Under the pieces are notes generated by a model, which did not search any database, was not told the DNA's origin, and was given only the letters and a program-made list of their open reading frames with translations. A stretch of DNA of 64,000 nucleotides from Halorussus sp. MSC15.2 (GTDB lineage Archaea > Halobacteriota > Halobacteria > Halobacteriales > Haladaptataceae): NCBI RefSeq assembly GCF_010747475.1, contig NZ_VSLZ01000006.1:62001-126000 (forward strand), given 5' to 3'. Of this stretch, positions 1 to 64,000 are shown one piece after another. The number at the start of each line of letters is the position of its first letter. Position 1 is the stretch's first letter. Made by a program: the position numbers and the translations under genes.

Positions 1-593
1 ACGACGTAGTCCGGTTCGATTCGTTCGTCCACGGACCCGCCGACGTCGACCGCAGTGATGCGCCCGTCGGCGACGGTCATTCCTTCGACCGGGGCGTGAG
101 GGTGAATCGTCGCCCCGTGGTCGCGGGCGTCGGCCGCGTTGGCGGCGACCAGTCGCGACGGGTAGACCACGGCGTCGGGCACTCGCATCGCCCGCTCGAC
201 GTCGGGCGACAGGTCCGGGACGACCTCTCTGGCGTCGTCGCCGTCCAGAACAGTCGTCGGGATACCGACCGCCTGGCAGGCATCTCGTTTGGTCTCGAAG
301 TACTCGGGGTCGTCGCCGGCGAGTTGCACGAACAACCCGCCCGTGTCGCGGAGACAGTCTCCCGCGATTCGCTTGAGAACGCGGTTCTCCCGGATACACT
401 CCTCGGCACCGACAGGGTCGGATTCGGCGTAGCGTGCCCCGCTGTGTAACAGACCGTGCGAACGACCGGACGTCCCGCTGGCGAGTCCGCCGCGGTCGAC
501 GAGCGTGACGGTTACGCCACGTAGCGCGAGGTCGCGGGCGATTCCGGCCCCGGTTGCACCGCCACCGATGACGAGGACAGTCGTCGACTCCAT
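1..593 (-). CDS. glpA: GlpA-type FAD-dependent glycerol-3-phosphate dehydrogenase, N-terminal part (runs off window)
   Basis: The minus-strand frame from the ATG at 593 stays open to the window edge, giving about 197 residues. It opens with a dinucleotide-binding motif (VLVIGGGATGAGIARDLALR), and a GTSGRSHGLLHSGARY stretch follows near residue 40. That second motif is typical of the DAO/GlpA-GlpD family, which oxidises sn-glycerol 3-phosphate to DHAP. Haloarchaeal GlpA proteins share this layout and normally sit in a glpABC operon with a membrane anchor and an Fe-S subunit. Those partners would lie to the left of this window. The family call is firm; the exact substrate rests on similarity to haloarchaeal GlpA from memory, and the C-terminal half is not visible. 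Confidence 0.8.
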   Translation of the reverse strand, partial: MESTTVLVIGGGATGAGIARDLALRGVTVTLVDRGGLASGTSGRSHGLLHSGARYAESDPVGAEECIRENRVLKRIAGDCLRDTGGLFVQLAGDDPEYFETKRDACQAVGIPTTVLDGDDAREVVPDLSPDVERAMRVPDAVVYPSRLVAANAADARDHGATIHPHAPVEGMTVADGRITAVDVGGSVDERIEPDYV

Positions 594-1149
594 ACGTTCG
601 GTTCGGGTACGCAGGTAAGTTCTTGACGGCGAACTCGACGGCTACCGCCGACCGTCGGTGGAATCGTGTCTTTCCAAGGAGGGCGTCTCCGAACGAATAG
701 TCGCCGTCCGTTCACCGCCACGCTCATTACGTCGAGACTCGAACGCGAGTAAACGACGAAAAAGTCGAACTCCTCTACTTTCACCCACGAGACGTGGGGA
801 GTGATGAAAGCTGTCGCCGCGTCCGTCCTCCCCGACACTGCAGGGTGGCGTTCGAAGAGTCTGATAAAACGGTACGAACGACGGAGGGTGATGGCCGAAA
901 GTGGCAGATACCGACGCGTGAATCTGGCGAACTACTGCCGAGAGATTACTATCGGAGGAGGGATTAACCGGCTTTTGAGCGGTTTACGCCCGGAAGCCTC
1001 ACAGTCGTGGTTCGTGTGGTGCCTTCACTCTTGTAGCTATCCGGAGTGACAGTACCTTTTTCGTCGTCGGGACGCTTTGTTCTGTATAATGAGACGACCG
1101 AACCTGTGGGCCGAGGGACCGCGGAGTTACGGTAGCAGGAGGGAGTTCC
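594..1149. other. Intergenic region between divergent genes, no convincing gene
   Basis: This 556-bp gap separates the divergent glpA and histidine-kinase genes. An 82-codon frame at 801-1049 has atypical composition and no recognisable motif, so I do not call it. The only signals I can support are promoter-like sequences near each end. Confidence 0.5.
1085..1090 (+). promoter_or_regulatory. Putative TATA box for the histidine kinase
   Basis: TATAAT lies in a short AT-rich patch 60 bp before the kinase ATG. A purine-rich Shine-Dalgarno-like GGAGG at 1138-1142 sits about 8 nt before that ATG and supports the start at 1150. Confidence 0.4.
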
Positions 1150-4100
1150 ATGAGTGAGCGCACCTCCCCGCCCGCAGCGGTTGGCGAGCCGGTGTCCATC
1201 GAGACCGGACTCGAAGCGCTCCAGTCGGGGGCGGAGTTCACCGGTCCCGTCGAGAAACTCGGCGGCCACCATTGCAACGACCACTTCGCACAGGTATACG
1301 AGACCGACGCCGAACGGTTCGCGGCCGCCGTTCCGTTCGTCCGGCACGGACTCGAACGGGACGAGCGCGTCATGTACGTCGTCGACAAGAGCAGTGAGGC
1401 GGCGGTGACAGCGGCGCTCCTCGACGCGGGTATCGACGCCGATACCGCGCTCGACACCGGTCAGCTGTCGTTCCACACCGTACAGGACACTTATCTGCGG
1501 AACGGGTCGTTCGACCCCGACGAGATGGTCGATTTCTACGCCGAGACCGTCGGGGAAGCCACCGAGGAGTACGAGGCGTTGCGAATCGTCGCCGAGACGA
1601 CGTGGCTTCAAGACGACGCCACGACCGTCGAGCAGTTCATGGAGTACGAGGCGAAGGTGAACGACCTGTTCGCCGACGAGGACTGTCTCGCGCTCTGCCA
1701 GTACGACCGGACCGGATTCTCACCGGAAACCGTCCGAAACATCATTCAGACCCACCCGCATCTCATCTACGACGGTGCAGCGTGCCACAACTTCTACTAC
1801 ACGCCTCCCTCGGAGTTCTTCGGTCCCGACGAACCCGCTCGCGAGAACGAGCGGATGCTCCGGACGCTCCGGGACCGGACCGTGGCGAAGAGCAAACACC
1901 GACGGCGCGAGCGGTTCCTCGAAGAACTCTACGAGATTACGGCCGCCACCGACCGCGAGTTCGACGACAAGTTGCAGGCCGTCTTCGAACTCGGGTGTGA
2001 GTGGTTCGACCTCGAACTCGGCGCGATTGCCGCCATCGAACCGGACAGCGACCGATGGGAAGTCGAAGCGGTCAGCGCCAGCCACGAGCACCTCGCTCCG
2101 GGAATGCAGGTCGACCTCTCGGAGACCTACTGCCGGGTCCCCGCCGCCTGCGACGGGGGTGACGCCGTCGGCCAACCGGTAACAATCACCGACCCGGTCG
2201 ATAGCGGGTTCGAGAACGCGACCTGTTTCACCGAGTTCGGCGTGGAGGCGTACCTCGGAACTCGCATTCCCATCGACGGCGCTCTCGACCGGACGTTCTT
2301 CTTCGTCTCCGAGGAACCGCGAGACGACGTGATTACCGACGAGGAACGTACGTTCCACCGACTGATGTCCCAGTGGGTGAGTTACGAACTCGAACGCCGC
2401 GAGCAGGAACGATTCCTGCGCGAGGGGTACGAGATAACGTCCGACCCTACGCTCGGTTTCGACGAGAAGTTACAGGCGTTGTTCGACCTCGGGTGCGAGC
2501 GGTTCGGACTCGAACTCGGCGGGATGGCCAAAGTCGATTCCGACGCCGACCGGTTCGAAGTCGAACATGTGAGCGATGACCACGACCACTTCGAGTCCGG
2601 GCTTTCGCTCCCACTCTCGGAGACGTACTGCACCGTGGCCACCGACGTCGGTGCGTGGGAACCGTAACCGACCCCGTGGAGGACGGGTACGACGATACGC
2701 ACGTCCACAACGAGTTCGGCATCCAAGCGTATCTCGGCACCTACATCGAGGTCGAAGGCGACTTCGACCGGACGTTCTTCTTCGTCTCCGAGGAAGCGCG
2801 CAATAGGCCGTTCTCGGAGGACGAACAGACATTCCAACGGTTGCTTGGCCAGTGGGTGAAGTACGAACTCGAGCGCCAGCAACGCGAACGGTTCCTGCGG
2901 GAGAGCTACCGTATCACGTCCGACCCCGACCTCGAATTCGAGGCGAAACTCGACCAGTTGCTCGAGTTGGGCCGCGAGCAGTTCGGTCTCGAGATGGCGG
3001 GACTGAACCAGCTCCCGTCGTGGAACGGGCCGTTCCGACTTGAGAAGGGCATCGGTCTCGGCATCGACGCCGACGAGGAACTCTGGTCCGACCCGGACGT
3101 CGGGTGTTTCTGTCGGCGAACCATCGAGCAGGACGAACCGGTCAGTATGCAGGACGTCAGCGGGACCGACTGGGCCGACGACTCGGTTCATCAAGAGTTC
3201 GGCCTGACGAGTTACCTCGGAACGAAGGTGTCGAGCGGAGCCACGCCGTACGGAACGCTCTGGTTCGGAAGCACGGAAGCGCGCGACCGCCCGTTCGCCG
3301 AGACCGAGCAGACGTTCATCGAGTTAATCGGCCAGTGGGTCTCCTACGAACTGGACCGCCGCGAACACAAACAGGACCAGCAGGAACTGTACAGAATCAC
3401 CGCCGACCCCGACCTCGATACCGAGAAGAAAATCGACGAGTTGCTGGAGCTGGGATGCGACCGTCTCGATTTGCCGGTGGGGATGCTGACCCGCAAGCGC
3501 GACGAGTCGTTCGAGATTAAGCGGATGCACGGTGAACACCCTCAACTCGGTGAGGGGTCGTACACCCCGCCGTTGACCGACAACTACTGTCGCCAAGTCG
3601 TAGACACCGGTTCGACGGTCAGCGTCGCCGACGCCGCGGCCGCAGGATGGGACGGAGACGCACTCTATCACGAGTTCGGTCTCGAATGCTACGCCGGAGT
3701 GCAACTGACCGTCGGCGATGACGCCTACGGCACAATCTGTTTCACGGCACTGTCACCGCGTGACGTGGATTTCACCGACGCCGAGGAGACGTTCCTCGAA
3801 CTGATGGGACAGTGCGTGAGTTACGAACTCGAACGGAATCAGCGAGAGGACCAACTCCAGCAGAAGAACGACAGGTTGGAGAGTTTCGCCAGCATGCTCG
3901 CCCACGAACTCCGGAACCCGGTGGCAATCGGCCAAATATACAGCCAACAGCTACCGGGCGAAGGGGACGCGGAGGCGGTCGAGTACGTCACGGAGGCGTT
4001 CGACCGCATCGAAGACATGGTCGACGTCATGTTGGTGTTGACGCGGGGTCGCGAAGCGGTCGAGAAGGAAACGCCGGTCGAACTCGCAGACGTTGCAGCC

Positions 4101-4472
4101 AAGGTGTGGAACGACGTTGATGCTCCGGACACGACGCTCGACATAACGGTCGAGCACACGATAGACGCGGACGAAACGTACATGCGACACCTCTTCCGGA
4201 ATCTCCTCGACAACGCGGTCGAACATGGCGGCAGTGATGTCACGGTCGGTGACCTCCCCGACGGATTTTACGTGGCCGACGACGGCACTGGGATTCCGCC
4301 CGAAGACCGGGATGCGGTCTTCGACGAGGGATACACGACCACGGCGGACACCGGCGGAACCGGACTGGGACTCGCGTTCGTCCGGAAACTCGCGGACGTG
4401 TACGAGTGGAACTGCGCCGTCACCGAGAGCGCGGACGGCGGAGCACGGTTCGAGTTCCGGAACGTCACGTGA
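1150..4472 (+). pseudogene. MEDS/4xGAF sensor histidine kinase, split by one frameshift near 2655
   Basis: Two overlapping frames (1150-2667 and 2655-4472) form one protein of about 1107 residues once a base is restored. The N-terminal ~240 residues resemble the MEDS sensory domain of methanogen/DcmR-type regulators. Four tandem GAF-type modules follow, repeating about every 480 nt; each opens with an ERFLxExYxITxDP-like linker (nt ~1909, 2401, 2880, 3363). The C-terminus has an H-box (MLAHELRNP) and a HATPase domain with NLLDNAVEHGG, DDGTGIPPE and GTGLGLAFVRKL. It is probably a cytosolic redox, light or ligand sensor, since no membrane segment is seen. The break falls inside GAF2. Restoring one G in the GCGTGGG run rebuilds the DAVG..VTDPV pattern seen in GAF1, so a sequencing error or a very recent deletion is likely. 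No receiver partner is adjacent. Confidence 0.85.
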
Positions 4473-4546
4473 GCGTTCCCGAATACGGGCCGGGACTCTG
4501 ATGATATAACTCGAGGAACACCAACTACGTCCTCTCTCGGAGTCGA

Positions 4547-5745
4547 TTAGACCGCGTCTTCCTTGTCGAGTTCGTTGCACGCCTCGAAGACGACGTCGGG
4601 TTCCATGTCGAGTTCGTGGGTGTAGTAGTAGCCTCCGCTCTGGCCTTTGTTCACTTCGTGACGGATGAGGAATCCGAGCATCTGGAGGTCGGAGAGGTGG
4701 TTCTGGATGCTCTTGAGCGTCGTGAGCGGGTCGTCGCCGCGTTCGTCGGCGATACGCTGGTAGGTCTTCATCACGTCTTTCGTCCGAACGGGCGTGTCGC
4801 CGTTGTGTTCGATGTGCGCCACGGCTTCGAGGACGTGTCGAGCGTGTAACGACTGGTCGGCGATTTTGTCGCGGAGACGGCCGCGTTTCACCTCTTCGCG
4901 GGCGCGGTCGATGTGGTCGTCTTCGATAGTCGTCGCGTCTTCGCGTTCGGCTATCTCCCCGCCCTTCCGGAGCAGGTCGATGGCCTGCCGGGCGCTCCCC
5001 GTGTCTTGAGCGGCGAGCGCGGCGGCTTTCCCGACCGCACCGTCGGTGTAGCCGTCGTCGACGAGCGCTTTCTCGGCGCGGTCGTAGAGAATCGTCCGGA
5101 GTTCAGTCGCGTCGTACGTCGAGAACGATATCTCCTCCTCGCGGAGAGTATCTTTGACTTTCGAGGAGAGCTGATTTCGAAAGGTGTAGTTGTTACTGAT
5201 ACCGATGACGCCGATTCTGGCCGCGTCGAGGTGTCCGTTCGCTCGCGCTCGCGGGAGTTCGTACAGCAGGTCGTCGGCTTCGGCGAGGTGGTCGATTTCG
5301 TCGAGGACGAGAGGTGAGTACCGCCGACGCGTTCTAACTGCGCGTACAGTTCTTCGCGGGCGTCGGCAGTCGATAACCCCTTCTTCGGAAACTGTTTCTC
5401 GTCTTCGGGCAGGAGTTGATTGACGAGAGAGCGGACTGCCGAGAACACGGTGTCGTCGTTGCAGTTGTGTCGATGGACGTAGAGGGTGTCGGCCTGCTCG
5501 CGTTCGCGGGTTGCTTGTTGGAGTTCGTCGAGGACGTACGTGGTAACTGCGGTCTTGCCCACGCCCGCTTTGCCGTAGAGCATCACGTTCGATGGGTTTC
5601 GACCGAAGAGGACGTCTTTCAGTGCGTCTTTGTACTCCTCAATTTCGTCTTCTCGTTCGAGGATGGTGTCTGGTTCGTACTCCTCTTCCAGTACGGTCTT
5701 GTTTGCGAAGAGGGTTTCAGTTACCTCGTCGAACAGCCCGGCCAT
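4547..5745 (-). pseudogene. orc1/cdc6: Orc1/Cdc6 replication initiator, split by one frameshift near 5314
   Basis: The ATG at 5745 opens a ~400-residue AAA+ initiator that binds origin repeats and loads MCM. Walker A (GKAGVGKTA, residues 58-66) lies in the first frame. Just after LYAQLERVGG the frame changes, and the alternative frame continues with Walker B (LVLDEIDHL), sensor 1 (GVIGISNNY), sensor 2 (GSARQAIDLL) and the winged-helix domain to the stop at 4547. All motifs are therefore present but in two frames. Restoring a C in CACCTC to give CACCCTC repairs the gene. The gene faces away from a repeat-rich intergenic region, the usual arrangement for a haloarchaeal origin and its cognate initiator. 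An upstream start would add about ten poorly supported residues. Confidence 0.9.
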
Positions 5746-5828
5746 GAGTATAGATGGACATTTCTTTCCTCCCACATAAAGGTACGGTTCGAGTGTTTCG
5801 ATTGTTCGTTTTCTATAAGTAGTATAGA

Positions 5829-5849
5829 GAGAGTACGTTTCGAGTGTTC
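5829..5849 (-). repeat. Inverted copy of the origin repeat
   Basis: This is an exact reverse complement of the 21-bp repeat found downstream, placed about 80 bp from the orc1/cdc6 start. Together with the direct copies it flanks the AT-rich stretch at 5901-5926, as expected of origin boxes in opposing orientation. A weaker relative (GGTTCGAGTGTTTCG) lies at about 5786-5800. Confidence 0.8.
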
Positions 5850-5900
5850 CGGCGTAGATTGTGTATGTGAGAAGGCTCTAACATCGACTTGCCGCTACCC

Positions 5901-5926
5901 AAAGATATAAATTATAGTTAGAAGTA
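5901..5926. other. AT-rich stretch, candidate DNA unwinding element
   Basis: A run of almost pure A/T lies between the inverted repeat at 5829-5849 and the first direct repeat at 5937. It stands out sharply from the GC-rich surroundings and is where unwinding would be expected. Confidence 0.5.
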
Positions 5927-5936
5927 GGTGTGGCGC

Positions 5937-6572
5937 AGACATTCGAAACGTACTCTCTTTGCTCGCGGTAGAATCGGTTCCTCCGCTTCGCACCTCATCC
6001 TCGAATGGAACACTCGAAATGTACTCTCTCTTTCTCTATCTTCCCACTCCTTCTTTACCTGTAAGTCCATTTTCCACTTCTGTCCGCCTTCTTTCTTCTT
6101 CTGCTTCTCTGTTCTTCTGCTCTTCAATACTTCCATTTCTCAATACCTCCATCTCTCCATCCCTATATTCCCCCATTCTTCTATCCTGTCACTCCTCCAT
6201 CCCTCAACTTCTTCACTCCTTCAACCCGCTACCCTTGGTCGAACAACGACTTCTCTGAACACTCGAAACGTACTGTCTCTCTTCGAGTGATGGACTGGCC
6301 GCTAAGTGGTCGTCTCTGAACACTCGAAACGTACTGTCTGTCTCCCCCTACGAGAATCCGTACGACTGGAATCCGTGTAAGTCGAGAACCATTCGTCGTG
6401 GAACACTCGAAATGTACTCTCTGTCTCTCCTCGCCTGCAGAGCTACCACCCACCACGACCTGAACACTCGAAACGTACTGTCTGTCCGTGGCCCGGACTC
6501 GACCCCACGCAAAGTTCGACAGACGAGTTCGACCGGCGTCGCGACACCACGGAACACTCGAAACGTACTCTC
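5937..6572 (+). repeat. Seven direct ORB-like repeats
   Basis: Copies of a 21-bp motif with core CACTCGAAAYGTACT start at 5937, 6008, 6257, 6318, 6401, 6462 and 6552. The first differs at its 5' end; the others are nearly identical, varying only at the C/T in AAAYGT and the C/G in ACTSTC. Spacing is irregular (61-249 bp), so this is not a CRISPR array. The location beside orc1/cdc6 suggests initiator binding sites. The sequence differs from the box I remember for main haloarchaeal oriC1, which suggests a replicon-specific specificity. Confidence 0.85.
6020..6240 (+). repeat. Polypyrimidine low-complexity tract
   Basis: About 220 bp of the plus strand are overwhelmingly C and T, with many CTTC, TTCT and CATC units and very few G. 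It lies between the second and third direct repeats. Such strand asymmetry can favour unusual DNA structure or protein binding. Translated frames here are low-complexity and are not genes. Confidence 0.7.
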
Positions 6573-6667
6573 CCGCGAGAATATCCCCCCAGCGTTCGAG
6601 CACCTCGTCTAAGCCTCCGTAAATTGGTACTCGAACCGACTTTGCTACACGATGGCGCTCTCGTGGT

Positions 6668-7630
6668 TTAGTGGATGCCCATGGCTTCGATTTGTTCCTG
6701 ATACCGGTTCCGTATCGTGACCTCGGTGACTTGGGCTACGTCGGCGACCTCGCGTTGGGTCTGCTTCTCGTTACAGAGCAGCGACGCGGCGTAGATTGCG
6801 GCGGCGGCGAACCCCGTCGGCGACTTCCCCGAGAGCAGGCCCTGTTCGGCGGTCTTGTCGATGATTTCGTTCGCCTTCATCTTGACCTCCTCGCTGACGC
6901 CGAGTTCGGAGGTGAACCGTGGTACGTACTCCTTGGGGTCGACCGGTTCCATCTTGAGGCTGAGTTCCTTCGAGACGTATCGATACGTTCGACCGATTTC
7001 CTTCTGCTCGACCCGGGATACCTCGGATACTTCCTCCAGACTCCGCGGGATGCCCTCTTGGCGGCACGCAGCGTAGAGGCAACTCGTGGCGACGCCCTCG
7101 ATGGACCGACCGCGAATCAGGTCCTCGTTGAGCGCCCGCCGATAGATGACCGACGCCACCTCTCGGACCGACCGCGGGACGCCGAGCGCCGAGGCCATGC
7201 GGTCGATTTCGCTGAGTGCGAACTGGAGATTACGCTCGCCCGCGTCCTTCGTCCGGATACGCTCCTGCCACTTTCGCAGGCGACTCATCTGACTCCGCTT
7301 CTCCGAGGAGAGCGACCGACCGTAGGCGTCCTTGTTCTTCCAGTCGATTTGAGTCGTCAGGCCCTTGTCGTGCATCGTATTGGTGGTGGGCGCACCGACT
7401 CGACTCTTGCTCTGGCGTTCGCTGTGGTTGAACGCGCGCCACTCCGGCCCCCGGTCGATGGTCTGTTCCTCGAGGACGAGACCGCAGTCCTCACAGACAA
7501 TCTCGTTGCCATCCCCGCTCGTAACGAGACTGTCCGAGTTACACTCCGGACAAGACTGCGTTTCCGTTTCACCCTCCTCTTCAGAGGTGCGTTCTTCCTC
7601 GCTCTCTTGTTGGCGATTCAGGCGAACCAT
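6668..7630 (-). CDS. tfb: Transcription initiation factor IIB (TFB)
   Basis: This 320-residue protein bridges TBP and RNA polymerase at archaeal promoters and recognises the BRE. An N-terminal zinc ribbon has cysteines at 27, 30, 46 and 49 (CPEC...CEDCG). It is followed by the B-linker region ([12 protein letters not shown]) and two cyclin folds, each with the usual IYAA or LYAACRQ-type core, ending in a recognition helix ([19 protein letters not shown]). Length and domain order are normal. Haloarchaea carry several tfb paralogs with different promoter preferences; which one this is cannot be told from sequence alone. An AT-rich box about 31-40 bp upstream of the ATG fits a leaderless transcript. 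It sits beside the putative origin. Confidence 0.96.
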
Positions 7631-7660
7631 TTAATCGTGTTCTAGTACAGGTTCTCGTCC

Positions 7661-7670
7661 GTTTAATAAG
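7661..7670 (-). promoter_or_regulatory. Putative TATA box for tfb
   Basis: Read on the minus strand, CTTATTAAAC lies 31-40 bp before the tfb ATG at 7630. That spacing suits a transcript beginning at or very near the start codon, as is common in haloarchaea. Confidence 0.5.
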
Positions 7671-7818
7671 TACGGTCTGAATGGGGTCGATTGGTTATCA
7701 CGAAACGGACTCTCGACCATTCGTTCGAGATTGTTCGTGACAATCTCTTGGCCACGCCGCTCGTGACATCTCAAATACAGAGGCAGAGGGTCGAACTCAG
7801 CATGCATACGAAACGCCG

Positions 7819-7832
7819 GAATATATATTAAT
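7819..7832 (+). promoter_or_regulatory. Putative TATA box for the amidase gene
   Basis: An ATATATATTAAT run lies about 50-60 bp before the ATG at 7880, in a ~60-bp AT-rich upstream stretch that contrasts with the coding DNA. A second weak AT patch (GATATAG) lies closer to the start. Confidence 0.45.
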
Positions 7833-7879
7833 TCACTAAGAAACAAATTAAAGTAGATATGTTGTGATATAGAAATGCG

Positions 7880-8500
7880 ATGCAAGAAAATAGCGAAACG
7901 AACACGACGCGACGCGACGTACTGAAGCGCGCCGCCACGGCCGGTGTCGTCGGTCTCGGTGGCACTGCACTGGCGAGCGGTACCGCAGCGGCGAAGCCAG
8001 CCGTCGATTGGGAACCGGCAGATTCGAGCAACTTCACGGCAGCGGACCGCGGCGCTGGCAAGATAGACTGGATTGTCATCCACACCGTACAGGGGTCGGC
8101 CAGTAGTGCGGTCAACTGGTTCCAGAACCCCGACGCCAACGTGAGTGCCCATTACACCGTCTCCGAAGGCGGCCACAAGTACCAGAGCGTCAGCGACATC
8201 AACATCGCGTGGCACGCGGGCGGGTCGAACTACAACACGTACTCGGTCGGCATCGAACACGGCGGGTACGTCAGTGAGACCTACGAGGACGCGCAGTACC
8301 GGGCGTCGGCCAAACTCACCAGTTGGCTCTGCGACCAGTACGGGGTCCCGAAGCAGCACCCGTCGAGCGTCCCGTACGACGCGAAGAACCCGGCTAACGG
8401 CGGTGTCATCGCCCACTCTCAGGTCCCCGAAAGCACGCACACCGACCCCGGCGCTAACTGGGACTGGGGCTACTACATGGACCTCGTCCGGTCGTACTGA
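7880..8500 (+). CDS. Tat-exported N-acetylmuramoyl-L-alanine amidase-like protein (Amidase_2/PGRP fold)
   Basis: This 206-residue protein has a twin-arginine signal (TTRRDVLKRAATAG, residues 9-22, then a short hydrophobic stretch ending near ASGTAAA), so it should be exported folded. The mature part reads as an Amidase_2 domain. IVIHT supplies the first zinc histidine (H68), and AHSQVPESTHTDPG supplies H179 and D189, matching the GHSD...KTDPG pattern of bacterial amidases and PGRPs. GIEHGG and the WHAGGSNYNTYSVG block are also family-typical. Such enzymes cleave the amide between MurNAc and L-Ala. Haloarchaea have no murein, so a bacterial wall or a related amide is the likely target. No wall-binding domain is present. 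An isolated gene with its own AT-rich promoter suggests single-gene expression. Confidence 0.88.
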   Translation: MQENSETNTTRRDVLKRAATAGVVGLGGTALASGTAAAKPAVDWEPADSSNFTAADRGAGKIDWIVIHTVQGSASSAVNWFQNPDANVSAHYTVSEGGHKYQSVSDINIAWHAGGSNYNTYSVGIEHGGYVSETYEDAQYRASAKLTSWLCDQYGVPKQHPSSVPYDAKNPANGGVIAHSQVPESTHTDPGANWDWGYYMDLVRSY

Positions 8501-8865
8501 CCGCGACACCGTCTCGGTCGAACTATTTCGTGACGAAAACGACGACCCCCGGGATTCATCGTCACCGACGAGTATCGCGTTCCGAGTCCGACCTACGGAG
8601 CTACGGACCGAGTTACTGGCAATCCCGGCGACGCTTCAGCAACTCCGGCACCGAGCGTAGAAATGAGAGAAACGTCATTTGACGCGCTACAGTTCCGACG
8701 TATCATCGACTGAGACAGACCAGACTGATGTTCGAGAAGTTCGATACTTAGGTGTCATTGAAAGTAGCTTGTTACTGTTCTCCGAGATTCACTGTTCACC
8801 GGCCGACAGGAGGAGTAACGCAAGTACGACAGGACTTTTGGCCCACGTAGTAGATAGTCTCACGT
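8501..8865. other. Intergenic region, no gene seen
   Basis: A 365-bp gap between two plus-strand genes. Short frames here lack recognisable motifs. No RNA gene or strong hairpin is evident. Confidence 0.5.
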
Positions 8866-10821
8866 ATGAATTCTACGGACGAACTGCTAGACACGGCCCA
8901 CCTCTCGGTCGAGAACGTCGGCGGTATCGCGGAGACGGAACTCACCTTCCGTCGCGGGGTAAACGTTCTCACCGGCCGTAACGCGACGAACCGTACGTCG
9001 TCGCTTCAGGCACTCATGGCCGTTCTCGGTAGCGACAGGGCGACTCTGAAGGCCGACGCCGAGCGCGGGCACGTGGAACTCACTATCGGCGACGACACGT
9101 ACACGCGGACGCTTACGCGGACCGATGGCGACGTGGTCATGACGGGCGAACCACTGGCAGATACCTCCGTCCTCTCGGACCTCTACGCGTTCTTGCTGGA
9201 GAACAACGAGTCGCGGCGCGCGGTCGCGCGGGGCGACGACCTTCGAGAGGTCATCATGCGGCCGGTCGATACCGACGAGATACAGGCCGAAATCGACAGA
9301 CTCGAACGGGAGAAACGCCGACTCACCGACGACCTCGAATCGCTCTCCGACCTCGAACGGCGACTGCCCAAACTCGTCGAGGAGGAGACGCGCCTGGAAC
9401 GCGAACTCGAAGAGACCAGCGAGCAACTCGAAGTGAAGAAGGCCGAAATCGACGCTTCGAACGCAGACATCGAGGAGACCCGCGCGGAGAAAGACGAGTT
9501 GGAAGCGAAACTGGAGGAGTTACAGGCCGTCCGGTCGTCGCTCGAAGACACCCGCCACGACATCGAGACCAACCGCGAGAGCATCGAGCGTCTCCGCGAG
9601 GAACTCGACGAGTATCGAGAGCGCAAGGAACAACTGCCCGCCGCACCGGCCGAGCGAATCGACGAACTCGACGCGGAGATAGACCGACTTCGACGACGGA
9701 AACGGGACCTCGAATCCGACATCACCCAACTGCAGAGTATCATCCAGTTCAACCAAGATATGCTGGACGACTACGAGTCGGACGTTCTCGAAACGCTCGG
9801 TGATACTGGTGCGGCGAGCGACGACGGTGTGACCGACCAACTGCTCGGCGACCGTCAGGAAGTCACCTGTTGGACGTGCGGGAGCGCCGTCGAACGCGAC
9901 CAGATAGACTCGACGACCGAGCAGATACGGGAGTTCCAATCGACGAAACGCGACGACCGTCGCGAACTCGAAACCCGGATTTCGGAACTCGTCTCGGAAC
10001 GTGATGAACTGAAAGACCGATTGCAGACACGCGAACGACTGGAGAACCAAATCGAGGAGTCGGAGTCCGAACTCGCGGACCGCGAAGAGCGTGTCGAGGA
10101 ACTCCGAATCGAACGCGAGGGTCTCGAATCGGAACTCACGACGCTGAACGACGAAGTGGAGTCGCTGCGGAGCGAAGACTACGACGAGATTCTGGACCTC
10201 CACCGTGAAGCGAACGAACTCGAATTCGAGTGCGACCGCCTGAGAGACGAGCTATCGGAGGTCCGCGAGGAGATAGCGCAGGTCGAGAGCCAACTCGACG
10301 AACGGGAGTCGCTCGAAGCGGAGCGAGACGAAATCGACGCGGACCTCGAAGAGCTTCGGACCCGGGTCTCCCGCATCGAACGGGAGGCCGTCGAAGCGTT
10401 CAACCGGCACATGGAGGAACTGCTCGACGTTCTCGACTACTCGAACCTCGACCGCATCTGGCTCGAACGGACCGAGACCGACGTCCGCGAGGGACGGCGG
10501 ACGGTCTCGAAGACGACGTTCGACCTCCACGTCGTTCGTAGCACCGAGTCGGGCACCGCCTACGAGGACACCATCGACCATCTGAGCGAGAGCGAGCGCG
10601 AGGTGACTGGTCTCGTGTTCGCGCTCGCCGGATTCCTCGTCCACGACGTTCACGAACGAATTTCGTTCATGCTGTTAGACTCACTGGAGGCAATCGACTC
10701 CGAGCGCATCGCAGCGCTCGTCGAGTACTTCGAGTCCTACGTCGATTACGTGGTCGTCGCCCTCCTCCCCGAGGACGCCGACGCGCTCCCGGACGATTAC
10801 GAGCGACTCACCGACATTTAG
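8866..10821 (+). CDS. Archaea-specific SMC-related protein (Sph-type), RdfA-associated
   Basis: A 651-residue ABC-ATPase of SMC/Rad50 layout: an N-terminal head half, a long coiled coil (about 130-320), a zinc-hook-like CWTCG (C335, C338), a returning coil (about 350-500), and a C-terminal head half with an LSESEREVTGLVFALAG signature and a FMLLDSLEAID Walker B. The P-loop reads GRNATNRTS, with arginine where lysine is canonical. As I recall, that is typical of this haloarchaeal subfamily, but ATPase behaviour cannot be assumed. In Haloferax volcanii a related SMC-like gene neighbours rdfA, a rod-shape determinant. Here rdfA lies 0.9 kb away with one membrane protein between. Roles in chromosome organisation or cell shape are inferred. 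Confidence 0.88.
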   Translation: MNSTDELLDTAHLSVENVGGIAETELTFRRGVNVLTGRNATNRTSSLQALMAVLGSDRATLKADAERGHVELTIGDDTYTRTLTRTDGDVVMTGEPLADTSVLSDLYAFLLENNESRRAVARGDDLREVIMRPVDTDEIQAEIDRLEREKRRLTDDLESLSDLERRLPKLVEEETRLERELEETSEQLEVKKAEIDASNADIEETRAEKDELEAKLEELQAVRSSLEDTRHDIETNRESIERLREELDEYRERKEQLPAAPAERIDELDAEIDRLRRRKRDLESDITQLQSIIQFNQDMLDDYESDVLETLGDTGAASDDGVTDQLLGDRQEVTCWTCGSAVERDQIDSTTEQIREFQSTKRDDRRELETRISELVSERDELKDRLQTRERLENQIEESESELADREERVEELRIEREGLESELTTLNDEVESLRSEDYDEILDLHREANELEFECDRLRDELSEVREEIAQVESQLDERESLEAERDEIDADLEELRTRVSRIEREAVEAFNRHMEELLDVLDYSNLDRIWLERTETDVREGRRTVSKTTFDLHVVRSTESGTAYEDTIDHLSESEREVTGLVFALAGFLVHDVHERISFMLLDSLEAIDSERIAALVEYFESYVDYVVVALLPEDADALPDDYERLTDI

Positions 10822-10933
10822 CGGAAACTGCAGGCTCTTTTACCTGAAATTCCACGTTTCCTTCGAAACACGCCGACCACATTACACTCCGTCGCTGTGA
10901 TTCGACCCCGTAGGGAGAAAGTCCCGACCCCCG

Positions 10934-11311
10934 TTACGGACCCCGAAGCTCCCGGCGTTTGTACAGGTACGCGGGAATTATCAGGACAGGGAACAGCAGC
11001 GTCCCGACGAGGTAGAGGCCGACGTCGGGTTGCCAGCCGGTGGTTACGTCTTCGAGATACTGCGAGTCGAGATACATCGTAATCGGGCCGAGGAGGTATC
11101 CAGCGACGAGGAACGTGAGAGACAATTTGTAGAGTCCGACGACCAGCAGTACCGCCGAGAGATAGACGCCGTAGTGCCAGCGACTCCAGTGTTCGGAGTG
11201 GGTATCGAGTTTCTCGACGGTCGCTTCGGAGTCCCCGCCGTAGGCGAGAGTGTCCGTCCAATCGGTCGCCTCCTCCGACTCCTCGTTGCGGGGACTCCCT
11301 TGGGGTGCCAT
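10934..11311 (-). CDS. Small integral membrane protein of unknown function
   Basis: 125 residues. The first ~45 are acidic and soluble-looking (MAPQGSPRNEESEEATDW...). They are followed by two or three hydrophobic spans (about 47-67, 68-82 and 95-116) and a basic C-terminal tail (YKRRELRGP). I do not recognise a family. It lies between the SMC-related gene and rdfA, convergent with the first and on the same strand as the second, so it may belong to the same shape or chromosome module. The ATG at 11311 is the only sensible start. Confidence 0.75.
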   Translation of the reverse strand: MAPQGSPRNEESEEATDWTDTLAYGGDSEATVEKLDTHSEHWSRWHYGVYLSAVLLVVGLYKLSLTFLVAGYLLGPITMYLDSQYLEDVTTGWQPDVGLYLVGTLLFPVLIIPAYLYKRRELRGP

Positions 11312-11763
11312 ATGCTCTCAAGGAGGTGTGCGGACAAAAGGTTTCGTTCTGAAAGCGAGCGATAGGCCGATGCATCACTCCATACAAACAAAAGTAGTTA
11401 GAATACGGTTCGTTCGGACCGGCACACCGATTATTCGATTATCGGGCATCATCGAGCGTAAATAAAGATATAAGCAAACGAACTGCGGACCGTACGATTC
11501 AAAAATTCTGGAATGATATTGCTACAATACGGAATATTAACATTGGAATCCGGTACAAATCCGGTCTATATTTCGACCTATGTCGTACTTAACAGCGATT
11601 AGGTTGCAATATCACGAATAAAATGAGTGAGTCCCTCGACCCCAGTATTTACAACTATTTATAATTGTTGCGGGTGGTCGAACGAACCCTCGCGTAACCA
11701 AACAACCTCGTTCGGCGTAAATTTCATCTTCCCCAACCAACGCGGAACCTATCCGCCGACGGA
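11312..11763. other. AT-rich intergenic region
   Basis: 452 bp between two minus-strand genes, markedly AT-rich from about 11390 to 11700 with several TATA-like runs. No gene or RNA is recognised. It may hold the promoter of the membrane gene on the left. Confidence 0.5.
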
Positions 11764-12396
11764 CTACTTTTCACAGTCACACCCGCGTTCGGTCAGCAGT
11801 TCGACGATACCACGTTGCGTCCCGCAGTCCTCGCAGAAGACGTTGACGTCGACGAAGACGTCGAAGTCGCCCACCGATATCAGACCCTTGTCGGAGAGTT
11901 TCCGTAGACTCTGCTCCGAGACGGCGGTCAATCGACTCTGTAGCCGTTGCACGCTGTCGAGGGTCTTCTCCACACGTTCGCGCTCTCCGGTCCTGGACTG
12001 CCACTCGACGTCACGGTACTCCGTGAGATAAGTGTGGACCGCCTGGTGGGAGACGAAGTTCCGTTGCAGTTCCTCGACCGCCACGCCCTCGCGTCGGAGC
12101 GTCGATTCGGCCTCCGTTTTATTACCCGCGCTCGTCTCGTCGTCGGTCAGGAGCCGGTAAAAGTTCTCGACTTCGCCGTCGAGGGGACTCATCCCGGCGT
12201 CCTCCATCGCCGTCCGAAGCAACGCTTGATTCAAGTGGTCCGCCAACTCGCGCAAACTCCGCTGGTCGTCGCCTTGGTCGGTCCACGACGCGACGAGTTC
12301 GTCGCCGGTTCCGTTCAAGCCGTACTCCCTGATGACGCGGGCAACTTTACTCCGGCGTCCGGTCGACGTTTGCTCGGTCTCCTCGTCGGATTCCAT
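11764..12396 (-). CDS. rdfA: Rod-determining factor RdfA
   Basis: 210 residues. The middle carries the block I associate with haloarchaeal RdfA: a MSPLDGEVENFYRLLTDDE stretch (about residues 70-88), FVSHQAVHTYLTEYRDVEW, and a C-terminal GDFDVFVDVNVFCEDCGT followed by a CDC pair, a likely small metal site. RdfA promotes the rod-to-disc choice in Haloferax volcanii, where the gene sits next to an SMC-like gene. Here the SMC-related gene lies nearby on the opposite strand. There is no signal peptide or membrane span, so it is cytosolic. The start at 12396 matches the family length. Confidence 0.88.
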   Translation of the reverse strand: MESDEETEQTSTGRRSKVARVIREYGLNGTGDELVASWTDQGDDQRSLRELADHLNQALLRTAMEDAGMSPLDGEVENFYRLLTDDETSAGNKTEAESTLRREGVAVEELQRNFVSHQAVHTYLTEYRDVEWQSRTGERERVEKTLDSVQRLQSRLTAVSEQSLRKLSDKGLISVGDFDVFVDVNVFCEDCGTQRGIVELLTERGCDCEK

Positions 12397-12616
12397 TTCT
12401 GGTTGCTCTACGTCGTCTAGATAAAAAAAGGTACGCAGTTACGATTCGACGCCTCTCTACCGACGCATCGAAACCGCGTAACCGTGGTGTATCGGAGAAT
12501 CACTGGGCTGGTCGTAGTTTCAGATACGAAACCGAGGCTCGATACGCGCCTTTCCGCGAAATTGCCGACTGTCGCTCCCGAAACTTTACCTTCCGGGGCG
12601 TTATCTGTCCACTCCA

Positions 12617-12958
12617 ATGTCGGACTTCGACGATACGAACTGGACGAACCCCGCCAAAATCGACCGACCGTACGAAGGAATCGAACGACGCGTCCTCTCG
12701 TACACGGACGAACTGATGCTCGTCCATTACACGGTGGCGGAGGGCGCGGTGTTCCCGGAACACGAACACGACGAGACGGTGCAAGCGGTGTTCGTCATCG
12801 ACGGTTGCATCGAACTCTTCGGCGACCGAGAGGGACGGTTGGCCGCCGGTGACTCTTTCGTCGTCCATCCCGGGGTCCGTCACGGCATCGAGGGCGTCGC
12901 CCCTCGGACGCAGTTGATAGACGCCTTCAATCCGCCTATCGAACGCTACCGTGAATAG
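12617..12958 (+). CDS. Cupin-domain protein
   Basis: 113 residues forming a single small cupin barrel. Motif 1 is FPEHEHDETVQAVFVIDG and motif 2 is GDSFVVHPGVRHGIE, so the usual metal ligands (two His, an acidic or Gln residue, a later His) are present. These proteins bind a metal and act as small-molecule sensors, isomerases or dioxygenases; no substrate can be named. It lies at the left edge of the catabolic island, divergent from rdfA and upstream of the IclR gene on the other strand. The start is the ATG 15 nt after a TTATCT AT-rich patch. Confidence 0.85.
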   Translation: MSDFDDTNWTNPAKIDRPYEGIERRVLSYTDELMLVHYTVAEGAVFPEHEHDETVQAVFVIDGCIELFGDREGRLAAGDSFVVHPGVRHGIEGVAPRTQLIDAFNPPIERYRE

Positions 12959-13219
12959 TCGCTGTGGACGTCGTCGCGGTGTAATCGACCGTGTTACTAC
13001 GGTCTCGTCGAGAACCTCTCGACACTCCGTCCCTCCTTCCCTTTACAGAGCTATACGCGTAAAGGAATGTGATAAGGTAACAGGCAACTAAAAATCCGAG
13101 CGTCAGCAATAATGTAGCGTTCGGGACGTAGCCGTCGGTCGCTGGGATACACCGTATCGGAGCAGTGACTCGACGTCTGCGGAGCGACGGCGTAAAGCGG
13201 CAATCGGGTCCGGAACGGT

Positions 13220-13990
13220 TTACGAGTACTTCAGGTTCAGTTCGAGTTCGTTGGCCGTCCCGAGCAGGAGGTTCGGAATCTCGCTGTCGAACCACTCGCC
13301 CTTCATCCGGTGTGTCGGTCCGGAGACGCTGAGCGCACCCACCAGTTCGTCGGTCCCGTCCATGACCGGGACCCCGACCGCGCGCAGACCCTCCGTACTC
13401 TCCTCCTTGTTGACGGCGTACCCCTGTTCCCGGATGGTATTCAGTTCCTCGAAGAGTTCGTCTCGGTCCGTAATCGTGTTGTCCGTGAGCGCCGGGAGTC
13501 CCCACTGGTCGAGAATCTCTTCCACTCGACTCTCGGGCAGGTTCGCGAGGACGGACTTCCCGGCCGCGGTCGAGTGGAGATAGATGCGATTCCCGAGTCC
13601 CGAGTCTGTCCACACCGCCCGTTCGCCCGTCTCCCGGTGGAGGTAGACGCCCCGGCCGTACTCCTCGATGATGAACTGGCAGCGCTCCTCGGTCTCCTCG
13701 GCCAGTTGTTTCACCTTCGGCTTTATCAGGTTGAAGGCCTCCCTCCGTTCCTTCACGGCCTCGCCCAGTTTCAGGAACTTGGACCCGACCAGATACTCGT
13801 CGCCCTCCTTGACCACGTATCCCATCTCGTACAACGTCGCGAGGTGACTGTGGACCGTGCTGTCGGCCAGTCCGAGGTGGTCTGCCAATTCCGTCACCCG
13901 CGCCCCGTCTAACTCTTCGAGACCTTCGATGATGGTGAACGCCGTCTCGGTCGTCTTGACCGTCCGACCGCCCCCGTCATGGTCTATCAT
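13220..13990 (-). CDS. IclR-family transcriptional regulator
   Basis: About 256 residues with an N-terminal winged helix (TVKTTETAFTIIEGLEEL to GYVVKEGDEYLVGSKFL) and a C-terminal IclR effector domain (CQFIIEEYGRGVYLHRETGERA, then IYLHSTAAGKSVLA and EGLRAVGVPVMDG). I chose the ATG at 13990 because haloarchaeal IclR proteins begin shortly before the KTTETA motif; an 18-residue longer start is possible. IclR proteins bind small acids and control nearby catabolic operons. Its place directly upstream, in the same direction, of the acyl-CoA genes suggests it controls them. Confidence 0.93.
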   Translation of the reverse strand: MIDHDGGGRTVKTTETAFTIIEGLEELDGARVTELADHLGLADSTVHSHLATLYEMGYVVKEGDEYLVGSKFLKLGEAVKERREAFNLIKPKVKQLAEETEERCQFIIEEYGRGVYLHRETGERAVWTDSGLGNRIYLHSTAAGKSVLANLPESRVEEILDQWGLPALTDNTITDRDELFEELNTIREQGYAVNKEESTEGLRAVGVPVMDGTDELVGALSVSGPTHRMKGEWFDSEIPNLLLGTANELELNLKYS

Positions 13991-14302
13991 ACCTATACCA
14001 ACTTTCTGGCCGGAGCTACTTATAGTTCGGTCCTCACGAACCACGTTTCGGTCCTGAACACCCCTTTTAGTTAAATAGTAATTGGCGAGATAGCGCTAAG
14101 ATTCGGCTGATGGCCAGTAGGACCTCGATTTAGGTTCGAGGTATTCGATTCGCTGACTGCGAAACCGAATCGGGACCGATACTGTCAATAGATACCACAA
14201 CACATGCTCGACGAGCGCCACACCGGCTAAAAACCGTGAAAGATGGAGAATGACAAACTCGATACCTACCGCCGTCCGATTCGGCGTCGCCGAATGGACG
14301 TC
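13991..14302. other. Intergenic region upstream of the IclR gene
   Basis: 312 bp holding an AT-rich patch (about 14063-14090) that could be the IclR promoter on the minus strand. Nothing else is recognised. Confidence 0.4.
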
Positions 14303-14905
14303 TCAGTCGATATCCTCGGGTTGCGTCCCGACCCCTTCTATCCACCCCGGCGGTTTGGCGGCACTCGGTTGCGCGTGTTCGCGTTTCAACACCATGGGCG
14401 TTCGTTCGAGCGACAGGACGAGGTCGTCGTTCTGGTTGTACGCACGCAGTTCGGTCGTAACGATTCCCACGTGGTCCCGGGAATCGCTCTCACGTTTGTC
14501 GAGCACTTCGCTCTCGGCGAATATCGTGTCGCCGTGGAACACCGGCGCGTGGTGTCGGATATCGTCGTAGCCGAGGTTCGCCGTGGCGTTCTGTGAGACG
14601 TCGATGACGCTCATCCCGACGGCCAAGGCGATGACGAACGTCCCGTCCACGAGGCGCTCGCCGAACTCCGTCTCGGCGGCGTACGCCTCGTTGAAGTGCA
14701 TCGGGTTGAGGTTCATGCTGACGTTCGTGAACCAGACGTTGTCGGTCTCGGTCACGGTCCGCCCGTAGGGGTGTTTGTAGACGTCGCCCACCTCGAAGTC
14801 CTCGTAGAACCGTCCTTGCCATCCCGAGACGAGTCGTCGTGAGTCATCGTCGGTTCGCTCGGGCGCGTCTCGGTCGTCGCTCTCGGAGTCGTCGGTGTCT
14901 ACCAT
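14303..14905 (-). CDS. MaoC-family hotdog acyl-CoA dehydratase
   Basis: 200 residues with a disordered acidic N-terminus (about 35 residues) and a MaoC hotdog domain. The hydratase-2 block is NVSMNLNPMHFNEAYA, followed by FGERLVDGTFVIALAVG. The aspartate of the canonical GDxNPxH motif is asparagine here, a variant I associate with the C4/C5 branched acyl-CoA (mesaconyl- or methylmalyl-type) MaoC subgroup. It probably hydrates or dehydrates a short branched or dicarboxylic acyl-CoA. It leads, on the same strand, into the acyl-CoA dehydrogenase, CoA ligase and CoA-transferase, so a joint pathway is likely. Confidence 0.87.
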   Translation of the reverse strand: MVDTDDSESDDRDAPERTDDDSRRLVSGWQGRFYEDFEVGDVYKHPYGRTVTETDNVWFTNVSMNLNPMHFNEAYAAETEFGERLVDGTFVIALAVGMSVIDVSQNATANLGYDDIRHHAPVFHGDTIFAESEVLDKRESDSRDHVGIVTTELRAYNQNDDLVLSLERTPMVLKREHAQPSAAKPPGWIEGVGTQPEDID

Positions 14906-14956
14906 CGTATCACGGATAGAACTCGCCGAGACGATACTAAAACTTTCGCGCGACCG

Positions 14957-16159
14957 TCAGTACGAACGTGGGAGTCCGAGCACGTTCTCGCCGATGTAGT
15001 TCAGCGCGAGCTGTTGGGTTATCGGGACCAGTCGCGTCAACCGGGCCTCACGGAAGTAGCGCTCGACGTCGTACTCCGTCGCCACGCCGAACCCGCCGTG
15101 GGTCTGCACCGCGGCGTCCGCGGCCTCGAAACACGCCTCCGCGGCGAGGTACTTCGACATGTTGGCGCGCGCGCCGATTTCCTCGCTCGACCCGCCCGTC
15201 GCGTCCGCGGCGTCGTAGGTCATCTGCTTGGCGGCTTGGACGCGGGCGTGAGCGTCCGCGAGCGGATGCTGGATGGACTGGTTCTTCCCCACGGGTCGGC
15301 CGAACACCTCGCGCTCGTTGGCGTACTCGACCCCTCGCTCGACGGCTAACTCACCGAGTCCCACGCACTCGGCGGCGATGACGAGGCGTTCCTCGTTCAG
15401 ACCGTCCAGCACCTGATAGAACCCTTCGCCTTCCTCCCCGATGAGGTACTCCTCGGGCACGCGGAGGTCCTCGAACCAGAGTTCGTAGGAGTGAACGAAC
15501 TCGCTGACCGACTTCGATATCTCCTCCATCTCCAGCGCGCCCTGCGCCAGCGCGTCGTCGAGGTCCACGAGGAACATCGAGATACCGCGGGTGGACTTCT
15601 CGACGTCGGACTTGGGCGTCGTGCGGGCGACGAGGACGAGATAGTCACTCTGGTCGACCCGCGAAGTCCATATCTTCTGCCCGTTCACGACGTACTCGTC
15701 GCCGTCCTTCTCCGCCCGGGTTTCGATGGACGTGGAGTCGGACCCCGCGTTCGGTTCGGTCAGCCCGAACGCTTGTATCGAGGCCTCCCCGTCGGCCACC
15801 TTCGGCAGCAGTTCCGATTTCAACTCCTCGCTACCGTACTCGACCAGCGGGACAGTGTTGTAGATACCGCCGTGGACGGCTTGCGCGGCGCTGAACCCGC
15901 CGCCGTTGGCCGCTATCTCCTCCATCATCACCACGACCTCGCTCGTCTCCATGCCCGCACCGCCGTACTCCTCCGGAATGAGCGCCGCCATCCACCCGTT
16001 GTCTATCAGTTCGTCCACGAACTCGCGGGGATACGTTCCCTCCTGTGCCCGCTCGCGCCAGTACGCGCGGTCGAAGCTGTCGCAGATTTCTCTGATGCTT
16101 CGGCGCACGAGGCGCTGCTGCTCGGAGAGCGGGAGAGTGTCCCTGAAGCGATGAGCCAT
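14957..16159 (-). CDS. Acyl-CoA dehydrogenase
   Basis: 400 residues with the full ACAD layout: an N-terminal helical domain (GWMAALIPEEYGGAGM), a beta domain with FGLTEPNAGSDSTSIET and GQKIWTSRVDQSDYLVLVAR, and a C-terminal helical domain (QTHGGFGVATEYDVERYFRE). It introduces a 2,3 double bond into an acyl-CoA using FAD, passing electrons to ETF. The YEGT motif that carries the catalytic glutamate in medium-chain enzymes reads LVPIT here, so the base must lie elsewhere, as in some other ACAD subfamilies. Its neighbours (MaoC dehydratase, CoA ligase, CaiB) suggest a short or branched dicarboxylic substrate, which is inferred. Confidence 0.93.
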   Translation of the reverse strand: MAHRFRDTLPLSEQQRLVRRSIREICDSFDRAYWRERAQEGTYPREFVDELIDNGWMAALIPEEYGGAGMETSEVVVMMEEIAANGGGFSAAQAVHGGIYNTVPLVEYGSEELKSELLPKVADGEASIQAFGLTEPNAGSDSTSIETRAEKDGDEYVVNGQKIWTSRVDQSDYLVLVARTTPKSDVEKSTRGISMFLVDLDDALAQGALEMEEISKSVSEFVHSYELWFEDLRVPEEYLIGEEGEGFYQVLDGLNEERLVIAAECVGLGELAVERGVEYANEREVFGRPVGKNQSIQHPLADAHARVQAAKQMTYDAADATGGSSEEIGARANMSKYLAAEACFEAADAAVQTHGGFGVATEYDVERYFREARLTRLVPITQQLALNYIGENVLGLPRSY

Positions 16160-16198
16160 CGCTTGGATGTGGGGCGGCCCGGAGTATAATTCCGAGGG

Positions 16199-18320
16199 TT
16201 ACCGAGTCCGGACCAGCGCGTCCACCACCGCGACCCCCGACTCGCGAACCAGCACCGGGTTGAGGTCGAGTTCGTCGAGCGACTCGCACTCCGCCGCGAA
16301 GTCGCCGACGCGAGCGAGGAGTTCGGCCAGCGCGCTCGCGTCGCCGTCAGACTGCGCCAAGAGCGCGTCGAGGCGCGTCTCAGCGATAGCCTCCGTCGCC
16401 TCCGCCGCCGTGAACGGCGGAACCAGCAACGCCCGCTCGTCGAACTGCTCGACGAGCGTCCCGCCCGGTCCCACCGCGACGAGCGGGCCGAACTCGGGGT
16501 CGGTAGAGACCCCCGCCAGCGCCTCCACGCCGTCTTCGACCTGTGACTGGACGAGCACGCCCTCTATCTCGGCGTCGGGGACCGCCTCGCGGACGCTCGA
16601 CAGTATCTCCTCGTAGGCGTCGCGGGCGTCGGCCGCGCTTCGCACGTCGGTCCGGACGCCGCCGACCGTGGACCGGTGAGGGACGTCGGCCGAATCGACC
16701 TTGAGGACGACCGGGAAACCGAGGTCCGACGCGACCGTCGCCGCCTCCTCGGGTCCCTCGACGAGTCGCGTCTCGACGGTCTCGATGTCGAACGCCGAGA
16801 GGAGGTCGGCGGACTCGCGCCACGTCAAGGTCCGTCCCGACGGCACCTCGACGTCGCGCCGGTCACTCTCGGACCGCCGGTAGTTCCGCGATGGCCGGTC
16901 CGCGAGTCGGTCCCGGTTCGACCCGAACTCGACCAGCGAGGCGAGCGCGTCCATGCACCGACCGGGGTCGTAGAACAGCGGTACCTCCTCGCGAACTCGC
17001 TCGTAGGGCTGGGGGTCGTCGAGTTCGTCGGGGTCCTTGCGGCCGGTCCAGAGGAAGAGGACGGGGTCGTCCGCGGCGTCGGCGACCGCGAGCAGGTCGT
17101 CGGCGATGTCCTCGGCGCGTTCGTCCACCGCCGAGAGACCGACCGCGAACACGTAGGCGTCGTACGCGTCGTCGCCGAACAGGGCGTCGGCGATTTCGGG
17201 GAGGTGGTCCGCGCCGTAGCCTCTGATGTCCACGGGGTTGTGGAGTTCGCCGAAGGTCAACAGCCCCTCCATGTCGAGCAGTCGGCGCTCGGTGTCCCCC
17301 TCCAAGGGGGGGCACGTCGAGGCCGCGTTCGCTCGCCATGTCCGCGAGCAGACTCGCCAGTCCGCCGCTCGTGGAGGCGACGCACACCCGGTTCGACTTC
17401 GGCGGGTCGAACGCCGCGTGAGCGCTCGCACGCCCGAGCAGGTCGGGGATGTCCGGCACCTGCTGGACACCGACCTGCTCGCAGACGGCGTCCCAAGCTT
17501 CGTCGGTGCCGACCAGCGACCCCGTGTGGGACATGGCCGCGCTCTCGGCCGCGTCTGACCCGCCTATCTTGACCGCGAGGACCGGCGTTCCCCCGCGGAC
17601 GGCGGACTCGGCCGCCTCCATGAATCGTCGGGGCCGGTCGAGTCCCTCGACGTACGCGCAGATGACGTCCACCGCTGGGTCGGCCGCCATGTACTCGACG
17701 TAGTCTGTGAGCGTCTGGTCGGCCTCGTTGCCGGTCGAGACGATGTGCGAGAACGCGAGGTCCTCGTCGGCGGCGCGCTCGAAGAAGGTCGTAAACGCCA
17801 GCGCCCCGGAGTGACTGACCAGTCCGACGTTCCCCGGTTCCGGCTTCCGTGAGCAGGTGCTGGTCAGCACCGTCCCCTCACGGGCGTTTGCCAGTCCGAT
17901 ACAGTTGGGACCGCACACCCGAACGTCGTGTTCGGCGGCCGCCTCGGCCAGTTCGGCCTGAAGCCGAGCGCCCTCGTCGTCGGCCTCCGCGAACCCCGCG
18001 GTGATGACGAGCGCGGCCGGGACGCCCATCTCGCCCGCTGCGGTCACCACGTCCACCACGTACTCCCGCGGCACGCTGACGACCGCCAAGTCCACGACCT
18101 CCGGCACGTCCGCGATGGTGTCGTAGCAGGTCCGGTCCCACGCCTCGTCGCGACTCGGATTAACCGGGTAGACCGTCCCGTCGTAGCCGTAGTCGAGGAG
18201 GTTGTCCATCAATTGTGAGGAGTACCACGAGTCGGGACTGGCCCCGACGACGGCCACCGACTCGGGCGCGAAAAGCGGGTCGAGGTCGGGCCGCTCGGGG
18301 TTCGCTCGGTCACTCGTCAC
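16199..18320 (-). pseudogene. acd-like: ADP-forming acetate/acyl-CoA ligase (fused alpha-beta), one frameshift near 17308
   Basis: Restored, this is a ~700-residue NDP-forming acyl-CoA synthetase converting acyl-CoA + ADP + Pi to acid + ATP + CoA, or the reverse. The N-terminal half has the CoA-binding fold (LFAPESVAVVGAS, VYPVNPSRDE, CGPNCIGLAN) and ligase-CoA domain (GLVSHSGALAFTTFFE; AMSHTGSLVGTDEAWDAV, with the phosphohistidine-type His). The C-terminal half is ATP-grasp (GFPVVLKVDSADVPHRSTVGGV; LDLNPVLV). The frame changes inside a run of seven C (minus strand) after LDVPP; six C restores LEGDTERRLLD. The start is GTG at 18320 (or 18329), overlapping the end of the CoA-transferase gene, so the two are probably co-translated. 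Confidence 0.88.
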
Positions 18321-19536
18321 CGCCAGCACCTCCGAACGCTCCGTCGGCGCGCCACTCGTCCAGCGTGGTCTGGTCGCCGGCGACGTCAGCGAACACCTCG
18401 TCGGTGTGTTCGCCCAGTCGAGGTGCGGGACTCCGAATCTCGGTCTCGAAGTCGGGGAAGTTGACCGGGTGGCCGGGGAGGACGACTTCGCCCCCGTCGG
18501 GGTCGTCGTGTTCTCGGACGAGTCCCCGCGCCTCCGCCTGCGGGTGGTCCACCACGTCGCCGACGTCGTTGAGCGGGCCGTTCGGGAACCCGTGTTCGGT
18601 CAGCGCCGAGAGCCAGTGGTCGGTCGAGCGCTTCGCGAACTCCTCCTGAATTATCGCGGTGACCGCCTCGGCGTTCGCGGCGCGCTCGTCGTTGGTCGGG
18701 TACTCCCGGAGTTCCTCGCGGCCGACGACGTCCACGAAGTCGTCCCACCGCTCGTCGCTCGGAACGCCGGTCACGACGTGCCCGTCGGCCGTCTCGAACA
18801 GTTGGTAGGGCACCAGCGACTGGTGGGAGGTCCCCTGCGGGCCGGGCACCTCGCCGGTCATCGAGTTGAAGGTCAGATACTCGTTCATCACGCTGACGAT
18901 GGCGTCGAAGAGGCCGACGTCGAACTTCCCGACGAACTCGCCGTCGTCGCCCCCGGTTCCGGCCCGCCGGTCGCGCTCGTGGAGTCGGGCCAGCACGGCG
19001 ATGGCGGCGAACATCCCCGCGCTCAGGTCGCCGATGGCCTGCCCGACCTTCACCGGGTCGCCGCCCTCGGGACCCGTCACGCTCATGATGCCGCCCTCCG
19101 CCTGCAGGATGAGGTCGAGACCCTTCTTCTCCTTGGACGGCCCCGTCTCGCCGTACCCCTTGATGGACGCGTAGATTATCTCCTCGTTCACCTCCCGGAC
19201 GTCCTCGTAGCCGATGCCGAGTTTGTCGGTGACGCCGTACCCGAAGTTCTCGACGAAGACGTCCGCGTCGGCGAGCAGGTCGAGGGCGGCCTCTCGCCCG
19301 GCGTCGGCCTTCAGGTCGAGCGTGACCGACTTCTTGTTCCGGTTGTTCGCCATGAAGTAGCCCGACTTGCCCGCCGGACCCGCCCCTTGGTCGCGGGCCG
19401 GGTCGCCGACGCCCGGTCGCTCGATTTTCACGACTTCCGCCCCGAGGTCGGCCAGCAGCGCCCCGCAGAAGGGTCCGGCACGGTGTGCAGTCATCTCTAC
19501 GACGGTCAGGTCCGACAGCGGCCCCTGCTTCGACAT
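18310..19536 (-). CDS. CaiB/BaiF-family (type III) CoA-transferase 1
   Basis: 408 residues. The N-terminal Rossmann-like block is PFCGALLADLGAEVVKIERP, followed by FMANNRNKKSVTLDLK and the IGDLSAGMFAA motif carrying the catalytic aspartate that forms the aspartyl-CoA intermediate. These intertwined dimers move CoA between carboxylic acids (formyl-CoA, succinyl-CoA, itaconate and malate are known substrates). The gene overlaps the downstream acyl-CoA ligase and is followed by the dehydrogenase and dehydratase, so it probably activates the acid this set degrades. The ATG at 19536 gives the family's usual N-terminus. Confidence 0.93.
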   Translation of the reverse strand: MSKQGPLSDLTVVEMTAHRAGPFCGALLADLGAEVVKIERPGVGDPARDQGAGPAGKSGYFMANNRNKKSVTLDLKADAGREAALDLLADADVFVENFGYGVTDKLGIGYEDVREVNEEIIYASIKGYGETGPSKEKKGLDLILQAEGGIMSVTGPEGGDPVKVGQAIGDLSAGMFAAIAVLARLHERDRRAGTGGDDGEFVGKFDVGLFDAIVSVMNEYLTFNSMTGEVPGPQGTSHQSLVPYQLFETADGHVVTGVPSDERWDDFVDVVGREELREYPTNDERAANAEAVTAIIQEEFAKRSTDHWLSALTEHGFPNGPLNDVGDVVDHPQAEARGLVREHDDPDGGEVVLPGHPVNFPDFETEIRSPAPRLGEHTDEVFADVAGDQTTLDEWRADGAFGGAGGDE

Positions 19537-19580
19537 AGCATAGCAACGCGACCCGGAGGACAAAAAGATTTGCCGGGCGG

Positions 19581-20363
19581 CTACTCCTCGTTGAACTCGT
19601 CCACGAGGTCCCGGCGCTCGTCGGTGGCGAACTGCTCCCACCAGAGGTCGGCCTCGTACTCCCTCGCGGCGTCGATGTCGGGCGCGTCGGCGGCCTGATT
19701 GATGGCCTTCTTGGAGTTCTTGACCGCGCTCCGGCCGGTGCTCTGAATCGCGTCCACGATTCCCGCGACCTTCTCGTCGAGGTCCTCGGACGGGACGACG
19801 TGATTGACCAGTCCGATGCGGTGGGCCTCCTCGTCGTCGATGAACCCGGCCGTGAGGACGAGTTCCTTCGCCTTGGCCTCGCCGACGAGTTGGACCGCGC
19901 GGTAGTTCGACCCGCCGGTCGGAATCTGGCCGATGTTACAGGTGGGGACGCCGAACTGCGACCCCTCGGCGGCGACCCGCATGTCGCAGTACATCGCCAG
20001 AATCAGGCCGCCGCCCGCGCAGTAGCCGTCTATCTTGGCGATGACGGGCGCGTGGAGGTCGAGCGGCGCGCGGTAGATGTCGTAGAACAGTTCCTGGCGG
20101 TCCTTCTGACGCGGGTCGTGTTCCTCGGCCGGTCCGGCGTACTGCTCGATGTCCGCGCCCGCGGAGAAGGCGTCCTCGCCCTCCCCGGTGATGACCACGG
20201 CGTCGATGTCGCGGTCGAGTTGGAGCTCGGCGAACGCACGCTGGAGGTCGAGCATCACCTCGGTGTTGAGGGCGTTGTACTTGTCGGGTCGGTGGAACTC
20301 GATGGTGGCGACGCCGTCTGCGACGTCCACCGTGATACTGTCGTAGGCGCTGTAGAAGCTCAT
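19581..20363 (-). CDS. Enoyl-CoA hydratase/isomerase family protein
   Basis: 260 residues of the crotonase fold. FHRPDKYNALNTEVMLDL is the N-terminal signature, AFSAGADIEQYAG forms the first half of the oxyanion hole, and KIDGYCAGGGLILAMYCDMRVAAE the second. It hydrates enoyl-CoA or catalyses a related reaction; the position of the second catalytic glutamate is occupied within GQIPTGGSNYRAVQLVG, where the canonical Glu is not obvious, so an isomerase, lyase or hydrolase role is possible. It is the first gene of the minus-strand run CoA-transferase, ligase, dehydrogenase, dehydratase. The ATG at 20363 is preferred over a longer, poorly supported extension. Confidence 0.9.
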   Translation of the reverse strand: MSFYSAYDSITVDVADGVATIEFHRPDKYNALNTEVMLDLQRAFAELQLDRDIDAVVITGEGEDAFSAGADIEQYAGPAEEHDPRQKDRQELFYDIYRAPLDLHAPVIAKIDGYCAGGGLILAMYCDMRVAAEGSQFGVPTCNIGQIPTGGSNYRAVQLVGEAKAKELVLTAGFIDDEEAHRIGLVNHVVPSEDLDEKVAGIVDAIQSTGRSAVKNSKKAINQAADAPDIDAAREYEADLWWEQFATDERRDLVDEFNEE

Positions 20364-20535
20364 ACACCGAACGAATACAGAATCTGCCGAGAAAGAACTT
20401 TGGGTGAGATTCACTCTCGCCGTCTCCGGTTTCGGTGTCCGGAAATCTCCGGTTTCGCGCCCCAAAGCCCTCGCCGTCCCGGTCCCTCTCCCCATCTGCA
20501 GAAACCTTATCGTGGAATCCGACTCATCTGTAGGT

Positions 20536-21246
20536 ATGGCACCAATCGCCACGGAGACGCTCCGCGAGGAGACGGCGGTCCTCGCGTTCGACCTCTGGGA
20601 CACGCTGCTCGACCGCGAATCGACGCTCGTCCCCGCGCTCGCGGACCTCCTCGACGCCCACGGGAGTGACTACGACCCCGAGATTCTGCTCCGGCGGTAT
20701 CTGGCGATGCACTTCCGCGACTCGATGGTCGATTCGCTGATTCCCGGCCCGCACACGCCGTTCAAAGAGATAAGTCGGCGCGCGCTCGCCTACCGCCTCG
20801 ACCAACTCGGTCTCGACGTGCCGGACGAGGCGGTGCGCGACGTCATCAGGCAGTGGAAGCAACTCGAACCGTACCCCGACGTGGACGCCGCCCTCGCCGA
20901 CCTCGGCGAGGAGTACGCACTCGTCGGCCTCTCGAACGGCGACCCCGATATGCTCGCCGCAGTCCGGCCGAACTTCGAGGCGGACCTCGACGGCGTCATC
21001 TCGGTCGCCGAGGCTGGCGCGTACAAACCCCACCGCGCGTCCTACGACCTGTGTTGCGAACGGTTCGACGTCGCCCCTCACCAAGTGACGTTCGTGACCG
21101 CCCACACCTTCGACTTAGTCGGTGCGAAGGCAGTGGGCATGCGCGGCGCGTTCCTCAACCGCCACGAGAACCCCTTCGGCGGGTGGCCACAGCGCCCCGA
21201 CTTGGTAGTCGAGGACACCGAGAAACTGGCCGAGGCGTTACTCTGA
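20536..21246 (+). CDS. HAD-superfamily hydrolase (haloacid dehalogenase type II-like)
   Basis: 236 residues. Motif I is AFDLWDTLLD with the nucleophile aspartate, motif II is LVGLSNGD, and the motif III lysine is in AGAYKPHRASYDL; TFVTAHTFDLVGAKAVGM is the usual motif IV block. A helical cap (about 45-110) is present. The type II 2-haloacid dehalogenase subfamily fits the ASN and AHxFDLxGA patterns; substrates could be a 2-haloacid or a phosphate ester. It is transcribed divergently from the enoyl-CoA hydratase gene, with a ~170-bp shared upstream region. Confidence 0.87.
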   Translation: MAPIATETLREETAVLAFDLWDTLLDRESTLVPALADLLDAHGSDYDPEILLRRYLAMHFRDSMVDSLIPGPHTPFKEISRRALAYRLDQLGLDVPDEAVRDVIRQWKQLEPYPDVDAALADLGEEYALVGLSNGDPDMLAAVRPNFEADLDGVISVAEAGAYKPHRASYDLCCERFDVAPHQVTFVTAHTFDLVGAKAVGMRGAFLNRHENPFGGWPQRPDLVVEDTEKLAEALL

Positions 21247-21273
21247 AAAACCGCCACAGCGTCGCGTCTTCCG

Positions 21274-21681
21274 CTACCCGTCGGACTGCGCGTACCGCGC
21301 GATTCGGTCGCGCCACTCCTTCGGAATCGAACGCGACTCGCCGGTCTCGCGGTCGAACACGACCTGTACCGTCTCGGCCGTCGCGGCGACGCCGTCCCCG
21401 GTCCGAATCTCGTACTCCATCGGGACGCTCGACTCGCCGAGGTCGCCGACACCGAGCGCGACCGTGACGGTCTCGTCGGCCGTGATGGGGCGCTGATACG
21501 CTATCGAGAGGTTCACCAGCACCGTGTCCGCCTCCGGGAGGGGTACGCCTACGACGTCGGCGTAGTAGTCGGCGCGCGCCTGCTCCAAGTACGTGGCGTA
21601 GACGGCGTTGTTGACGTGACCCATCGCGTCGAGGTCCCGGAATCGAACGTCGAGGTCGGTCGTGTACTCGTAGTCCGCCAT
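21274..21681 (-). CDS. Acyl-CoA thioesterase (4HBT hotdog family)
   Basis: 135 residues of a single hotdog fold with the 4-hydroxybenzoyl-CoA thioesterase motif RFRDLDAMGHVNNAVYATYLEQARADY, whose aspartate is the usual catalytic residue. It hydrolyses an acyl-CoA to acid and CoA and may release trapped intermediates. The gene is convergent with the HAD gene, 27 bp away, and divergent from CoA-transferase 2. The ATG at 21681 gives the standard family N-terminus. Confidence 0.9.
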   Translation of the reverse strand: MADYEYTTDLDVRFRDLDAMGHVNNAVYATYLEQARADYYADVVGVPLPEADTVLVNLSIAYQRPITADETVTVALGVGDLGESSVPMEYEIRTGDGVAATAETVQVVFDRETGESRSIPKEWRDRIARYAQSDG

Positions 21682-21911
21682 GATTCAGTTACGCGTACGC
21701 CGCGGATTTATATCCTCGCCGCGCGGCGGGCCTCTCGACCGCCGACGGCCGGGGTATCCGAACGGCCGACGGTGAACCGGAGACGCGTTCACGAGACGAC
21801 CGTTCCTTATATCTACATCCGGAGATATCGTAGTCGTATGAACCACCATCCACGAGTCGGCGGGCGGTTACAGACCCTCACGGAGTCGTCGGTCGGGAGG
21901 CGGAGTCGGCG

Positions 21912-23090
21912 ATGACCGGGACCGACTCCGCCCGCCCGCTGAACGGCGTCCGGGTCCTCGACTGCACCCAGATGCTCTCGGGACCGTTCGCGACCCAGTT
22001 GCTCGCGGACCTCGGAGCCGAAGTCGTGAAAGTCGAGCGCCCGGAGGTCGGCGACATCACGAGGGCCGTGGGACCGACGGTCGGCGACTCGGACGTTTCG
22101 AGTTACTTCGCGTCGCTCAACCGCGGCAAGCGCAGCGTCGAACTCGACCTCTCGACCCCGGCGGGCGCGGCGGCGTTCGAGCGCCTCGCCGCGGACGCCG
22201 ACGTGGTCATCGAGAACTACCGGCCCGGCACGATGGCGGAGTGGGGCCTCGGATACGACGACCTCCGAGAAGTCAACGAGGACCTCATTTACTGCTCGAT
22301 ATCGGGCTTTCTGGAGGGTCCGAACCGCGACCTCGCGGCGTTCGATATGGTCGTGCAGGCGCTGAGCGGAAGCATGAGCGTGACGGGGCAGGCCGACGGA
22401 CCACCAGCACGCCCCGGGATTCCCATCGGCGACATCTGCGCGGGGATGTACGCCGCGCTCTCGGTCGTGACCGCGCTGTCGGTCCGCGACCAGCACGGCG
22501 GTCAGCGCGTCGAGGTCCCAATGTTCGAGGGACTCGTCTCGTGGCTGACCGAGCGCGCCGGTCGGACGCTGGCCACCGGCGACCCGTACCCGCGGATGGG
22601 GACCGCCCACCCCTCGCTCGCGCCCTACCGCGCGTTCGAGACGGCCGACGGGTGGTTCGCCGTCGCCGTGGGGAGCGAAGGGACGTGGGACGCGCTCTGC
22701 GAGGCCATCGACCGCCCGGACCTCGCCGACGACCCGCGGTTCGAGACCAACGCCGACCGAGTGGAACACCGCGAGGAGTTGACTGCGGAACTCGCACCGC
22801 TGTTCGCCGAGCGGTCGGCCGAGGCGTGGTTCGACCTGTTCCGCGAGCGCGGCGTCCCCGGCGCGCCGGTCCGGGACACCGTCGAGGTGTTCGAGGACCC
22901 GCAACTCCGCGAGAGCGACGTGACCACCGACCTCTCGCTCGGCGGTATCGACATGCCCCTGGTCCAGTTCCCGGCACGCTTCTCCGGTCTCAGCACCGGG
23001 ACAGACCGAGTGCCGCCGCGACTCGGCGAACACACCCGCGAGGTCCTCGACGAGGACGCGCTCGACGCGGTCGAGAGCGGCGGAGAGTGA
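21912..23090 (+). CDS. CaiB/BaiF-family (type III) CoA-transferase 2
   Basis: 392 residues. The N-terminal block is SGPFATQLLADLGAEVVKVE, followed by YFASLNRGKRSVELDL, and the catalytic aspartate sits in PIGDICAGMYAALSVV. SLAPYRAFETADGWFAVAVG is typical of the family. It leads a plus-strand run with an enolase-superfamily enzyme, a tartrate/D-malate-type dehydrogenase and an Ldh2-type dehydrogenase, suggesting that its substrate is a hydroxy-dicarboxylate, for example malate, citramalate or tartrate. That substrate idea is inference. It is clearly paralogous to, but not recently duplicated from, the other two transferases here. Confidence 0.93.
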   Translation: MTGTDSARPLNGVRVLDCTQMLSGPFATQLLADLGAEVVKVERPEVGDITRAVGPTVGDSDVSSYFASLNRGKRSVELDLSTPAGAAAFERLAADADVVIENYRPGTMAEWGLGYDDLREVNEDLIYCSISGFLEGPNRDLAAFDMVVQALSGSMSVTGQADGPPARPGIPIGDICAGMYAALSVVTALSVRDQHGGQRVEVPMFEGLVSWLTERAGRTLATGDPYPRMGTAHPSLAPYRAFETADGWFAVAVGSEGTWDALCEAIDRPDLADDPRFETNADRVEHREELTAELAPLFAERSAEAWFDLFRERGVPGAPVRDTVEVFEDPQLRESDVTTDLSLGGIDMPLVQFPARFSGLSTGTDRVPPRLGEHTREVLDEDALDAVESGGE

Positions 23091-23195
23091 CGGCTCGCGG
23101 TGCGCCCCGGTAGATTCGGCGACGACGCTCGACGTCATTATGCGGTTTGCTATCACGGGGAAAGTTTCAGGACGGTGGCTTCCGACGTGGAGAGC

Positions 23196-24335
23196 ATGGA
23201 AGTCGCAAGCGTCGAAGCGATTCCGCTCCGCAGAGACCTCGGTGAACGGTTCGCGAACGCCCAGAAGTGGATAGACAGCCGCGAGTACTGCCTCGTCCGG
23301 GTCGAAGCCGACGACGGCACGGTCGGGTGGGGCGAGTGCTGGGGACCGACCGCGGGCAATCGCGAACTCGTCGAGGAGTACGTCTCGCCATGGCTTAGCG
23401 GCCGGGACCCCCGGAACGTCGAGCAGATTCACGACGACCTCATCTACAAGCTGCGGTCGTCGTACCACTCCTACGTCCCCGCCAGCGTCGTCAGCGGAGT
23501 GGACATCGCGCTGTGGGACCTCTACGGGAAGGCGGTCGGCCAACCCGTCTCCGCCCTCGTCGGCGGTCGGCGGCGCGACCGAGTGCGGGCGTACGCGACC
23601 GGCCACTTCTGGGGCGACGTCGAGGACTTCGAGACGCTTCGGGCCGACGTGGTAGAGGAGGCTGAGGGCCACGTCGCGGCCGGGTTCGACGCGCTCAAGA
23701 ACAAAATCGGTCTCGCGCGCCACTTCGGGTGGGGTCCCAAGAAGGACGTGGAACTCGTCGCCGCCATCCGCGAGGCGGTCGGCGACGACGTGCGCCTGAT
23801 GACCGACGCCAATCACGCCTACGACGTGGCCGACGCCCGGCGCGTCGCCGAGGGACTGGCTGACCTCGACGTTCACTTCTTCGAGGAACCCGTCCCGCCC
23901 CGGAACATCGAGAACTACGCCGCGATAAACGAGGAGGTGGAGGTTCCGCTCGCGGGCGGCGAGTGCTGGGCCTTCCAGCACGAGTTCGACCGCGTTCTGG
24001 ACGCCGGGGCGGTGGGGTACGTCCAACCCGACGTCACTAGCGCGGGCGGCATCACCTCGACCCGGCGCGTGGCGACGATGGCAGACGCCGCGAACGTCCA
24101 GTGTCACCCGCACGTGTTCGGGAGCGCCGTCGCGCTGGCGGCCAGTCTCCAGATACTGGCGACGATTCCCGACGACCCGATGCTGGAGTTCGACCGCACG
24201 CCGAACCCCATCCGCGAGGACCTCGCGGTCGAACCTATCACGAACGACGGGAACTCGGTGCCGATTCCGGACGCGCCCGGTCTCGGCGTCGAAATCGACC
24301 GGGACGTGCTGGCGGAGTTCCGGGCCGACGCGTAG
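23196..24335 (+). CDS. Mandelate racemase/muconate lactonizing-type enolase-superfamily enzyme
   Basis: 379 residues with an N-terminal capping domain and a TIM barrel. Key residues visible are a KNKIG block (KxK-type base), an aspartate in MTDANHAYD, glutamates in FFEEPVPP and LAGGE, and a histidine in QCHPHVFGSAV, giving the Mg-binding D-E-E set with Lys and His acid/base groups of the mandelate racemase subgroup. Members dehydrate or epimerise sugar acids, tartrate or other hydroxyacids. It lies between a CoA-transferase and a tartrate/D-malate-type dehydrogenase. I chose the ATG at 23196; a longer frame begins in sequence of non-coding character. Confidence 0.92.
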   Translation: MEVASVEAIPLRRDLGERFANAQKWIDSREYCLVRVEADDGTVGWGECWGPTAGNRELVEEYVSPWLSGRDPRNVEQIHDDLIYKLRSSYHSYVPASVVSGVDIALWDLYGKAVGQPVSALVGGRRRDRVRAYATGHFWGDVEDFETLRADVVEEAEGHVAAGFDALKNKIGLARHFGWGPKKDVELVAAIREAVGDDVRLMTDANHAYDVADARRVAEGLADLDVHFFEEPVPPRNIENYAAINEEVEVPLAGGECWAFQHEFDRVLDAGAVGYVQPDVTSAGGITSTRRVATMADAANVQCHPHVFGSAVALAASLQILATIPDDPMLEFDRTPNPIREDLAVEPITNDGNSVPIPDAPGLGVEIDRDVLAEFRADA

Positions 24336-24468
24336 CGCGGCGGTCGAGTACCGCGTTCACGAATCGGCACCGCGTTCACAGACCCGGCGCTCGCAGAGCG
24401 GGAGGTCCGGCCGACCCAATCCCGCATCCGACCGAGGTTTTTTACGGTATTTCTCCGATTGGTGGTGT

Positions 24469-25530
24469 ATGGCATACGAGATAGCCACGATTCCAGGCGA
24501 CGGTATCGGTCCGGAAGTCGTCGACGCGGCGCTCCCGCTGTTCGAGGACGCCGCCGACGCGGCCGGGTTCACATTCGAGACGGACCGCTTCGACTGGGGG
24601 AGCGAACGCTACGTCGAGGAGGGCGCGATGATGCCCGACGACGGACTCGACCGACTGGAGTCCTACGACTCGATTCTGCTGGGGGCGGTCGGCCACCCCG
24701 AGGTACCCGACCACGTCACGCTCCACGGCCTGCTGTTGCCCATCCGGAAGGGGTTCGACCAAGGCATCTGCAAGCGCCCGTCGGTGCTGTTCGACGGCAT
24801 CGAGAGTCCGCTCCGGGGCTACGAGGGCGGCGACATCAACTTCGTGGTGTACCGCGAGAACACCGAGGGCGAGTACGCCGACGTCGGCGGCCGCGAACAC
24901 CTCGGGTTCGACAACGACGTGGCGGTCCAGAGCGGCGTGTTCACCCGCGACGCGACCGAGCGCATCGTCCGCGCCGCGTTCGACGCCGCGACCGAGCGCG
25001 AGGGGAAGGTGACCAGCATCACGAAGTCGAACGCGCAGGCCCACAGCATGGTGTTCTGGGACGACATCGTCGAGGAAATCGGGGAGGAATACCCCGAGGT
25101 CGAGGTCGAGCGTCTGCTGGTGGACGCCGCGAGCATGGACTTCATCCGCCGGCCCGAGGAGTTCGACGTGGTGGTGGCCTCGAACCTCTTCGGCGACATC
25201 CTGACCGACATCGGGGCCATCGTCACCGGGAGCATGGGTCTCGCGCCGTCGGCGAACATCAACCCGGACGGCGAGTACCCCTCGATGTTCGAACCGGTCC
25301 ACGGGAGCGCGCCCGACATCGTCGGACAGGGCGTCGCCAACCCGCTCGCCACCGTGCTTTCGGGGTCGATGCTCTTCGAACACCTCGGCGAACAGGCCGC
25401 GGCCGACGCGCTCTGGGACGCGGTCACCGAGCAGGTGGCCGACCCCGACGCGCCGCGGACGCCCGACCTCGGCGGGGAGGCCGCGACCGAGGACGTTGTC
25501 GCCGACCTCCGGGACAGACTGTCGGTGTAG
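24469..25530 (+). CDS. Tartrate/D-malate-type beta-decarboxylating dehydrogenase (IDH/IMDH superfamily)
   Basis: 353 residues. The start TIPGDGIGPEVV is the superfamily signature. LLGAVGHPEVPDHVTLHGLL followed by IRKGFDQ is the pattern of tartrate dehydrogenase and D-malate dehydrogenase rather than LeuB or Icd. VVYRENTEGEYADVGG, KSNA and NLFGDILTDIGAIVTG carry substrate, metal and NAD contacts. It oxidises a 2-hydroxy acid at C2 and decarboxylates C3, for example D-malate to pyruvate or meso-tartrate to D-glycerate. The stop is followed directly by the next ATG, so it is translationally linked to the Ldh2-type gene. With glycerate kinase at 56-57 kb it could feed glycerate into glycolysis. 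Confidence 0.92.
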   Translation: MAYEIATIPGDGIGPEVVDAALPLFEDAADAAGFTFETDRFDWGSERYVEEGAMMPDDGLDRLESYDSILLGAVGHPEVPDHVTLHGLLLPIRKGFDQGICKRPSVLFDGIESPLRGYEGGDINFVVYRENTEGEYADVGGREHLGFDNDVAVQSGVFTRDATERIVRAAFDAATEREGKVTSITKSNAQAHSMVFWDDIVEEIGEEYPEVEVERLLVDAASMDFIRRPEEFDVVVASNLFGDILTDIGAIVTGSMGLAPSANINPDGEYPSMFEPVHGSAPDIVGQGVANPLATVLSGSMLFEHLGEQAAADALWDAVTEQVADPDAPRTPDLGGEAATEDVVADLRDRLSV

Positions 25531-26631
25531 ATGGTCCGCGTCGAGCACCGCGTCCTCGAACGGTTCGCCCGCGACGTCGTCGTCGGTCTCGGCGCTCCGG
25601 CGGCGACCGCCGAACGGGTCGCCGAATCGCTGGTGGCGGCCGACCTCCGCGGGCACACCTCCCACGGCGTACTCAGACTCCCGCTGTACGCGGAGATGGT
25701 CGAGGCCGACCGCCTCGACCCGACGGCGACTCCGGCGGTCGAGCGCGAGGACGAGGCGACCGCGACCGTGGACGGCCGGGACGCCTTCGGCCAAATAGTG
25801 GGTCCCGAAGCGACGGCGCTCGCGACCGCGAAGTCGCTCGACCGCGGCGTCGCGGCCGTCGGGGTCCGCGACGCCACCCACCTCGGCCGAATCGGCGAGT
25901 GGGCCGAGCGCGCGACGGAGGAGGGAGTCGCGTTCGCCGCCTTCGTCAACGTGCAGGGCGGCGCTCAGACCGTCGCGCCGCCCGGCAGCGCCGACCGCAA
26001 ACTCGCGACCAACCCCGTCGCGTTCGGCGTGCCGACGTTCGGCGCGCTCGACTTCCCGCTCGTCCTCGACGTCGCGACCAGTCAGGTCGCCCACGGCAAG
26101 ATACGCGAACTGGCCCACGCCGACGAACCGCTCCCGGACGACTGGACGGTCACGGCGTCGGGCGACCCCGAGACCGACGCCCGGGCGTTCGAGGACGGCG
26201 AGGGGGCGCTGCTCCCGTTGGGCGGTAGGACGGCCGGGTACAAGGGGTTCGGACTTGCCGTCGTCGCCGAACTGTTCGCCGGTATCGCGGGCGACGCCGT
26301 GGTGGCCGGTCAGCGGAGCCACGAGTGGGCCGACAACGCGGCGCTGTTCGTCGCCCTCGACCCGACGCGGTTCACGACCGAAGCGGGGGTCCGTGACCGA
26401 GTGACGGCGCTCGCCGACCACCTCCGGTCGGCAGACTACTCGCCGTCGGTTCCGGCGGGTGCCGCCGCAGATGGAGACGACGCCCTCCTGCCCGGGGAGG
26501 CCGAGTACCGGACCGCGGCCGAGCGTCGCGAAGCGGGGATTCCGCTCCCGGACAGGGTCGCCGACTCGCTCCGCGAACTCGCCGTCTCGCGGGGTCTCGG
26601 AGACCGCGTCCCCGACGCCTTCGCGGAGTGA
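25531..26631 (+). CDS. Ldh2/ComC-family malate/L-lactate-type dehydrogenase
   Basis: 366 residues. The N-terminus has DLRGHTSHGVLRLPLY, and the middle has GVRDATHLGRIGEWAE, TNPVAFGVPT and LVLDVATSQVAHGKI, all typical of the Ldh2 family, which is unrelated to Rossmann lactate dehydrogenases. Members reduce or oxidise 2-oxo/2-hydroxy acids (malate, sulfolactate, ureidoglycolate, 2,3-diketogulonate) with NAD(P). Starting on the base right after the upstream stop, it is coupled to the tartrate/D-malate-type enzyme, so both probably act on the same acid or its product. There is a longer, variable acidic C-terminal part. Confidence 0.92.
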   Translation: MVRVEHRVLERFARDVVVGLGAPAATAERVAESLVAADLRGHTSHGVLRLPLYAEMVEADRLDPTATPAVEREDEATATVDGRDAFGQIVGPEATALATAKSLDRGVAAVGVRDATHLGRIGEWAERATEEGVAFAAFVNVQGGAQTVAPPGSADRKLATNPVAFGVPTFGALDFPLVLDVATSQVAHGKIRELAHADEPLPDDWTVTASGDPETDARAFEDGEGALLPLGGRTAGYKGFGLAVVAELFAGIAGDAVVAGQRSHEWADNAALFVALDPTRFTTEAGVRDRVTALADHLRSADYSPSVPAGAAADGDDALLPGEAEYRTAAERREAGIPLPDRVADSLRELAVSRGLGDRVPDAFAE

Positions 26632-26643
26632 GACGTCGGGCGT

Positions 26644-28017
26644 TCAGTCGGTCGTCCGGTCGTTCTCGCCGTCCGCGTCGCTTCCCGGTTCCGCGGCGCT
26701 GGACAGGCTGCCGGTTCCCCCACCCGTTCCCGCGCCGGATTCGTCGTCGGTCGGTCCGTCGCGGCCCGTCTCGGAACCGTGGGTGTGTTCGTCCGGGGTG
26801 GCCGGGAGGAACAGGTAGAGTACCGAGGCCACCGCCGTGACGCCGGCGAGCGCCAGAAACGCCTCGTCGAACAAGCCTCGCTCGGCGAGGACGCCGACGA
26901 ACAGCGACCCAGACGCGCCGACCGCGAGGTAGAACGTGCGGAACAGGCCGTAGCCCGCCCCCTGAATCTCCTCGGGGAGCAACGCCGCGACGAAGCCGTT
27001 GCCGACCGGCCCGATGCCGAGTCGGGTCCCGAGCAGCGCGAGCAACACCGCCAGCGCCGCCGTCCCCCCGACGAAGGGGAGCGCGACGAGCGTGAACACG
27101 CCGAACCCGGCGACCGACGCCAGCACGGTTCGCTCGCCGTACCGGTCGGCGGCGTTTCCGGCGACCCACTGCGAGGCGGCCCCGCTCGCGTAGAACAGTC
27201 CGTACAGCGCGGACGCGGTCCCCTGGGTCAGTCCCTTGACGTCGATGAGGTACGTCGGCAGGAACGCCGTGATGCCCTGGTAGGCGAACAGCACCAGCGT
27301 CATCGCCACCCACGCCAGCGCGACGTCGCGGTCGGTCACGCCGCGGAGCAGTCGCACGGCGGTCCGGCGGGTGAACCGCTCGGCCGCGCGGGCCTGCTCG
27401 CTCGGCCGCGGCGGGACGTAGACCCACAGGCCGACGGCGACCAGGGCGAGCGGAGCCACGACGAACCCGAAGCCGAGCCGCCAGTGGACCCACACCGCCA
27501 GCGCCCCCGCGACCAGCGGGAGGGCCGCCGCCCCGAGATTCCCGACCGCGAACGTGATTCCGAGCGCCGTCCCGTCGCGGTCGGGGTAGATGCGCGACAG
27601 CACCGTCACCCGCGGGGGCGCGTACAGCCCCGACCCGAGGCCGAACAGCACGCTGCCGAGGACGAACACCGCGAACGAGGGGGCGAACGTCAGCGCGGCG
27701 GCCCCGGCGGCGGTGACGACCGCGCTCGCGGCCAGCGTCGTCCGCTCGCCGATCCGGTCCACCATCATGCCCGCCGGGAACTGGGTCACCGCGTAGGCGG
27801 CCCACATGACCGACACGAGCAGACCTGCGGTCGCGTTGTCGATGCTGAACGCGGTCTTGACCTGCGGGAGGAGCGCCGGGAGGACGACGCGGGTGCCCAG
27901 CACCAGCAACCACCCGACCGCCACGACGGTCAGGATGCGCCCGCGGCCGTCCCCGCGGAGGGTGTCCACCCCGCTCCTCATTCTCGCGGTGGTTCTGCCG
28001 ACGACGTCGCGCACCAT
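26644..28017 (-). CDS. MFS transporter 1 (organic-acid type)
   Basis: 457 residues with 12 predicted membrane spans and a ~45-residue acidic, glycine-rich C-terminal tail. The loop 2-3 motif DRIGERTTL is the MFS A motif. It closely resembles the carrier at 57740-58969: both begin with an amphipathic leader, LRGDGRG, then a GWLL.LGTR span and an IDNATAG block. The substrate is unknown. It is 6 bp upstream of nothing in its own direction, but directly follows the PrpD gene on the same strand (7-bp gap), so it probably imports that enzyme's substrate. Confidence 0.9.
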   Translation of the reverse strand: MVRDVVGRTTARMRSGVDTLRGDGRGRILTVVAVGWLLVLGTRVVLPALLPQVKTAFSIDNATAGLLVSVMWAAYAVTQFPAGMMVDRIGERTTLAASAVVTAAGAAALTFAPSFAVFVLGSVLFGLGSGLYAPPRVTVLSRIYPDRDGTALGITFAVGNLGAAALPLVAGALAVWVHWRLGFGFVVAPLALVAVGLWVYVPPRPSEQARAAERFTRRTAVRLLRGVTDRDVALAWVAMTLVLFAYQGITAFLPTYLIDVKGLTQGTASALYGLFYASGAASQWVAGNAADRYGERTVLASVAGFGVFTLVALPFVGGTAALAVLLALLGTRLGIGPVGNGFVAALLPEEIQGAGYGLFRTFYLAVGASGSLFVGVLAERGLFDEAFLALAGVTAVASVLYLFLPATPDEHTHGSETGRDGPTDDESGAGTGGGTGSLSSAAEPGSDADGENDRTTD

Positions 28018-28023
28018 CGTGGA

Positions 28024-29421
28024 TTACGGGGCCGCGGCGGCGACCCGACGGACAGCGTCGGTCAGGTCGGCGACGCTGCGGTCCTCGAACTCGCGAACGA
28101 CGGTGACGAGTTCCCGTCGCGCGTCCTCGCCGACGCCCGCCGACCCCGCCAGCGACTCGAACTTCTCGGTCACGCCGTCCCACCCCAGCGGTTTCTCGGG
28201 TTCGCCGAGCGCGGTCTCCACGAACCGCTCTCGGGTCCCGCCGTCGGTCTCGACGACGACTCGCGCGGCCCACTGGTCGGGGAACAGCGACTGGACCGTC
28301 TCCGTGGACACCACGTCGGTCGCGTCCATCAGTCCGCGGAGGGCCGGGTCGTCGAGTCGCGTCTGCGCGTCGAGGAACGCCGCCAGTCCCGCCTCGCCGG
28401 TCGATAGCGCGAGCGCCGACGCGAAGGGCATGCTGAACTGGCAGTCCACGAAGTTCGACGGTCGGCGCTTGCGCTCGATGGGGTCACCGGTCAGTCGGAC
28501 GCCCGGTTCGGGGAGGTCCACGACCACCGAGTTCACCTCGCTCGGGCGGACCTCTTCCCCGATTTCCGTGAGCGCGTCGATAGCCGCGTGCATGTACCGA
28601 CAGCACGGATACGGCTTCAGCGCCGTCTCCATCACGGTGTGTTCGTCGCCCAGTCGGTCGAAGGCTTCGGGGTTCGGGTCGCCGGTGTACCCGTTGAGGA
28701 AGCCGTACTCGCCCTCGATGGCTTCGTCCGCGCCGCGGAACCCGGCCGCGGCGAGCGAGACGGCGGTGACGCCGCGTCTCGCGGCGAGACCCGGGTGGAG
28801 GCGCTTGTTCCACGCGCCGTTCGAGAGGAACTGGAGCGACCCGGCGGCCTGACTCCCACCGACGCCGAAGGCCGACTCGAACTCGTCCGCCGAGAGACCG
28901 GCCACCACGCCGGCGGCGGCGATAGCGCCGAACGTCCCGCAGGTCGCCGTGCCGTGGAACCCGCGGTCGTAGTGGGCGTCGGGGTTGACCGCGCGGCCGA
29001 GGACGCAGGCAACGTCGAACCCGGCCGAGACGCCAGCGAGGAGTCGCTCGGTGGTCGCTCCCTCGCGCTCGGCGACGGCGAGCGCGGCCGGAATCACCGG
29101 CGCGCCCGGGTGGAGCGACGATTCGCGGTGGGTGTCGTCGAAGTCGAGGCTGTGGGCGAGCGCACCGTTGACCGCGGCGGCCCGGTCGGGTGCCTGTCGC
29201 TCGCCCGTCCCGACGACAGTCGCTTCACCGCCCTCACCGCCGCCGCCGAGTCCGGCGAGAAGGGAGGGCGTGGATTCGGCGTGTTCGCGCGCGCCGAGCG
29301 TGACCCCGAGGTAGTCGAGTAAGTGGCGCTTGAGTTTCTCCCGAACGTCTGCGGGGAGGGATGCGAAACTCGTCTCGGCACAGTGCGCCGCTACCTTGGC
29401 GGTCGCGTCAGTCGATGGCAT
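28024..29421 (-). CDS. MmgE/PrpD family protein 1
   Basis: 465 residues. Conserved patches include AHSLDFDDTH, LHPGAPVIPAALA, GFHGTATCGTFGAIAAAG and NKRLHPGLAA, which carry the catalytic His and Lys residues of the PrpD/cis-aconitate decarboxylase/iminodisuccinate epimerase fold. Members dehydrate 2-methylcitrate, decarboxylate cis-aconitate to itaconate, or racemise amino-dicarboxylates; the activity of this one is not determined. It shares the overall family with a second copy at 40816-42183. It lies between a CoA-transferase and an MFS carrier on the same strand. Confidence 0.93.
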   Translation of the reverse strand: MPSTDATAKVAAHCAETSFASLPADVREKLKRHLLDYLGVTLGAREHAESTPSLLAGLGGGGEGGEATVVGTGERQAPDRAAAVNGALAHSLDFDDTHRESSLHPGAPVIPAALAVAEREGATTERLLAGVSAGFDVACVLGRAVNPDAHYDRGFHGTATCGTFGAIAAAGVVAGLSADEFESAFGVGGSQAAGSLQFLSNGAWNKRLHPGLAARRGVTAVSLAAAGFRGADEAIEGEYGFLNGYTGDPNPEAFDRLGDEHTVMETALKPYPCCRYMHAAIDALTEIGEEVRPSEVNSVVVDLPEPGVRLTGDPIERKRRPSNFVDCQFSMPFASALALSTGEAGLAAFLDAQTRLDDPALRGLMDATDVVSTETVQSLFPDQWAARVVVETDGGTRERFVETALGEPEKPLGWDGVTEKFESLAGSAGVGEDARRELVTVVREFEDRSVADLTDAVRRVAAAAP

Positions 29422-29464
29422 ACCGAATGCGATGCGATTGGGAGGAATAAACGTGGGGGTCGCG

Positions 29465-29971
29465 TTACCTCTCGCCGCGGATGACGCTCGACGGCGTGTC
29501 GAAGGTGAAGTGGTACTTGCCCAGACCGAGGCAGACGAGCGCGATGGCGCTGAACGGGAGCGCCACGAACGTCAGCGCGCCCGCGATGGCCGACAGCATC
29601 ACCCACATCCATCGAATCCGCCTGCGGCCCCAGCGGACGCCGAGCGCCTGGAACAGCGTCACGCCGGTGAACTGCACGGCGAGCAGCACGACTTTGTACG
29701 GTTCGAAGCCGTAGAACCGTCGCTGCGAGACGGAGTACCACAGGAACACCGTTCCGACGAACGTGATTAGCGTCGCGGTGAACAGCGACCCCGACCCGAG
29801 CGTCACGACCCACTCCGGCACCCGCGCGAGGAGTCGGTTGTCCTCCTCCGCCACGTGCTGGTCAGAGGGGTCTTCGACCGCCTCTTGGTCGGTCGCAGTT
29901 TGGTCGGTCTCTGCCTCCTCGGCGGTCGTTCCGTCTCTGAATCGCTCCGGGGTGGTGTTCTCGTCGGTCAT
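29465..29971 (-). CDS. Small membrane protein of unknown function
   Basis: 168 residues from the ATG at 29971. A ~60-residue acidic Thr/Glu-rich N-terminus precedes three or four hydrophobic spans (PEWVVTLGSGSLFTATLITF..., VVLLAVQFTGVTLFQALG, and a longer WVMLSAIAGALTFVALPFSA segment). No family is recognised. It is sandwiched between CoA-transferase 3 and PrpD 1 on the same strand with 13- and 43-bp gaps, so it is part of that operon and could be an accessory transport subunit. Confidence 0.72.
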   Translation of the reverse strand: MTDENTTPERFRDGTTAEEAETDQTATDQEAVEDPSDQHVAEEDNRLLARVPEWVVTLGSGSLFTATLITFVGTVFLWYSVSQRRFYGFEPYKVVLLAVQFTGVTLFQALGVRWGRRRIRWMWVMLSAIAGALTFVALPFSAIALVCLGLGKYHFTFDTPSSVIRGER

Positions 29972-29984
29972 GTCGTGGACCCTC

Positions 29985-31256
29985 TCATTCGTCCGGAATC
30001 GCACCGACGCTCCTGAGCGTCTCGATGTCCTCGTCGGTGTACCCCAGCTCACGGAGGAGCGGTTCGGTGTCCTCGCCCAGCAGCGGCGGTGCCTCCTCGA
30101 ACCCGGACTCCGCGTTCTCGAAGTTCAGCGGGTGTTCGACGACCGGAATCTCTCCGGCAGCGGGGTGGTCCGCCGTCGAGAGGACGTTCCGGGCCTCTAC
30201 CTGCTCGTTGTGGAGCGCCTCGTCCACGTTGTAAACCGGCCCGACGGGGAGTCCTCGCTCGTCCGCGAGCAGTTCGACCCACTCGTCGGTGGGTCGCTGT
30301 CGGAAGGTCTCGGAGAGTTCGACCTCCAGTTCGTCCATGTTCTCGACCCGGTCGGCGTTGGACGCGAACCGGGAGTCGTCGAGCAGGTCGGGCCGGTCGA
30401 TGGCCTCGCACAGTTCCGTCCAGAGCTTCTGGTTCGCCGACGCGACGCTGAGGTGGCCGTCAGCGGTGGGGTACACCTGATACGGCGCGAGCACCGGGTC
30501 CTTGGTCCCCATGCGCTCGGGTTTCTCGCCTGCGAACGTCTTTCCGGCCTGCTTGGTCAACCACGGGAGCGCGGCGTCCAGCATCCCGAGTTCGACGCGC
30601 TCGCCCTCGCCGGTCGATTCGCGCCGGTACAACGCCCCCATGATTCCGAACGCGGCCCACATCCCGGTGATGAGGTCGGTCTGGGGGAGGCCGACCTTCA
30701 CCGGGTCGCCGCCCTCGGGTCCCGTCACGTCCATGATGCCGCTCATCCCCTGCACGAGCAGGTCGTAGCCGGGCCGGTCGCTCCACGGTCCCGAGTCGCC
30801 GAACGCGGAGATGGAGCAGTAGACGAGTCGGTCGTTGCGCTCGCGCAGGTCGTCGTAGCCGACGCCGAGTCGCTCGGCGGTGCCCGGCCGGTAGTTCTCG
30901 ACGAACACGTCGGCCTCCGTGACCAAGTCGTAGAGTACCTCCAACCCCTCGTCGGTCTTCAGGTTCAGTTCGACGCTCTTCTTGTCGTAGTTGACCGTCC
31001 AGAAGTAGGGCGACTCGCCGCGGTCCGCGGCCGTCTTCCCCGGTCCGTCGTACCCGTCCACGTCCACGAAGGGTGGTCCGGAGTGGCGGTTGTCGTCGCC
31101 GGCCTCGGGGCGTTCGACCTTGATGACCTCCGCCCCCTGATTCGCGAGCATCAGCGAGGCGAACCCGCCGGTGACGAACGTCGAGAGGTCGAGGACGCGC
31201 ACGCCGTCGAGTATGCCCGACTCTCCGCTGGTCGTGTCATCGGTTGACTTTGACAT
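29985..31256 (-). CDS. CaiB/BaiF-family (type III) CoA-transferase 3
   Basis: 423 residues. It has GFASLMLANQGAEVIKVERP near the N-terminus, YFWTVNYDKKSVELNL, and the catalytic aspartate in LPQTDLITGMWAAFG. VLAPYQVYPTADGHLSVASA is the usual mid-domain block. It heads a minus-strand operon with a small membrane protein, PrpD 1 and MFS 1, which suggests CoA activation of a polycarboxylate handled by the PrpD enzyme. The sharing of CoA-transferase and PrpD resembles itaconate- or citramalate-type schemes, but no CitE-like lyase is present in the window. Confidence 0.93.
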   Translation of the reverse strand: MSKSTDDTTSGESGILDGVRVLDLSTFVTGGFASLMLANQGAEVIKVERPEAGDDNRHSGPPFVDVDGYDGPGKTAADRGESPYFWTVNYDKKSVELNLKTDEGLEVLYDLVTEADVFVENYRPGTAERLGVGYDDLRERNDRLVYCSISAFGDSGPWSDRPGYDLLVQGMSGIMDVTGPEGGDPVKVGLPQTDLITGMWAAFGIMGALYRRESTGEGERVELGMLDAALPWLTKQAGKTFAGEKPERMGTKDPVLAPYQVYPTADGHLSVASANQKLWTELCEAIDRPDLLDDSRFASNADRVENMDELEVELSETFRQRPTDEWVELLADERGLPVGPVYNVDEALHNEQVEARNVLSTADHPAAGEIPVVEHPLNFENAESGFEEAPPLLGEDTEPLLRELGYTDEDIETLRSVGAIPDE

Positions 31257-31340
31257 GGATGACGAAAGACCGACCGGTCAGATAAGATTTTGCATCGAAT
31301 GGGCCGGTTATATAAGAACAGTGATTATTGACCATGCAAG

Positions 31341-31350
31341 AGTTTATATA
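31341..31350 (+). promoter_or_regulatory. Putative TATA box before the small membrane gene/ABC operon
   Basis: AGTTTATATA lies 25-34 bp before the ATG at 31375, a spacing typical of haloarchaeal promoters with leaderless transcripts. It may serve the whole plus-strand ABC transporter operon. Confidence 0.55.
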
Positions 31351-31374
31351 ACTATGTGCTATGAGTTAGCTTGT

Positions 31375-31641
31375 ATGGGGCAGACTAACCAGGCCCACGA
31401 CCGCGACGGTGGTTCCGAGTGGATTACGGAGCACTCGCTGGCGGCGGCACTCGTTGTGTACGCCGTACTGAGTATTCCCGTGTACGTCTGGCTGGAAGGG
31501 CCAGTCGGAATCGCCGGAACGGTCGATGCCTCGCTGGTCGTTGCGGGGCTTGTGCTCGGAAGTATCCTGTTCGTGCCCATCATCAAATCGGTACTCACCA
31601 ACAAGTTCGGTGCGAGCAGGGTTCACACCGGCGTAAAATAG
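31375..31641 (+). CDS. Small two-span membrane protein upstream of the ABC transporter
   Basis: 88 residues. A hydrophilic N-terminus (MGQTNQAHDRDGGSEW) is followed by two hydrophobic spans (LAAALVVYAVLSIPVYVWL and ASLVVAGLVLGSILFVPII) and a basic tail. The ATG at 31375 lies a normal distance after a TATA-like box, which supports expression. No family is recognised. It precedes the ABC ATPase gene by 73 bp in the same direction and is one of three small membrane proteins close to this importer. Confidence 0.68.
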   Translation: MGQTNQAHDRDGGSEWITEHSLAAALVVYAVLSIPVYVWLEGPVGIAGTVDASLVVAGLVLGSILFVPIIKSVLTNKFGASRVHTGVK

Positions 31642-31714
31642 GATTCCAGAACGATGTACGGACTACTCAAACAGAACCGCACTACGACGATTACCGAAAA
31701 CGAACTGTTCAACC

Positions 31715-32899
31715 ATGGCTGACGCAAAACTCGACAACGTCCGAAAGACGTTCAACGACGGGCAGGTCGTCGCCGTCGACGACATCGACTTGCACATCGA
31801 GGAGGGGGAGTTCCTCGTCCTCGTCGGACCGTCCGGGTGCGGCAAATCGACGACGCTGCGATGTATCGCGGGACTGGAGGTACCGGACTCGGGCACCATC
31901 ACGTTCGGCGGCCACGACGTGACCGAACTGCCGCCGAAGGACCGCGCCATCTCGATGGTGTTCCAGAACTACGCGCTCTACCCGTCGATGACGGTGTACG
32001 AGAACATGGCCTTCGGGCTGAAGATGCGGGGCGCGGACAAGGAGAAGATAGACGAACAGGTCCGCTGGGCCGCCGACATCATGGAGATAAGCGACCTGCT
32101 CGACCGGTACCCGAACCAACTGTCCGGCGGCCAGCAACAGCGGGTCGCGCTGGGGCGGGCCATCGTCCGCGACCCGGCGCTGTTCCTGCTCGACGAACCG
32201 CTCAGTAACCTCGACGCGAAACTCCGCGCAGTGATGCGGACCGAGATTCAGGAACTCCAGCAGGAACTCGACGTCGCGTCGGTGTTCGTCACCCACGACC
32301 AAGAGGAGGCGATGAGCATGGGCGACCGCATCGCGGTGATGAACGCCGGTCGCATCGAGCAGATTGCACCGCCCGAGGAGATTTACCACGACCCCAACAG
32401 CCTGTTCGTGGCCGACTTCATCGGAAGCCCGTCCATCAACTTCTTCGAGATGAAGTTCGACGGGTCGTCGGTCACCGGCGACGAGTTCGGCGTAGACCTG
32501 CCGGAGGCCGTCGCCGACGAACTCCGGGACGGTCTCTCCGGCGAGGACGTGGTCGTCGGCATCCGACCCGGGAACATCAACGTCACCGACGCCGGGACGG
32601 GTCTCGTGGATATCGAGGTCGAGGTCGTGGAACCGATGGGTGACACGAAGATACTCTACTTCGACCTGGACGGCCAACGGGTGAACGCAGTCGTGGCGTC
32701 GACCGACAGAGTCCAGGAGGGCGACACGGTCGGACTCGAAGTCGAGTGGCCGAACGTCCACTTCTTCCGCCCAGACGGTCCCAAGGTCGTCAAGTGGATG
32801 CACGCCACCGAAGGAACCGTCCCCGGCGTCCCCGGCCAACCTGACGACGAGGTTCGGGCGGACGGGTCGCCGTCGGGCGCACGCGAGGAGGGGAACTGA
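31715..32899 (+). CDS. ABC importer ATPase (MalK/UgpC type)
   Basis: 394 residues. Walker A is GPSGCGKST, the Q-loop is VFQNYALYP, the signature is [15 protein letters not shown], Walker B is [17 protein letters not shown], and the H-loop is in [10 protein letters not shown]. The C-terminal ~150 residues form the TOBE/OB domains of carbohydrate-type importers. It energises the permeases encoded directly downstream (3-bp gap). MalK/UgpC ATPases commonly serve sugar, glycerol-phosphate or related solutes, so a sugar-acid substrate would fit the surrounding genes; this is inference. Confidence 0.96.
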
Positions 32900-32902
32900 G
32901 CG

Positions 32903-33847
32903 ATGTCGGCGGTCTCCGAAGATATCGCGCAACGTGACCGTTCGTTCAGAGACCGGGTCCTCGAGGAGTACGGAGGACTACAGGGTATCCTGTTCCTGCT
33001 GCCGACCCTCGTACTCCTCACGGGCATCGTCTTCTACCCGATGGTCGTCAACGGGTTCCTGCTGAGTTTCAAGCAGTTCACACTCAACCCCGACGCGGTA
33101 GACCCGTGGGTCGGTCTCGAGAACTACGAGTACTGGCTGTTCGGACAGGGACAGAGCCTGTTCCTCTTCAGCCTCAAGATGACGCTGCTGTACGAACTGG
33201 TCGTGGTTCCGTTCGACCTCGTGGTCGCGCTCGCGGCCGCGCTGGTCATGAACGAGAGCCTCCCGGCCCGTCCGTTCTGGCGCGGCCTGATGCTCGCGGG
33301 GTACGCTAGCCCCGCGATTGCCGCCGGACTGGTGTGGGGGACGATGGAGCAGGCGGCCACCTACGGTCTCGTCTACAACACCCTCAACATCTTCTTCGAC
33401 ATCCCGGCGTCCGGAGGCATCACCTCGAACACCCCGTGGGCGTTCTGGGGCGTCGTCATCGCCAAGGTGTGGCGTGACTTCGGGTTCATGTACGTGGTGT
33501 TCTTGGCGGGCGTGCAGTCGATACCGACGGAGTTGTACGAGATAGCGAAGGTGGACGGTGCCGGTCCGGTCCAGCGGTTCCGGTACATCACCCTGCCCCA
33601 CCTGCGCACCGTCATCGTCACCGTCGTGATGATTCGGACGGTGTTCACGGTCGGGAAGGTGGCCATCCCGTGGGCGGTCACGCAGGGCGGACCCGTCAAC
33701 TACACGACGTTCCTCGGGGTCGCCATCTTCAAGTCGGCGTTCCTCAACTGGAGCATGGGTCAGGCCGCGGCGCTGGGCATGCTGTTCGCGGTCGGAATCA
33801 TCCCGCTCATCCTCATCTGGGTGCGCACCGAAACGGAGGACTACTAA
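32903..33847 (+). CDS. ABC importer permease 1 (MalF/UgpA type)
   Basis: 314 residues with about six membrane spans. The cytosolic EAA loop reads ELYEIAKVDGAGPVQRFRYI, followed by TLPHLR, the site that docks on the ATPase. An N-terminal ~25-residue hydrophilic leader precedes the first span (GILFLLPTLVLLTGIVFYP). The order ATPase, permease, permease, with the next gene starting on the last base of this stop codon (TAATG), marks one operon. The shared sequence GVQSIPTEL is typical of the MalF/UgpA family. Confidence 0.95.
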   Translation: MSAVSEDIAQRDRSFRDRVLEEYGGLQGILFLLPTLVLLTGIVFYPMVVNGFLLSFKQFTLNPDAVDPWVGLENYEYWLFGQGQSLFLFSLKMTLLYELVVVPFDLVVALAAALVMNESLPARPFWRGLMLAGYASPAIAAGLVWGTMEQAATYGLVYNTLNIFFDIPASGGITSNTPWAFWGVVIAKVWRDFGFMYVVFLAGVQSIPTELYEIAKVDGAGPVQRFRYITLPHLRTVIVTVVMIRTVFTVGKVAIPWAVTQGGPVNYTTFLGVAIFKSAFLNWSMGQAAALGMLFAVGIIPLILIWVRTETEDY

Positions 33848-34755
33848 TGAGTACAGACACCGACAGACGATTCGAGTTCGAGACGGACCAATCAGGGTGG
33901 AGTTGGGAGACGCACTACAAGCCGGTGCTGAAGTACATCTCGCTGGCAGTACTGATGGTGTGGATGCTGCTGCCGGTGTACTACACCTTCGCGAACTCGC
34001 TGAAGACGCCGGAGATGATTTTCACACAGCCGCTGGGCATCCCGTTCGTCACGTTCGACCCGGTGGCGTTCAGCGGTCGGAACGCGTGGCGGACGATGTG
34101 GGACGCGTTCCCGTTCGTCGAGTACACGCTGGCGACGTTCATCGTCAGCGTCGGCACCGCCGGACTGGCGACGGTCGCCGCGGTGTTCGCGGCCTACTCG
34201 TTCGCGCGACTCGACTACCCGTTCAAGAACTCGCTGTTCGTCTTGAGCGTGGCCGGGTTCATGTTCCCCATCGTGCTGCTGGCCATCCCCATCTTCGTGC
34301 TGATGCAGGAACTGGGCCTGCTGAACACCTACGTCGGTATGATACTGGCGTTTACCGCGTTCACCCTGCCGTACAACATCTGGCTGTTGCGGGGATTCTT
34401 CGAGGAACTCCCGGACAACTTGGAGGAGTCGGCGCGCGTGGACGGGTGTACCCAGATTGGCGCGTTCTTCAGGGTCATCCTCCCGCTGTCGCGCCCGGCG
34501 CTGGCCTCGGTGTTCCTGCTGGCGTTCCTGCTGGCGTGGCACAACTACCTGATGGCGTTCATCATCGGGCAGGACCCGCTCCACACCACGCTCGCGCCCG
34601 CGCTGCTCGAACTCAAGGGGACGTTCTTCGTCCGGAACTTCCACTACATCATGGCCGGGACGTTCCTCTCGATGATTGTCCCCATCACGATGTACATGTA
34701 CCTGCAGAAGTACTTGGTCGAAGGACTCTCGTCGGGTGGCGGCGTCAAGGGCTAA
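33847..34755 (+). CDS. ABC importer permease 2 (MalG/UgpE type)
   Basis: 302 residues with six membrane spans. The EAA loop is DNLEESARVDGCTQIGAFFR followed by VILPLSRPAL, as in MalG/UgpE subunits. FANSLKTPEMIF near residue 50 is also typical of this half of the translocation pore. The start codon overlaps the stop of permease 1 by one base, indicating translational coupling. It ends the ABC operon; the binding proteins lie about 1 kb downstream, separated by a small gene on the other strand. Confidence 0.95.
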   Translation: MSTDTDRRFEFETDQSGWSWETHYKPVLKYISLAVLMVWMLLPVYYTFANSLKTPEMIFTQPLGIPFVTFDPVAFSGRNAWRTMWDAFPFVEYTLATFIVSVGTAGLATVAAVFAAYSFARLDYPFKNSLFVLSVAGFMFPIVLLAIPIFVLMQELGLLNTYVGMILAFTAFTLPYNIWLLRGFFEELPDNLEESARVDGCTQIGAFFRVILPLSRPALASVFLLAFLLAWHNYLMAFIIGQDPLHTTLAPALLELKGTFFVRNFHYIMAGTFLSMIVPITMYMYLQKYLVEGLSSGGGVKG

Positions 34756-35215
34756 CCTCACTTCGACTTCGGCGACTTCGTTTCCGCTGTCGGTCGGTGG
34801 TTCGATAACTACTCGCATCGTTTTCACCGTCGGCAGACACACCTCGGCCGGTACGTGTCTGCCGTGTCCATTTTGCATCGACTGTCAGTCGTCGCGGTAG
34901 TCAGCCGTCCTCTAACTCACGTCGCCCGGACCGTCCCGGCGACCCTGTTCGAGCGGACTCAACCGTCGAGCGAACCGACCCCGTTTTCTGCAGGCCTGAG
35001 TGACGCCTCTGTCCGCGACTCGTCGAACGCGGCGGACGCCCACTCGAATGGCCCCCGACTGGACACGGGACGCGACTACGGGGGACTCCCGGCTCTCTCG
35101 TGGTAGTACAGACCAGTCACCGACTAGCACCGCCAGCACTCCAGAATCAGCGGCGAGACTCGATTCGTCTAGCGGTCGTCGGTCCTTGACTTCGAGTACC
35201 GGAAAAGAGCGTCGT
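34756..35215. other. Intergenic region after the ABC permease gene
   Basis: 460 bp between the convergent permease and small membrane genes. Short frames here have no recognisable motif. I see no RNA gene. The GC-rich second half may contain the 3' ends of both transcripts. Confidence 0.45.
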
Positions 35216-35548
35216 TCAGTCCTCGCTCGACTCGCCCACGTCCACCGTCCACTCTTGGGTCTGGTCCACCTTCTCGGTCTGCCACTCTTCGAGTTTGTTC
35301 CCCAGCACCGACAGCACGTACCCCAGCGCGAGGACGATGATGGCGAGGATGAACAGGCCGCTGTTGGCGTTCGGTTCGTCCGCGAGCGCGAACTCACTGA
35401 TGAGTATCTGGCCCGAGTGGCGCCAATCGAAGTACAGTCCGAGGAGGAACAGGCCTCCCGCGAGCGCGTACACGACGTTGGCGGCCAGCGTGAGGTAATC
35501 CGCCTTGCTCCGAGTGCCGACACCTGACCGTACGGTCTGCCCTGACAT
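35216..35548 (-). CDS. Small two-span membrane protein near the ABC importer
   Basis: 110 residues from the ATG at 35548 (MSGQTVRSGVG...). Two hydrophobic spans are visible (LTLAANVVYALAGGLFLLGLY and GLFILAIIVLALGYVLSVLG), separated by a ~20-residue loop with an acidic patch, and an acidic C-terminal tail follows. No family is recognised. It is transcribed divergently from the first binding-protein gene and lies inside the ABC importer locus. Longer in-frame starts reach into the binding-protein promoter and are unlikely. Confidence 0.7.
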   Translation of the reverse strand: MSGQTVRSGVGTRSKADYLTLAANVVYALAGGLFLLGLYFDWRHSGQILISEFALADEPNANSGLFILAIIVLALGYVLSVLGNKLEEWQTEKVDQTQEWTVDVGESSED

Positions 35549-35660
35549 ACGGTGACATACACGCAAACGGCCCATAAACGTTGCGCCGCCGAACGTCCGC
35601 CGGGTACAGGTCTCGAATCGTAGGAAGATGTCGCGATAGCCGGGAAAAATACTGCAAAAC

Positions 35661-35670
35661 TTTATGATAG
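35661..35670 (+). promoter_or_regulatory. Putative TATA box for binding protein 1
   Basis: TTTATGATAG lies about 37-46 bp before the ATG at 35707. A purine-rich GGGGAG (35694-35699) sits 8 nt before that ATG and supports this start over one further upstream. Confidence 0.45.
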
Positions 35671-35706
35671 ATGCTACCGACCAACAGTGTGGTGGGGAGT
35701 TACCAA

Positions 35707-37149
35707 ATGGCACAGAAGCAAGACGTTGCCGATAAGGCAACTGACAGTAGCACAGTAGATAGACGAGACTTCCTGAAAGCCACCGGAGCGGGCGCAGTGG
35801 CGACCGGACTGCCGGGTTACGTGGGGTTCCAAGGCAACGTGACGCTCGAAGTCTGGTTGTCGTACTACACCGAAGGCGAGACCAAGAAGAAGTACACGGA
35901 CCAACTCGTCAAGAAGTACCAGAACCAGACCGGCACGCAAATCAACGTCACGGGCGTGCCGTACACGGACGTAGTGACGAAGTTCCGGTCGGCGCGGGCC
36001 GCCGGTAACGTCCCGCACCTCGTCGAGGTGATGACGCGGCCGGGTATCCTCGCGGGCGGCGCGGGCATGGTCGTCAACGACCTGTGGGAGAGTTCCTCGC
36101 TCGCGGACAAGACCTCCGACAAAATCATGGCCGGCCACCGCGTCTGGGGGTCCCAGTCCACGGGCGAACAGGGCAACCTCGTGACGTTCCCGCTCGGGTT
36201 CCGACCGTACCTGTCGGCGTGGCGGACCGACTGGCTCGAACAGGCGGGCATCGACCCGAGCGAAGTCAATCACAAAGCCGGCAGCCTCCACTGGTACGAC
36301 GACATGCCGGGCATCTACGACAAGTTGAAGCAGACCGACTTGGGCCAGCAACAGGGGGCGTTCCCGGACACGACCGGGATGAAGCAGAGCGACGAGGAGT
36401 ACATGTCGCTGTACATCCCCCAGCACGGCGGGTCTAAATCCGGCGTCGTCAACCTCAAGGGTACCAAGGCGACTATCGATTCCGAGCCGGCTCGCAGGGC
36501 CATCAAGATGCAGTTCGACTACATCGACCAGGGGTACTTCCACGAGAACTCCATCAACCACGGCGACGAGGAGTCCACGACGCTCCACTGGTCGGGTCAG
36601 ACCGCGGTCAATCACATCCAAGACTCGACGGACCTCTGGGGCGACTACCTCGAAGAACAACCTCAGGCCATGAAGAACGGCGCGTACACGTGGGGGCTAC
36701 CGATGAACGCGGGCACCAAGTCCGCGCTCGCATGGCTTCCGGCCTTGGGGTTCATCGCTGACGGATTCAGCAACCAGCAGGAGAAAGACGAGGCAGTCAA
36801 GTTCATCGAGTGGTGGGTCGGCGACAGCGACCGTGCGGTCAAGAACGCCAAGAACCTCGGGTTCGTCCCGGTCGCGCCCCAGCAGATTCAGAACGAGGAC
36901 TTCTTCGCGAAGACGGAGATGCACAAGGAGTTCTGGCGGGGTGCGGCGATGAAGACGCTCAAGCAGTTCGAACCGTCGGTCATCCCGGCGGTGCCCGGCG
37001 CGAACGCCATCACCTACGACATCCCGCGCAGTATGCACCAGCGTATCTCGCAGATGCTCGGGCGGGGGACGGGACTGGACGAGGCCGTCAATCAGGCGAC
37101 GTCGCAGGCCGCGAAGGAAATCAACCAGCGACTGCAGCAGAGCCAGTAG
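35707..37149 (+). CDS. ABC extracellular solute-binding protein 1 (Tat-exported, no lipobox)
   Basis: 480 residues of the family 1 (carbohydrate-type) binding-protein fold. The signal is twin-arginine (DRRDFLKATGAGA, residues ~20-32). Unlike its tandem neighbour, it lacks the lipobox cysteine: the segment reads GLPGYVGFQGNV where the neighbour has LAGC plus a glycine-rich linker. It may therefore be released or held by its uncleaved signal. Beyond the linker it is strongly similar to binding protein 2 throughout (VEVMTRPGILAGGAGMV, MKQSDEEYMSLYIPQHGG), so the two come from a tandem duplication. It captures a solute for the ABC importer. Confidence 0.93.
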   Translation: MAQKQDVADKATDSSTVDRRDFLKATGAGAVATGLPGYVGFQGNVTLEVWLSYYTEGETKKKYTDQLVKKYQNQTGTQINVTGVPYTDVVTKFRSARAAGNVPHLVEVMTRPGILAGGAGMVVNDLWESSSLADKTSDKIMAGHRVWGSQSTGEQGNLVTFPLGFRPYLSAWRTDWLEQAGIDPSEVNHKAGSLHWYDDMPGIYDKLKQTDLGQQQGAFPDTTGMKQSDEEYMSLYIPQHGGSKSGVVNLKGTKATIDSEPARRAIKMQFDYIDQGYFHENSINHGDEESTTLHWSGQTAVNHIQDSTDLWGDYLEEQPQAMKNGAYTWGLPMNAGTKSALAWLPALGFIADGFSNQQEKDEAVKFIEWWVGDSDRAVKNAKNLGFVPVAPQQIQNEDFFAKTEMHKEFWRGAAMKTLKQFEPSVIPAVPGANAITYDIPRSMHQRISQMLGRGTGLDEAVNQATSQAAKEINQRLQQSQ

Positions 37150-37316
37150 CGGCTCTTCCGTTCTCATTTTTCTTCGGTCCGACTCGGTAATCAGTCGATA
37201 GCCCATCCTCCGTCGGGACGCTTCCGAGCGACGTCCGTTTCAATGTGGGGCGTTACCATTTACCAAGGCTCGATTGAACTCCAGTAGAGGTCGTGTATTT
37301 CTGGGTAAGACTTAAT

Positions 37317-37343
37317 ACCCTCACTATTAAAGAGGGTAGTGAG
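37317..37343. promoter_or_regulatory. Overlapping inverted repeats before binding protein 2
   Basis: ACCCTC (37317-37322) pairs with GAGGGT (37332-37337), and CTCACTA (37320-37326) pairs with TAGTGAG (37337-37343). The nested dyads lie 10 bp before the GTG start of the second binding protein, next to a CTTAAT TATA-like box. They could be an operator or a mutually exclusive hairpin pair. Confidence 0.4.
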
Positions 37344-37353
37344 TTGTTAAACC

Positions 37354-38847
37354 GTGGCAAGGAAACAGTCGACAGACTCGAACTCGGGGCACAGTTCCGT
37401 CAATCGCCGTCGGTTCCTGAAGGCGGCCGGTGCAGGCGCAGCGGCGACTAGTCTCGCCGGTTGCAGTGGTGGCGGTGGCGGCGGTGATGGTAACGCGACG
37501 ACGACCGAGTCCGGCGGCGGCCAGGACCAAGGGACGACCGTCGGCAGCACCGACAAACCGACGCTCGAAATCTGGCTCTCGTACTACACCGAGGGCGAGA
37601 ACAAGAAGAAATACACCGATAAACTGGTCAAGCAGTTCCAGAACAAGACCGGAATCTCGATTAACATCACGGGCGTGCCGTACACGGACGTGGTGACGAA
37701 GTTCCGGTCGGCGCGCGCCGCGGGGAACGTCCCGCACATGGTGGAGGTGATGACGCGGCCGGGCATCCTCGCGGGCGGCGCGGGCATGGTCGTCAATGAC
37801 CTGTGGGAGAGTTCCTCGCTCGCCGACAAGGCCTCGGACAAGGTTATGGCCGGTCACAAGGTCTGGGGTTCGCAGTCGACCGGGAAGGAAGGCAACCTCG
37901 TGACGTTCCCGCTCGGATTTAGGCCGTACTTCTCGGCGTGGCGGACCGACTGGCTCGACCAAGCGGGCATCGACCCGAGCGAAGTCAATCACAAAGCCGG
38001 GAGCCTCCACTGGTACGACGACATCCCGGACATCTACGACAAGTTGAAGCAGACGGAGATGGGTCAGAAGAAGGGCTTCTACCCGGACACCACCGGGATG
38101 AAGCAGAGCGACGAGGAGTACATGTCGCTGTACATCCCCCAGCACGGTGGGTCTAAATCCGGCGTCGTGAACATCACCGGCGACGAGGCCGCCATCGACT
38201 CCAAAGAGGCCCGCAAGGCCATCAAGATGCAGAAGGACTACGTCGACAACGGCTACTTCCACAAGAACTCCATCAACACTGGCGACGAGGAGGCAACGAC
38301 TCGCCACTGGGCGGGCAAGCAGGCCGTCAACCACGTGCAGGACTCGACGGACCTCTGGGGCGACTACCTCGAAGAACAGCCCAAGGCCATGAAGAACGGC
38401 GACTACACGTGGGGTCTCCCGATGAACGCGGGCACCAAGTCCGCGCTGGCGTGGCTGCCGTCGCTCGGATTCATCGCGGACGGGTTCAGCAACCAGCAGG
38501 AGAAGGACGCCGCAGTCAAGTTCATGGAGTGGTGGGTCGGCGACAGCGACCGCGCGGTCAAGAACGCGAAGAACCTCGGGTTCGTGCCGGTCGCGCCCGA
38601 GCAAATCAAGAAGGAGGACTTCTTCGCGAAGACGGAGATGCACAAGGAGTTCTGGCGGGGCGCGGCGCTGAAGACGCTCCAGAACTTCGAACCCGCGGTC
38701 ATCCCGGCGGTGCCCGGCGCGAACGCCATCACCTACGAGATTCCGCGCAAGATGCACCAGCGCATCATGCAGCAGGGCGTGAGCGTCGAGAAGGCCACCT
38801 CGCAGGCCGCCAAGGAGATTAACCAGCGCCTCCAGAAGAACTCCTGA
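37354..38847 (+). CDS. ABC extracellular solute-binding protein 2 (Tat lipoprotein)
   Basis: 497 residues starting with GTG. A twin-arginine signal (NRRRFLKAAGAGA) ends in a lipobox (SLAGC, then a glycine-rich linker), so the mature protein should be lipid-anchored outside the membrane, as is usual for haloarchaeal binding proteins. The rest closely matches binding protein 1 along its full length, including VEVMTRPGILAGGAGMV and EEQPKAMKNGDYTWGLPM. It differs mainly in the linker and at scattered surface positions. No extra permease is encoded, so both proteins probably share the permeases at 32.9-34.8 kb. Nested inverted repeats precede it. Confidence 0.93.
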   Translation: MARKQSTDSNSGHSSVNRRRFLKAAGAGAAATSLAGCSGGGGGGDGNATTTESGGGQDQGTTVGSTDKPTLEIWLSYYTEGENKKKYTDKLVKQFQNKTGISINITGVPYTDVVTKFRSARAAGNVPHMVEVMTRPGILAGGAGMVVNDLWESSSLADKASDKVMAGHKVWGSQSTGKEGNLVTFPLGFRPYFSAWRTDWLDQAGIDPSEVNHKAGSLHWYDDIPDIYDKLKQTEMGQKKGFYPDTTGMKQSDEEYMSLYIPQHGGSKSGVVNITGDEAAIDSKEARKAIKMQKDYVDNGYFHKNSINTGDEEATTRHWAGKQAVNHVQDSTDLWGDYLEEQPKAMKNGDYTWGLPMNAGTKSALAWLPSLGFIADGFSNQQEKDAAVKFMEWWVGDSDRAVKNAKNLGFVPVAPEQIKKEDFFAKTEMHKEFWRGAALKTLQNFEPAVIPAVPGANAITYEIPRKMHQRIMQQGVSVEKATSQAAKEINQRLQKNS

Positions 38848-38889
38848 ACAGCGTTCGACCGACTCGGTTGCGCGACCGGAAGCAGGCCG

Positions 38890-40326
38890 TCAGTCCACGT
38901 ATTCCGCGACTTTTTCGCCGGCGATTCGACCGAACACCGCCGCGTTCGTCAGTCCGGTCCCGCCGGGGTAGTTGTCGTAGAACAGGTCGCCGACGCTGTT
39001 TCCGGCGGCGTAGAGGCCCGGTATCACACGGTCGCGGGTATCGAGTACCTCCGCGTCGGCGGTGGTCGCCACCCCGCCGAAGGCGAACGTGATGCCGCCC
39101 GTCACCGCGTACGCGTAGAACGGCGGGTCGTCGAGCGGGAGCGCCCAGTTCGATTTCCGGGGCGTCACCCCGGTCGCTTCGTTGCCGTCGAGCACCTGCG
39201 GGTCGAACGAGTCCGGGTCGCAGGCGGCGTTGTACTCCTCGACGGTGGCGACTGCGGCGTCGGGGTTCTCGCATCCCACTCGTTCGAGGACGTCGCGCAG
39301 GTCGTCGCCGACCACGGGGTCGGACGGGCCGGTGGCGTCCACCTCGTCGATAGTCTGGTCGTCCACGAGGATGAACGCCTCGCGGTTCGGCTGTTCGAAT
39401 ATCTTCTGCCCGAACTTGGCGTAGGTGTGGGCGCGAGCGTCCTCGCCCTCGTCCACGAACCGGTCACCGTCGTGGTTCACCAGCAGTCCGTACTGGTAGC
39501 CGTCGATGCGGTTGGTTCCGCCCTCCACGTCCGGGGCGGCGGCGTCGATGAGCGCCATGTGCGCCCCGCCCCACTGTCCCACCGCCTTGGCCCCGGCGTC
39601 GAGCACCATGTCTATCGCCTCCCCGGTGTTGTACCGGCTTCCGCGCACGGTCATCGCGTCGTAGTCCGGACCGTAGTAGCGCGTGCGCTTCTCGGGACTC
39701 GATTCGTAGCCTCCGGCGGCGAGTATCGCGGCGTCGCACTCGAACCGAACGAACCCCTCGTCGGTGACCGCGTCGAGCGCCGTTATCCGCCGGTCGCTCG
39801 ACTGCCGGAGGTCTCTGGCCTCGGCGTCGTAGTAGACGTCCGCGCCCGCGTCGGTCGCCGCCTCGACGAGCGTCTCGACCAACTCCTCGCCGTCGAACCA
39901 CGTCCGGCCGACGGTGTACCCGGAGTTCAGCGGGGTCATGTTCCACTCGACGCCGAGTTCGGTCAGCCACTCTATTGTCTCGCCCGCGTTCTCGACGAGC
40001 GTCCGAGCGAGGTCCTCGTCGGCCCGGCCGTTCGTCTGGGCCATGATGTCGTCGTAGAACTCCGAGACGGTGTAATCGGGGATGTCGAACTCGTAGCCGT
40101 ACTCGGTGAGGTCGGTGTCGGCCGACGGAACGCGGAAGGACTCGGTGAACCGGGTGTGGCCGCCCCGTCGCTCTTCGGGAGACTTCTCCAGTATCGCCAC
40201 GTCGAGTCCGAGTCGCGCCGCCCGGTTCCCGGCGGCCAACCCGGCCATCCCGCATCCGATTACGACCACGTCGTACGACTCGCGTCGCTCCGGACTATTC
40301 CGCTCGCTGCCATCTTTCACTGCCAT
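38890..40326 (-). CDS. tcuA-like: FAD-dependent tricarballylate dehydrogenase/fumarate reductase-like flavoprotein
   Basis: 478 residues of the fumarate reductase/succinate dehydrogenase flavoprotein family. VVVIGCGMAGLAAGNRAARLG binds ADP; GGHTRFTES and AILAAGGYESSPEKR are typical of the TcuA-type members; the C-terminal PGLYAAGNSVGDLFY and YPGGTGLTNAAVFGRIAG complete the FAD site. TcuA oxidises tricarballylate to cis-aconitate, so a polycarboxylate alkane/alkene oxidoreduction is likely. The neighbouring PrpD 2 and cupin on the same strand fit cis-aconitate chemistry. The ATG at 40326 is preferred over one seven codons upstream because it lies closer to the FAD motif. Confidence 0.85.
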   Translation of the reverse strand: MAVKDGSERNSPERRESYDVVVIGCGMAGLAAGNRAARLGLDVAILEKSPEERRGGHTRFTESFRVPSADTDLTEYGYEFDIPDYTVSEFYDDIMAQTNGRADEDLARTLVENAGETIEWLTELGVEWNMTPLNSGYTVGRTWFDGEELVETLVEAATDAGADVYYDAEARDLRQSSDRRITALDAVTDEGFVRFECDAAILAAGGYESSPEKRTRYYGPDYDAMTVRGSRYNTGEAIDMVLDAGAKAVGQWGGAHMALIDAAAPDVEGGTNRIDGYQYGLLVNHDGDRFVDEGEDARAHTYAKFGQKIFEQPNREAFILVDDQTIDEVDATGPSDPVVGDDLRDVLERVGCENPDAAVATVEEYNAACDPDSFDPQVLDGNEATGVTPRKSNWALPLDDPPFYAYAVTGGITFAFGGVATTADAEVLDTRDRVIPGLYAAGNSVGDLFYDNYPGGTGLTNAAVFGRIAGEKVAEYVD

Positions 40327-40387
40327 CGCCCGTAATATGCTGGACAATCACAATCAAACTACCGCCGACGGGGAGGGACGGTGACGG

Positions 40388-40819
40388 TTACGACGGAGCG
40401 TCGTCTGCGTCCTCGCCGTATCGCTCTGCCAGCAGTTCCTCGTAGCTCTGGACCTGATGGACCGGCCGCCTCCCCTCGGGCGGACTGCCGATGGCCACGA
40501 TTTTGCACCGGTCGTCGTACGGGTTGTGGAGCATGTGCGGGACGCCCGCCGCGAACCGGAGGGCGTCGTCTGTCTCGGCGTCGAACGACCCGTCCTCGAC
40601 TTCGACGCGGCACCGGCCGTCGGCGACGTAGTAGAACTCGGCCTGATTCGGGTGGTAGTGGTAGGCGTTCTGGGACAGTCGCTCACCGGGTTCGAGGACC
40701 GCGACGTTGACGTTGTAGTCGTCGATGCCGAACGCCGGCGATAGCTCCCACCGTCGGCCGGGTTTCTCGGGGTTCGTCTCGAGGTCGTCGAGCGACAGGT
40801 GTTCGTAGTCGTCGCTCAT
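40388..40819 (-). CDS. Cupin-domain protein (small, metal-binding)
   Basis: 143 residues. A cupin core contains AYHYHPNQAEFYYVADGRCRV and, later, FAAGVPHMLHNP, giving three histidines and an acidic or Gln ligand. Substrate unknown; similar cupins isomerise or bind small acids. It overlaps the upstream PrpD 2 gene by 4 bp (ATGA), so the two are translationally coupled. That suggests a chaperone-like or catalytic partner role next to the PrpD enzyme. Confidence 0.85.
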   Translation of the reverse strand: MSDDYEHLSLDDLETNPEKPGRRWELSPAFGIDDYNVNVAVLEPGERLSQNAYHYHPNQAEFYYVADGRCRVEVEDGSFDAETDDALRFAAGVPHMLHNPYDDRCKIVAIGSPPEGRRPVHQVQSYEELLAERYGEDADDAPS

Positions 40820-42183
40820 TCGTCTTCGTTCTCGGCGGTGGCGTTCTCCAGCAGTCGGTCGAGCGCGCCCTCGGCGTCGAGGTCGGCGACGGCGGCCGCG
40901 ACGGCGTCCGCGCGCTCGGGACCCACCGTCGGTTCGGCGCACTCGAAGAACTTCGCGTCGAGGCGCTCGTCGGAGACGGGGTTGTTGGGACTCCCCGGCG
41001 CGTGCTTCTCGACTTCGACGTACTCCTCACCGTCCTTCGTCGTGACCGTCACCCGGGCACCGTACCCGGCGAAGCTCCCGCCGAAGAGGTTCGTCTCGAA
41101 GTCGCGCTCGACCTTCGCCATCACCTCTCGCGTGCGCGGGTCGGCGACGTACTCGTCGGAGAACTCCCGGACGCCCGCGTCCCCCTCGCGGAGTATCGCG
41201 GCGAGGCAGAACTCGATGGAGAACTTCGCCTGCAGGGCGTCGTCGGGGTCGGCGTGGATGAGCATCTCGGAGGCGGCCTCGTCGAGCGCGACCCGCACCG
41301 TCTCGACGTCGGCCGGGTCGAGGTCCTCGCGCTCGACCACCGCTCGCAGGGCGTCCATCGCCGCGTGGGTTATCACGCCCGAGGGGTACGGTTTGAAGCC
41401 GATGTCCGCGACAGCCCACTCCTCGCCAAGCCCCTCGGTCATCTGAGTCGGGTCGTACTCGCCGCCCGGAGTCATCACCTCGCCGTAACCGATGTCGCCC
41501 TCGAACACCGCGTCGTCTGCGGTGAACCCCGATTCGGCCAGCAGCGCGGCGCGCACGCCCATCTGGGCGGCGTGACCGGCGTGAAGCGGTTTCGTCATGG
41601 TCCCGAAGTTCTTCTTCAGCGACGACGAGGACGACGCCGCGATGCCGTACGCGTGGGCTATCTCCTCGGCGTTCAGTCCGAGCGCCGACGCCGCGGCCGC
41701 CGTCGCGCCGAACGTCCCGACAGTGCCGGTGCTGTGCCACCCGTTGTCGTAGTGACTCGGGTAGGTGGCGTGGCCGGTCCGGAAGGCCGCCTCGACGCCG
41801 ACGACGTACGCCGTCAGTGCGTCGCGCCCGGTGCCATCGGCCACCTGCACCCCAGCGAGAGCAGCGGGGAACACGGGCGACGTCGGGTGGATGACTATCG
41901 ACTCGAAGGTGTCGTCGTAGTCGATGGCGTGGCCGAACGCGCCGTTCGCGAGTGCCGCGCCGGGCGGACTCGCCGCGCCGCGACCGAGCACCGCCGCCTC
42001 CTCGCCCGTCATGCATCGGTCTACGTACGTCGAGATGCGCTCGCCGACGCCGTGCTGAGAGCCGTAGAGCGCGACGCCGACGTAGTCCCGAATCGCCCGT
42101 TTCGCTTCCGCCACTATCTCGTCCGGTACGTCCTCGAACGTCGCGTTCGCTGCGAACTCGGCTAACGTGTGCGTCTCTCCCAT
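40816..42183 (-). CDS. MmgE/PrpD family protein 2
   Basis: 455 residues. Diagnostic patches are HAIDYDDTFESIVIHPTSP, GWHSTGTVGTFGATAAAAS and MTKPLHAGHAAQ, giving the histidine and lysine residues around the active site. It diverges clearly from PrpD 1 in this window, especially in the first 150 residues. Likely reactions are dehydration or decarboxylation of a tricarboxylate. It is followed by a coupled cupin gene and the TcuA-like flavoprotein on the same strand, so it may act on cis-aconitate or a relative. It is divergent from MFS 2. Confidence 0.93.
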   Translation of the reverse strand: MGETHTLAEFAANATFEDVPDEIVAEAKRAIRDYVGVALYGSQHGVGERISTYVDRCMTGEEAAVLGRGAASPPGAALANGAFGHAIDYDDTFESIVIHPTSPVFPAALAGVQVADGTGRDALTAYVVGVEAAFRTGHATYPSHYDNGWHSTGTVGTFGATAAAASALGLNAEEIAHAYGIAASSSSSLKKNFGTMTKPLHAGHAAQMGVRAALLAESGFTADDAVFEGDIGYGEVMTPGGEYDPTQMTEGLGEEWAVADIGFKPYPSGVITHAAMDALRAVVEREDLDPADVETVRVALDEAASEMLIHADPDDALQAKFSIEFCLAAILREGDAGVREFSDEYVADPRTREVMAKVERDFETNLFGGSFAGYGARVTVTTKDGEEYVEVEKHAPGSPNNPVSDERLDAKFFECAEPTVGPERADAVAAAVADLDAEGALDRLLENATAENEDE

Positions 42184-42254
42184 GCAAGCAATTATCGTGA
42201 CGCCGTGATTATAATCGTACTCCCGATTCCGACCCTCGGCCCGTTCTTCACCAA

Positions 42255-42264
42255 AATTTTATAC
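42255..42264 (+). promoter_or_regulatory. Putative TATA box for MFS transporter 2
   Basis: AATTTTATAC lies about 55-64 bp before the ATG at 42319, inside the 135-bp divergent region shared with PrpD 2. Confidence 0.4.
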
Positions 42265-42318
42265 GACTCCGAACCATCGGTCCAGTCGATTCACCCGATT
42301 ACGCGGTGACCTCGAACG

Positions 42319-43569
42319 ATGAAATCCAACGACCGAGCCATCGTCGGGTTCACGATGCTCGCCCACGCGATGTTTCACACCTACGAACTGGCCATCCCCA
42401 TCTTCGTGACGGTGTGGCTCGACGCCTTCACGGCGACGGAGGCCACGCTGGGTCTCGTCGTCGGCGCGGGCTACGCCCTCATCGGTCTGGGCGCGCTCCC
42501 CAGCGGCATCCTCGCCGACGCGTACGGGTCGAAGCGACTCGTTCTCGGCTCCGCCGCCGGGATGGGCGGCGGGTTCCTGCTCGTCAGCGTCGCCCCGAAC
42601 GTCTGGGTGCTGGGCGCGGCGCTGGTGCTGTGGGGCGCGGGCGCGAGCCTCTACCATCCCGCGGGTCTCTCGCTCCTGAGTCGGGGCACGGCGGACGACA
42701 ACCGCGGCACCGCCTTCGCCTACCACGGCGCGGCGGGCAACGTCGGAACCGTGGTCGGCCCGCTGGCGGCGGCGGTGCTGCTGGCGGTCCTCGACTGGCG
42801 ACTCGTCGCCGGACTGTTCGTGATTCCCGCCGCCGTCGCCGGCGCTATCGCGTTCCGACTCTCGTTCGACGAGCGGGCGGCCGCGGAGGAGGCGGAGACC
42901 GAAGTCGCGGCCGACGGCGACCCCGGCCGGACGGCCGAGACCGACGGCGGTCTGGGTTCGCTCCGCGAGTTGGTCCGCGACTCCCGACTGCTGTTCACCA
43001 GAGGGTTCGTGGTCCTGTTCGCCATCATCATGCTCTACGGTCTCTACTACCGGGGCGTGCTGACGTTCCTGCCCGAAATCCTCGGGGGTCTCTCGATGTT
43101 CGAACCGGTCACCGTCTTCGAGCGGACGTTCTCGCCCAGCAGATACGTGTACGCGGGCCTGCTGTCGGTCGGCGTCGCGGGCCAGTACGCGGGCGGCAAG
43201 GTGACCGACATGATAGAGACCGAGTACGCGCTCGTCGCGACGTTCGCGGCGCTCGTCGTCGCGGCGCTGCTGTTCGTCCCCGCGTCCAACGCGGGCGTCG
43301 TGCCGCTGCTCGGCGTCTGCGTGCTGCTTGGCTTCTTCGTCTACGCGGCCGCGCCGGTGTATCAGGCCACCATCGCCGACTACGTCACCGCCGACAGCCA
43401 CGGTCTCTCGTACGGGTTCACCTACCTCGCGATGTTCGGCGTCGGGGCGCTCGGGGCCGCGCTGGCGGGGACCGTCCTCACCTACGCCGGGTCGGGCGCG
43501 CTGTTCGTCGCGCTCGCGGCCCTCGTGGCGCTCGCCGGTCTGCTCAGCCTCTACCTGCTCGTGCGGTAA
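42319..43569 (+). CDS. MFS transporter 2
   Basis: 416 residues with 12 spans and a central loop (about 180-215) rich in acidic residues (RAAAEEAETEVAADGD). The A motif is present as DAYGSKRLVL. Other typical patches are LWGAGASLYHPAGLSLLSRG and AYHGAAGNVGTVVGP, of the kind seen in many organic-acid or aromatic-acid carriers. The substrate is not known. The divergent arrangement with PrpD 2 suggests import of that enzyme's substrate. It lies 7 bp from the convergent alcohol dehydrogenase gene. Confidence 0.9.
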   Translation: MKSNDRAIVGFTMLAHAMFHTYELAIPIFVTVWLDAFTATEATLGLVVGAGYALIGLGALPSGILADAYGSKRLVLGSAAGMGGGFLLVSVAPNVWVLGAALVLWGAGASLYHPAGLSLLSRGTADDNRGTAFAYHGAAGNVGTVVGPLAAAVLLAVLDWRLVAGLFVIPAAVAGAIAFRLSFDERAAAEEAETEVAADGDPGRTAETDGGLGSLRELVRDSRLLFTRGFVVLFAIIMLYGLYYRGVLTFLPEILGGLSMFEPVTVFERTFSPSRYVYAGLLSVGVAGQYAGGKVTDMIETEYALVATFAALVVAALLFVPASNAGVVPLLGVCVLLGFFVYAAAPVYQATIADYVTADSHGLSYGFTYLAMFGVGALGAALAGTVLTYAGSGALFVALAALVALAGLLSLYLLVR

Positions 43570-43576
43570 CTGGAAC

Positions 43577-44761
43577 TCATTCCAGCGCCCGTACCACCGG
43601 TTCGCGGATGTCCTCGCCAACGTCCCGCGGGTTCGTCTTGATGCGGCGCTCCTGAATCAGCGTGTTCTCGACGATTTCGTCGGCGTCGTCGGGTCCCAGT
43701 CCGAGGTCGGCGAACGACCCCGGGAGACCGACGCTGTCCCGAAGTCGCTCGCACTCCGCGATGAGCGCCTCGGCCGCCTCGTCGGTGTCGTCCTCGGGTC
43801 GGGCCACGCCGAGCGTCTGCGCGACGTCTGCGTACTCCTCTCGCCGTACCGGCAGGTTGTAGCGCAGACCGGCGGTCAGCGAGGCGGCGAGACACTCCCC
43901 GTGGGGTCGCCCGGTCATCCCGCCGACGCTGCTCGCCAGCGCGTGGACCGCGCCGAGTCCCGCGTTCGAGAACGCGGTCCCCGCGAGGTGGGACCCGAGG
44001 CTCAGGTCGCGCCTCGCCTCGCGGTCGTCGCCGTCCGCGACCGCCTGCTCGTACGCCCCGTGGACCAGTTCGAGCGCCTGACGCGACAGGGGGCGCGAGA
44101 TGGGGTTCGCTCCCTGATAGTTGATGGGTCGCGGTTCGACCTGAGTGTGGTCGCGCGCGGTCAGCGACTCCAGTGAGTGGACGAACGCGTCGAACCCCGA
44201 CCGCGCGGTCACGTCGCGCGGCAGGCCGTGCGTGAGCGCCGGGTCCACGAGCGCGACGTCCGGACGCAGCAGTTCGTCGCTCATTCCGCGTTTCACACCG
44301 TCGAAGGAGACGACCGCGGTCTGGGTCGCCTGCGACCCGGTTCCGCTCGTGGTCGGAATCGCGACGGTCGGCGCGACCGGGCCGGGAACCTTGTCGACGC
44401 CGAGGTAGTCGCTGGCTGTCCCGCCGTGGGCGAGCAGCGTGGCGACCACCTTCGCGGTGTCGAGACACGACCCGCCGCCGACGGCCACCACGCCGTCCAC
44501 CTCGACGTCGGGCAGGTCCTCGAAGTCCTCGACGCTCGGTTCGGTCGTCGCGTAGTGGACCGTCGGGTCGAGGTCGAGACCGTCGAGCGCGGCGTCGAGG
44601 ACGCCCGCGGATTCGACGCCCCGGTCGGTCACCACGAGCGGGGCGTCCACGCCCAATCGGTCGAGCGTCTCCGGGAGTCGGTCGGTCACTCCCTCGCCGA
44701 ACTCGGTCTCCGGCGTCGCGAACGCTATGCGGCCCTCTCCGACGAGCGGTCGGTCGTGCAT
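43577..44761 (-). CDS. Iron-containing alcohol dehydrogenase
   Basis: 394 residues of the type III alcohol dehydrogenase family. VAVGGGSCLDTAKVVA binds NAD(P), AIPTTSGTGSQATQTAVVS follows, and the metal ligands include D in VDPALTHGLP, H in GFDAFVHSLES, H in LGAVHALASSVGG and H in GRPHGECLAA. It interconverts a short hydroxy-compound and its aldehyde or ketone. The next gene on this strand upstream is the isocitrate-lyase-superfamily lyase (91-bp gap), so it may process that lyase's product. The ATG at 44761 is preferred over one nine codons upstream. Confidence 0.92.
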   Translation of the reverse strand: MHDRPLVGEGRIAFATPETEFGEGVTDRLPETLDRLGVDAPLVVTDRGVESAGVLDAALDGLDLDPTVHYATTEPSVEDFEDLPDVEVDGVVAVGGGSCLDTAKVVATLLAHGGTASDYLGVDKVPGPVAPTVAIPTTSGTGSQATQTAVVSFDGVKRGMSDELLRPDVALVDPALTHGLPRDVTARSGFDAFVHSLESLTARDHTQVEPRPINYQGANPISRPLSRQALELVHGAYEQAVADGDDREARRDLSLGSHLAGTAFSNAGLGAVHALASSVGGMTGRPHGECLAASLTAGLRYNLPVRREEYADVAQTLGVARPEDDTDEAAEALIAECERLRDSVGLPGSFADLGLGPDDADEIVENTLIQERRIKTNPRDVGEDIREPVVRALE

Positions 44762-44852
44762 GCCTCTTCGAGCGACCGGCGGACACATAAAACTGGGCTG
44801 CGACCGACCACTCTCCGATTGTCGGCCAAAACGACCGACCCTTCCGCGACCT

Positions 44853-45731
44853 CTACGAGTCCCCGTCGGTGGCGTACCTGTCTTCGAGGTCGCGTATTCG
44901 GTCGAGTCCCGTAATCTCGTTGCGGCCCTCCCACGTGACGAGTTCGTCCATGACCTCCCGCTGGCTCCCCGTCTCGACGATTTCGGCGTACACGTCCTGC
45001 AGGGTCTTCAGGACCGCCTTGAACCCGGTCGCGGGGAACAGCGCGATGTCGTACCCCAACGCGTCGAGTTCCTCGGCCGACAGCATCGGCGTCTTCCCGC
45101 CCTCGGTCATGTTCGCCAAGAGCGGCGCGTCGATTCGCTCGGCCGCCTCTTCGAGTTCGGCGACCGACTCGGGGGCCTCGAAGAAGATGACGTCCGCGCC
45201 CGCCTCCAAGTATGCCCGAGAACGTTCGACCGCGACGTCGAACCCCTCGACCGCCCGCGCGTCGGTCCGGGCGATGAGCACGAAGTCGTCGTCCTCGCGG
45301 GCGTCGGCCGCGGCGCGCAGCTTCGCCGTCATCTCGTCGGTCGCCACCACGTCCTTGCCTTCGAAGTGTCCGCACTGCTTGGGAAACGTCTGGTCTTCGA
45401 GGTGGACGCCCGCGACGCCCGCGGCCTCGAACTCCTCGACGGTTCGGCGCACGTTGATGGGGTTGCCGTAGCCGGTGTCCGCGTCGGCGAACACCGGCAC
45501 GTCTACCGCGTTCGCCATCTGCCGGGCGCGGTCGGTCATTTCCGTCAGCGTCGTGACTCCGACGTCCGGGTAGCCGTGGACGGACGTCGAGACGCTCGAC
45601 CCCGACATGTAGACGACCTCCGCGCCCGCCCGTTCGACGAGTTTCGCGCTGGCGGCGTCGTACGCGCCGGGCGCGACGACGATTCCGTCGCTCTCGACCG
45701 ATTCGCGGAACTCGGCTCTCGAATTCGCCAT
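44853..45731 (-). CDS. Isocitrate lyase/PEP mutase-superfamily C-C lyase (methylisocitrate-lyase type)
   Basis: 292 residues forming a swapped TIM barrel. FADADTGYGN carries the Mg ligands, and DQTFPKQCGHFEGK matches the K-x-CGH catalytic loop of isocitrate and 2-methylisocitrate lyases, with the cysteine base present. LIARTDARAVEGFDVAVER and FFEAPES are typical of the group. Short length and loop sequence favour 2-methylisocitrate- or dimethylmalate-type lyases; PEP mutases lack the CGH cysteine. It would release succinate or pyruvate and a small oxo acid. It is divergent from MFS 3 and near the alcohol dehydrogenase gene. Confidence 0.92.
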   Translation of the reverse strand: MANSRAEFRESVESDGIVVAPGAYDAASAKLVERAGAEVVYMSGSSVSTSVHGYPDVGVTTLTEMTDRARQMANAVDVPVFADADTGYGNPINVRRTVEEFEAAGVAGVHLEDQTFPKQCGHFEGKDVVATDEMTAKLRAAADAREDDDFVLIARTDARAVEGFDVAVERSRAYLEAGADVIFFEAPESVAELEEAAERIDAPLLANMTEGGKTPMLSAEELDALGYDIALFPATGFKAVLKTLQDVYAEIVETGSQREVMDELVTWEGRNEITGLDRIRDLEDRYATDGDS

Positions 45732-45830
45732 GCCCGTGGTTCGTAATCGCGTACCATAACGTTAAGTGCGCTCGCCAGGACCTTCCGTCCGAATCCGCCG
45801 CGAGGCGACGGTCCGGAGGGAACACCGACG

Positions 45831-47048
45831 ATGCAAGACCGCACTCGGGCGCTCGCCGTCGCCAGCACCGTCCTGCTGCTGTCGGTGCTGGTGTGGTTCA
45901 ACTACTCGGCGCTGCTGCCCCGGATAGTCGAGGCGTGGTCGCTGTCTGGGCTTCAGGCGGGCGCGCTGTTCGCGGCGTTTCAGGCCGGGTACGTCGCCGC
46001 CATTCTCCCGGCCGGAATGGTCGCCGATACGTACTCGACACGGCGGGTCGTCGCCGTCGGCGCGACCGGCACGGGACTGGCGAGTCTCGGGTTCGCGGCG
46101 TTCGCCGACGGCTTCCTCGTCGGCGCGGCGCTCCGACTGGTGGCCGGAGCGTTCATGGCCGCGGTGTACGTGCCCGGCATGCGGTTCCTGAGCGAGTGGT
46201 ACCCCGAGTCGGTCCGGGGACGGGCGCTGGGCGTCTACACCGGCGCGTTCTCGCTGAGCACCGGTCTCTCGTTCCTGCTCTCGTCGTCGGTCGCCGCGGC
46301 GGTGAACTGGCGGGTCGGCATCGGCGCGACCAGCGTGGGCGCGGTGGTCGCCGGACCGGTGATGCTGGCGTTCGCCCGCGACCACCCGGACGCGGCCGCG
46401 AGCGACCTGCAGTTCGACCGGAGCTTCCTCTCCAATCGGGCGTACCTCTACGCGGTCGGCGTCTACGCCGGTCACACGTGGGAACTGTTCGGCGTGCGGA
46501 ACTGGCTCCCCGCGTTTCTCGTGCTCACCCCTGCGCTCGCGGGAGCGTCGAACCCAGCGGTACTGGCCGGTCTGCTGACCGGCGCGATGATGTCGCTCGG
46601 CGGCGTCGGCAACTTGCTGGGCGGGTGGGCGAGCGACTCCGTCGGCCGGATTCCGACCGTCTTCGTCGTGCTGGGCGGGAGCGCGTGCATCAGCGTGGTC
46701 CTCGGCGGCGTGGGCGACCTGCTGTCGCTCCCCGCGCTGACCGCGCTCCTGCTCGTCTACGGCACGCTCCTGACGGCCGACAGTTCGCCGACATCGACCA
46801 CGGTCACCGAGGTGGTCGAGGACGAACACGTCGGGGCCGCGCTCTCGGTCCAGACGCTCACCGGATTCAGCGCCACGGTGGTCTCGCCGGTCGTCTTCGG
46901 CGCGGTCGTGGACGCCGCCGGGTACGCGTGGGCGTTCCCGACGCTCGCGCTCGGAGCGGTCTTCGGTCTCGTCTCGCTGCAGTTGCTGTCGCGGCGACTC
47001 CGGCGGTCCGCGCCCGGTCCGGAGGAACCCGCGGTGGCCGGGGAGTGA
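45831..47048 (+). CDS. MFS transporter 3
   Basis: 405 residues with 12 spans. The start is MQDRTRALAVASTVLL. It has LLPRIVEAWSLSGLQAGAL, an MFS A-motif region near ADTYSTRRV, and GGWASDSVGRIPTVFV in the second half. It resembles the cyanate/nitrate-type and organic-acid MFS carriers. It is divergent from the C-C lyase gene and 50 bp upstream of, in the same direction as, the phosphonoacetate-hydrolase-like gene, so it could import a substrate of either. Confidence 0.9.
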   Translation: MQDRTRALAVASTVLLLSVLVWFNYSALLPRIVEAWSLSGLQAGALFAAFQAGYVAAILPAGMVADTYSTRRVVAVGATGTGLASLGFAAFADGFLVGAALRLVAGAFMAAVYVPGMRFLSEWYPESVRGRALGVYTGAFSLSTGLSFLLSSSVAAAVNWRVGIGATSVGAVVAGPVMLAFARDHPDAAASDLQFDRSFLSNRAYLYAVGVYAGHTWELFGVRNWLPAFLVLTPALAGASNPAVLAGLLTGAMMSLGGVGNLLGGWASDSVGRIPTVFVVLGGSACISVVLGGVGDLLSLPALTALLLVYGTLLTADSSPTSTTVTEVVEDEHVGAALSVQTLTGFSATVVSPVVFGAVVDAAGYAWAFPTLALGAVFGLVSLQLLSRRLRRSAPGPEEPAVAGE

Positions 47049-47098
47049 CGGTGGCGAACGTATATGTGTCTGGGGGCGGCAGGTACACGCGTTACCAC

Positions 47099-48160
47099 AT
47101 GACTCACGTCGTCGCCTGTCTCGACGGTCTCGACCCCGAGTACCTCGACGCCGTCGAGACGCCGGGCTGGGACCGCATCGCCGACCGCGGGAACGCGGGC
47201 ACCTGTGACGGACTCGTTCCGAGCCTCACCAACGTCAACAACGTCGGCATCGTCACGGCCAGCTTTCCCGCGGAGAACGGGGTGACGGGCAACACCTACT
47301 ACGACCCCGAGCGCGACGAACAGGCCTACATGAACGACCCGTCGCTCCTGCGGTGTCGGACCGAACTCCAGCGCCGGGCCGACCGCGGCGAGACCGTCGC
47401 CGCCCTCGTGGCCAAGGACAAACTCGTCGGGATGGTCGGGCAGGACTGCGACCTCGCGGCGAGCGCGGAGGACCCGCCCGACTGGCTCGCCGACGCCGTG
47501 GGCGACCCGCCGGGCATCTACTCCGGCGGGGCGAGCGCGTGGCTGATGGACGCCGCGGTCCACGTCCTCGACGAGCGCGACCCCGACGTGCTGTACGTCT
47601 CCACGACGGACGTGATTCCCCACAAGCACGGTCCCGACGAAGCTGCGGCCGAGGAGTGGGTCCGCGAACTCGACGCCGGGGTGGCCGCGCTCGCCGAGCG
47701 GAGCGACGCGCTCGTGGCCACCGCGGACCACGGCATGAACTACAAGTCGGTCTGCGTGGACCTCGAAGCGGCCCTCGACCGGGAGCAGTTGGACGCCGAG
47801 GTGGTCCGACTCATCACCGACGAACACACCTACCACCACCAGAACCTCGGCGGGGCCGCGTACGTCTACCTCGAAGACGGGTCGGCCGACGCCCTCGCGC
47901 CGCTGGCTGACATCGACGGCGTGGCGGAGGTTCTCCCCGCCGAGGAAGCGGCCGAGCGGTTCCGACTGCCGACCGACGCCATCGGCGATGCGCTGGTTCT
48001 CGGAACCGAGTCGTCGGTGTTCGGTCCGGTCGAGGAGGGCGTTCGCGGGTCGGTCGAGTTGCGCTCGCACGGCTCTCACCACGAGCGCCGCGTTCCGTAC
48101 GTCGCCAGCACCGGCACGACTCTCGACTACAACGTCGAGGCGTTTCGGGGACTCGAATAA
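47099..48160 (+). CDS. phnA-like: Phosphonoacetate hydrolase-like enzyme (alkaline phosphatase superfamily)
   Basis: 353 residues. The metal sites read D9 in CLDGLD, the T44 nucleophile in PSLTNVNNVG, D and H in STTDVIPHKHGPD, DH in TADHGMN, and a late histidine near DEHTYHHQNLGG and GSHHERRVPY. The blocks ENGVTGNTYYDPE, MNDPSLLRCRT and ALVAKDKLVGMVG match the phosphonoacetate hydrolase (PhnA) branch, which cleaves phosphonoacetate to acetate and phosphate. Alkaline phosphatase relatives with other substrates cannot be ruled out. There is no signal peptide, so it is cytosolic. It follows MFS 3 by 50 bp and is followed by MFS 4, so uptake and cleavage of a phosphonate or related acid is plausible. 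Confidence 0.85.
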   Translation: MTHVVACLDGLDPEYLDAVETPGWDRIADRGNAGTCDGLVPSLTNVNNVGIVTASFPAENGVTGNTYYDPERDEQAYMNDPSLLRCRTELQRRADRGETVAALVAKDKLVGMVGQDCDLAASAEDPPDWLADAVGDPPGIYSGGASAWLMDAAVHVLDERDPDVLYVSTTDVIPHKHGPDEAAAEEWVRELDAGVAALAERSDALVATADHGMNYKSVCVDLEAALDREQLDAEVVRLITDEHTYHHQNLGGAAYVYLEDGSADALAPLADIDGVAEVLPAEEAAERFRLPTDAIGDALVLGTESSVFGPVEEGVRGSVELRSHGSHHERRVPYVASTGTTLDYNVEAFRGLE

Positions 48161-48272
48161 TCCGTGAGGCTCGACCGATGAGCGAGCGTACGCAGTCCAC
48201 CGAGCGACGAGACGGACGCGCTCCGGGTCGCTTCTCGACCGCCACCGCGGACCGTGGAGGTGCGTCGTCAGT

Positions 48273-49528
48273 ATGAGCGCGGGCCTCGACGCAGTGACGA
48301 CACGTCTGCGCGCGGTCCGTCGCGGCTTCCTCGACGAACGAGCGTTCGTCGCGTGTCTTGTCGGAACGTGGCTGTTGACTGCGGCGACCCACCACTACAT
48401 CATCGCGCCGGCGAGCGTCCTCTCGACAGTCGCCGCCGACCTCGGAGTGACTCCGGCGAGGGCGGTCTGGCTAGTGAGTGCGGTTCCAGCTTCGTGGGCG
48501 GTCACGAACTTCGCGCTCGGCGTCTGGATAGACCGACTCGGCGATTACCGGATGATAGCCATCGGGACCGGCATCGTCGTCCTCGCGGGCGGCTGGAGCT
48601 GGTGGGCCGGTCGCGAGGGCGCGTTCGGGTCGCTGCTGGCGGCGCGTCTCGTCGCGGGCGTCGCCGTGGGCGTCATCTGGACGGCGTCCACGAATCTGGT
48701 CGGCGGTGCCGTCTCTGACGCCAACCGCGGTACGACCATCGGCGTGTTCATCACGAGCGCCCCCGCGGGGTTCGCGATTGGGCAACTCTCCGGACCGCTC
48801 GTCGCGGCGCGGTTCGCTGGCACGCCAACTTCCTCGCGATGATTCTCGGCTCGGCCGTCGCGTTCGTGCTCCTCACGGCGGGGGTGCGCGGTCTCACGGT
48901 CGAACCGACGACCAACACCGCGTCGATGCGCGCGAACTTCGCCGCCATCCTGAGACGCCCAGTGGTGTGGTACGGCTGCGCGATGGCGTTCGCGGCCTAC
49001 TCCTGTTACCTCTTCCTGAACAGCTGGTTGCCGTCGTATCTCGCCCAGGAGTTCGCCCTCTCGGCCGCGCTGAGCGGTCTGCTAACCGCGGTGTTCCCGG
49101 CGATGGGTATACTCTCGCGGGCGGGCGGCGGCGCTATCTCGGACCGACTGCTGAACCGGCGGCGACTGCCGGTCCTCCGGGTCGCGTTCCTCGTTTCGCT
49201 CCCGCTGGTCGTCCTCATCGCGCTGACGAGGCAACTCGCAGTCATCGTCGCGGCGCTGGTCGTCGCCGGGTTCGTCATTCAGCTCACGTTCGGCGTCGTG
49301 TACAGCTATGTGCAGGAGGTCGTAGAACCACAGATTACGGGGACGGCGCTGGCGTTCCTGACGACGGCGGGAATCTCCGGCGCGTTCACGGCGCCGCTGG
49401 TCGCGGGGGCGCTCATCGAATTCACCGAGACGTACCTGTTGGCGTTCGCCTACGCGGCCGCGCTGACGGGACTCGGACTCCTCGTCTCCTGGTTCGCTCC
49501 GGAGTCACGCGGCCGGTCGGGGGGCTGA
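48273..49528 (+). pseudogene. MFS transporter 4, split by one frameshift near 48818
   Basis: Restored, this is a ~418-residue carrier with about 12 spans. The first frame (MSAGLDAVTTRLRAVRRGFL...) ends prematurely after LVAARFAG; the second begins at 48839. Restoring one G in TTCGCTGGC gives RFGWHANFLAMILGSAVAF, the natural continuation. The second half has GILSRAGGGAISDRLLNRRR and the spans to the end. The break is at a short GG run and is more likely an assembly error than a real lesion. It follows the phosphonoacetate-hydrolase-like gene on the same strand. Confidence 0.85.
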
Positions 49529-49596
49529 GGAACGCCGCCTTCCGCGGACACGTTCGGAAGGTGATTCGGCTGCGGTACTGGATGCTCGACCGCCGA

Positions 49597-50019
49597 CTAG
49601 ATGTCGAACACGTCGAGACCGGTTCGCTCGTCGAGGTGGTGCGTGAGCGGCGTCTCGCCGAGGGTCACCAGCACCTCGAAGGTCCCCGAGACCCGCGCAT
49701 CCGAGCAGTGGCCGCCCAGCGACTCGAAGGAGTCGTCGGCTACCTGAATGTGGGTGTGTATCTTGTCCGGGCCGATGTTGCCGAGGAAGCTGGTCACCTC
49801 GAACTGGCCGGTGAACTCCTCCTCGCTGTACTCCTGGGCCTCGGTGTCGTAGTGGCCGAGCGTCACCCGGTCCACCGCGCCGATGGCGGTCAGGAAGCCG
49901 TTCTCGATGTCGTACTCGTCGCGGAGTTCGGCGAGCGAGTCGAGGACTTCCTCGCCGGGGTCGAGTCGTACGACGATTCGGTCGCCTTCGCGTACGTGGT
50001 CCATGTGTGCGTTAGCCAC
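49597..50019 (-). CDS. PPC/DUF296-domain protein
   Basis: 140 residues of the PPC (DUF296) fold. MDHVREGDRIVVRLDPGEEVLDSL is the start, and ENGFLTAIGAVDRVTLGHY is the family's conserved strand. A potential metal site lies in HTHIQVADDS...GGHC. Archaeal stand-alone PPC proteins are trimers of largely unknown role. It is directly upstream in sequence of, and on the same strand as, the ThDP enzyme gene (76-bp gap), which suggests co-expression and a possible allosteric or ligand-binding function. Confidence 0.87.
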   Translation of the reverse strand: MANAHMDHVREGDRIVVRLDPGEEVLDSLAELRDEYDIENGFLTAIGAVDRVTLGHYDTEAQEYSEEEFTGQFEVTSFLGNIGPDKIHTHIQVADDSFESLGGHCSDARVSGTFEVLVTLGETPLTHHLDERTGLDVFDI

Positions 50020-50095
50020 GACGGCTACCGCCCACTTCGTAGTACCGCTCGCGTGACTCTCTGCCGGTTTCGCGAAAAGAAGCGGTGGTTCGGCT

Positions 50096-51703
50096 TCAGT
50101 CGAGGTCGGGGCGCGACAGTTCGGTCTCCCTCGCGGTCACGAACTCCAGCAGGACTGGCGTCCCCTCCTCGGTCTTCTCGATGCCGCGCTCGATGGCACC
50201 GGCGATTTCGTCTGGGTCCTCGATGCGCTCGCCGTACGCGCCCAGCCCCTCGGCCACCGTCCGGAAGTCACCGCCGAACGGGGTGTCGTAGCTCGCCATC
50301 TCCTCGTTGTTCAGGAGGATGGAGAGAATCGGGATGTCGTAGCGGGCCGCGGTCTCGATGTCGAGACCGGTCATACCGATGGCTCCGTCGCCCCAGACGT
50401 TGATGCAGAGCTTGTCGGGGTGGGCCAGTTTGGCCCCCATCGCCAGTCCGAGACCGTAGCCGAGTTGCGTCGTCTTCCCCCACCCGATGTAACCCAGCGG
50501 TTCCGTGGACTCCCAGAACGGCGCGAGGAAGTCGCGGGCGTTCCCGGCGTCGTGGGTGACGATGGCGTCCTCGGCGTCCACGACTTCAGTGAGTTCGTTG
50601 ATGACCCGATACGGGTTGATGGGTGTCTCGTCGGACTCCAGTTTGGGCCGCCAGTCGGCCAGCCACTCCTCTTCGACCTCCCGAATCTCCTCGACCACGT
50701 CCTCGCGGCGGCCGCGCGGCCCGTCGAGACGGTCCTCGGTTTCCGCCACCATCGCTTCGAGCGTCAGCTTCGCGTCGCCGACGATGGCGTGGTCGCTCTC
50801 GACCTCCTTGTCGATGTCTGCGGGGTCGAGCGTGGCGTGGACGATGGCGTTGTCCTCGGGCACGGTGATGCCGTAGGACGACGTGGAGAAGCTGGTTCCG
50901 ACGCCGAACAGCAGGTCGCACTCGTCGAGGAAGTGCGCGAGCTGACCGGGTTCGCTCTTGGACCCCGCCCCGAGCGAGAGCGGGTGGTCCTCGGGGAAGG
51001 CGCTCTTCCCGTTGAGGCTGGTGGCGACCGGAGCCTCCACGAGTTCGGCGAGTTCGCGGAGCGGCTCCCACCCCTTCGCGTAGTGGACGCCCTGCCCGGC
51101 GTAGATGACCGGCCGCTCGGCGTCGAGCAGCATGTCCACCGCCGGCGGGACGTCGCTCGGGTCGGGACCAGTCTTCCGTGACTCGGTTGGTTCGTACTCG
51201 ACGTCGCCAACCTCCTCGTCCCAGACGTCCATGGGAATCTCGACGAGCGCCGGGCGCGGCCGACCGTTGCGCGCGGCGCTGAACGCCCGGCGGACGGTGT
51301 CGGCGACCGCCTCCGGGTCGGTGAGTTGCTCGCAGGACTTGGTGACGTGCTGGTAGTTGAGGAAGGAGTTGAACTTCGGGTCCACGTCGGTCTTCGACCG
51401 GTCGTAGCCCCGCGGAAACGCGACCAGCGGGACCGACTCCGCGTACGCCTGCGCGACCCCGCCGAAGGAGTTCTCCGTGCCGGGACCGTGCTGGCAGGCG
51501 AACACGCCGACTTCGTCGCCCGAAGTCACTCGGCTCACGGCGTCGGCCATGTGTACGCCCGTCCGCTCCTGTCGGACGACTATCGTCTCGATTCCCGCCT
51601 CCTCGACGGCCCCGGTGTCGAACAGCGGGTTCGACGGGAATCCGAAGAGGTAATCGACGCCTTCCGCGACGAGAACGTCCGCAATCGCCTCTGTCACGTC
51701 CAT
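50096..51703 (-). CDS. Thiamine diphosphate-dependent enzyme (acetolactate-synthase-like 2-oxoacid decarboxylase/lyase)
   Basis: 535 residues with the three ThDP domains: Pyr domain with the activating glutamate (VRQERTGVHMADA, E46), central domain (about 190-330), and PP domain with the GDG...NN cofactor motif (NVWGDGAIGMTGLD ... SILLNNEE). The presence of the glutamate argues against glyoxylate carboligase, which lacks it. Similar enzymes are acetolactate synthase, benzoylformate or sulfo/phosphonopyruvate decarboxylases and oxalyl-CoA decarboxylase; I cannot choose among them. The neighbouring genes suggest a 2-oxoacid. A TATA-like box lies about 35-45 bp upstream. Confidence 0.9.
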   Translation of the reverse strand: MDVTEAIADVLVAEGVDYLFGFPSNPLFDTGAVEEAGIETIVVRQERTGVHMADAVSRVTSGDEVGVFACQHGPGTENSFGGVAQAYAESVPLVAFPRGYDRSKTDVDPKFNSFLNYQHVTKSCEQLTDPEAVADTVRRAFSAARNGRPRPALVEIPMDVWDEEVGDVEYEPTESRKTGPDPSDVPPAVDMLLDAERPVIYAGQGVHYAKGWEPLRELAELVEAPVATSLNGKSAFPEDHPLSLGAGSKSEPGQLAHFLDECDLLFGVGTSFSTSSYGITVPEDNAIVHATLDPADIDKEVESDHAIVGDAKLTLEAMVAETEDRLDGPRGRREDVVEEIREVEEEWLADWRPKLESDETPINPYRVINELTEVVDAEDAIVTHDAGNARDFLAPFWESTEPLGYIGWGKTTQLGYGLGLAMGAKLAHPDKLCINVWGDGAIGMTGLDIETAARYDIPILSILLNNEEMASYDTPFGGDFRTVAEGLGAYGERIEDPDEIAGAIERGIEKTEEGTPVLLEFVTARETELSRPDLD

Positions 51704-51735
51704 GTCAGTGTGTGGCGCGGTGCAGTGTTGTAAAT

Positions 51736-51746
51736 GTATTTATAAT
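51736..51746 (-). promoter_or_regulatory. Putative TATA box for the ThDP enzyme
   Basis: On the minus strand an ATTATAAATAC run lies about 33-43 bp before the ATG at 51703. Confidence 0.5.
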
Positions 51747-51814
51747 GTTCTTTGGTGATGATTGTATGCTGGCGCGAGTGCGTGCGGCGAAAACCTCAAA
51801 CCAGTCCCGCGTGA

Positions 51815-52762
<948 letters not shown>

Positions 52763-52897
52763 CGTCTCGGCCACGACGCGTGAATCCGCGCGTACCTACT
52801 GGCTCGACGTGTCACAGCCTCGACTCTGCGGGATTCGGCCCCGTTACGGCGAAGGGTTTACACGCCACCGACCAATGGTACGTGATAACGCAAACCC

Positions 52898-55800
52898 ATG
52901 GCCAAGCGCGACACGTCCGGAGAGTCCGGTCCCGCCAGCGACGAGCGAGCGAACTACGACTACCGCGAAGGTACAGTCGAGCGACCCGGTCTCGTTGACG
53001 ACCTCGAATCGCTCGTGGACGGCGAGGTCAGATTCGACACCTACACGCGCCAGCTGTACGCCACCGACGCCAGCGCCTACGAGGTGACGCCAATCGGGGT
53101 CGTCTTCCCCACTTCGACCGCGGACGTGAGCGCGGCGGTCGAGTACTGCGCCGACCGGGAGATTCCGGTCCTCCCCCGCGGCGGCGGCACCAGTCTCGCC
53201 GGACAGACCGTCAACGAGGCCGTCGTCCTCGACTTCACGCGGGGGATGGGCGAGGTACTGGACGTCCGCCCCGAGGACCGCGAGGTGCGCGTCGAACCCG
53301 GGGCCGTCCTCGCGGAGTTGAACGAGCGACTCGCGCCCCACGACCTGAAGTTCGCGCCCGACCCCTCGACGGCCAACCGGAGCGCCATCGGCGGGGCCAT
53401 CGGCAACAACACCACGGGCGCCCACTCGCTGAAGTACGGCAAGACCGACGCCTACGTCGAGGAGTTGGAGGTCGTGCTGGCCGACGGCACCGTGACGACG
53501 CTCGGGGAGGTGTCGCTCGACGAACTGCGGGCGGGTGCCGACCCGGACGGGACGCTCGAAGAACGCCTCTACGCCGAGGCGCTCCGGGTAATCGACGAGG
53601 AGGCCGACACCGTCGAAGGGGCGTATCCCAGTCTCAAGCGGAACGTCTCGGGCTACAGTCTGGACGCGCTGGTCGAAGAAGCCCAAGATGGAACCGTCAA
53701 TCTCGCTCGCCTGATGGTCGGAAGCGAGGGGACCCTCTGCATCGTGACCGAGGCGACGCTCTCGCTGGAACCGGTGCCGAACACGACCGCTATCGGCCTG
53801 CTCACCTACGACAGTCTCGTCGAGGCGATGGAGGACGTCGGGCCGATTCTCGAACACGACCCCGCCGCCGTCGAGGTGTTGGACGGCGTGCTCGTGGACC
53901 TCGCCCGCGACTTGGAGGAGTTCAAGGACGTGGTGAGCATCCTCCCCGAGCGGACCGACTCCTTCCTGCTCGTGGAGTTCTACGCCGAGGACGACGAGGC
54001 GGCCGAGCGGAAGGTCCGGGAACTGCTCGACGACCGGGTGGGCGACGTCGCGTTCGACGGACTGACGGCGTTCTCCGACGAGGAGCAGGAGGAGTTCTGG
54101 AAGATGCGGAAGGCCTCGACACCCATTCTGCTCTCTCGCACCACCGACGAGAAGCACATCGCCTTCATCGAGGACATCGCGGTCCCGCCCGAACACCTCC
54201 CCGAGTACATCTCGGACTTTCAGGACGTCTTCGACGACCACGACACGTTCGGGAGCTTCTACGCCCACGCCGGACCCGGGTGTATCCACGTCCGGCCGCT
54301 GATAAACACCAAGAACGCAGAAGGTATCGAGCGGATGGAGTCCATCGCCGACGCCGCGACCGACCTCGCGGTGAAGTACGGCGGGAGCGTCTCGGGCGAG
54401 CACGGCGACGGCCGCGCGCGGACCCAGTGGAACAAGAAACTCTACGGCGAGGACGTCTGGCAACTGTTCCGAGACCTCAAGACGGCGGTAGACCCCGACT
54501 GGCTCCTGAACCCGGGCAACGTCTGCGGCGACCACGACATGACCGAGAACCTCCGGTTTGACACCGACTACGAGTTCGACGCCGGGTTCGAACCGGAACT
54601 GAACTGGGAGAACGACAACGGCTTTCAGGGGATGGCCGAACTCTGTCACGGTTGCGGCGGCTGTCGCGGCGGACAGGACACCACCGGCGGCGTGATGTGT
54701 CCGACCTACCGCGCCTCCGAGGAGGAGATTCAGTCCACGCGCGGCCGGGCGAACCTCCTCCGGTCGGCCATGTCGGGTGACCTCGACGCCGCGACCCCCG
54801 CCGAATCCGACTCGGATTCGGTCGCTTCCGGAGCGGGTGACGATGAGCAGTTCGACGTCGAGTTCATGCACGAGGTGATGGACCTGTGCATCGGGTGTAA
54901 GGGCTGTTCCGTGGACTGCCCGAGCGAGGTGGACATGGCGAAACTCAAGGTCGAGGTCGAACGCGAGTACAAGGAGCGCCACGGCGCGAGCCTCCGGGAC
55001 CGCGCGTTCGCCAACATCGACGCGCTCTCGAAGGTGGGTAGCGCGCTCGCGCCCGTCGCCAACTGGGGCCAGACCCTCCCGGGTGCCCGCACGCTGCTCG
55101 AAAAGACGGTGGGAATCGCCCGCGAGCGCTCGCTCCCCGAGTTCGAGAGCGAGACGTTCCGCGACTGGTTCGAGGAGCGCGGCGGCGCGCGAGTGGCCGA
55201 AGCCGAGGCGGAGCGACGGGCCGTCCTGTTCCCCGACACTTACACCAACTACAACAAGCCCGAGACGGGGAAGGCCGCCGTGAGCGTCCTCGAAGCCGCC
55301 GGGGTCCACGTCACGGTGGCGGACGTGACGGGGAGCGGGCGGCCGCCCCACTCGAAGGGGTTCGTCGAGAAGGCCCGCGACATCGCGACCCGGAACGTCG
55401 AGACGCTATCGGAGTACGTCGCCGACGGCCGTGATGTCGTCGTAGTCGAACCCTCCGACGCCGTGATGTTCCAGTCTGACTACCTCGACCTGCTCGGCGG
55501 GGCGGAGCGCACCCCGGAACCGGCGGGCGCGCAGGCCTCGGGAGTGGCGGGCGAGGACGTGGAGACCCTCGCGTGCAACACCTACGGCGTCTGCGAGTAC
55601 CTCGACACGTTCCGCCTCGGCGAGAGCGTGACGTGGAACGCGCCCGCGGAGTCGCTCACCTACCACGGGCACTGCCACCAGAAGTCGGTCAAGAAGGACC
55701 ATCACGCCGTGGGCGTCCTGCGCCGGGCGGGCTACGAGGTCGAACCGCTCGATTCGGGCTGTTGCGGGATGGCCGGGACGTTCGGCTACGAGGCCGAACA

Positions 55801-55966
55801 CTACTCGATGTCGCAGGCCATCGGTCGCATCCTCTTCGACCAAATCGACGACAGCGACGGCGACGCCGTAACCGCGCCGGGCGCGTCCTGCCGGACCCAA
55901 CTCGGCGACGAGTACGACGCGGCGGTTCCCCACCCCGTCGAGAAGTTGGCGAGCGCGCTCGACTGA
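52898..55966 (+). CDS. Fused FAD-linked oxidase and Fe-S protein (GlcD/DLD-type hydroxyacid dehydrogenase)
   Basis: 1022 residues. The N-terminal half is a VAO-type FAD oxidase (PRGGGTSLAGQTVN; GAIGNNTTGAHSLKYG; GEHGDGRARTQWN). It is followed by two ferredoxin-like cysteine clusters (CHGCGGCRGG...MCP and CIGCKGCSVDCP) and two CCG-type domains (YHGHCHQKS, CCGMAGTFGYE). This fused layout is common in archaea and some bacteria and oxidises glycolate or D-lactate, passing electrons to the respiratory chain. No membrane span is seen, so it is probably peripheral. It lies downstream of the D-2-hydroxyacid dehydrogenase and close to glycerate kinase. Confidence 0.93.
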   Translation: MAKRDTSGESGPASDERANYDYREGTVERPGLVDDLESLVDGEVRFDTYTRQLYATDASAYEVTPIGVVFPTSTADVSAAVEYCADREIPVLPRGGGTSLAGQTVNEAVVLDFTRGMGEVLDVRPEDREVRVEPGAVLAELNERLAPHDLKFAPDPSTANRSAIGGAIGNNTTGAHSLKYGKTDAYVEELEVVLADGTVTTLGEVSLDELRAGADPDGTLEERLYAEALRVIDEEADTVEGAYPSLKRNVSGYSLDALVEEAQDGTVNLARLMVGSEGTLCIVTEATLSLEPVPNTTAIGLLTYDSLVEAMEDVGPILEHDPAAVEVLDGVLVDLARDLEEFKDVVSILPERTDSFLLVEFYAEDDEAAERKVRELLDDRVGDVAFDGLTAFSDEEQEEFWKMRKASTPILLSRTTDEKHIAFIEDIAVPPEHLPEYISDFQDVFDDHDTFGSFYAHAGPGCIHVRPLINTKNAEGIERMESIADAATDLAVKYGGSVSGEHGDGRARTQWNKKLYGEDVWQLFRDLKTAVDPDWLLNPGNVCGDHDMTENLRFDTDYEFDAGFEPELNWENDNGFQGMAELCHGCGGCRGGQDTTGGVMCPTYRASEEEIQSTRGRANLLRSAMSGDLDAATPAESDSDSVASGAGDDEQFDVEFMHEVMDLCIGCKGCSVDCPSEVDMAKLKVEVEREYKERHGASLRDRAFANIDALSKVGSALAPVANWGQTLPGARTLLEKTVGIARERSLPEFESETFRDWFEERGGARVAEAEAERRAVLFPDTYTNYNKPETGKAAVSVLEAAGVHVTVADVTGSGRPPHSKGFVEKARDIATRNVETLSEYVADGRDVVVVEPSDAVMFQSDYLDLLGGAERTPEPAGAQASGVAGEDVETLACNTYGVCEYLDTFRLGESVTWNAPAESLTYHGHCHQKSVKKDHHAVGVLRRAGYEVEPLDSGCCGMAGTFGYEAEHYSMSQAIGRILFDQIDDSDGDAVTAPGASCRTQLGDEYDAAVPHPVEKLASALD

Positions 55967-55972
55967 CCCCGC

Positions 55973-57324
55973 CTACCGAGAGGACTCCGATTCCGCTTCC
56001 GCCTCCACGACCATCACCCGGAGGTCGTTGACGTTGGTCCCGGTCGGGCCGGTCACGACGAGCGCGTCTCTCGCGTCCAGAAACGGAAAGGCGTCGTTCT
56101 CTTCGAGCGCACTGCGGGCCTCGACCCTGTCGTCGCCGACAGTCTCGGTGTCCACGATTGCGCCGGCCGCCTCCGACGCGCCGTCGATGCCGTCGGTGTC
56201 CACGCTCGCTATCACGACGCCTTCCTCGTCGAGTTCCAGCGCCGCGCTCAGCGCGAACTCCTGATTCGGGCCGCCGTCGCCGTCACCGCGCAGCGTCACC
56301 GTCGTCTCGCCCCCGGAGAGCACGACCGCGGGCGGTTCGAACGGGTTGCCGGTCGCTCGCATCTCCTCCGCGATTCCGACGTGACTCTTGGCGGCCTCGC
56401 GCGCTTCGCCGCGGATTCGGGAACTGAGGACGTGGGCGTCGTAGCCTCGTTCGACCGCCTCGTCGCGGGCGGCGGCGAGCGCCGTGAACCCGTCCGCGAG
56501 GACGTGCGTCTCGACGCCCTCGAACGCCGGGTCGCCGGGACCGGGCGTCTCCGGGAGGTCGCCCGCGACGCCGCGCTGGAGTCGCTCGCGAACCGGCTCC
56601 GGAACGTCGAGGTCGTACCGTTCCACCACGTCTAGCGCCTCGGCGTACGTCGAGCGGTCGGGCGTGAGCGGGCCGCTAGCCACAACGTCGAGGTCGTTGC
56701 CCACGACGTCGCTGAAGACGAGTCCGACGACCGTCGCGGGTGCCGCGGCCTCGGCGAGACGGCCGCCCTTGATTGCGGAGAGATGCTTCCGAACGGCGTT
56801 TATCTCGTCTATCGCGGCCCCTGAGGCGAGCAGTTCGTCGGTGACTCGCTGGACGTCCGCGAGCGAGAGGTCGCCCGCCGGGGCGGGCAACAGCGCGCTC
56901 CCGCCGCCGGTGACGACGCCGAGGACGAGGGTCTCCGCCGTCGCCGAGTCGGCGAGTTCGCGGACCCGCGCGGCCCCCGCCGCGCCGCGCTCGCTCGGGA
57001 CGGGGTGGTCGCCCTCGACGAGTTCGACCGCGGTCGTCTCCGGGAGTACGTCGGTGACGACGATTCCCCCGTGGATTCGCTCTCCCAACTCGTCTTCGAG
57101 GGCGGCGGCTACCGTGCCCGCCGCGTTCCCGCCCCCGACGACGAGAACCTCCTCGTACTCCGAGAGGTCGTACGTAGCGCCGCCGACTGTCAACTGTTCG
57201 CCGTCGAGGGCGACGCTCTCGCCGACGACCCGGGCCGGTGCGCACCCTCGATTCCCGCTTCGAGGCAGTTCAGCGCGACTTCGTGGGCGGCCGTCTCGGC
57301 CAGCGACTCCCGAAACACGCTCAT
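55973..57324 (-). pseudogene. gckA-like: Glycerate 2-kinase (GckA/MOFRL, DUF4147), one frameshift near 57238
   Basis: The natural N-terminus is MSVFRESLAETAAHEVALNC from the ATG at 57324, in a frame that ends shortly after EAGIEGAH. The rest, PARVVGESVALDGEQL onward, continues in the neighbouring frame. Restoring one C in GCGCACCGGCC (CACC to CACCC) joins the two parts into a ~450-residue protein. It has VLVVGGGNAAGTVAAALED, TGGGSALLPAPAGDL and the C-terminal MOFRL segment (GGPNQEFALSAAL; DTDGIDGASEAAGA). The enzyme makes 2-phosphoglycerate from D-glycerate and ATP. It is convergent with the oxidase gene (6-bp gap). A longer open frame running upstream to 57481 is not the true N-terminus. Confidence 0.87.
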
Positions 57325-57396
57325 ACTTCGAAGGTGTGGGACGGTGACAAAACACTAACGGTGGTCGGTGCCTGCGACCGCAGTCAGCGAACGGCG

Positions 57397-57591
57397 TCAG
57401 TCGTCGTCGCCGACGAGAGAGGGATGGCACTCGTGGTTCCCCACGTGGTACTTCGGGTACTTGACCCCGCACCGGGGGCACTGGACGGTCTGCTGGTTCG
57501 TGTACCAGATTCCGCCGTACAGCAGGAATACCATGTAGAGGAAGTTGAGGAACATGATTGTCAGGTATATCGTCCCGAGGTGGTCCGGCAT
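57397..57591 (-). CDS. Small membrane protein with zinc-ribbon-like tail
   Basis: 64 residues. One hydrophobic span (LTIMFLNFLYMVFLLYGGIWY, about 10-30) is followed by CPRCGVKYPKYHVGNHEC, a compact Cys4/His-type metal site, and an acidic end. The function is unknown. Small zinc-binding membrane proteins of this kind occur near transporter genes in haloarchaea. It sits between glycerate kinase and MFS 5. Confidence 0.72.
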   Translation of the reverse strand: MPDHLGTIYLTIMFLNFLYMVFLLYGGIWYTNQQTVQCPRCGVKYPKYHVGNHECHPSLVGDDD

Positions 57592-57739
57592 CTATTCCGA
57601 CGCTCCCACGTACTGTGGGTCCACGTGCTTGAGACGGTTAGTTCTTCTAGGTGGGTAGCCCGAGCGAGCGAGTCGCGGTTGCCGAGGCCGGAAGCTATAA
57701 CAGAACCGTCGGGGCTATAGTACTTTACTCGACAGTCGA

Positions 57740-58969
57740 ATGCTGGTGACCATCGCCGTCCGGTTGAAGGAACGAATCGTACACGCTATCGCACCGCTCC
57801 GCGGCGACGGCCGCGGTTGGGCGCTGGTCGCCATCGCGGTCGGGTGGCTGCTGATTCTCGGGACGCGCATCACGATTCCCGTGTTACTGCCCGGAATCAA
57901 GGCGACCTTCGACATCGACAACGCGACCGCCGGGTTCACTATCACCGTCATCTGGGCGGTGTACGGCCTGTCGCAGTTCCCGGCCGGTCTCCTGAGCAAC
58001 CGCATCGGCGACCGGAAAGTGCTCCTCGCCAGCCTCGCGGTTATGACGCTGAGTATCGCGGCGCTCGCGGCGGCACCCCTCTTCGGGGTCTTCCTCGTCA
58101 CGGCGGCGCTCGTCGGCGTCGGGAACGGTCTCTACGGACCCACGCGGGGGACGCTCCTCTCGTCCATCTATCCCGACAACGACAGCGCCGCCATCGGATT
58201 CACGCTCGCGGTCGGAAGTCTCGGTGCCGCGGCGCTCCCTATCCTCGCCGGGGCGGCCGTGGGTCGCCTCGGATGGCGCGTGACGATTGCGTGCGCCGTC
58301 CCCCTGCTCTTCGCTACGACGGTGCTGGCGTGGCGAGTCGTCCCGACTACCGCAATCCCCGCCGCCACCGAGTCGTCCCCTCGGCGTCGTTTCCGCGGTC
58401 TCCTGTCTGCTATCAGTCGTCGGCGAGTCGTCCTCGGGGTCGGAGGGAAGACGATACGAGTGTTCGTCTTTCAAGGCCTCACCGCGTTTCTGCCGACGTA
58501 TCTCATCACCGTCAAGGGTATCGACGAAGTGACCGCCAGCGTCCTCTTCGCCACGCTCTTCGTGAGCGGTGCCGCCGCGCAGGTAGGCGGCGGGCGCGCG
58601 GTCACTCGCTACGGGAATCGACTGGTACTAGTGGCGCTGGCCGCCGTCAGCGTGCTACCGCTGCTCGCGCTCCCGTTTCTCTCAGGTCTCGTGCCCATCA
58701 CCGTCGTCATCGTCCTCGCGGGCATCCAACTCGGCATCGCGCCGGTCACGAACACCTACATCATCAACGCGCTCCCGCCGGCGGACCGAAACGGTGCGTG
58801 GGGACTGTTACGGACCGGCTACTTCCTGATAGCATCGACGGGGTCGGTCTTCGTCGGCGTCCTCGCCGACGAGGGGTACTTCGACGGCGCGGTCCTGATA
58901 CTCGGCGGCCTGCTCGCCGTCGTCGCGATAATCTTCGCCTTCCTCCCCGGACTCCCGCGCGAGGAGTAG
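57740..58969 (+). CDS. MFS transporter 5 (paralog of MFS 1)
   Basis: 409 residues with 12 spans. It closely resembles the carrier at 26644-28017: an amphipathic N-terminus, LRGDGRG, a GWLLILGTR span, IDNATAG, NRIGDRKVLLA as the A motif, and FQGLTAFLPTYLITVKGI in the second half. It lacks the acidic C-terminal tail of MFS 1. The substrate is probably an organic acid, as inferred from neighbours. It marks the right edge of the catabolic island; the gene order and composition change after it. Confidence 0.9.
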   Translation: MLVTIAVRLKERIVHAIAPLRGDGRGWALVAIAVGWLLILGTRITIPVLLPGIKATFDIDNATAGFTITVIWAVYGLSQFPAGLLSNRIGDRKVLLASLAVMTLSIAALAAAPLFGVFLVTAALVGVGNGLYGPTRGTLLSSIYPDNDSAAIGFTLAVGSLGAAALPILAGAAVGRLGWRVTIACAVPLLFATTVLAWRVVPTTAIPAATESSPRRRFRGLLSAISRRRVVLGVGGKTIRVFVFQGLTAFLPTYLITVKGIDEVTASVLFATLFVSGAAAQVGGGRAVTRYGNRLVLVALAAVSVLPLLALPFLSGLVPITVVIVLAGIQLGIAPVTNTYIINALPPADRNGAWGLLRTGYFLIASTGSVFVGVLADEGYFDGAVLILGGLLAVVAIIFAFLPGLPREE

Positions 58970-59116
58970 TTGGGTCCGTACTTGTAGTCGGCGTCGCTGT
59001 TACCCTGTCGAACGAGCATCGTCTTCTCTCGATAGCCTTGCATCGGGGAAAATGGATTTGTATTAATACAAACTGGATTGAAAAGGCTTATGTTATTCGT
59101 ATTATGAGAGCGTGTT

Positions 59117-59182
59117 ATGCGACGACTCGACGACTGGCCTGAACCGACGTTTACAGAGCAGTGCCCGGGTGAGCACCGATGA
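59117..59182 (+). CDS. Possible 21-residue leader peptide overlapping the AIR-synthase gene
   Basis: The frame MRRLDDWPEPTFTEQCPGEH plus R stops at TGA (59180-59182), overlapping the next ATG in an ATGA arrangement. Such overlaps suggest translational coupling, so the peptide may be expressed. Its sequence is not recognised. It could also be a chance frame, since it is very short. Confidence 0.35.
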   Translation: MRRLDDWPEPTFTEQCPGEHR

Positions 59183-60180
59183 GTGGAGAGAACGGGAAAA
59201 TCGATGCAGAATTCTTCGAAGAACACATCTCTCCCAATCTTGGTGCTACACGGGATGCAGTCGCCGTTGGACCCCGACACGGAATCGACTTCGGCGTGCT
59301 TGCGGTCGGGGACCAGCGTCTCATCGTCGCGACCGACCCCGTATCAGTAATGCCCAAGATTGGGTTCGCCCGGGCAGGGAAGTTAGCTCTACACAGTGTC
59401 CTCTCGGATGTCGCAGTCAGCGGTATCCCACCGTCTTTCCTCTCGGTCAACTTCACGCTTCCGTCCGAGATGACTGACGCCGAGTTCGCCGAACTCTGGG
59501 AGGCGATGACCGCCGAATGCGAACGGCTCGGGGTGAGCGTCGTTACTGGCCACACCTCCCGTCAGGACGTGTCCTTCCCGTGGGTCGGCGGGGCGACAGC
59601 GATGGGCGTTGGTAGCCCGGAAAGAATTGTCCGCCCCGATGGTGCTCAACCGGGGGACACGGTCCTCCTCACGAACGGCCCCGGTATCGAGGTGGCCGGG
59701 TTGTTCGCGGCGCTCGCCGGGGACCAACTTGACGTCGGTGCGGGTCTCGTCGAGCGGGCGGAAGCAAGACTCGACGAGACGACGCTCGTCCGTGACGCAC
59801 TCACCGCGGTGGACGCAGGTACCGTGACGGCGATGCACGACGCTACGGAATGTGGGCTTCAAGGCGCACTCGTCGAACTAGCAGATGTGAACGACCTCAA
59901 CTTTGCCGTGTCGAGCGACCGCCTCCCCGAGCAGAGAGACGTCACTGGTATCTGTGAGTCGGTGAACCTCGACCCGTGGAAGGTTTCATCCCGAGGGACG
60001 CTCCTCATTACGACACCAAAGCAGTACGTCGATTCAATCGTGAGCGCTCTCGAAGACCGTGGCACTCCTGCAACTATCATCGGAGAAGTCCGGGAGGGCA
60101 CTGGCGTCACTGTCGATGGCAACCAGGTAACACACCCCGACACAGACCCTGCTTGGGAAGCCTTCGAATCCTTTCAATAG
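59179..60180 (+). CDS. AIR-synthase-family protein (HypE/SelD-like)
   Basis: 333 residues with the two-domain PurM/HypE/SelD fold. DFGVLAVGDQRLIVATDPVS and LHSVLSDVAVSGIPPSFLSV form the N-terminal ATP-binding half; GDTVLLTNGPGIEVAGLFA, MHDATECGLQGALVELAD and ITTPKQYVDSIVSAL form the C-terminal half. HypE dehydrates a carboxamide thiol and SelD makes selenophosphate; neither activity can be assigned, and the Cys/Sec residue of SelD is absent. No hydrogenase genes are near. It lies after a short overlapping frame and just before a mobile-element region, with AT-rich DNA on its left. Confidence 0.85.
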   Translation: MSGENGKIDAEFFEEHISPNLGATRDAVAVGPRHGIDFGVLAVGDQRLIVATDPVSVMPKIGFARAGKLALHSVLSDVAVSGIPPSFLSVNFTLPSEMTDAEFAELWEAMTAECERLGVSVVTGHTSRQDVSFPWVGGATAMGVGSPERIVRPDGAQPGDTVLLTNGPGIEVAGLFAALAGDQLDVGAGLVERAEARLDETTLVRDALTAVDAGTVTAMHDATECGLQGALVELADVNDLNFAVSSDRLPEQRDVTGICESVNLDPWKVSSRGTLLITTPKQYVDSIVSALEDRGTPATIIGEVREGTGVTVDGNQVTHPDTDPAWEAFESFQ

Positions 60181-60205
60181 GTCCATCCAAATACGGGCAT
60201 AATTC

Positions 60206-60227
60206 GTCGTCTCGCCGCAGAGACGAC
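60206..60227. terminator. Perfect 8-bp hairpin between convergent genes
   Basis: GTCGTCTC pairs exactly with GAGACGAC across a six-base loop, between the end of the AIR-synthase gene and the end of the integrase gene. It may act as a two-way terminator or as an element linked to the integrase; archaeal terminators usually also need T-runs, which are weak here. Confidence 0.35.
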
Positions 60228-60307
60228 TGACTTAGTATATCACTATGGGATTTATGTATTTCTTGCCGAAGCGTCTCACCCGCCCGATACATCGGACGTC
60301 GTGGCTT

Positions 60308-61444
60308 TCACCGCTCGTCTTCGCCTCTCTCCCGAGTGTTGTCGATGACGTCGCCGATTTCTCCCGCTTCGATGTGCGAGTAACTCTCGTTCGTAACCGA
60401 TATCGAGGAGTGGCGAAGCGCGGCTTGAGCGTCAGTCGGGTTCGACCGGTACAGTTCGTCGCCGAGACCGCGTCGCGCCCCGTGGGGTTTCAGATACTCT
60501 CCGTCGACCTCAAGGTCTGCCTCGTCACAGAGACGCTTCATTACGGACCGTGCGCCCTCCGTCGAAATCGCGGGGAGGACGACCTCGTTCTCTCGGACCA
60601 CTGCGTCGATATCCGCCGTTTCGAGGTCGATATCCGTCACCTGCGACCGGACTGCGCCGTACTTCGACGGCGCGTGTTCGGTCGGGAACAGCGGAAACTC
60701 GGTCGTTGGCGGTTCGAGTTCGTCCTTCCACCGTCGGAGCGGTTTCTGTGCCACTTCGGGCAGCGGTGCGTACTCGTACTCTTGGCTCTTCCCGAGGACG
60801 CGGAGTGAGCCGTTCTCCCAATCGACGTCGGCCCACGTCGCGCCGTTTCGGCGGTCGTCTTTGGGGTGAGAGAAGACTTCCGCGCCGCGGACGCCCGTGT
60901 GCGCGAGCAGTGCGACGAGTGCGTGTTGGCGGAGTCGCTTGCGCTTCTGAGTTTCGTCGCCGGACTCGATTGCTTCGAGCGCCCGCTGGCGGACGTACGA
61001 TTCGAGTTGTCGTCGGTCGTCCGGACTCCAGAACTGCTGGGTCTCTCTGGTCCCGGGGTCGTCGGGTAGCTCTTCGAGCGCGATTTCGTCTTCCGCCGGA
61101 TTCGATTCGAGCAGATGGTCGCGCGAACACCACGTCAGGAACGCTCGCACGTATGCGTAGTACGTCCGTGCGGTGCTGGCGGCGTACTCGTCCTGCCGGA
61201 CCTTCGTCTTGAGATGGCGTGCGTACCGCCGGAGGTGTATCGGTTCCACCGCGGCCAGCGATTCGACGCCCTCCTCGCGGTCGAGCCAGTCGGCCCAGCG
61301 TCGAACGACCGACTCGGCGTTCGAGACGTAGTTGCCCGAGCCGTTTCCCTCAGGGTCCGCGACGGCCTTGCTTCGTACGTAGTCGGCGAGGGCGTCTTCG
61401 ATATCTGTTCGCCGGGCGGAAGAGCTGTCCTTTCGGTTGTCCAC
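60308..61444 (-). CDS. Tyrosine recombinase/integrase (XerC/D-like)
   Basis: About 378 residues from the GTG at 61444. An N-terminal SAM-like DNA-binding domain (IEDALADYVRSKAVAD ... TYYAYVRAFLTWC) is followed by the catalytic domain: R in LAHTGVRGAEVFSHP, HxxR in KPHGARRGLGDEL, H in LRHSSISVTN, and the nucleophile Y in NESYSHIEAGE. It integrates or excises circular elements or resolves replicons. No tRNA gene or obvious direct repeat flanks it here, so an attachment site is not identified. Longer upstream extensions have no ATG-supported context. Confidence 0.9.
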   Translation of the reverse strand: MDNRKDSSSARRTDIEDALADYVRSKAVADPEGNGSGNYVSNAESVVRRWADWLDREEGVESLAAVEPIHLRRYARHLKTKVRQDEYAASTARTYYAYVRAFLTWCSRDHLLESNPAEDEIALEELPDDPGTRETQQFWSPDDRRQLESYVRQRALEAIESGDETQKRKRLRQHALVALLAHTGVRGAEVFSHPKDDRRNGATWADVDWENGSLRVLGKSQEYEYAPLPEVAQKPLRRWKDELEPPTTEFPLFPTEHAPSKYGAVRSQVTDIDLETADIDAVVRENEVVLPAISTEGARSVMKRLCDEADLEVDGEYLKPHGARRGLGDELYRSNPTDAQAALRHSSISVTNESYSHIEAGEIGDVIDNTRERGEDER

Positions 61445-61819
61445 GGTTCGTGCTGTTGGTACGGCGCGGGGGTGACAAAAATCACTCGGTATTATGGCTC
61501 TAATGCAAAGTGGACTCGTGACGGTGTTTTGGACGTAAAATCGCATGACGGCGCGGCCTATCGCCATCTATAAAGTAATAAATGATATATCGAAACTTCT
61601 GGCTGTGTTGTTCAGAACTCGTGGAATCTGTGCATGGTAGAAACCGACCCAACAGTTCCTGAGTGGCTACATGCCGCTCACAATCTTCCAAAAACCATAG
61701 AATATATCACAGAAATCAATCACAGGCGGGCGGAGTCTGGAATGAAAGACTGCCATGTGTGATACCTCTGTCGACCAACCACAAACACCGAAGAAGAGAG
61801 GGCCGTTAACCCGGTTTCA
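61445..61819. other. Region between integrase and IS remnant, AT-rich
   Basis: 375 bp of lower GC than the catabolic island. A 42-codon frame (61634-61762, MVETDPTVPEWLHAAHNLPK...) has coding-like residue use but no recognised family, so I do not call it. The remainder shows no gene. The 3' end of the transposase fragment lies at its right edge. Confidence 0.4.
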
Positions 61820-62380
61820 CATCGTCTAACATCCGCTCGAGGAACTTCCGAAACCGCTCAGCCGTCAGCCGCGGCTTCGACCGAAACTCGACCTCCATAG
61901 ACACTTGCACCAAGAAATCAACCAACAACCACATATTATACAGCAACACCTCCTTCCAAAGTGGAACAGCCGGACAGGCAACGATTGCGACGTCGTCATC
62001 CCACCAAATTGCTTAATCTTGCTATACGCCGTTTCAATCCCAGCTCGCTTTTCGTACTGCTCAATCTTAGCCCGCGTTTTCCTCCGATTTCATCCGAGAC
62101 CGAGAGATTCGTCGCAAACGCCTGCTCAGCATTGTAGTCCCCGTCCGGCGGCAACACCACAACCGACGTCCACACCTCCTCGTTAGTCACCCTATGTTTC
62201 ACTGGGCCAGTAATCCTGTGAACTAGCTTCACCCACACCTTCCCGTCCTTCTTCGTCCCCAGGTCTCGTTTCGTTTCTGGAATCGGGATGACGTACATCA
62301 AGTCGTAATCTTCCAGTGCAGCGATGGACTCAGCAGCGAAAAACTCCGTATCAGTCTTCAATACGAGGGAGCGGATAGTG
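61806..62380 (-). pseudogene. Decayed IS4-type transposase
   Basis: Pieces of one protein occur in at least three frames. The first piece has KTDTEFFAAESIAALEDYD (second D of the DDE triad, DxEF) and DLMYVIPIPETKRDL; the next has YEKRAGIETAYSKIKQFGG, which matches the Y-(2)-R-(3)-E-(6)-K signature of IS4-type transposases; the last ends with VEFRSKPRLTAERFRKFLER and the stop at 61806-61808. The N-terminal third is missing, with a junction near 62380-62430 into a multicopper-oxidase fragment. At least two frameshifts (near 62085 and 61945) make it non-functional. Terminal inverted repeats are not visible. Confidence 0.8.
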
Positions 62381-62432
62381 GAGCATCTCCACAGTCACCG
62401 ACGGCTGGCGGCCAACTCCTAAACTACAGTGA

Positions 62433-62810
62433 CTTACACGCCACGAACCACTCGATGTGAGTGGACAACCGAATCGGAAATTCGATTTAGCGCTCACTGG
62501 CAGACGAGGCGGAAACGTCTGGACGATTGACGGAGAGCCGTACCCCGACGCCAATCCACTCTCTGTACAGCCTGGTGACCATGTTCGCGTCCACATGGTG
62601 AATCATAGTCCTGTGGTCCATCCGATGCACTTGCACGGCCACTTCTTCCAAGTGGGGGACGCCGTCCAAGACACAGTTCTTGTTCCGCAACACATGGGTG
62701 AAGTGACGTTCGACTTTATCGCCGACAACCCGGGCGACTGGCTCTTCCATTGCCACAACCTGTATCATCTCGATGCAGGAATGGCACGTGTGATTACATA
62801 TGTCCAATGA
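62433..62810 (+). pseudogene. C-terminal fragment of a multicopper oxidase
   Basis: About 125 residues of the third cupredoxin domain only. The copper ligands are intact: HPMHLHGHFF (type 1/type 3 histidines) and HCHNLYHLDAGM (the HCH and M part of the type 1 site). The frame is open from about 62433, and 62457 (GTG) is a possible start, but the first two domains are absent. The left edge abuts the decayed transposase, so an insertion and deletion probably removed the rest. It may be a non-functional remnant. Intact relatives oxidise phenols, metals or nitrite. Confidence 0.8.
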
Positions 62811-62918
62811 CCGACTTCTATACAGGTGTGACGAGAGTAGGTTCGGTTGGCCTGTAAATCTGACAGTGCAAAACAGGACACTACGACTCCTAACTGGCCA
62901 CGAGAAAGCTGATTGACG

Positions 62919-63398
62919 TTAATCGGCGTTCGTGACCGCAGCACCGGACTGAGACTCAGACCGGTACGCTCGCCATAGCCCCTGGGCATAGGCGCCGAGG
63001 AACATCCCGCCGATTCCCCACAGAATGGGGAAGTTCCCGATGCCGAGGCTCGCATACGCCGCACCCGGACAGATACCCGACAGTCCCCAGCCGACGCCGA
63101 AGATACTGCCACCGACCAACACGTTCCGATCGAACGACTTCAATCGCCGGGTGTACTCCTCGCCGGTCAGCGGGGCATGGTCGAGCCACCGCATCGCCAC
63201 CGTGAACGTGATGCCGGTCACGACTGCCGCCCCGCCCATCACGAACACCAATCCGAAGTCGTCGAGCTGGAGGAAGTCCAGCACGATTTCTGGGCGTGCC
63301 ATCTGGCTGAAGCCGAGGCCGAACCCGAAGACCAGGCCGCCAACGAAGATTAGCGGCATGAACCACGGCGACCGACCCGTCTCTTGCTGACTGCTCAT
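62919..63398 (-). CDS. YeeE/YedE-family membrane protein 2 (sulfur transport, DUF6691-like)
   Basis: 159 residues with about four spans. It starts MSSQQETGRSPWFMPLIF and includes VGWGLSGICPGAAYASLG, with the conserved cysteine of the YeeE/YedE/TsuA channel, and the segment FDRNVLVGGSIFGVG. The ATG overlaps the stop of the upstream YeeE gene by 4 bp, so the two half-proteins are co-translated and likely form one pore. YeeE/YedE proteins import thiosulfate or related sulfur species. The shorter start is preferred over a 251-codon frame because of this overlap. Confidence 0.88.
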   Translation of the reverse strand: MSSQQETGRSPWFMPLIFVGGLVFGFGLGFSQMARPEIVLDFLQLDDFGLVFVMGGAAVVTGITFTVAMRWLDHAPLTGEEYTRRLKSFDRNVLVGGSIFGVGWGLSGICPGAAYASLGIGNFPILWGIGGMFLGAYAQGLWRAYRSESQSGAAVTNAD

Positions 63399-63889
63399 GG
63401 TGTCACCCCCAGTGCTTGAACGAGTTGCGCGGTGCCGATAGCGATGGCCATGAACGTCGCCACGTTCACAATGGAGGTCCGCGAGCCCGAGCCGACCCCG
63501 CAGACACCATGGCCTGATGTACATCCTTTCCCGAGACGGGTACCAATGCCGACGAGGAACCCACCGCCGAGGAGCCGCCACCATTGGACGTCTGTCGTCC
63601 AGATGCCGCCCTGAAACAGGACAGCGTAGACGGCGGCGCCCGCGACGATACCGAGCGTGAACACGACCCGCCAATCACGCGATTGGATGTACTTGAAGCG
63701 GTTGAATCGCGGGAAATCCGACACATACGACAGTGTCGATTCAAGGAACGTACTCGCACCCGCGATGATTCCTGTTCCAAGGTAGATAATCGCAGCACCG
63801 AGACCAATGAGAACCCCACCGATGGCGTAGTGGACAACGCCACGCGGGAAGAGGTCCCAAGCGGCGAGAAGCGGTGTGATATCGAGCAT
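63395..63889 (-). CDS. YeeE/YedE-family membrane protein 1 (sulfur transport)
   Basis: 164 residues with about four spans. GTRLGKGCTSGHGVCGVGSGS carries the conserved cysteines of the YeeE/YedE/TsuA family, which pass thiosulfate-derived sulfur through the membrane. The N-terminus (MLDITPLLAAWDLFPRGVVH) and the spans IGGVLIGLGAAIIYLGTGI and VFTLGIVAGAAVYAVLFQGG match the family. It begins 8 bp after the end of an upstream gene cut by the window edge and overlaps YeeE/YedE 2, so an operon of at least three genes is likely. Confidence 0.9.
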   Translation of the reverse strand: MLDITPLLAAWDLFPRGVVHYAIGGVLIGLGAAIIYLGTGIIAGASTFLESTLSYVSDFPRFNRFKYIQSRDWRVVFTLGIVAGAAVYAVLFQGGIWTTDVQWWRLLGGGFLVGIGTRLGKGCTSGHGVCGVGSGSRTSIVNVATFMAIAIGTAQLVQALGVTP

Positions 63890-63897
63890 GTGCCGGA

Positions 63898-64000
63898 TTA
63901 GTCCCCCGTGAGTGCTTCGTCACTTGCAGCGCAGTTGTTCGGTCCCAGCTCAAGGGTGAACGCTTCGTCGTCGTCAGTATCACGCTGGCCGAGGTTGGTT
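63898..64000 (-). CDS. C-terminal end of an unidentified gene (runs off window)
   Basis: The frame ends TLELGPNNCAASDEALTGD at the TAA (63898-63900) and is open to the window edge. Only about 34 residues are visible, too few for a family call. Its 8-bp distance from the YeeE/YedE pair places it in the same operon, where sulfurtransferases or persulfide enzymes are often found; that is context only. Confidence 0.5.
   Translation of the reverse strand, partial: TNLGQRDTDDDEAFTLELGPNNCAASDEALTGD

Follow-up and report, generated by a model that had tools for sequence, protein, structure and literature searches.

The amidase gene and its surroundings

The stretch of DNA analysed here (the window, 64,000 nucleotides) forms part of contig C6 (236,657 bases) in the 4.4 Mb draft genome of a Halorussus species, and carries a 206-residue open reading frame for a predicted secreted, single-domain N-acetylmuramoyl-L-alanine amidase (Table 1). 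The protein matches the Amidase_2 profile (PF01510) with an E value of 7.3e-31 and 107.7 bits (cut-off 26), as do all 31 members of homolog set A2, and after the Tat signal this is the sole catalytic or binding domain recognised in it. An earlier note on this DNA had described a clear twin-arginine signal and the lack of a wall-binding domain, and both descriptions hold. The TIGR01409 Tat signal domain scores 18.9 bits (cut-off 16.7); the motif TRRDVLK, a hydrophobic stretch and an AxA site before K39 are all present and predict export; there is no lipobox in the signal peptide. No PG_binding_1 protein was found anywhere in the host genome by the family searches from which all our genome-wide statements on this host derive.

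Table 1. Features at and around the amidase gene, in window coordinates.
Feature	Position	Strand	Basis
Secreted single-domain N-acetylmuramoyl-L-alanine amidase (predicted), 206 aa	7880..8500	+	ORF, profile match, dN/dS, tree
Tat signal peptide, R11 R12, predicted cleavage after A38	7880..7993	+	TIGR01409 over cut-off; motif from sequence
Amidase_2 catalytic domain, residues 60-191	8057..8452	+	Profile, AlphaFold model
H68, predicted zinc ligand	8081..8083	+	Invariant in homologs
E126, predicted catalytic glutamate (AmpD E116 position)	8255..8257	+	Invariant; AmpD alignment
H179, predicted zinc ligand (AmpD H154 position)	8414..8416	+	Invariant; AmpD alignment
D189, predicted zinc ligand (AmpD D164 position)	8444..8446	+	Asp in short forms, Asp/Cys in long; AmpD alignment
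AATTAAAGT block, candidate archaeal promoter element	7846..7854	+	Conserved with ORF; promoter role inferred
Archaea-specific SMC-related protein gene, cluster-flanking landmark in H. aquaticus	8866..10821	+	93.6% nt identity to H. aquaticus copy
Transcription initiation factor B (TFB) gene, upstream neighbour, outside cluster	6668..7630	-	Gene match

The assignment of H68, H179 and D189 as zinc ligands, also made in the earlier note, is borne out by conservation and by alignment with AmpD, and to these residues we add the previously unmentioned E126. H68, E126 and H179 are invariant across 13 single-domain and 16 longer haloarchaeal homologs, while D189 is Asp in all 13 single-domain proteins and Cys in 7 of the 16 longer ones. 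These seven long homologs (L022, L024, L025, L027 and L028 among them) thus carry Cys as the third zinc ligand, as does T7 lysozyme. Solved AmpD aligns with the C-terminal half of the protein, giving the equivalences listed in Table 1, and its K162 position is occupied by H187. We considered H187 as a sign of new chemistry and dropped the idea, the HTDPG motif being general in bacterial relatives. The AlphaFold model has a pLDDT above 90 over most of the domain, and its best match in the PDB is AmpD (E 6.5e-11, 23% identity), followed by endolysins and PGRPs.

Comparison of the window copy with its relatives gives dN/dS values of 0.10-0.22, and from these alignments the gene is under purifying selection. 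The AATTAAAGT block is centred about 30 nt before the ATG and is kept in the window, Halorussus limi, H. aquaticus, H. vallis and Haladaptatus halobius, with its last base altered in H. salinisoli; the surrounding DNA diverges between copies while the block stays with the ORF, and its position fits a leaderless haloarchaeal promoter. As far as sequence can establish it, the ORF is confirmed as an intact, conserved gene for an exported zinc amidase, its activity being predicted.

Neighbours of the gene include those for TFB, the SMC-related protein and RdfA. The TFB gene, together with membership of one genus with H. vallis, supports an archaeal host. The SMC-related gene recurs with RdfA on Halorussus plasmids, and PADLOC matches its product weakly to LmuB and JetC, with a common coiled coil as the probable cause. 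Elsewhere in the window Cdc6/Orc1 lies in two frames (4547-5775; the AAA part versus the C-terminal winged helix), reflecting either a broken gene or an assembly error, and beside it are seven copies of a repeat near ACACTCGAAACGTACT (5939-6580) that could mark a replication origin. A gene of the acetate--CoA ligase family (16199-18329) is apparently split by a frameshift; on the plasmids of H. limi and H. aquaticus it is undivided.

Distribution of the family and the muropeptide cluster of its relatives

Homologs of the amidase occur in 51 of 392 Halobacteria genomes (13%). All haloarchaeal Amidase_2 sequences form one clade (support 99/99), inside which the single-domain forms are a clade of their own (98/99), while support among the long forms is weak. 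The long proteins share the active site of the window amidase and differ from it in their C-terminal domains, which are PG_binding_1-type repeats in L015, L027 and L030 and SH3_3 in L018 and L024 (tested with Pfam in L015, L018 and L024, and by sequence resemblance in the other long forms). With PG_binding_1 or SH3_3 domains present in the long relatives, having Amidase_2 alone characterises the single-domain subclade. The nearest bacterial sequences belong to the Thermoactinomycetaceae and Actinomycetota (Melghirimyces at 53%, Phytoactinopolyspora, Streptomyces); they have the HTDPG motif in common with the window amidase, but their frames are N-terminally longer, and immediately ahead of the domain they show no Tat leader of the haloarchaeal type.

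The closest relatives, H. limi, H. aquaticus and H. vallis, carry an 85-91% identical ortholog on plasmids, inside a cluster of about 20 kb, where a HAD hydrolase and a serine hydrolase flank it. The cluster also contains a peptide-type ABC importer, an SDR, a GNAT, AnmK, NamZ, NagZ, a creatininase-like protein, two GH18 proteins and an IclR regulator. AnmK and NagZ exceed curated equivalog cut-offs, both Pfam halves of NamZ are matched, and the serine hydrolase is nearest to PBP4B with a score below cut-off. Twin-arginine leaders are present on the GH18 proteins and on none of AnmK, NamZ and NagZ. Two further arrangements were found: in genome G073 the amidase adjoins SDR and AnmK, and in archaeon YIM A00010 a 59% identical amidase stands beside GH18, IclR and NamZ. 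Linkage to NagZ, NamZ and uptake genes is whole or partial in these five, and absent in the window genome; the three arrangements suggest repeated association.

The AnmK-NamZ-NagZ-ABC importer cluster is present in about 4% of Halobacteria genomes (L032:103-22424 on the H. limi plasmid, and also L033, L035 and L049-L058). In some genomes it does not include the amidase, which then, where there is one, is encoded at another site. All these clusters include a protein (L032:13923-15098) that is called a “putative glycoside hydrolase” in one record and has no Pfam or NCBIfam match.

Across the 392 genomes, 10 of the 15 with AnmK possess the amidase, against 13% overall (p 1.1e-6), and AnmK is found in 7 of the 13 genomes with a single-domain form (p 3.7e-8), both figures being uncorrected for shared ancestry. 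NamZ, found jointly with AnmK in 15 of 16 cases, is likewise enriched in amidase-bearing genomes, again uncorrected for shared ancestry. Stand-alone copies of the amidase occur in several genomes, and beyond muropeptide cluster genes and close-species synteny no recurrent partner, immunity gene or other, was found beside them. The earlier note also remarked on the lack of an obvious immunity gene, an absence that is uninformative either way.

The window genome itself has a single Amidase_2 protein, the copy described here. Family searches of this genome found neither AnmK nor NamZ, no muropeptide cluster was found elsewhere over the 236,657 bases of the contig, and the two host GH3 proteins (frames of about 820-880 aa) are unlike the 529-aa NagZ. 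The segment 8831-16000 of the window has a match at about 92% on the H. aquaticus plasmid, beginning with the SMC-related gene, which in H. aquaticus adjoins the muropeptide cluster and in the window directly adjoins the amidase (gap of about 365 nt). The simplest reading of this layout is that the cluster was lost around a retained amidase, the alternative being that the amidase moved independently. The H. limi counterpart of this SMC-related gene has different neighbours, and there the cluster lies next to a paralogue; the change may therefore have gone in either direction.

Feeding, killing and other possible roles

The earlier note had stated that the archaeon lacks the substrate of its own enzyme, in agreement with our finding no penicillin-binding transpeptidase, and no MurC match over cut-off, in the host genome. 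We infer the enzyme activity, its substrate, the cellular location of each partner and the purpose: the main use of this amidase family is probably nutrition, through scavenging of extracellular peptidoglycan. We favour feeding on wall material because in the closest relatives the gene is surrounded by genes for muropeptide uptake and catabolism; as the window genome has no AnmK or NamZ and its GH3 proteins do not resemble NagZ, it is the relatives that carry the pathway argument.

According to this proposal the amidase would fold in the cytoplasm and be exported by Tat into the brine, where it would cleave the MurNAc-L-alanine bond of bacterial peptidoglycan or wall fragments. Bacteria that are dead or dying would thereby yield stem peptides and bare glycan. 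Where relatives have the complete cluster, glycan cutting outside the cell would fall to the two Tat-signal GH18 enzymes, the peptide-type ABC importer would bring the fragments in, and the signal-less NamZ, NagZ, AnmK and PBP4B-like serine hydrolase would complete the breakdown inside. In the window genome, where AnmK and NamZ were lost or never present, chiefly the peptide part might be used. Against scavenging we count that 41 of the 51 amidase-bearing genomes lack AnmK and that in several cluster genomes (G274, G147, G123, G326 and G277) the cluster is found without the amidase, which is located elsewhere. We also count that no canonical MurQ matched over cut-off in the ten genomes tested (nine of them AnmK-positive), which leaves the end of the pathway unaccounted for. 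Tentatively, a set of haloarchaea may have a dedicated murein-eating pathway, with the exported single-domain amidase and GH18s outside, the ABC importer between, NamZ, NagZ and AnmK inside, and some unrecognised enzyme in the place of MurQ. Of this pathway the amidase would be the most mobile part and would survive alone in genomes like that of the window.

Attack on competitors was the idea put forward in the earlier note. It drew support from a precedent that does exist in print: Woldo and Danwoldo, two Tat-exported peptidoglycan hydrolases of haloarchaea, kill Halalkalibacterium halodurans (PMC12352652). Patchiness (51 of 392 genomes) and the plasmid location of the closest copies are, moreover, signs of conflict by the reasoning of that paper. 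The published killers, however, bear two PG_binding_1 domains, to which the selection of targets is ascribed, and the window amidase has none; its relatives sit among uptake and catabolism genes, and a patchy distribution equally fits an accessory feeding trait. That the secreted amidase is a dedicated weapon for lysing living halophilic bacterial competitors is possible but rather unlikely, and feeding is preferred to it. The same enzyme could serve both feeding and killing.

It is less probable still that the gene is a useless remnant of a deleted cluster. The missing AnmK and NamZ, the short distance to the SMC-related gene that bounds the H. aquaticus cluster and the broken Cdc6 gene nearby would all suit such a history, but nothing in the ORF, signal, catalytic residues or promoter block is damaged, and stand-alone amidases occur in several genomes. 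The dN/dS of the window copy to the cluster-borne H. limi and H. aquaticus copies (0.128) is, besides, not above that among the cluster copies (0.15-0.19). Recruitment of the fold to an archaeal amide, for example in a surface glycoprotein or peptide signal, would suit haloarchaea having no murein of their own, yet we regard it as very improbable given active-site residues of the peptidoglycan amidase type across haloarchaeal and bacterial relatives, the linkage to MurNAc-specific enzymes, and an occurrence in only 13% of Halobacteria.

Three other identities were considered and set aside: a virus or provirus endolysin (best viral relatives at most 48% identical, neighbourhood non-viral), an AmpD-type cytoplasmic recycling enzyme (Tat signal; 59.7 bits to the AmpD equivalog against a cut-off of 143), and a component of a defence system (PADLOC gave no match to the amidase).

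Relation to known peptidoglycan hydrolases and recycling systems

The window amidase is alike in fold, zinc ligands and glutamate to AmpD, AmpDh2, AmiD, XlyA and the T7-lysozyme/PGRP fold in general (PF01510). It differs from the AmpD group in being archaeal and predictedly Tat-exported, in having H187 for AmpD K162, and in the low identity of the structural match given above.

With Woldo and Danwoldo it shares a haloarchaeal origin, a Tat signal and a bacterial murein substrate (predicted), but their catalytic domains are M23 and glucosaminidase, with two PG_binding_1 domains, whereas the window protein is a lone Amidase_2. The 2025 survey of archaeal wall hydrolases that describes them (PMC12352652) counted only proteins with a binding domain, which places a single-domain amidase outside it; it asked outright whether such enzymes kill or scavenge, and left scavenging possible. 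An amidase family that falls outside the survey definition and is tied to a catabolic cluster would allow a direct genetic test of killing versus scavenging in a culturable Halorussus. In the open-access literature we found no paper on MurNAc catabolism in haloarchaea.

A close parallel to the haloarchaeal clusters is the muropeptide rescue cluster of B. subtilis, murQ-murR-murP-amiE-nagZ-ybbC (PMC5061867), which likewise brings together NagZ, a ybbC/NamZ-type protein, an N-acetylmuramoyl-L-alanine amidase and uptake genes. The haloarchaeal clusters differ from it in their ABC importer and AnmK and in that no MurQ was found in the ten genomes tested, and the window genome differs in being without the cluster. 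The murQ operon of E. coli, which includes PBP4B (PMC5061867), offers a further parallel to the haloarchaeal cluster.
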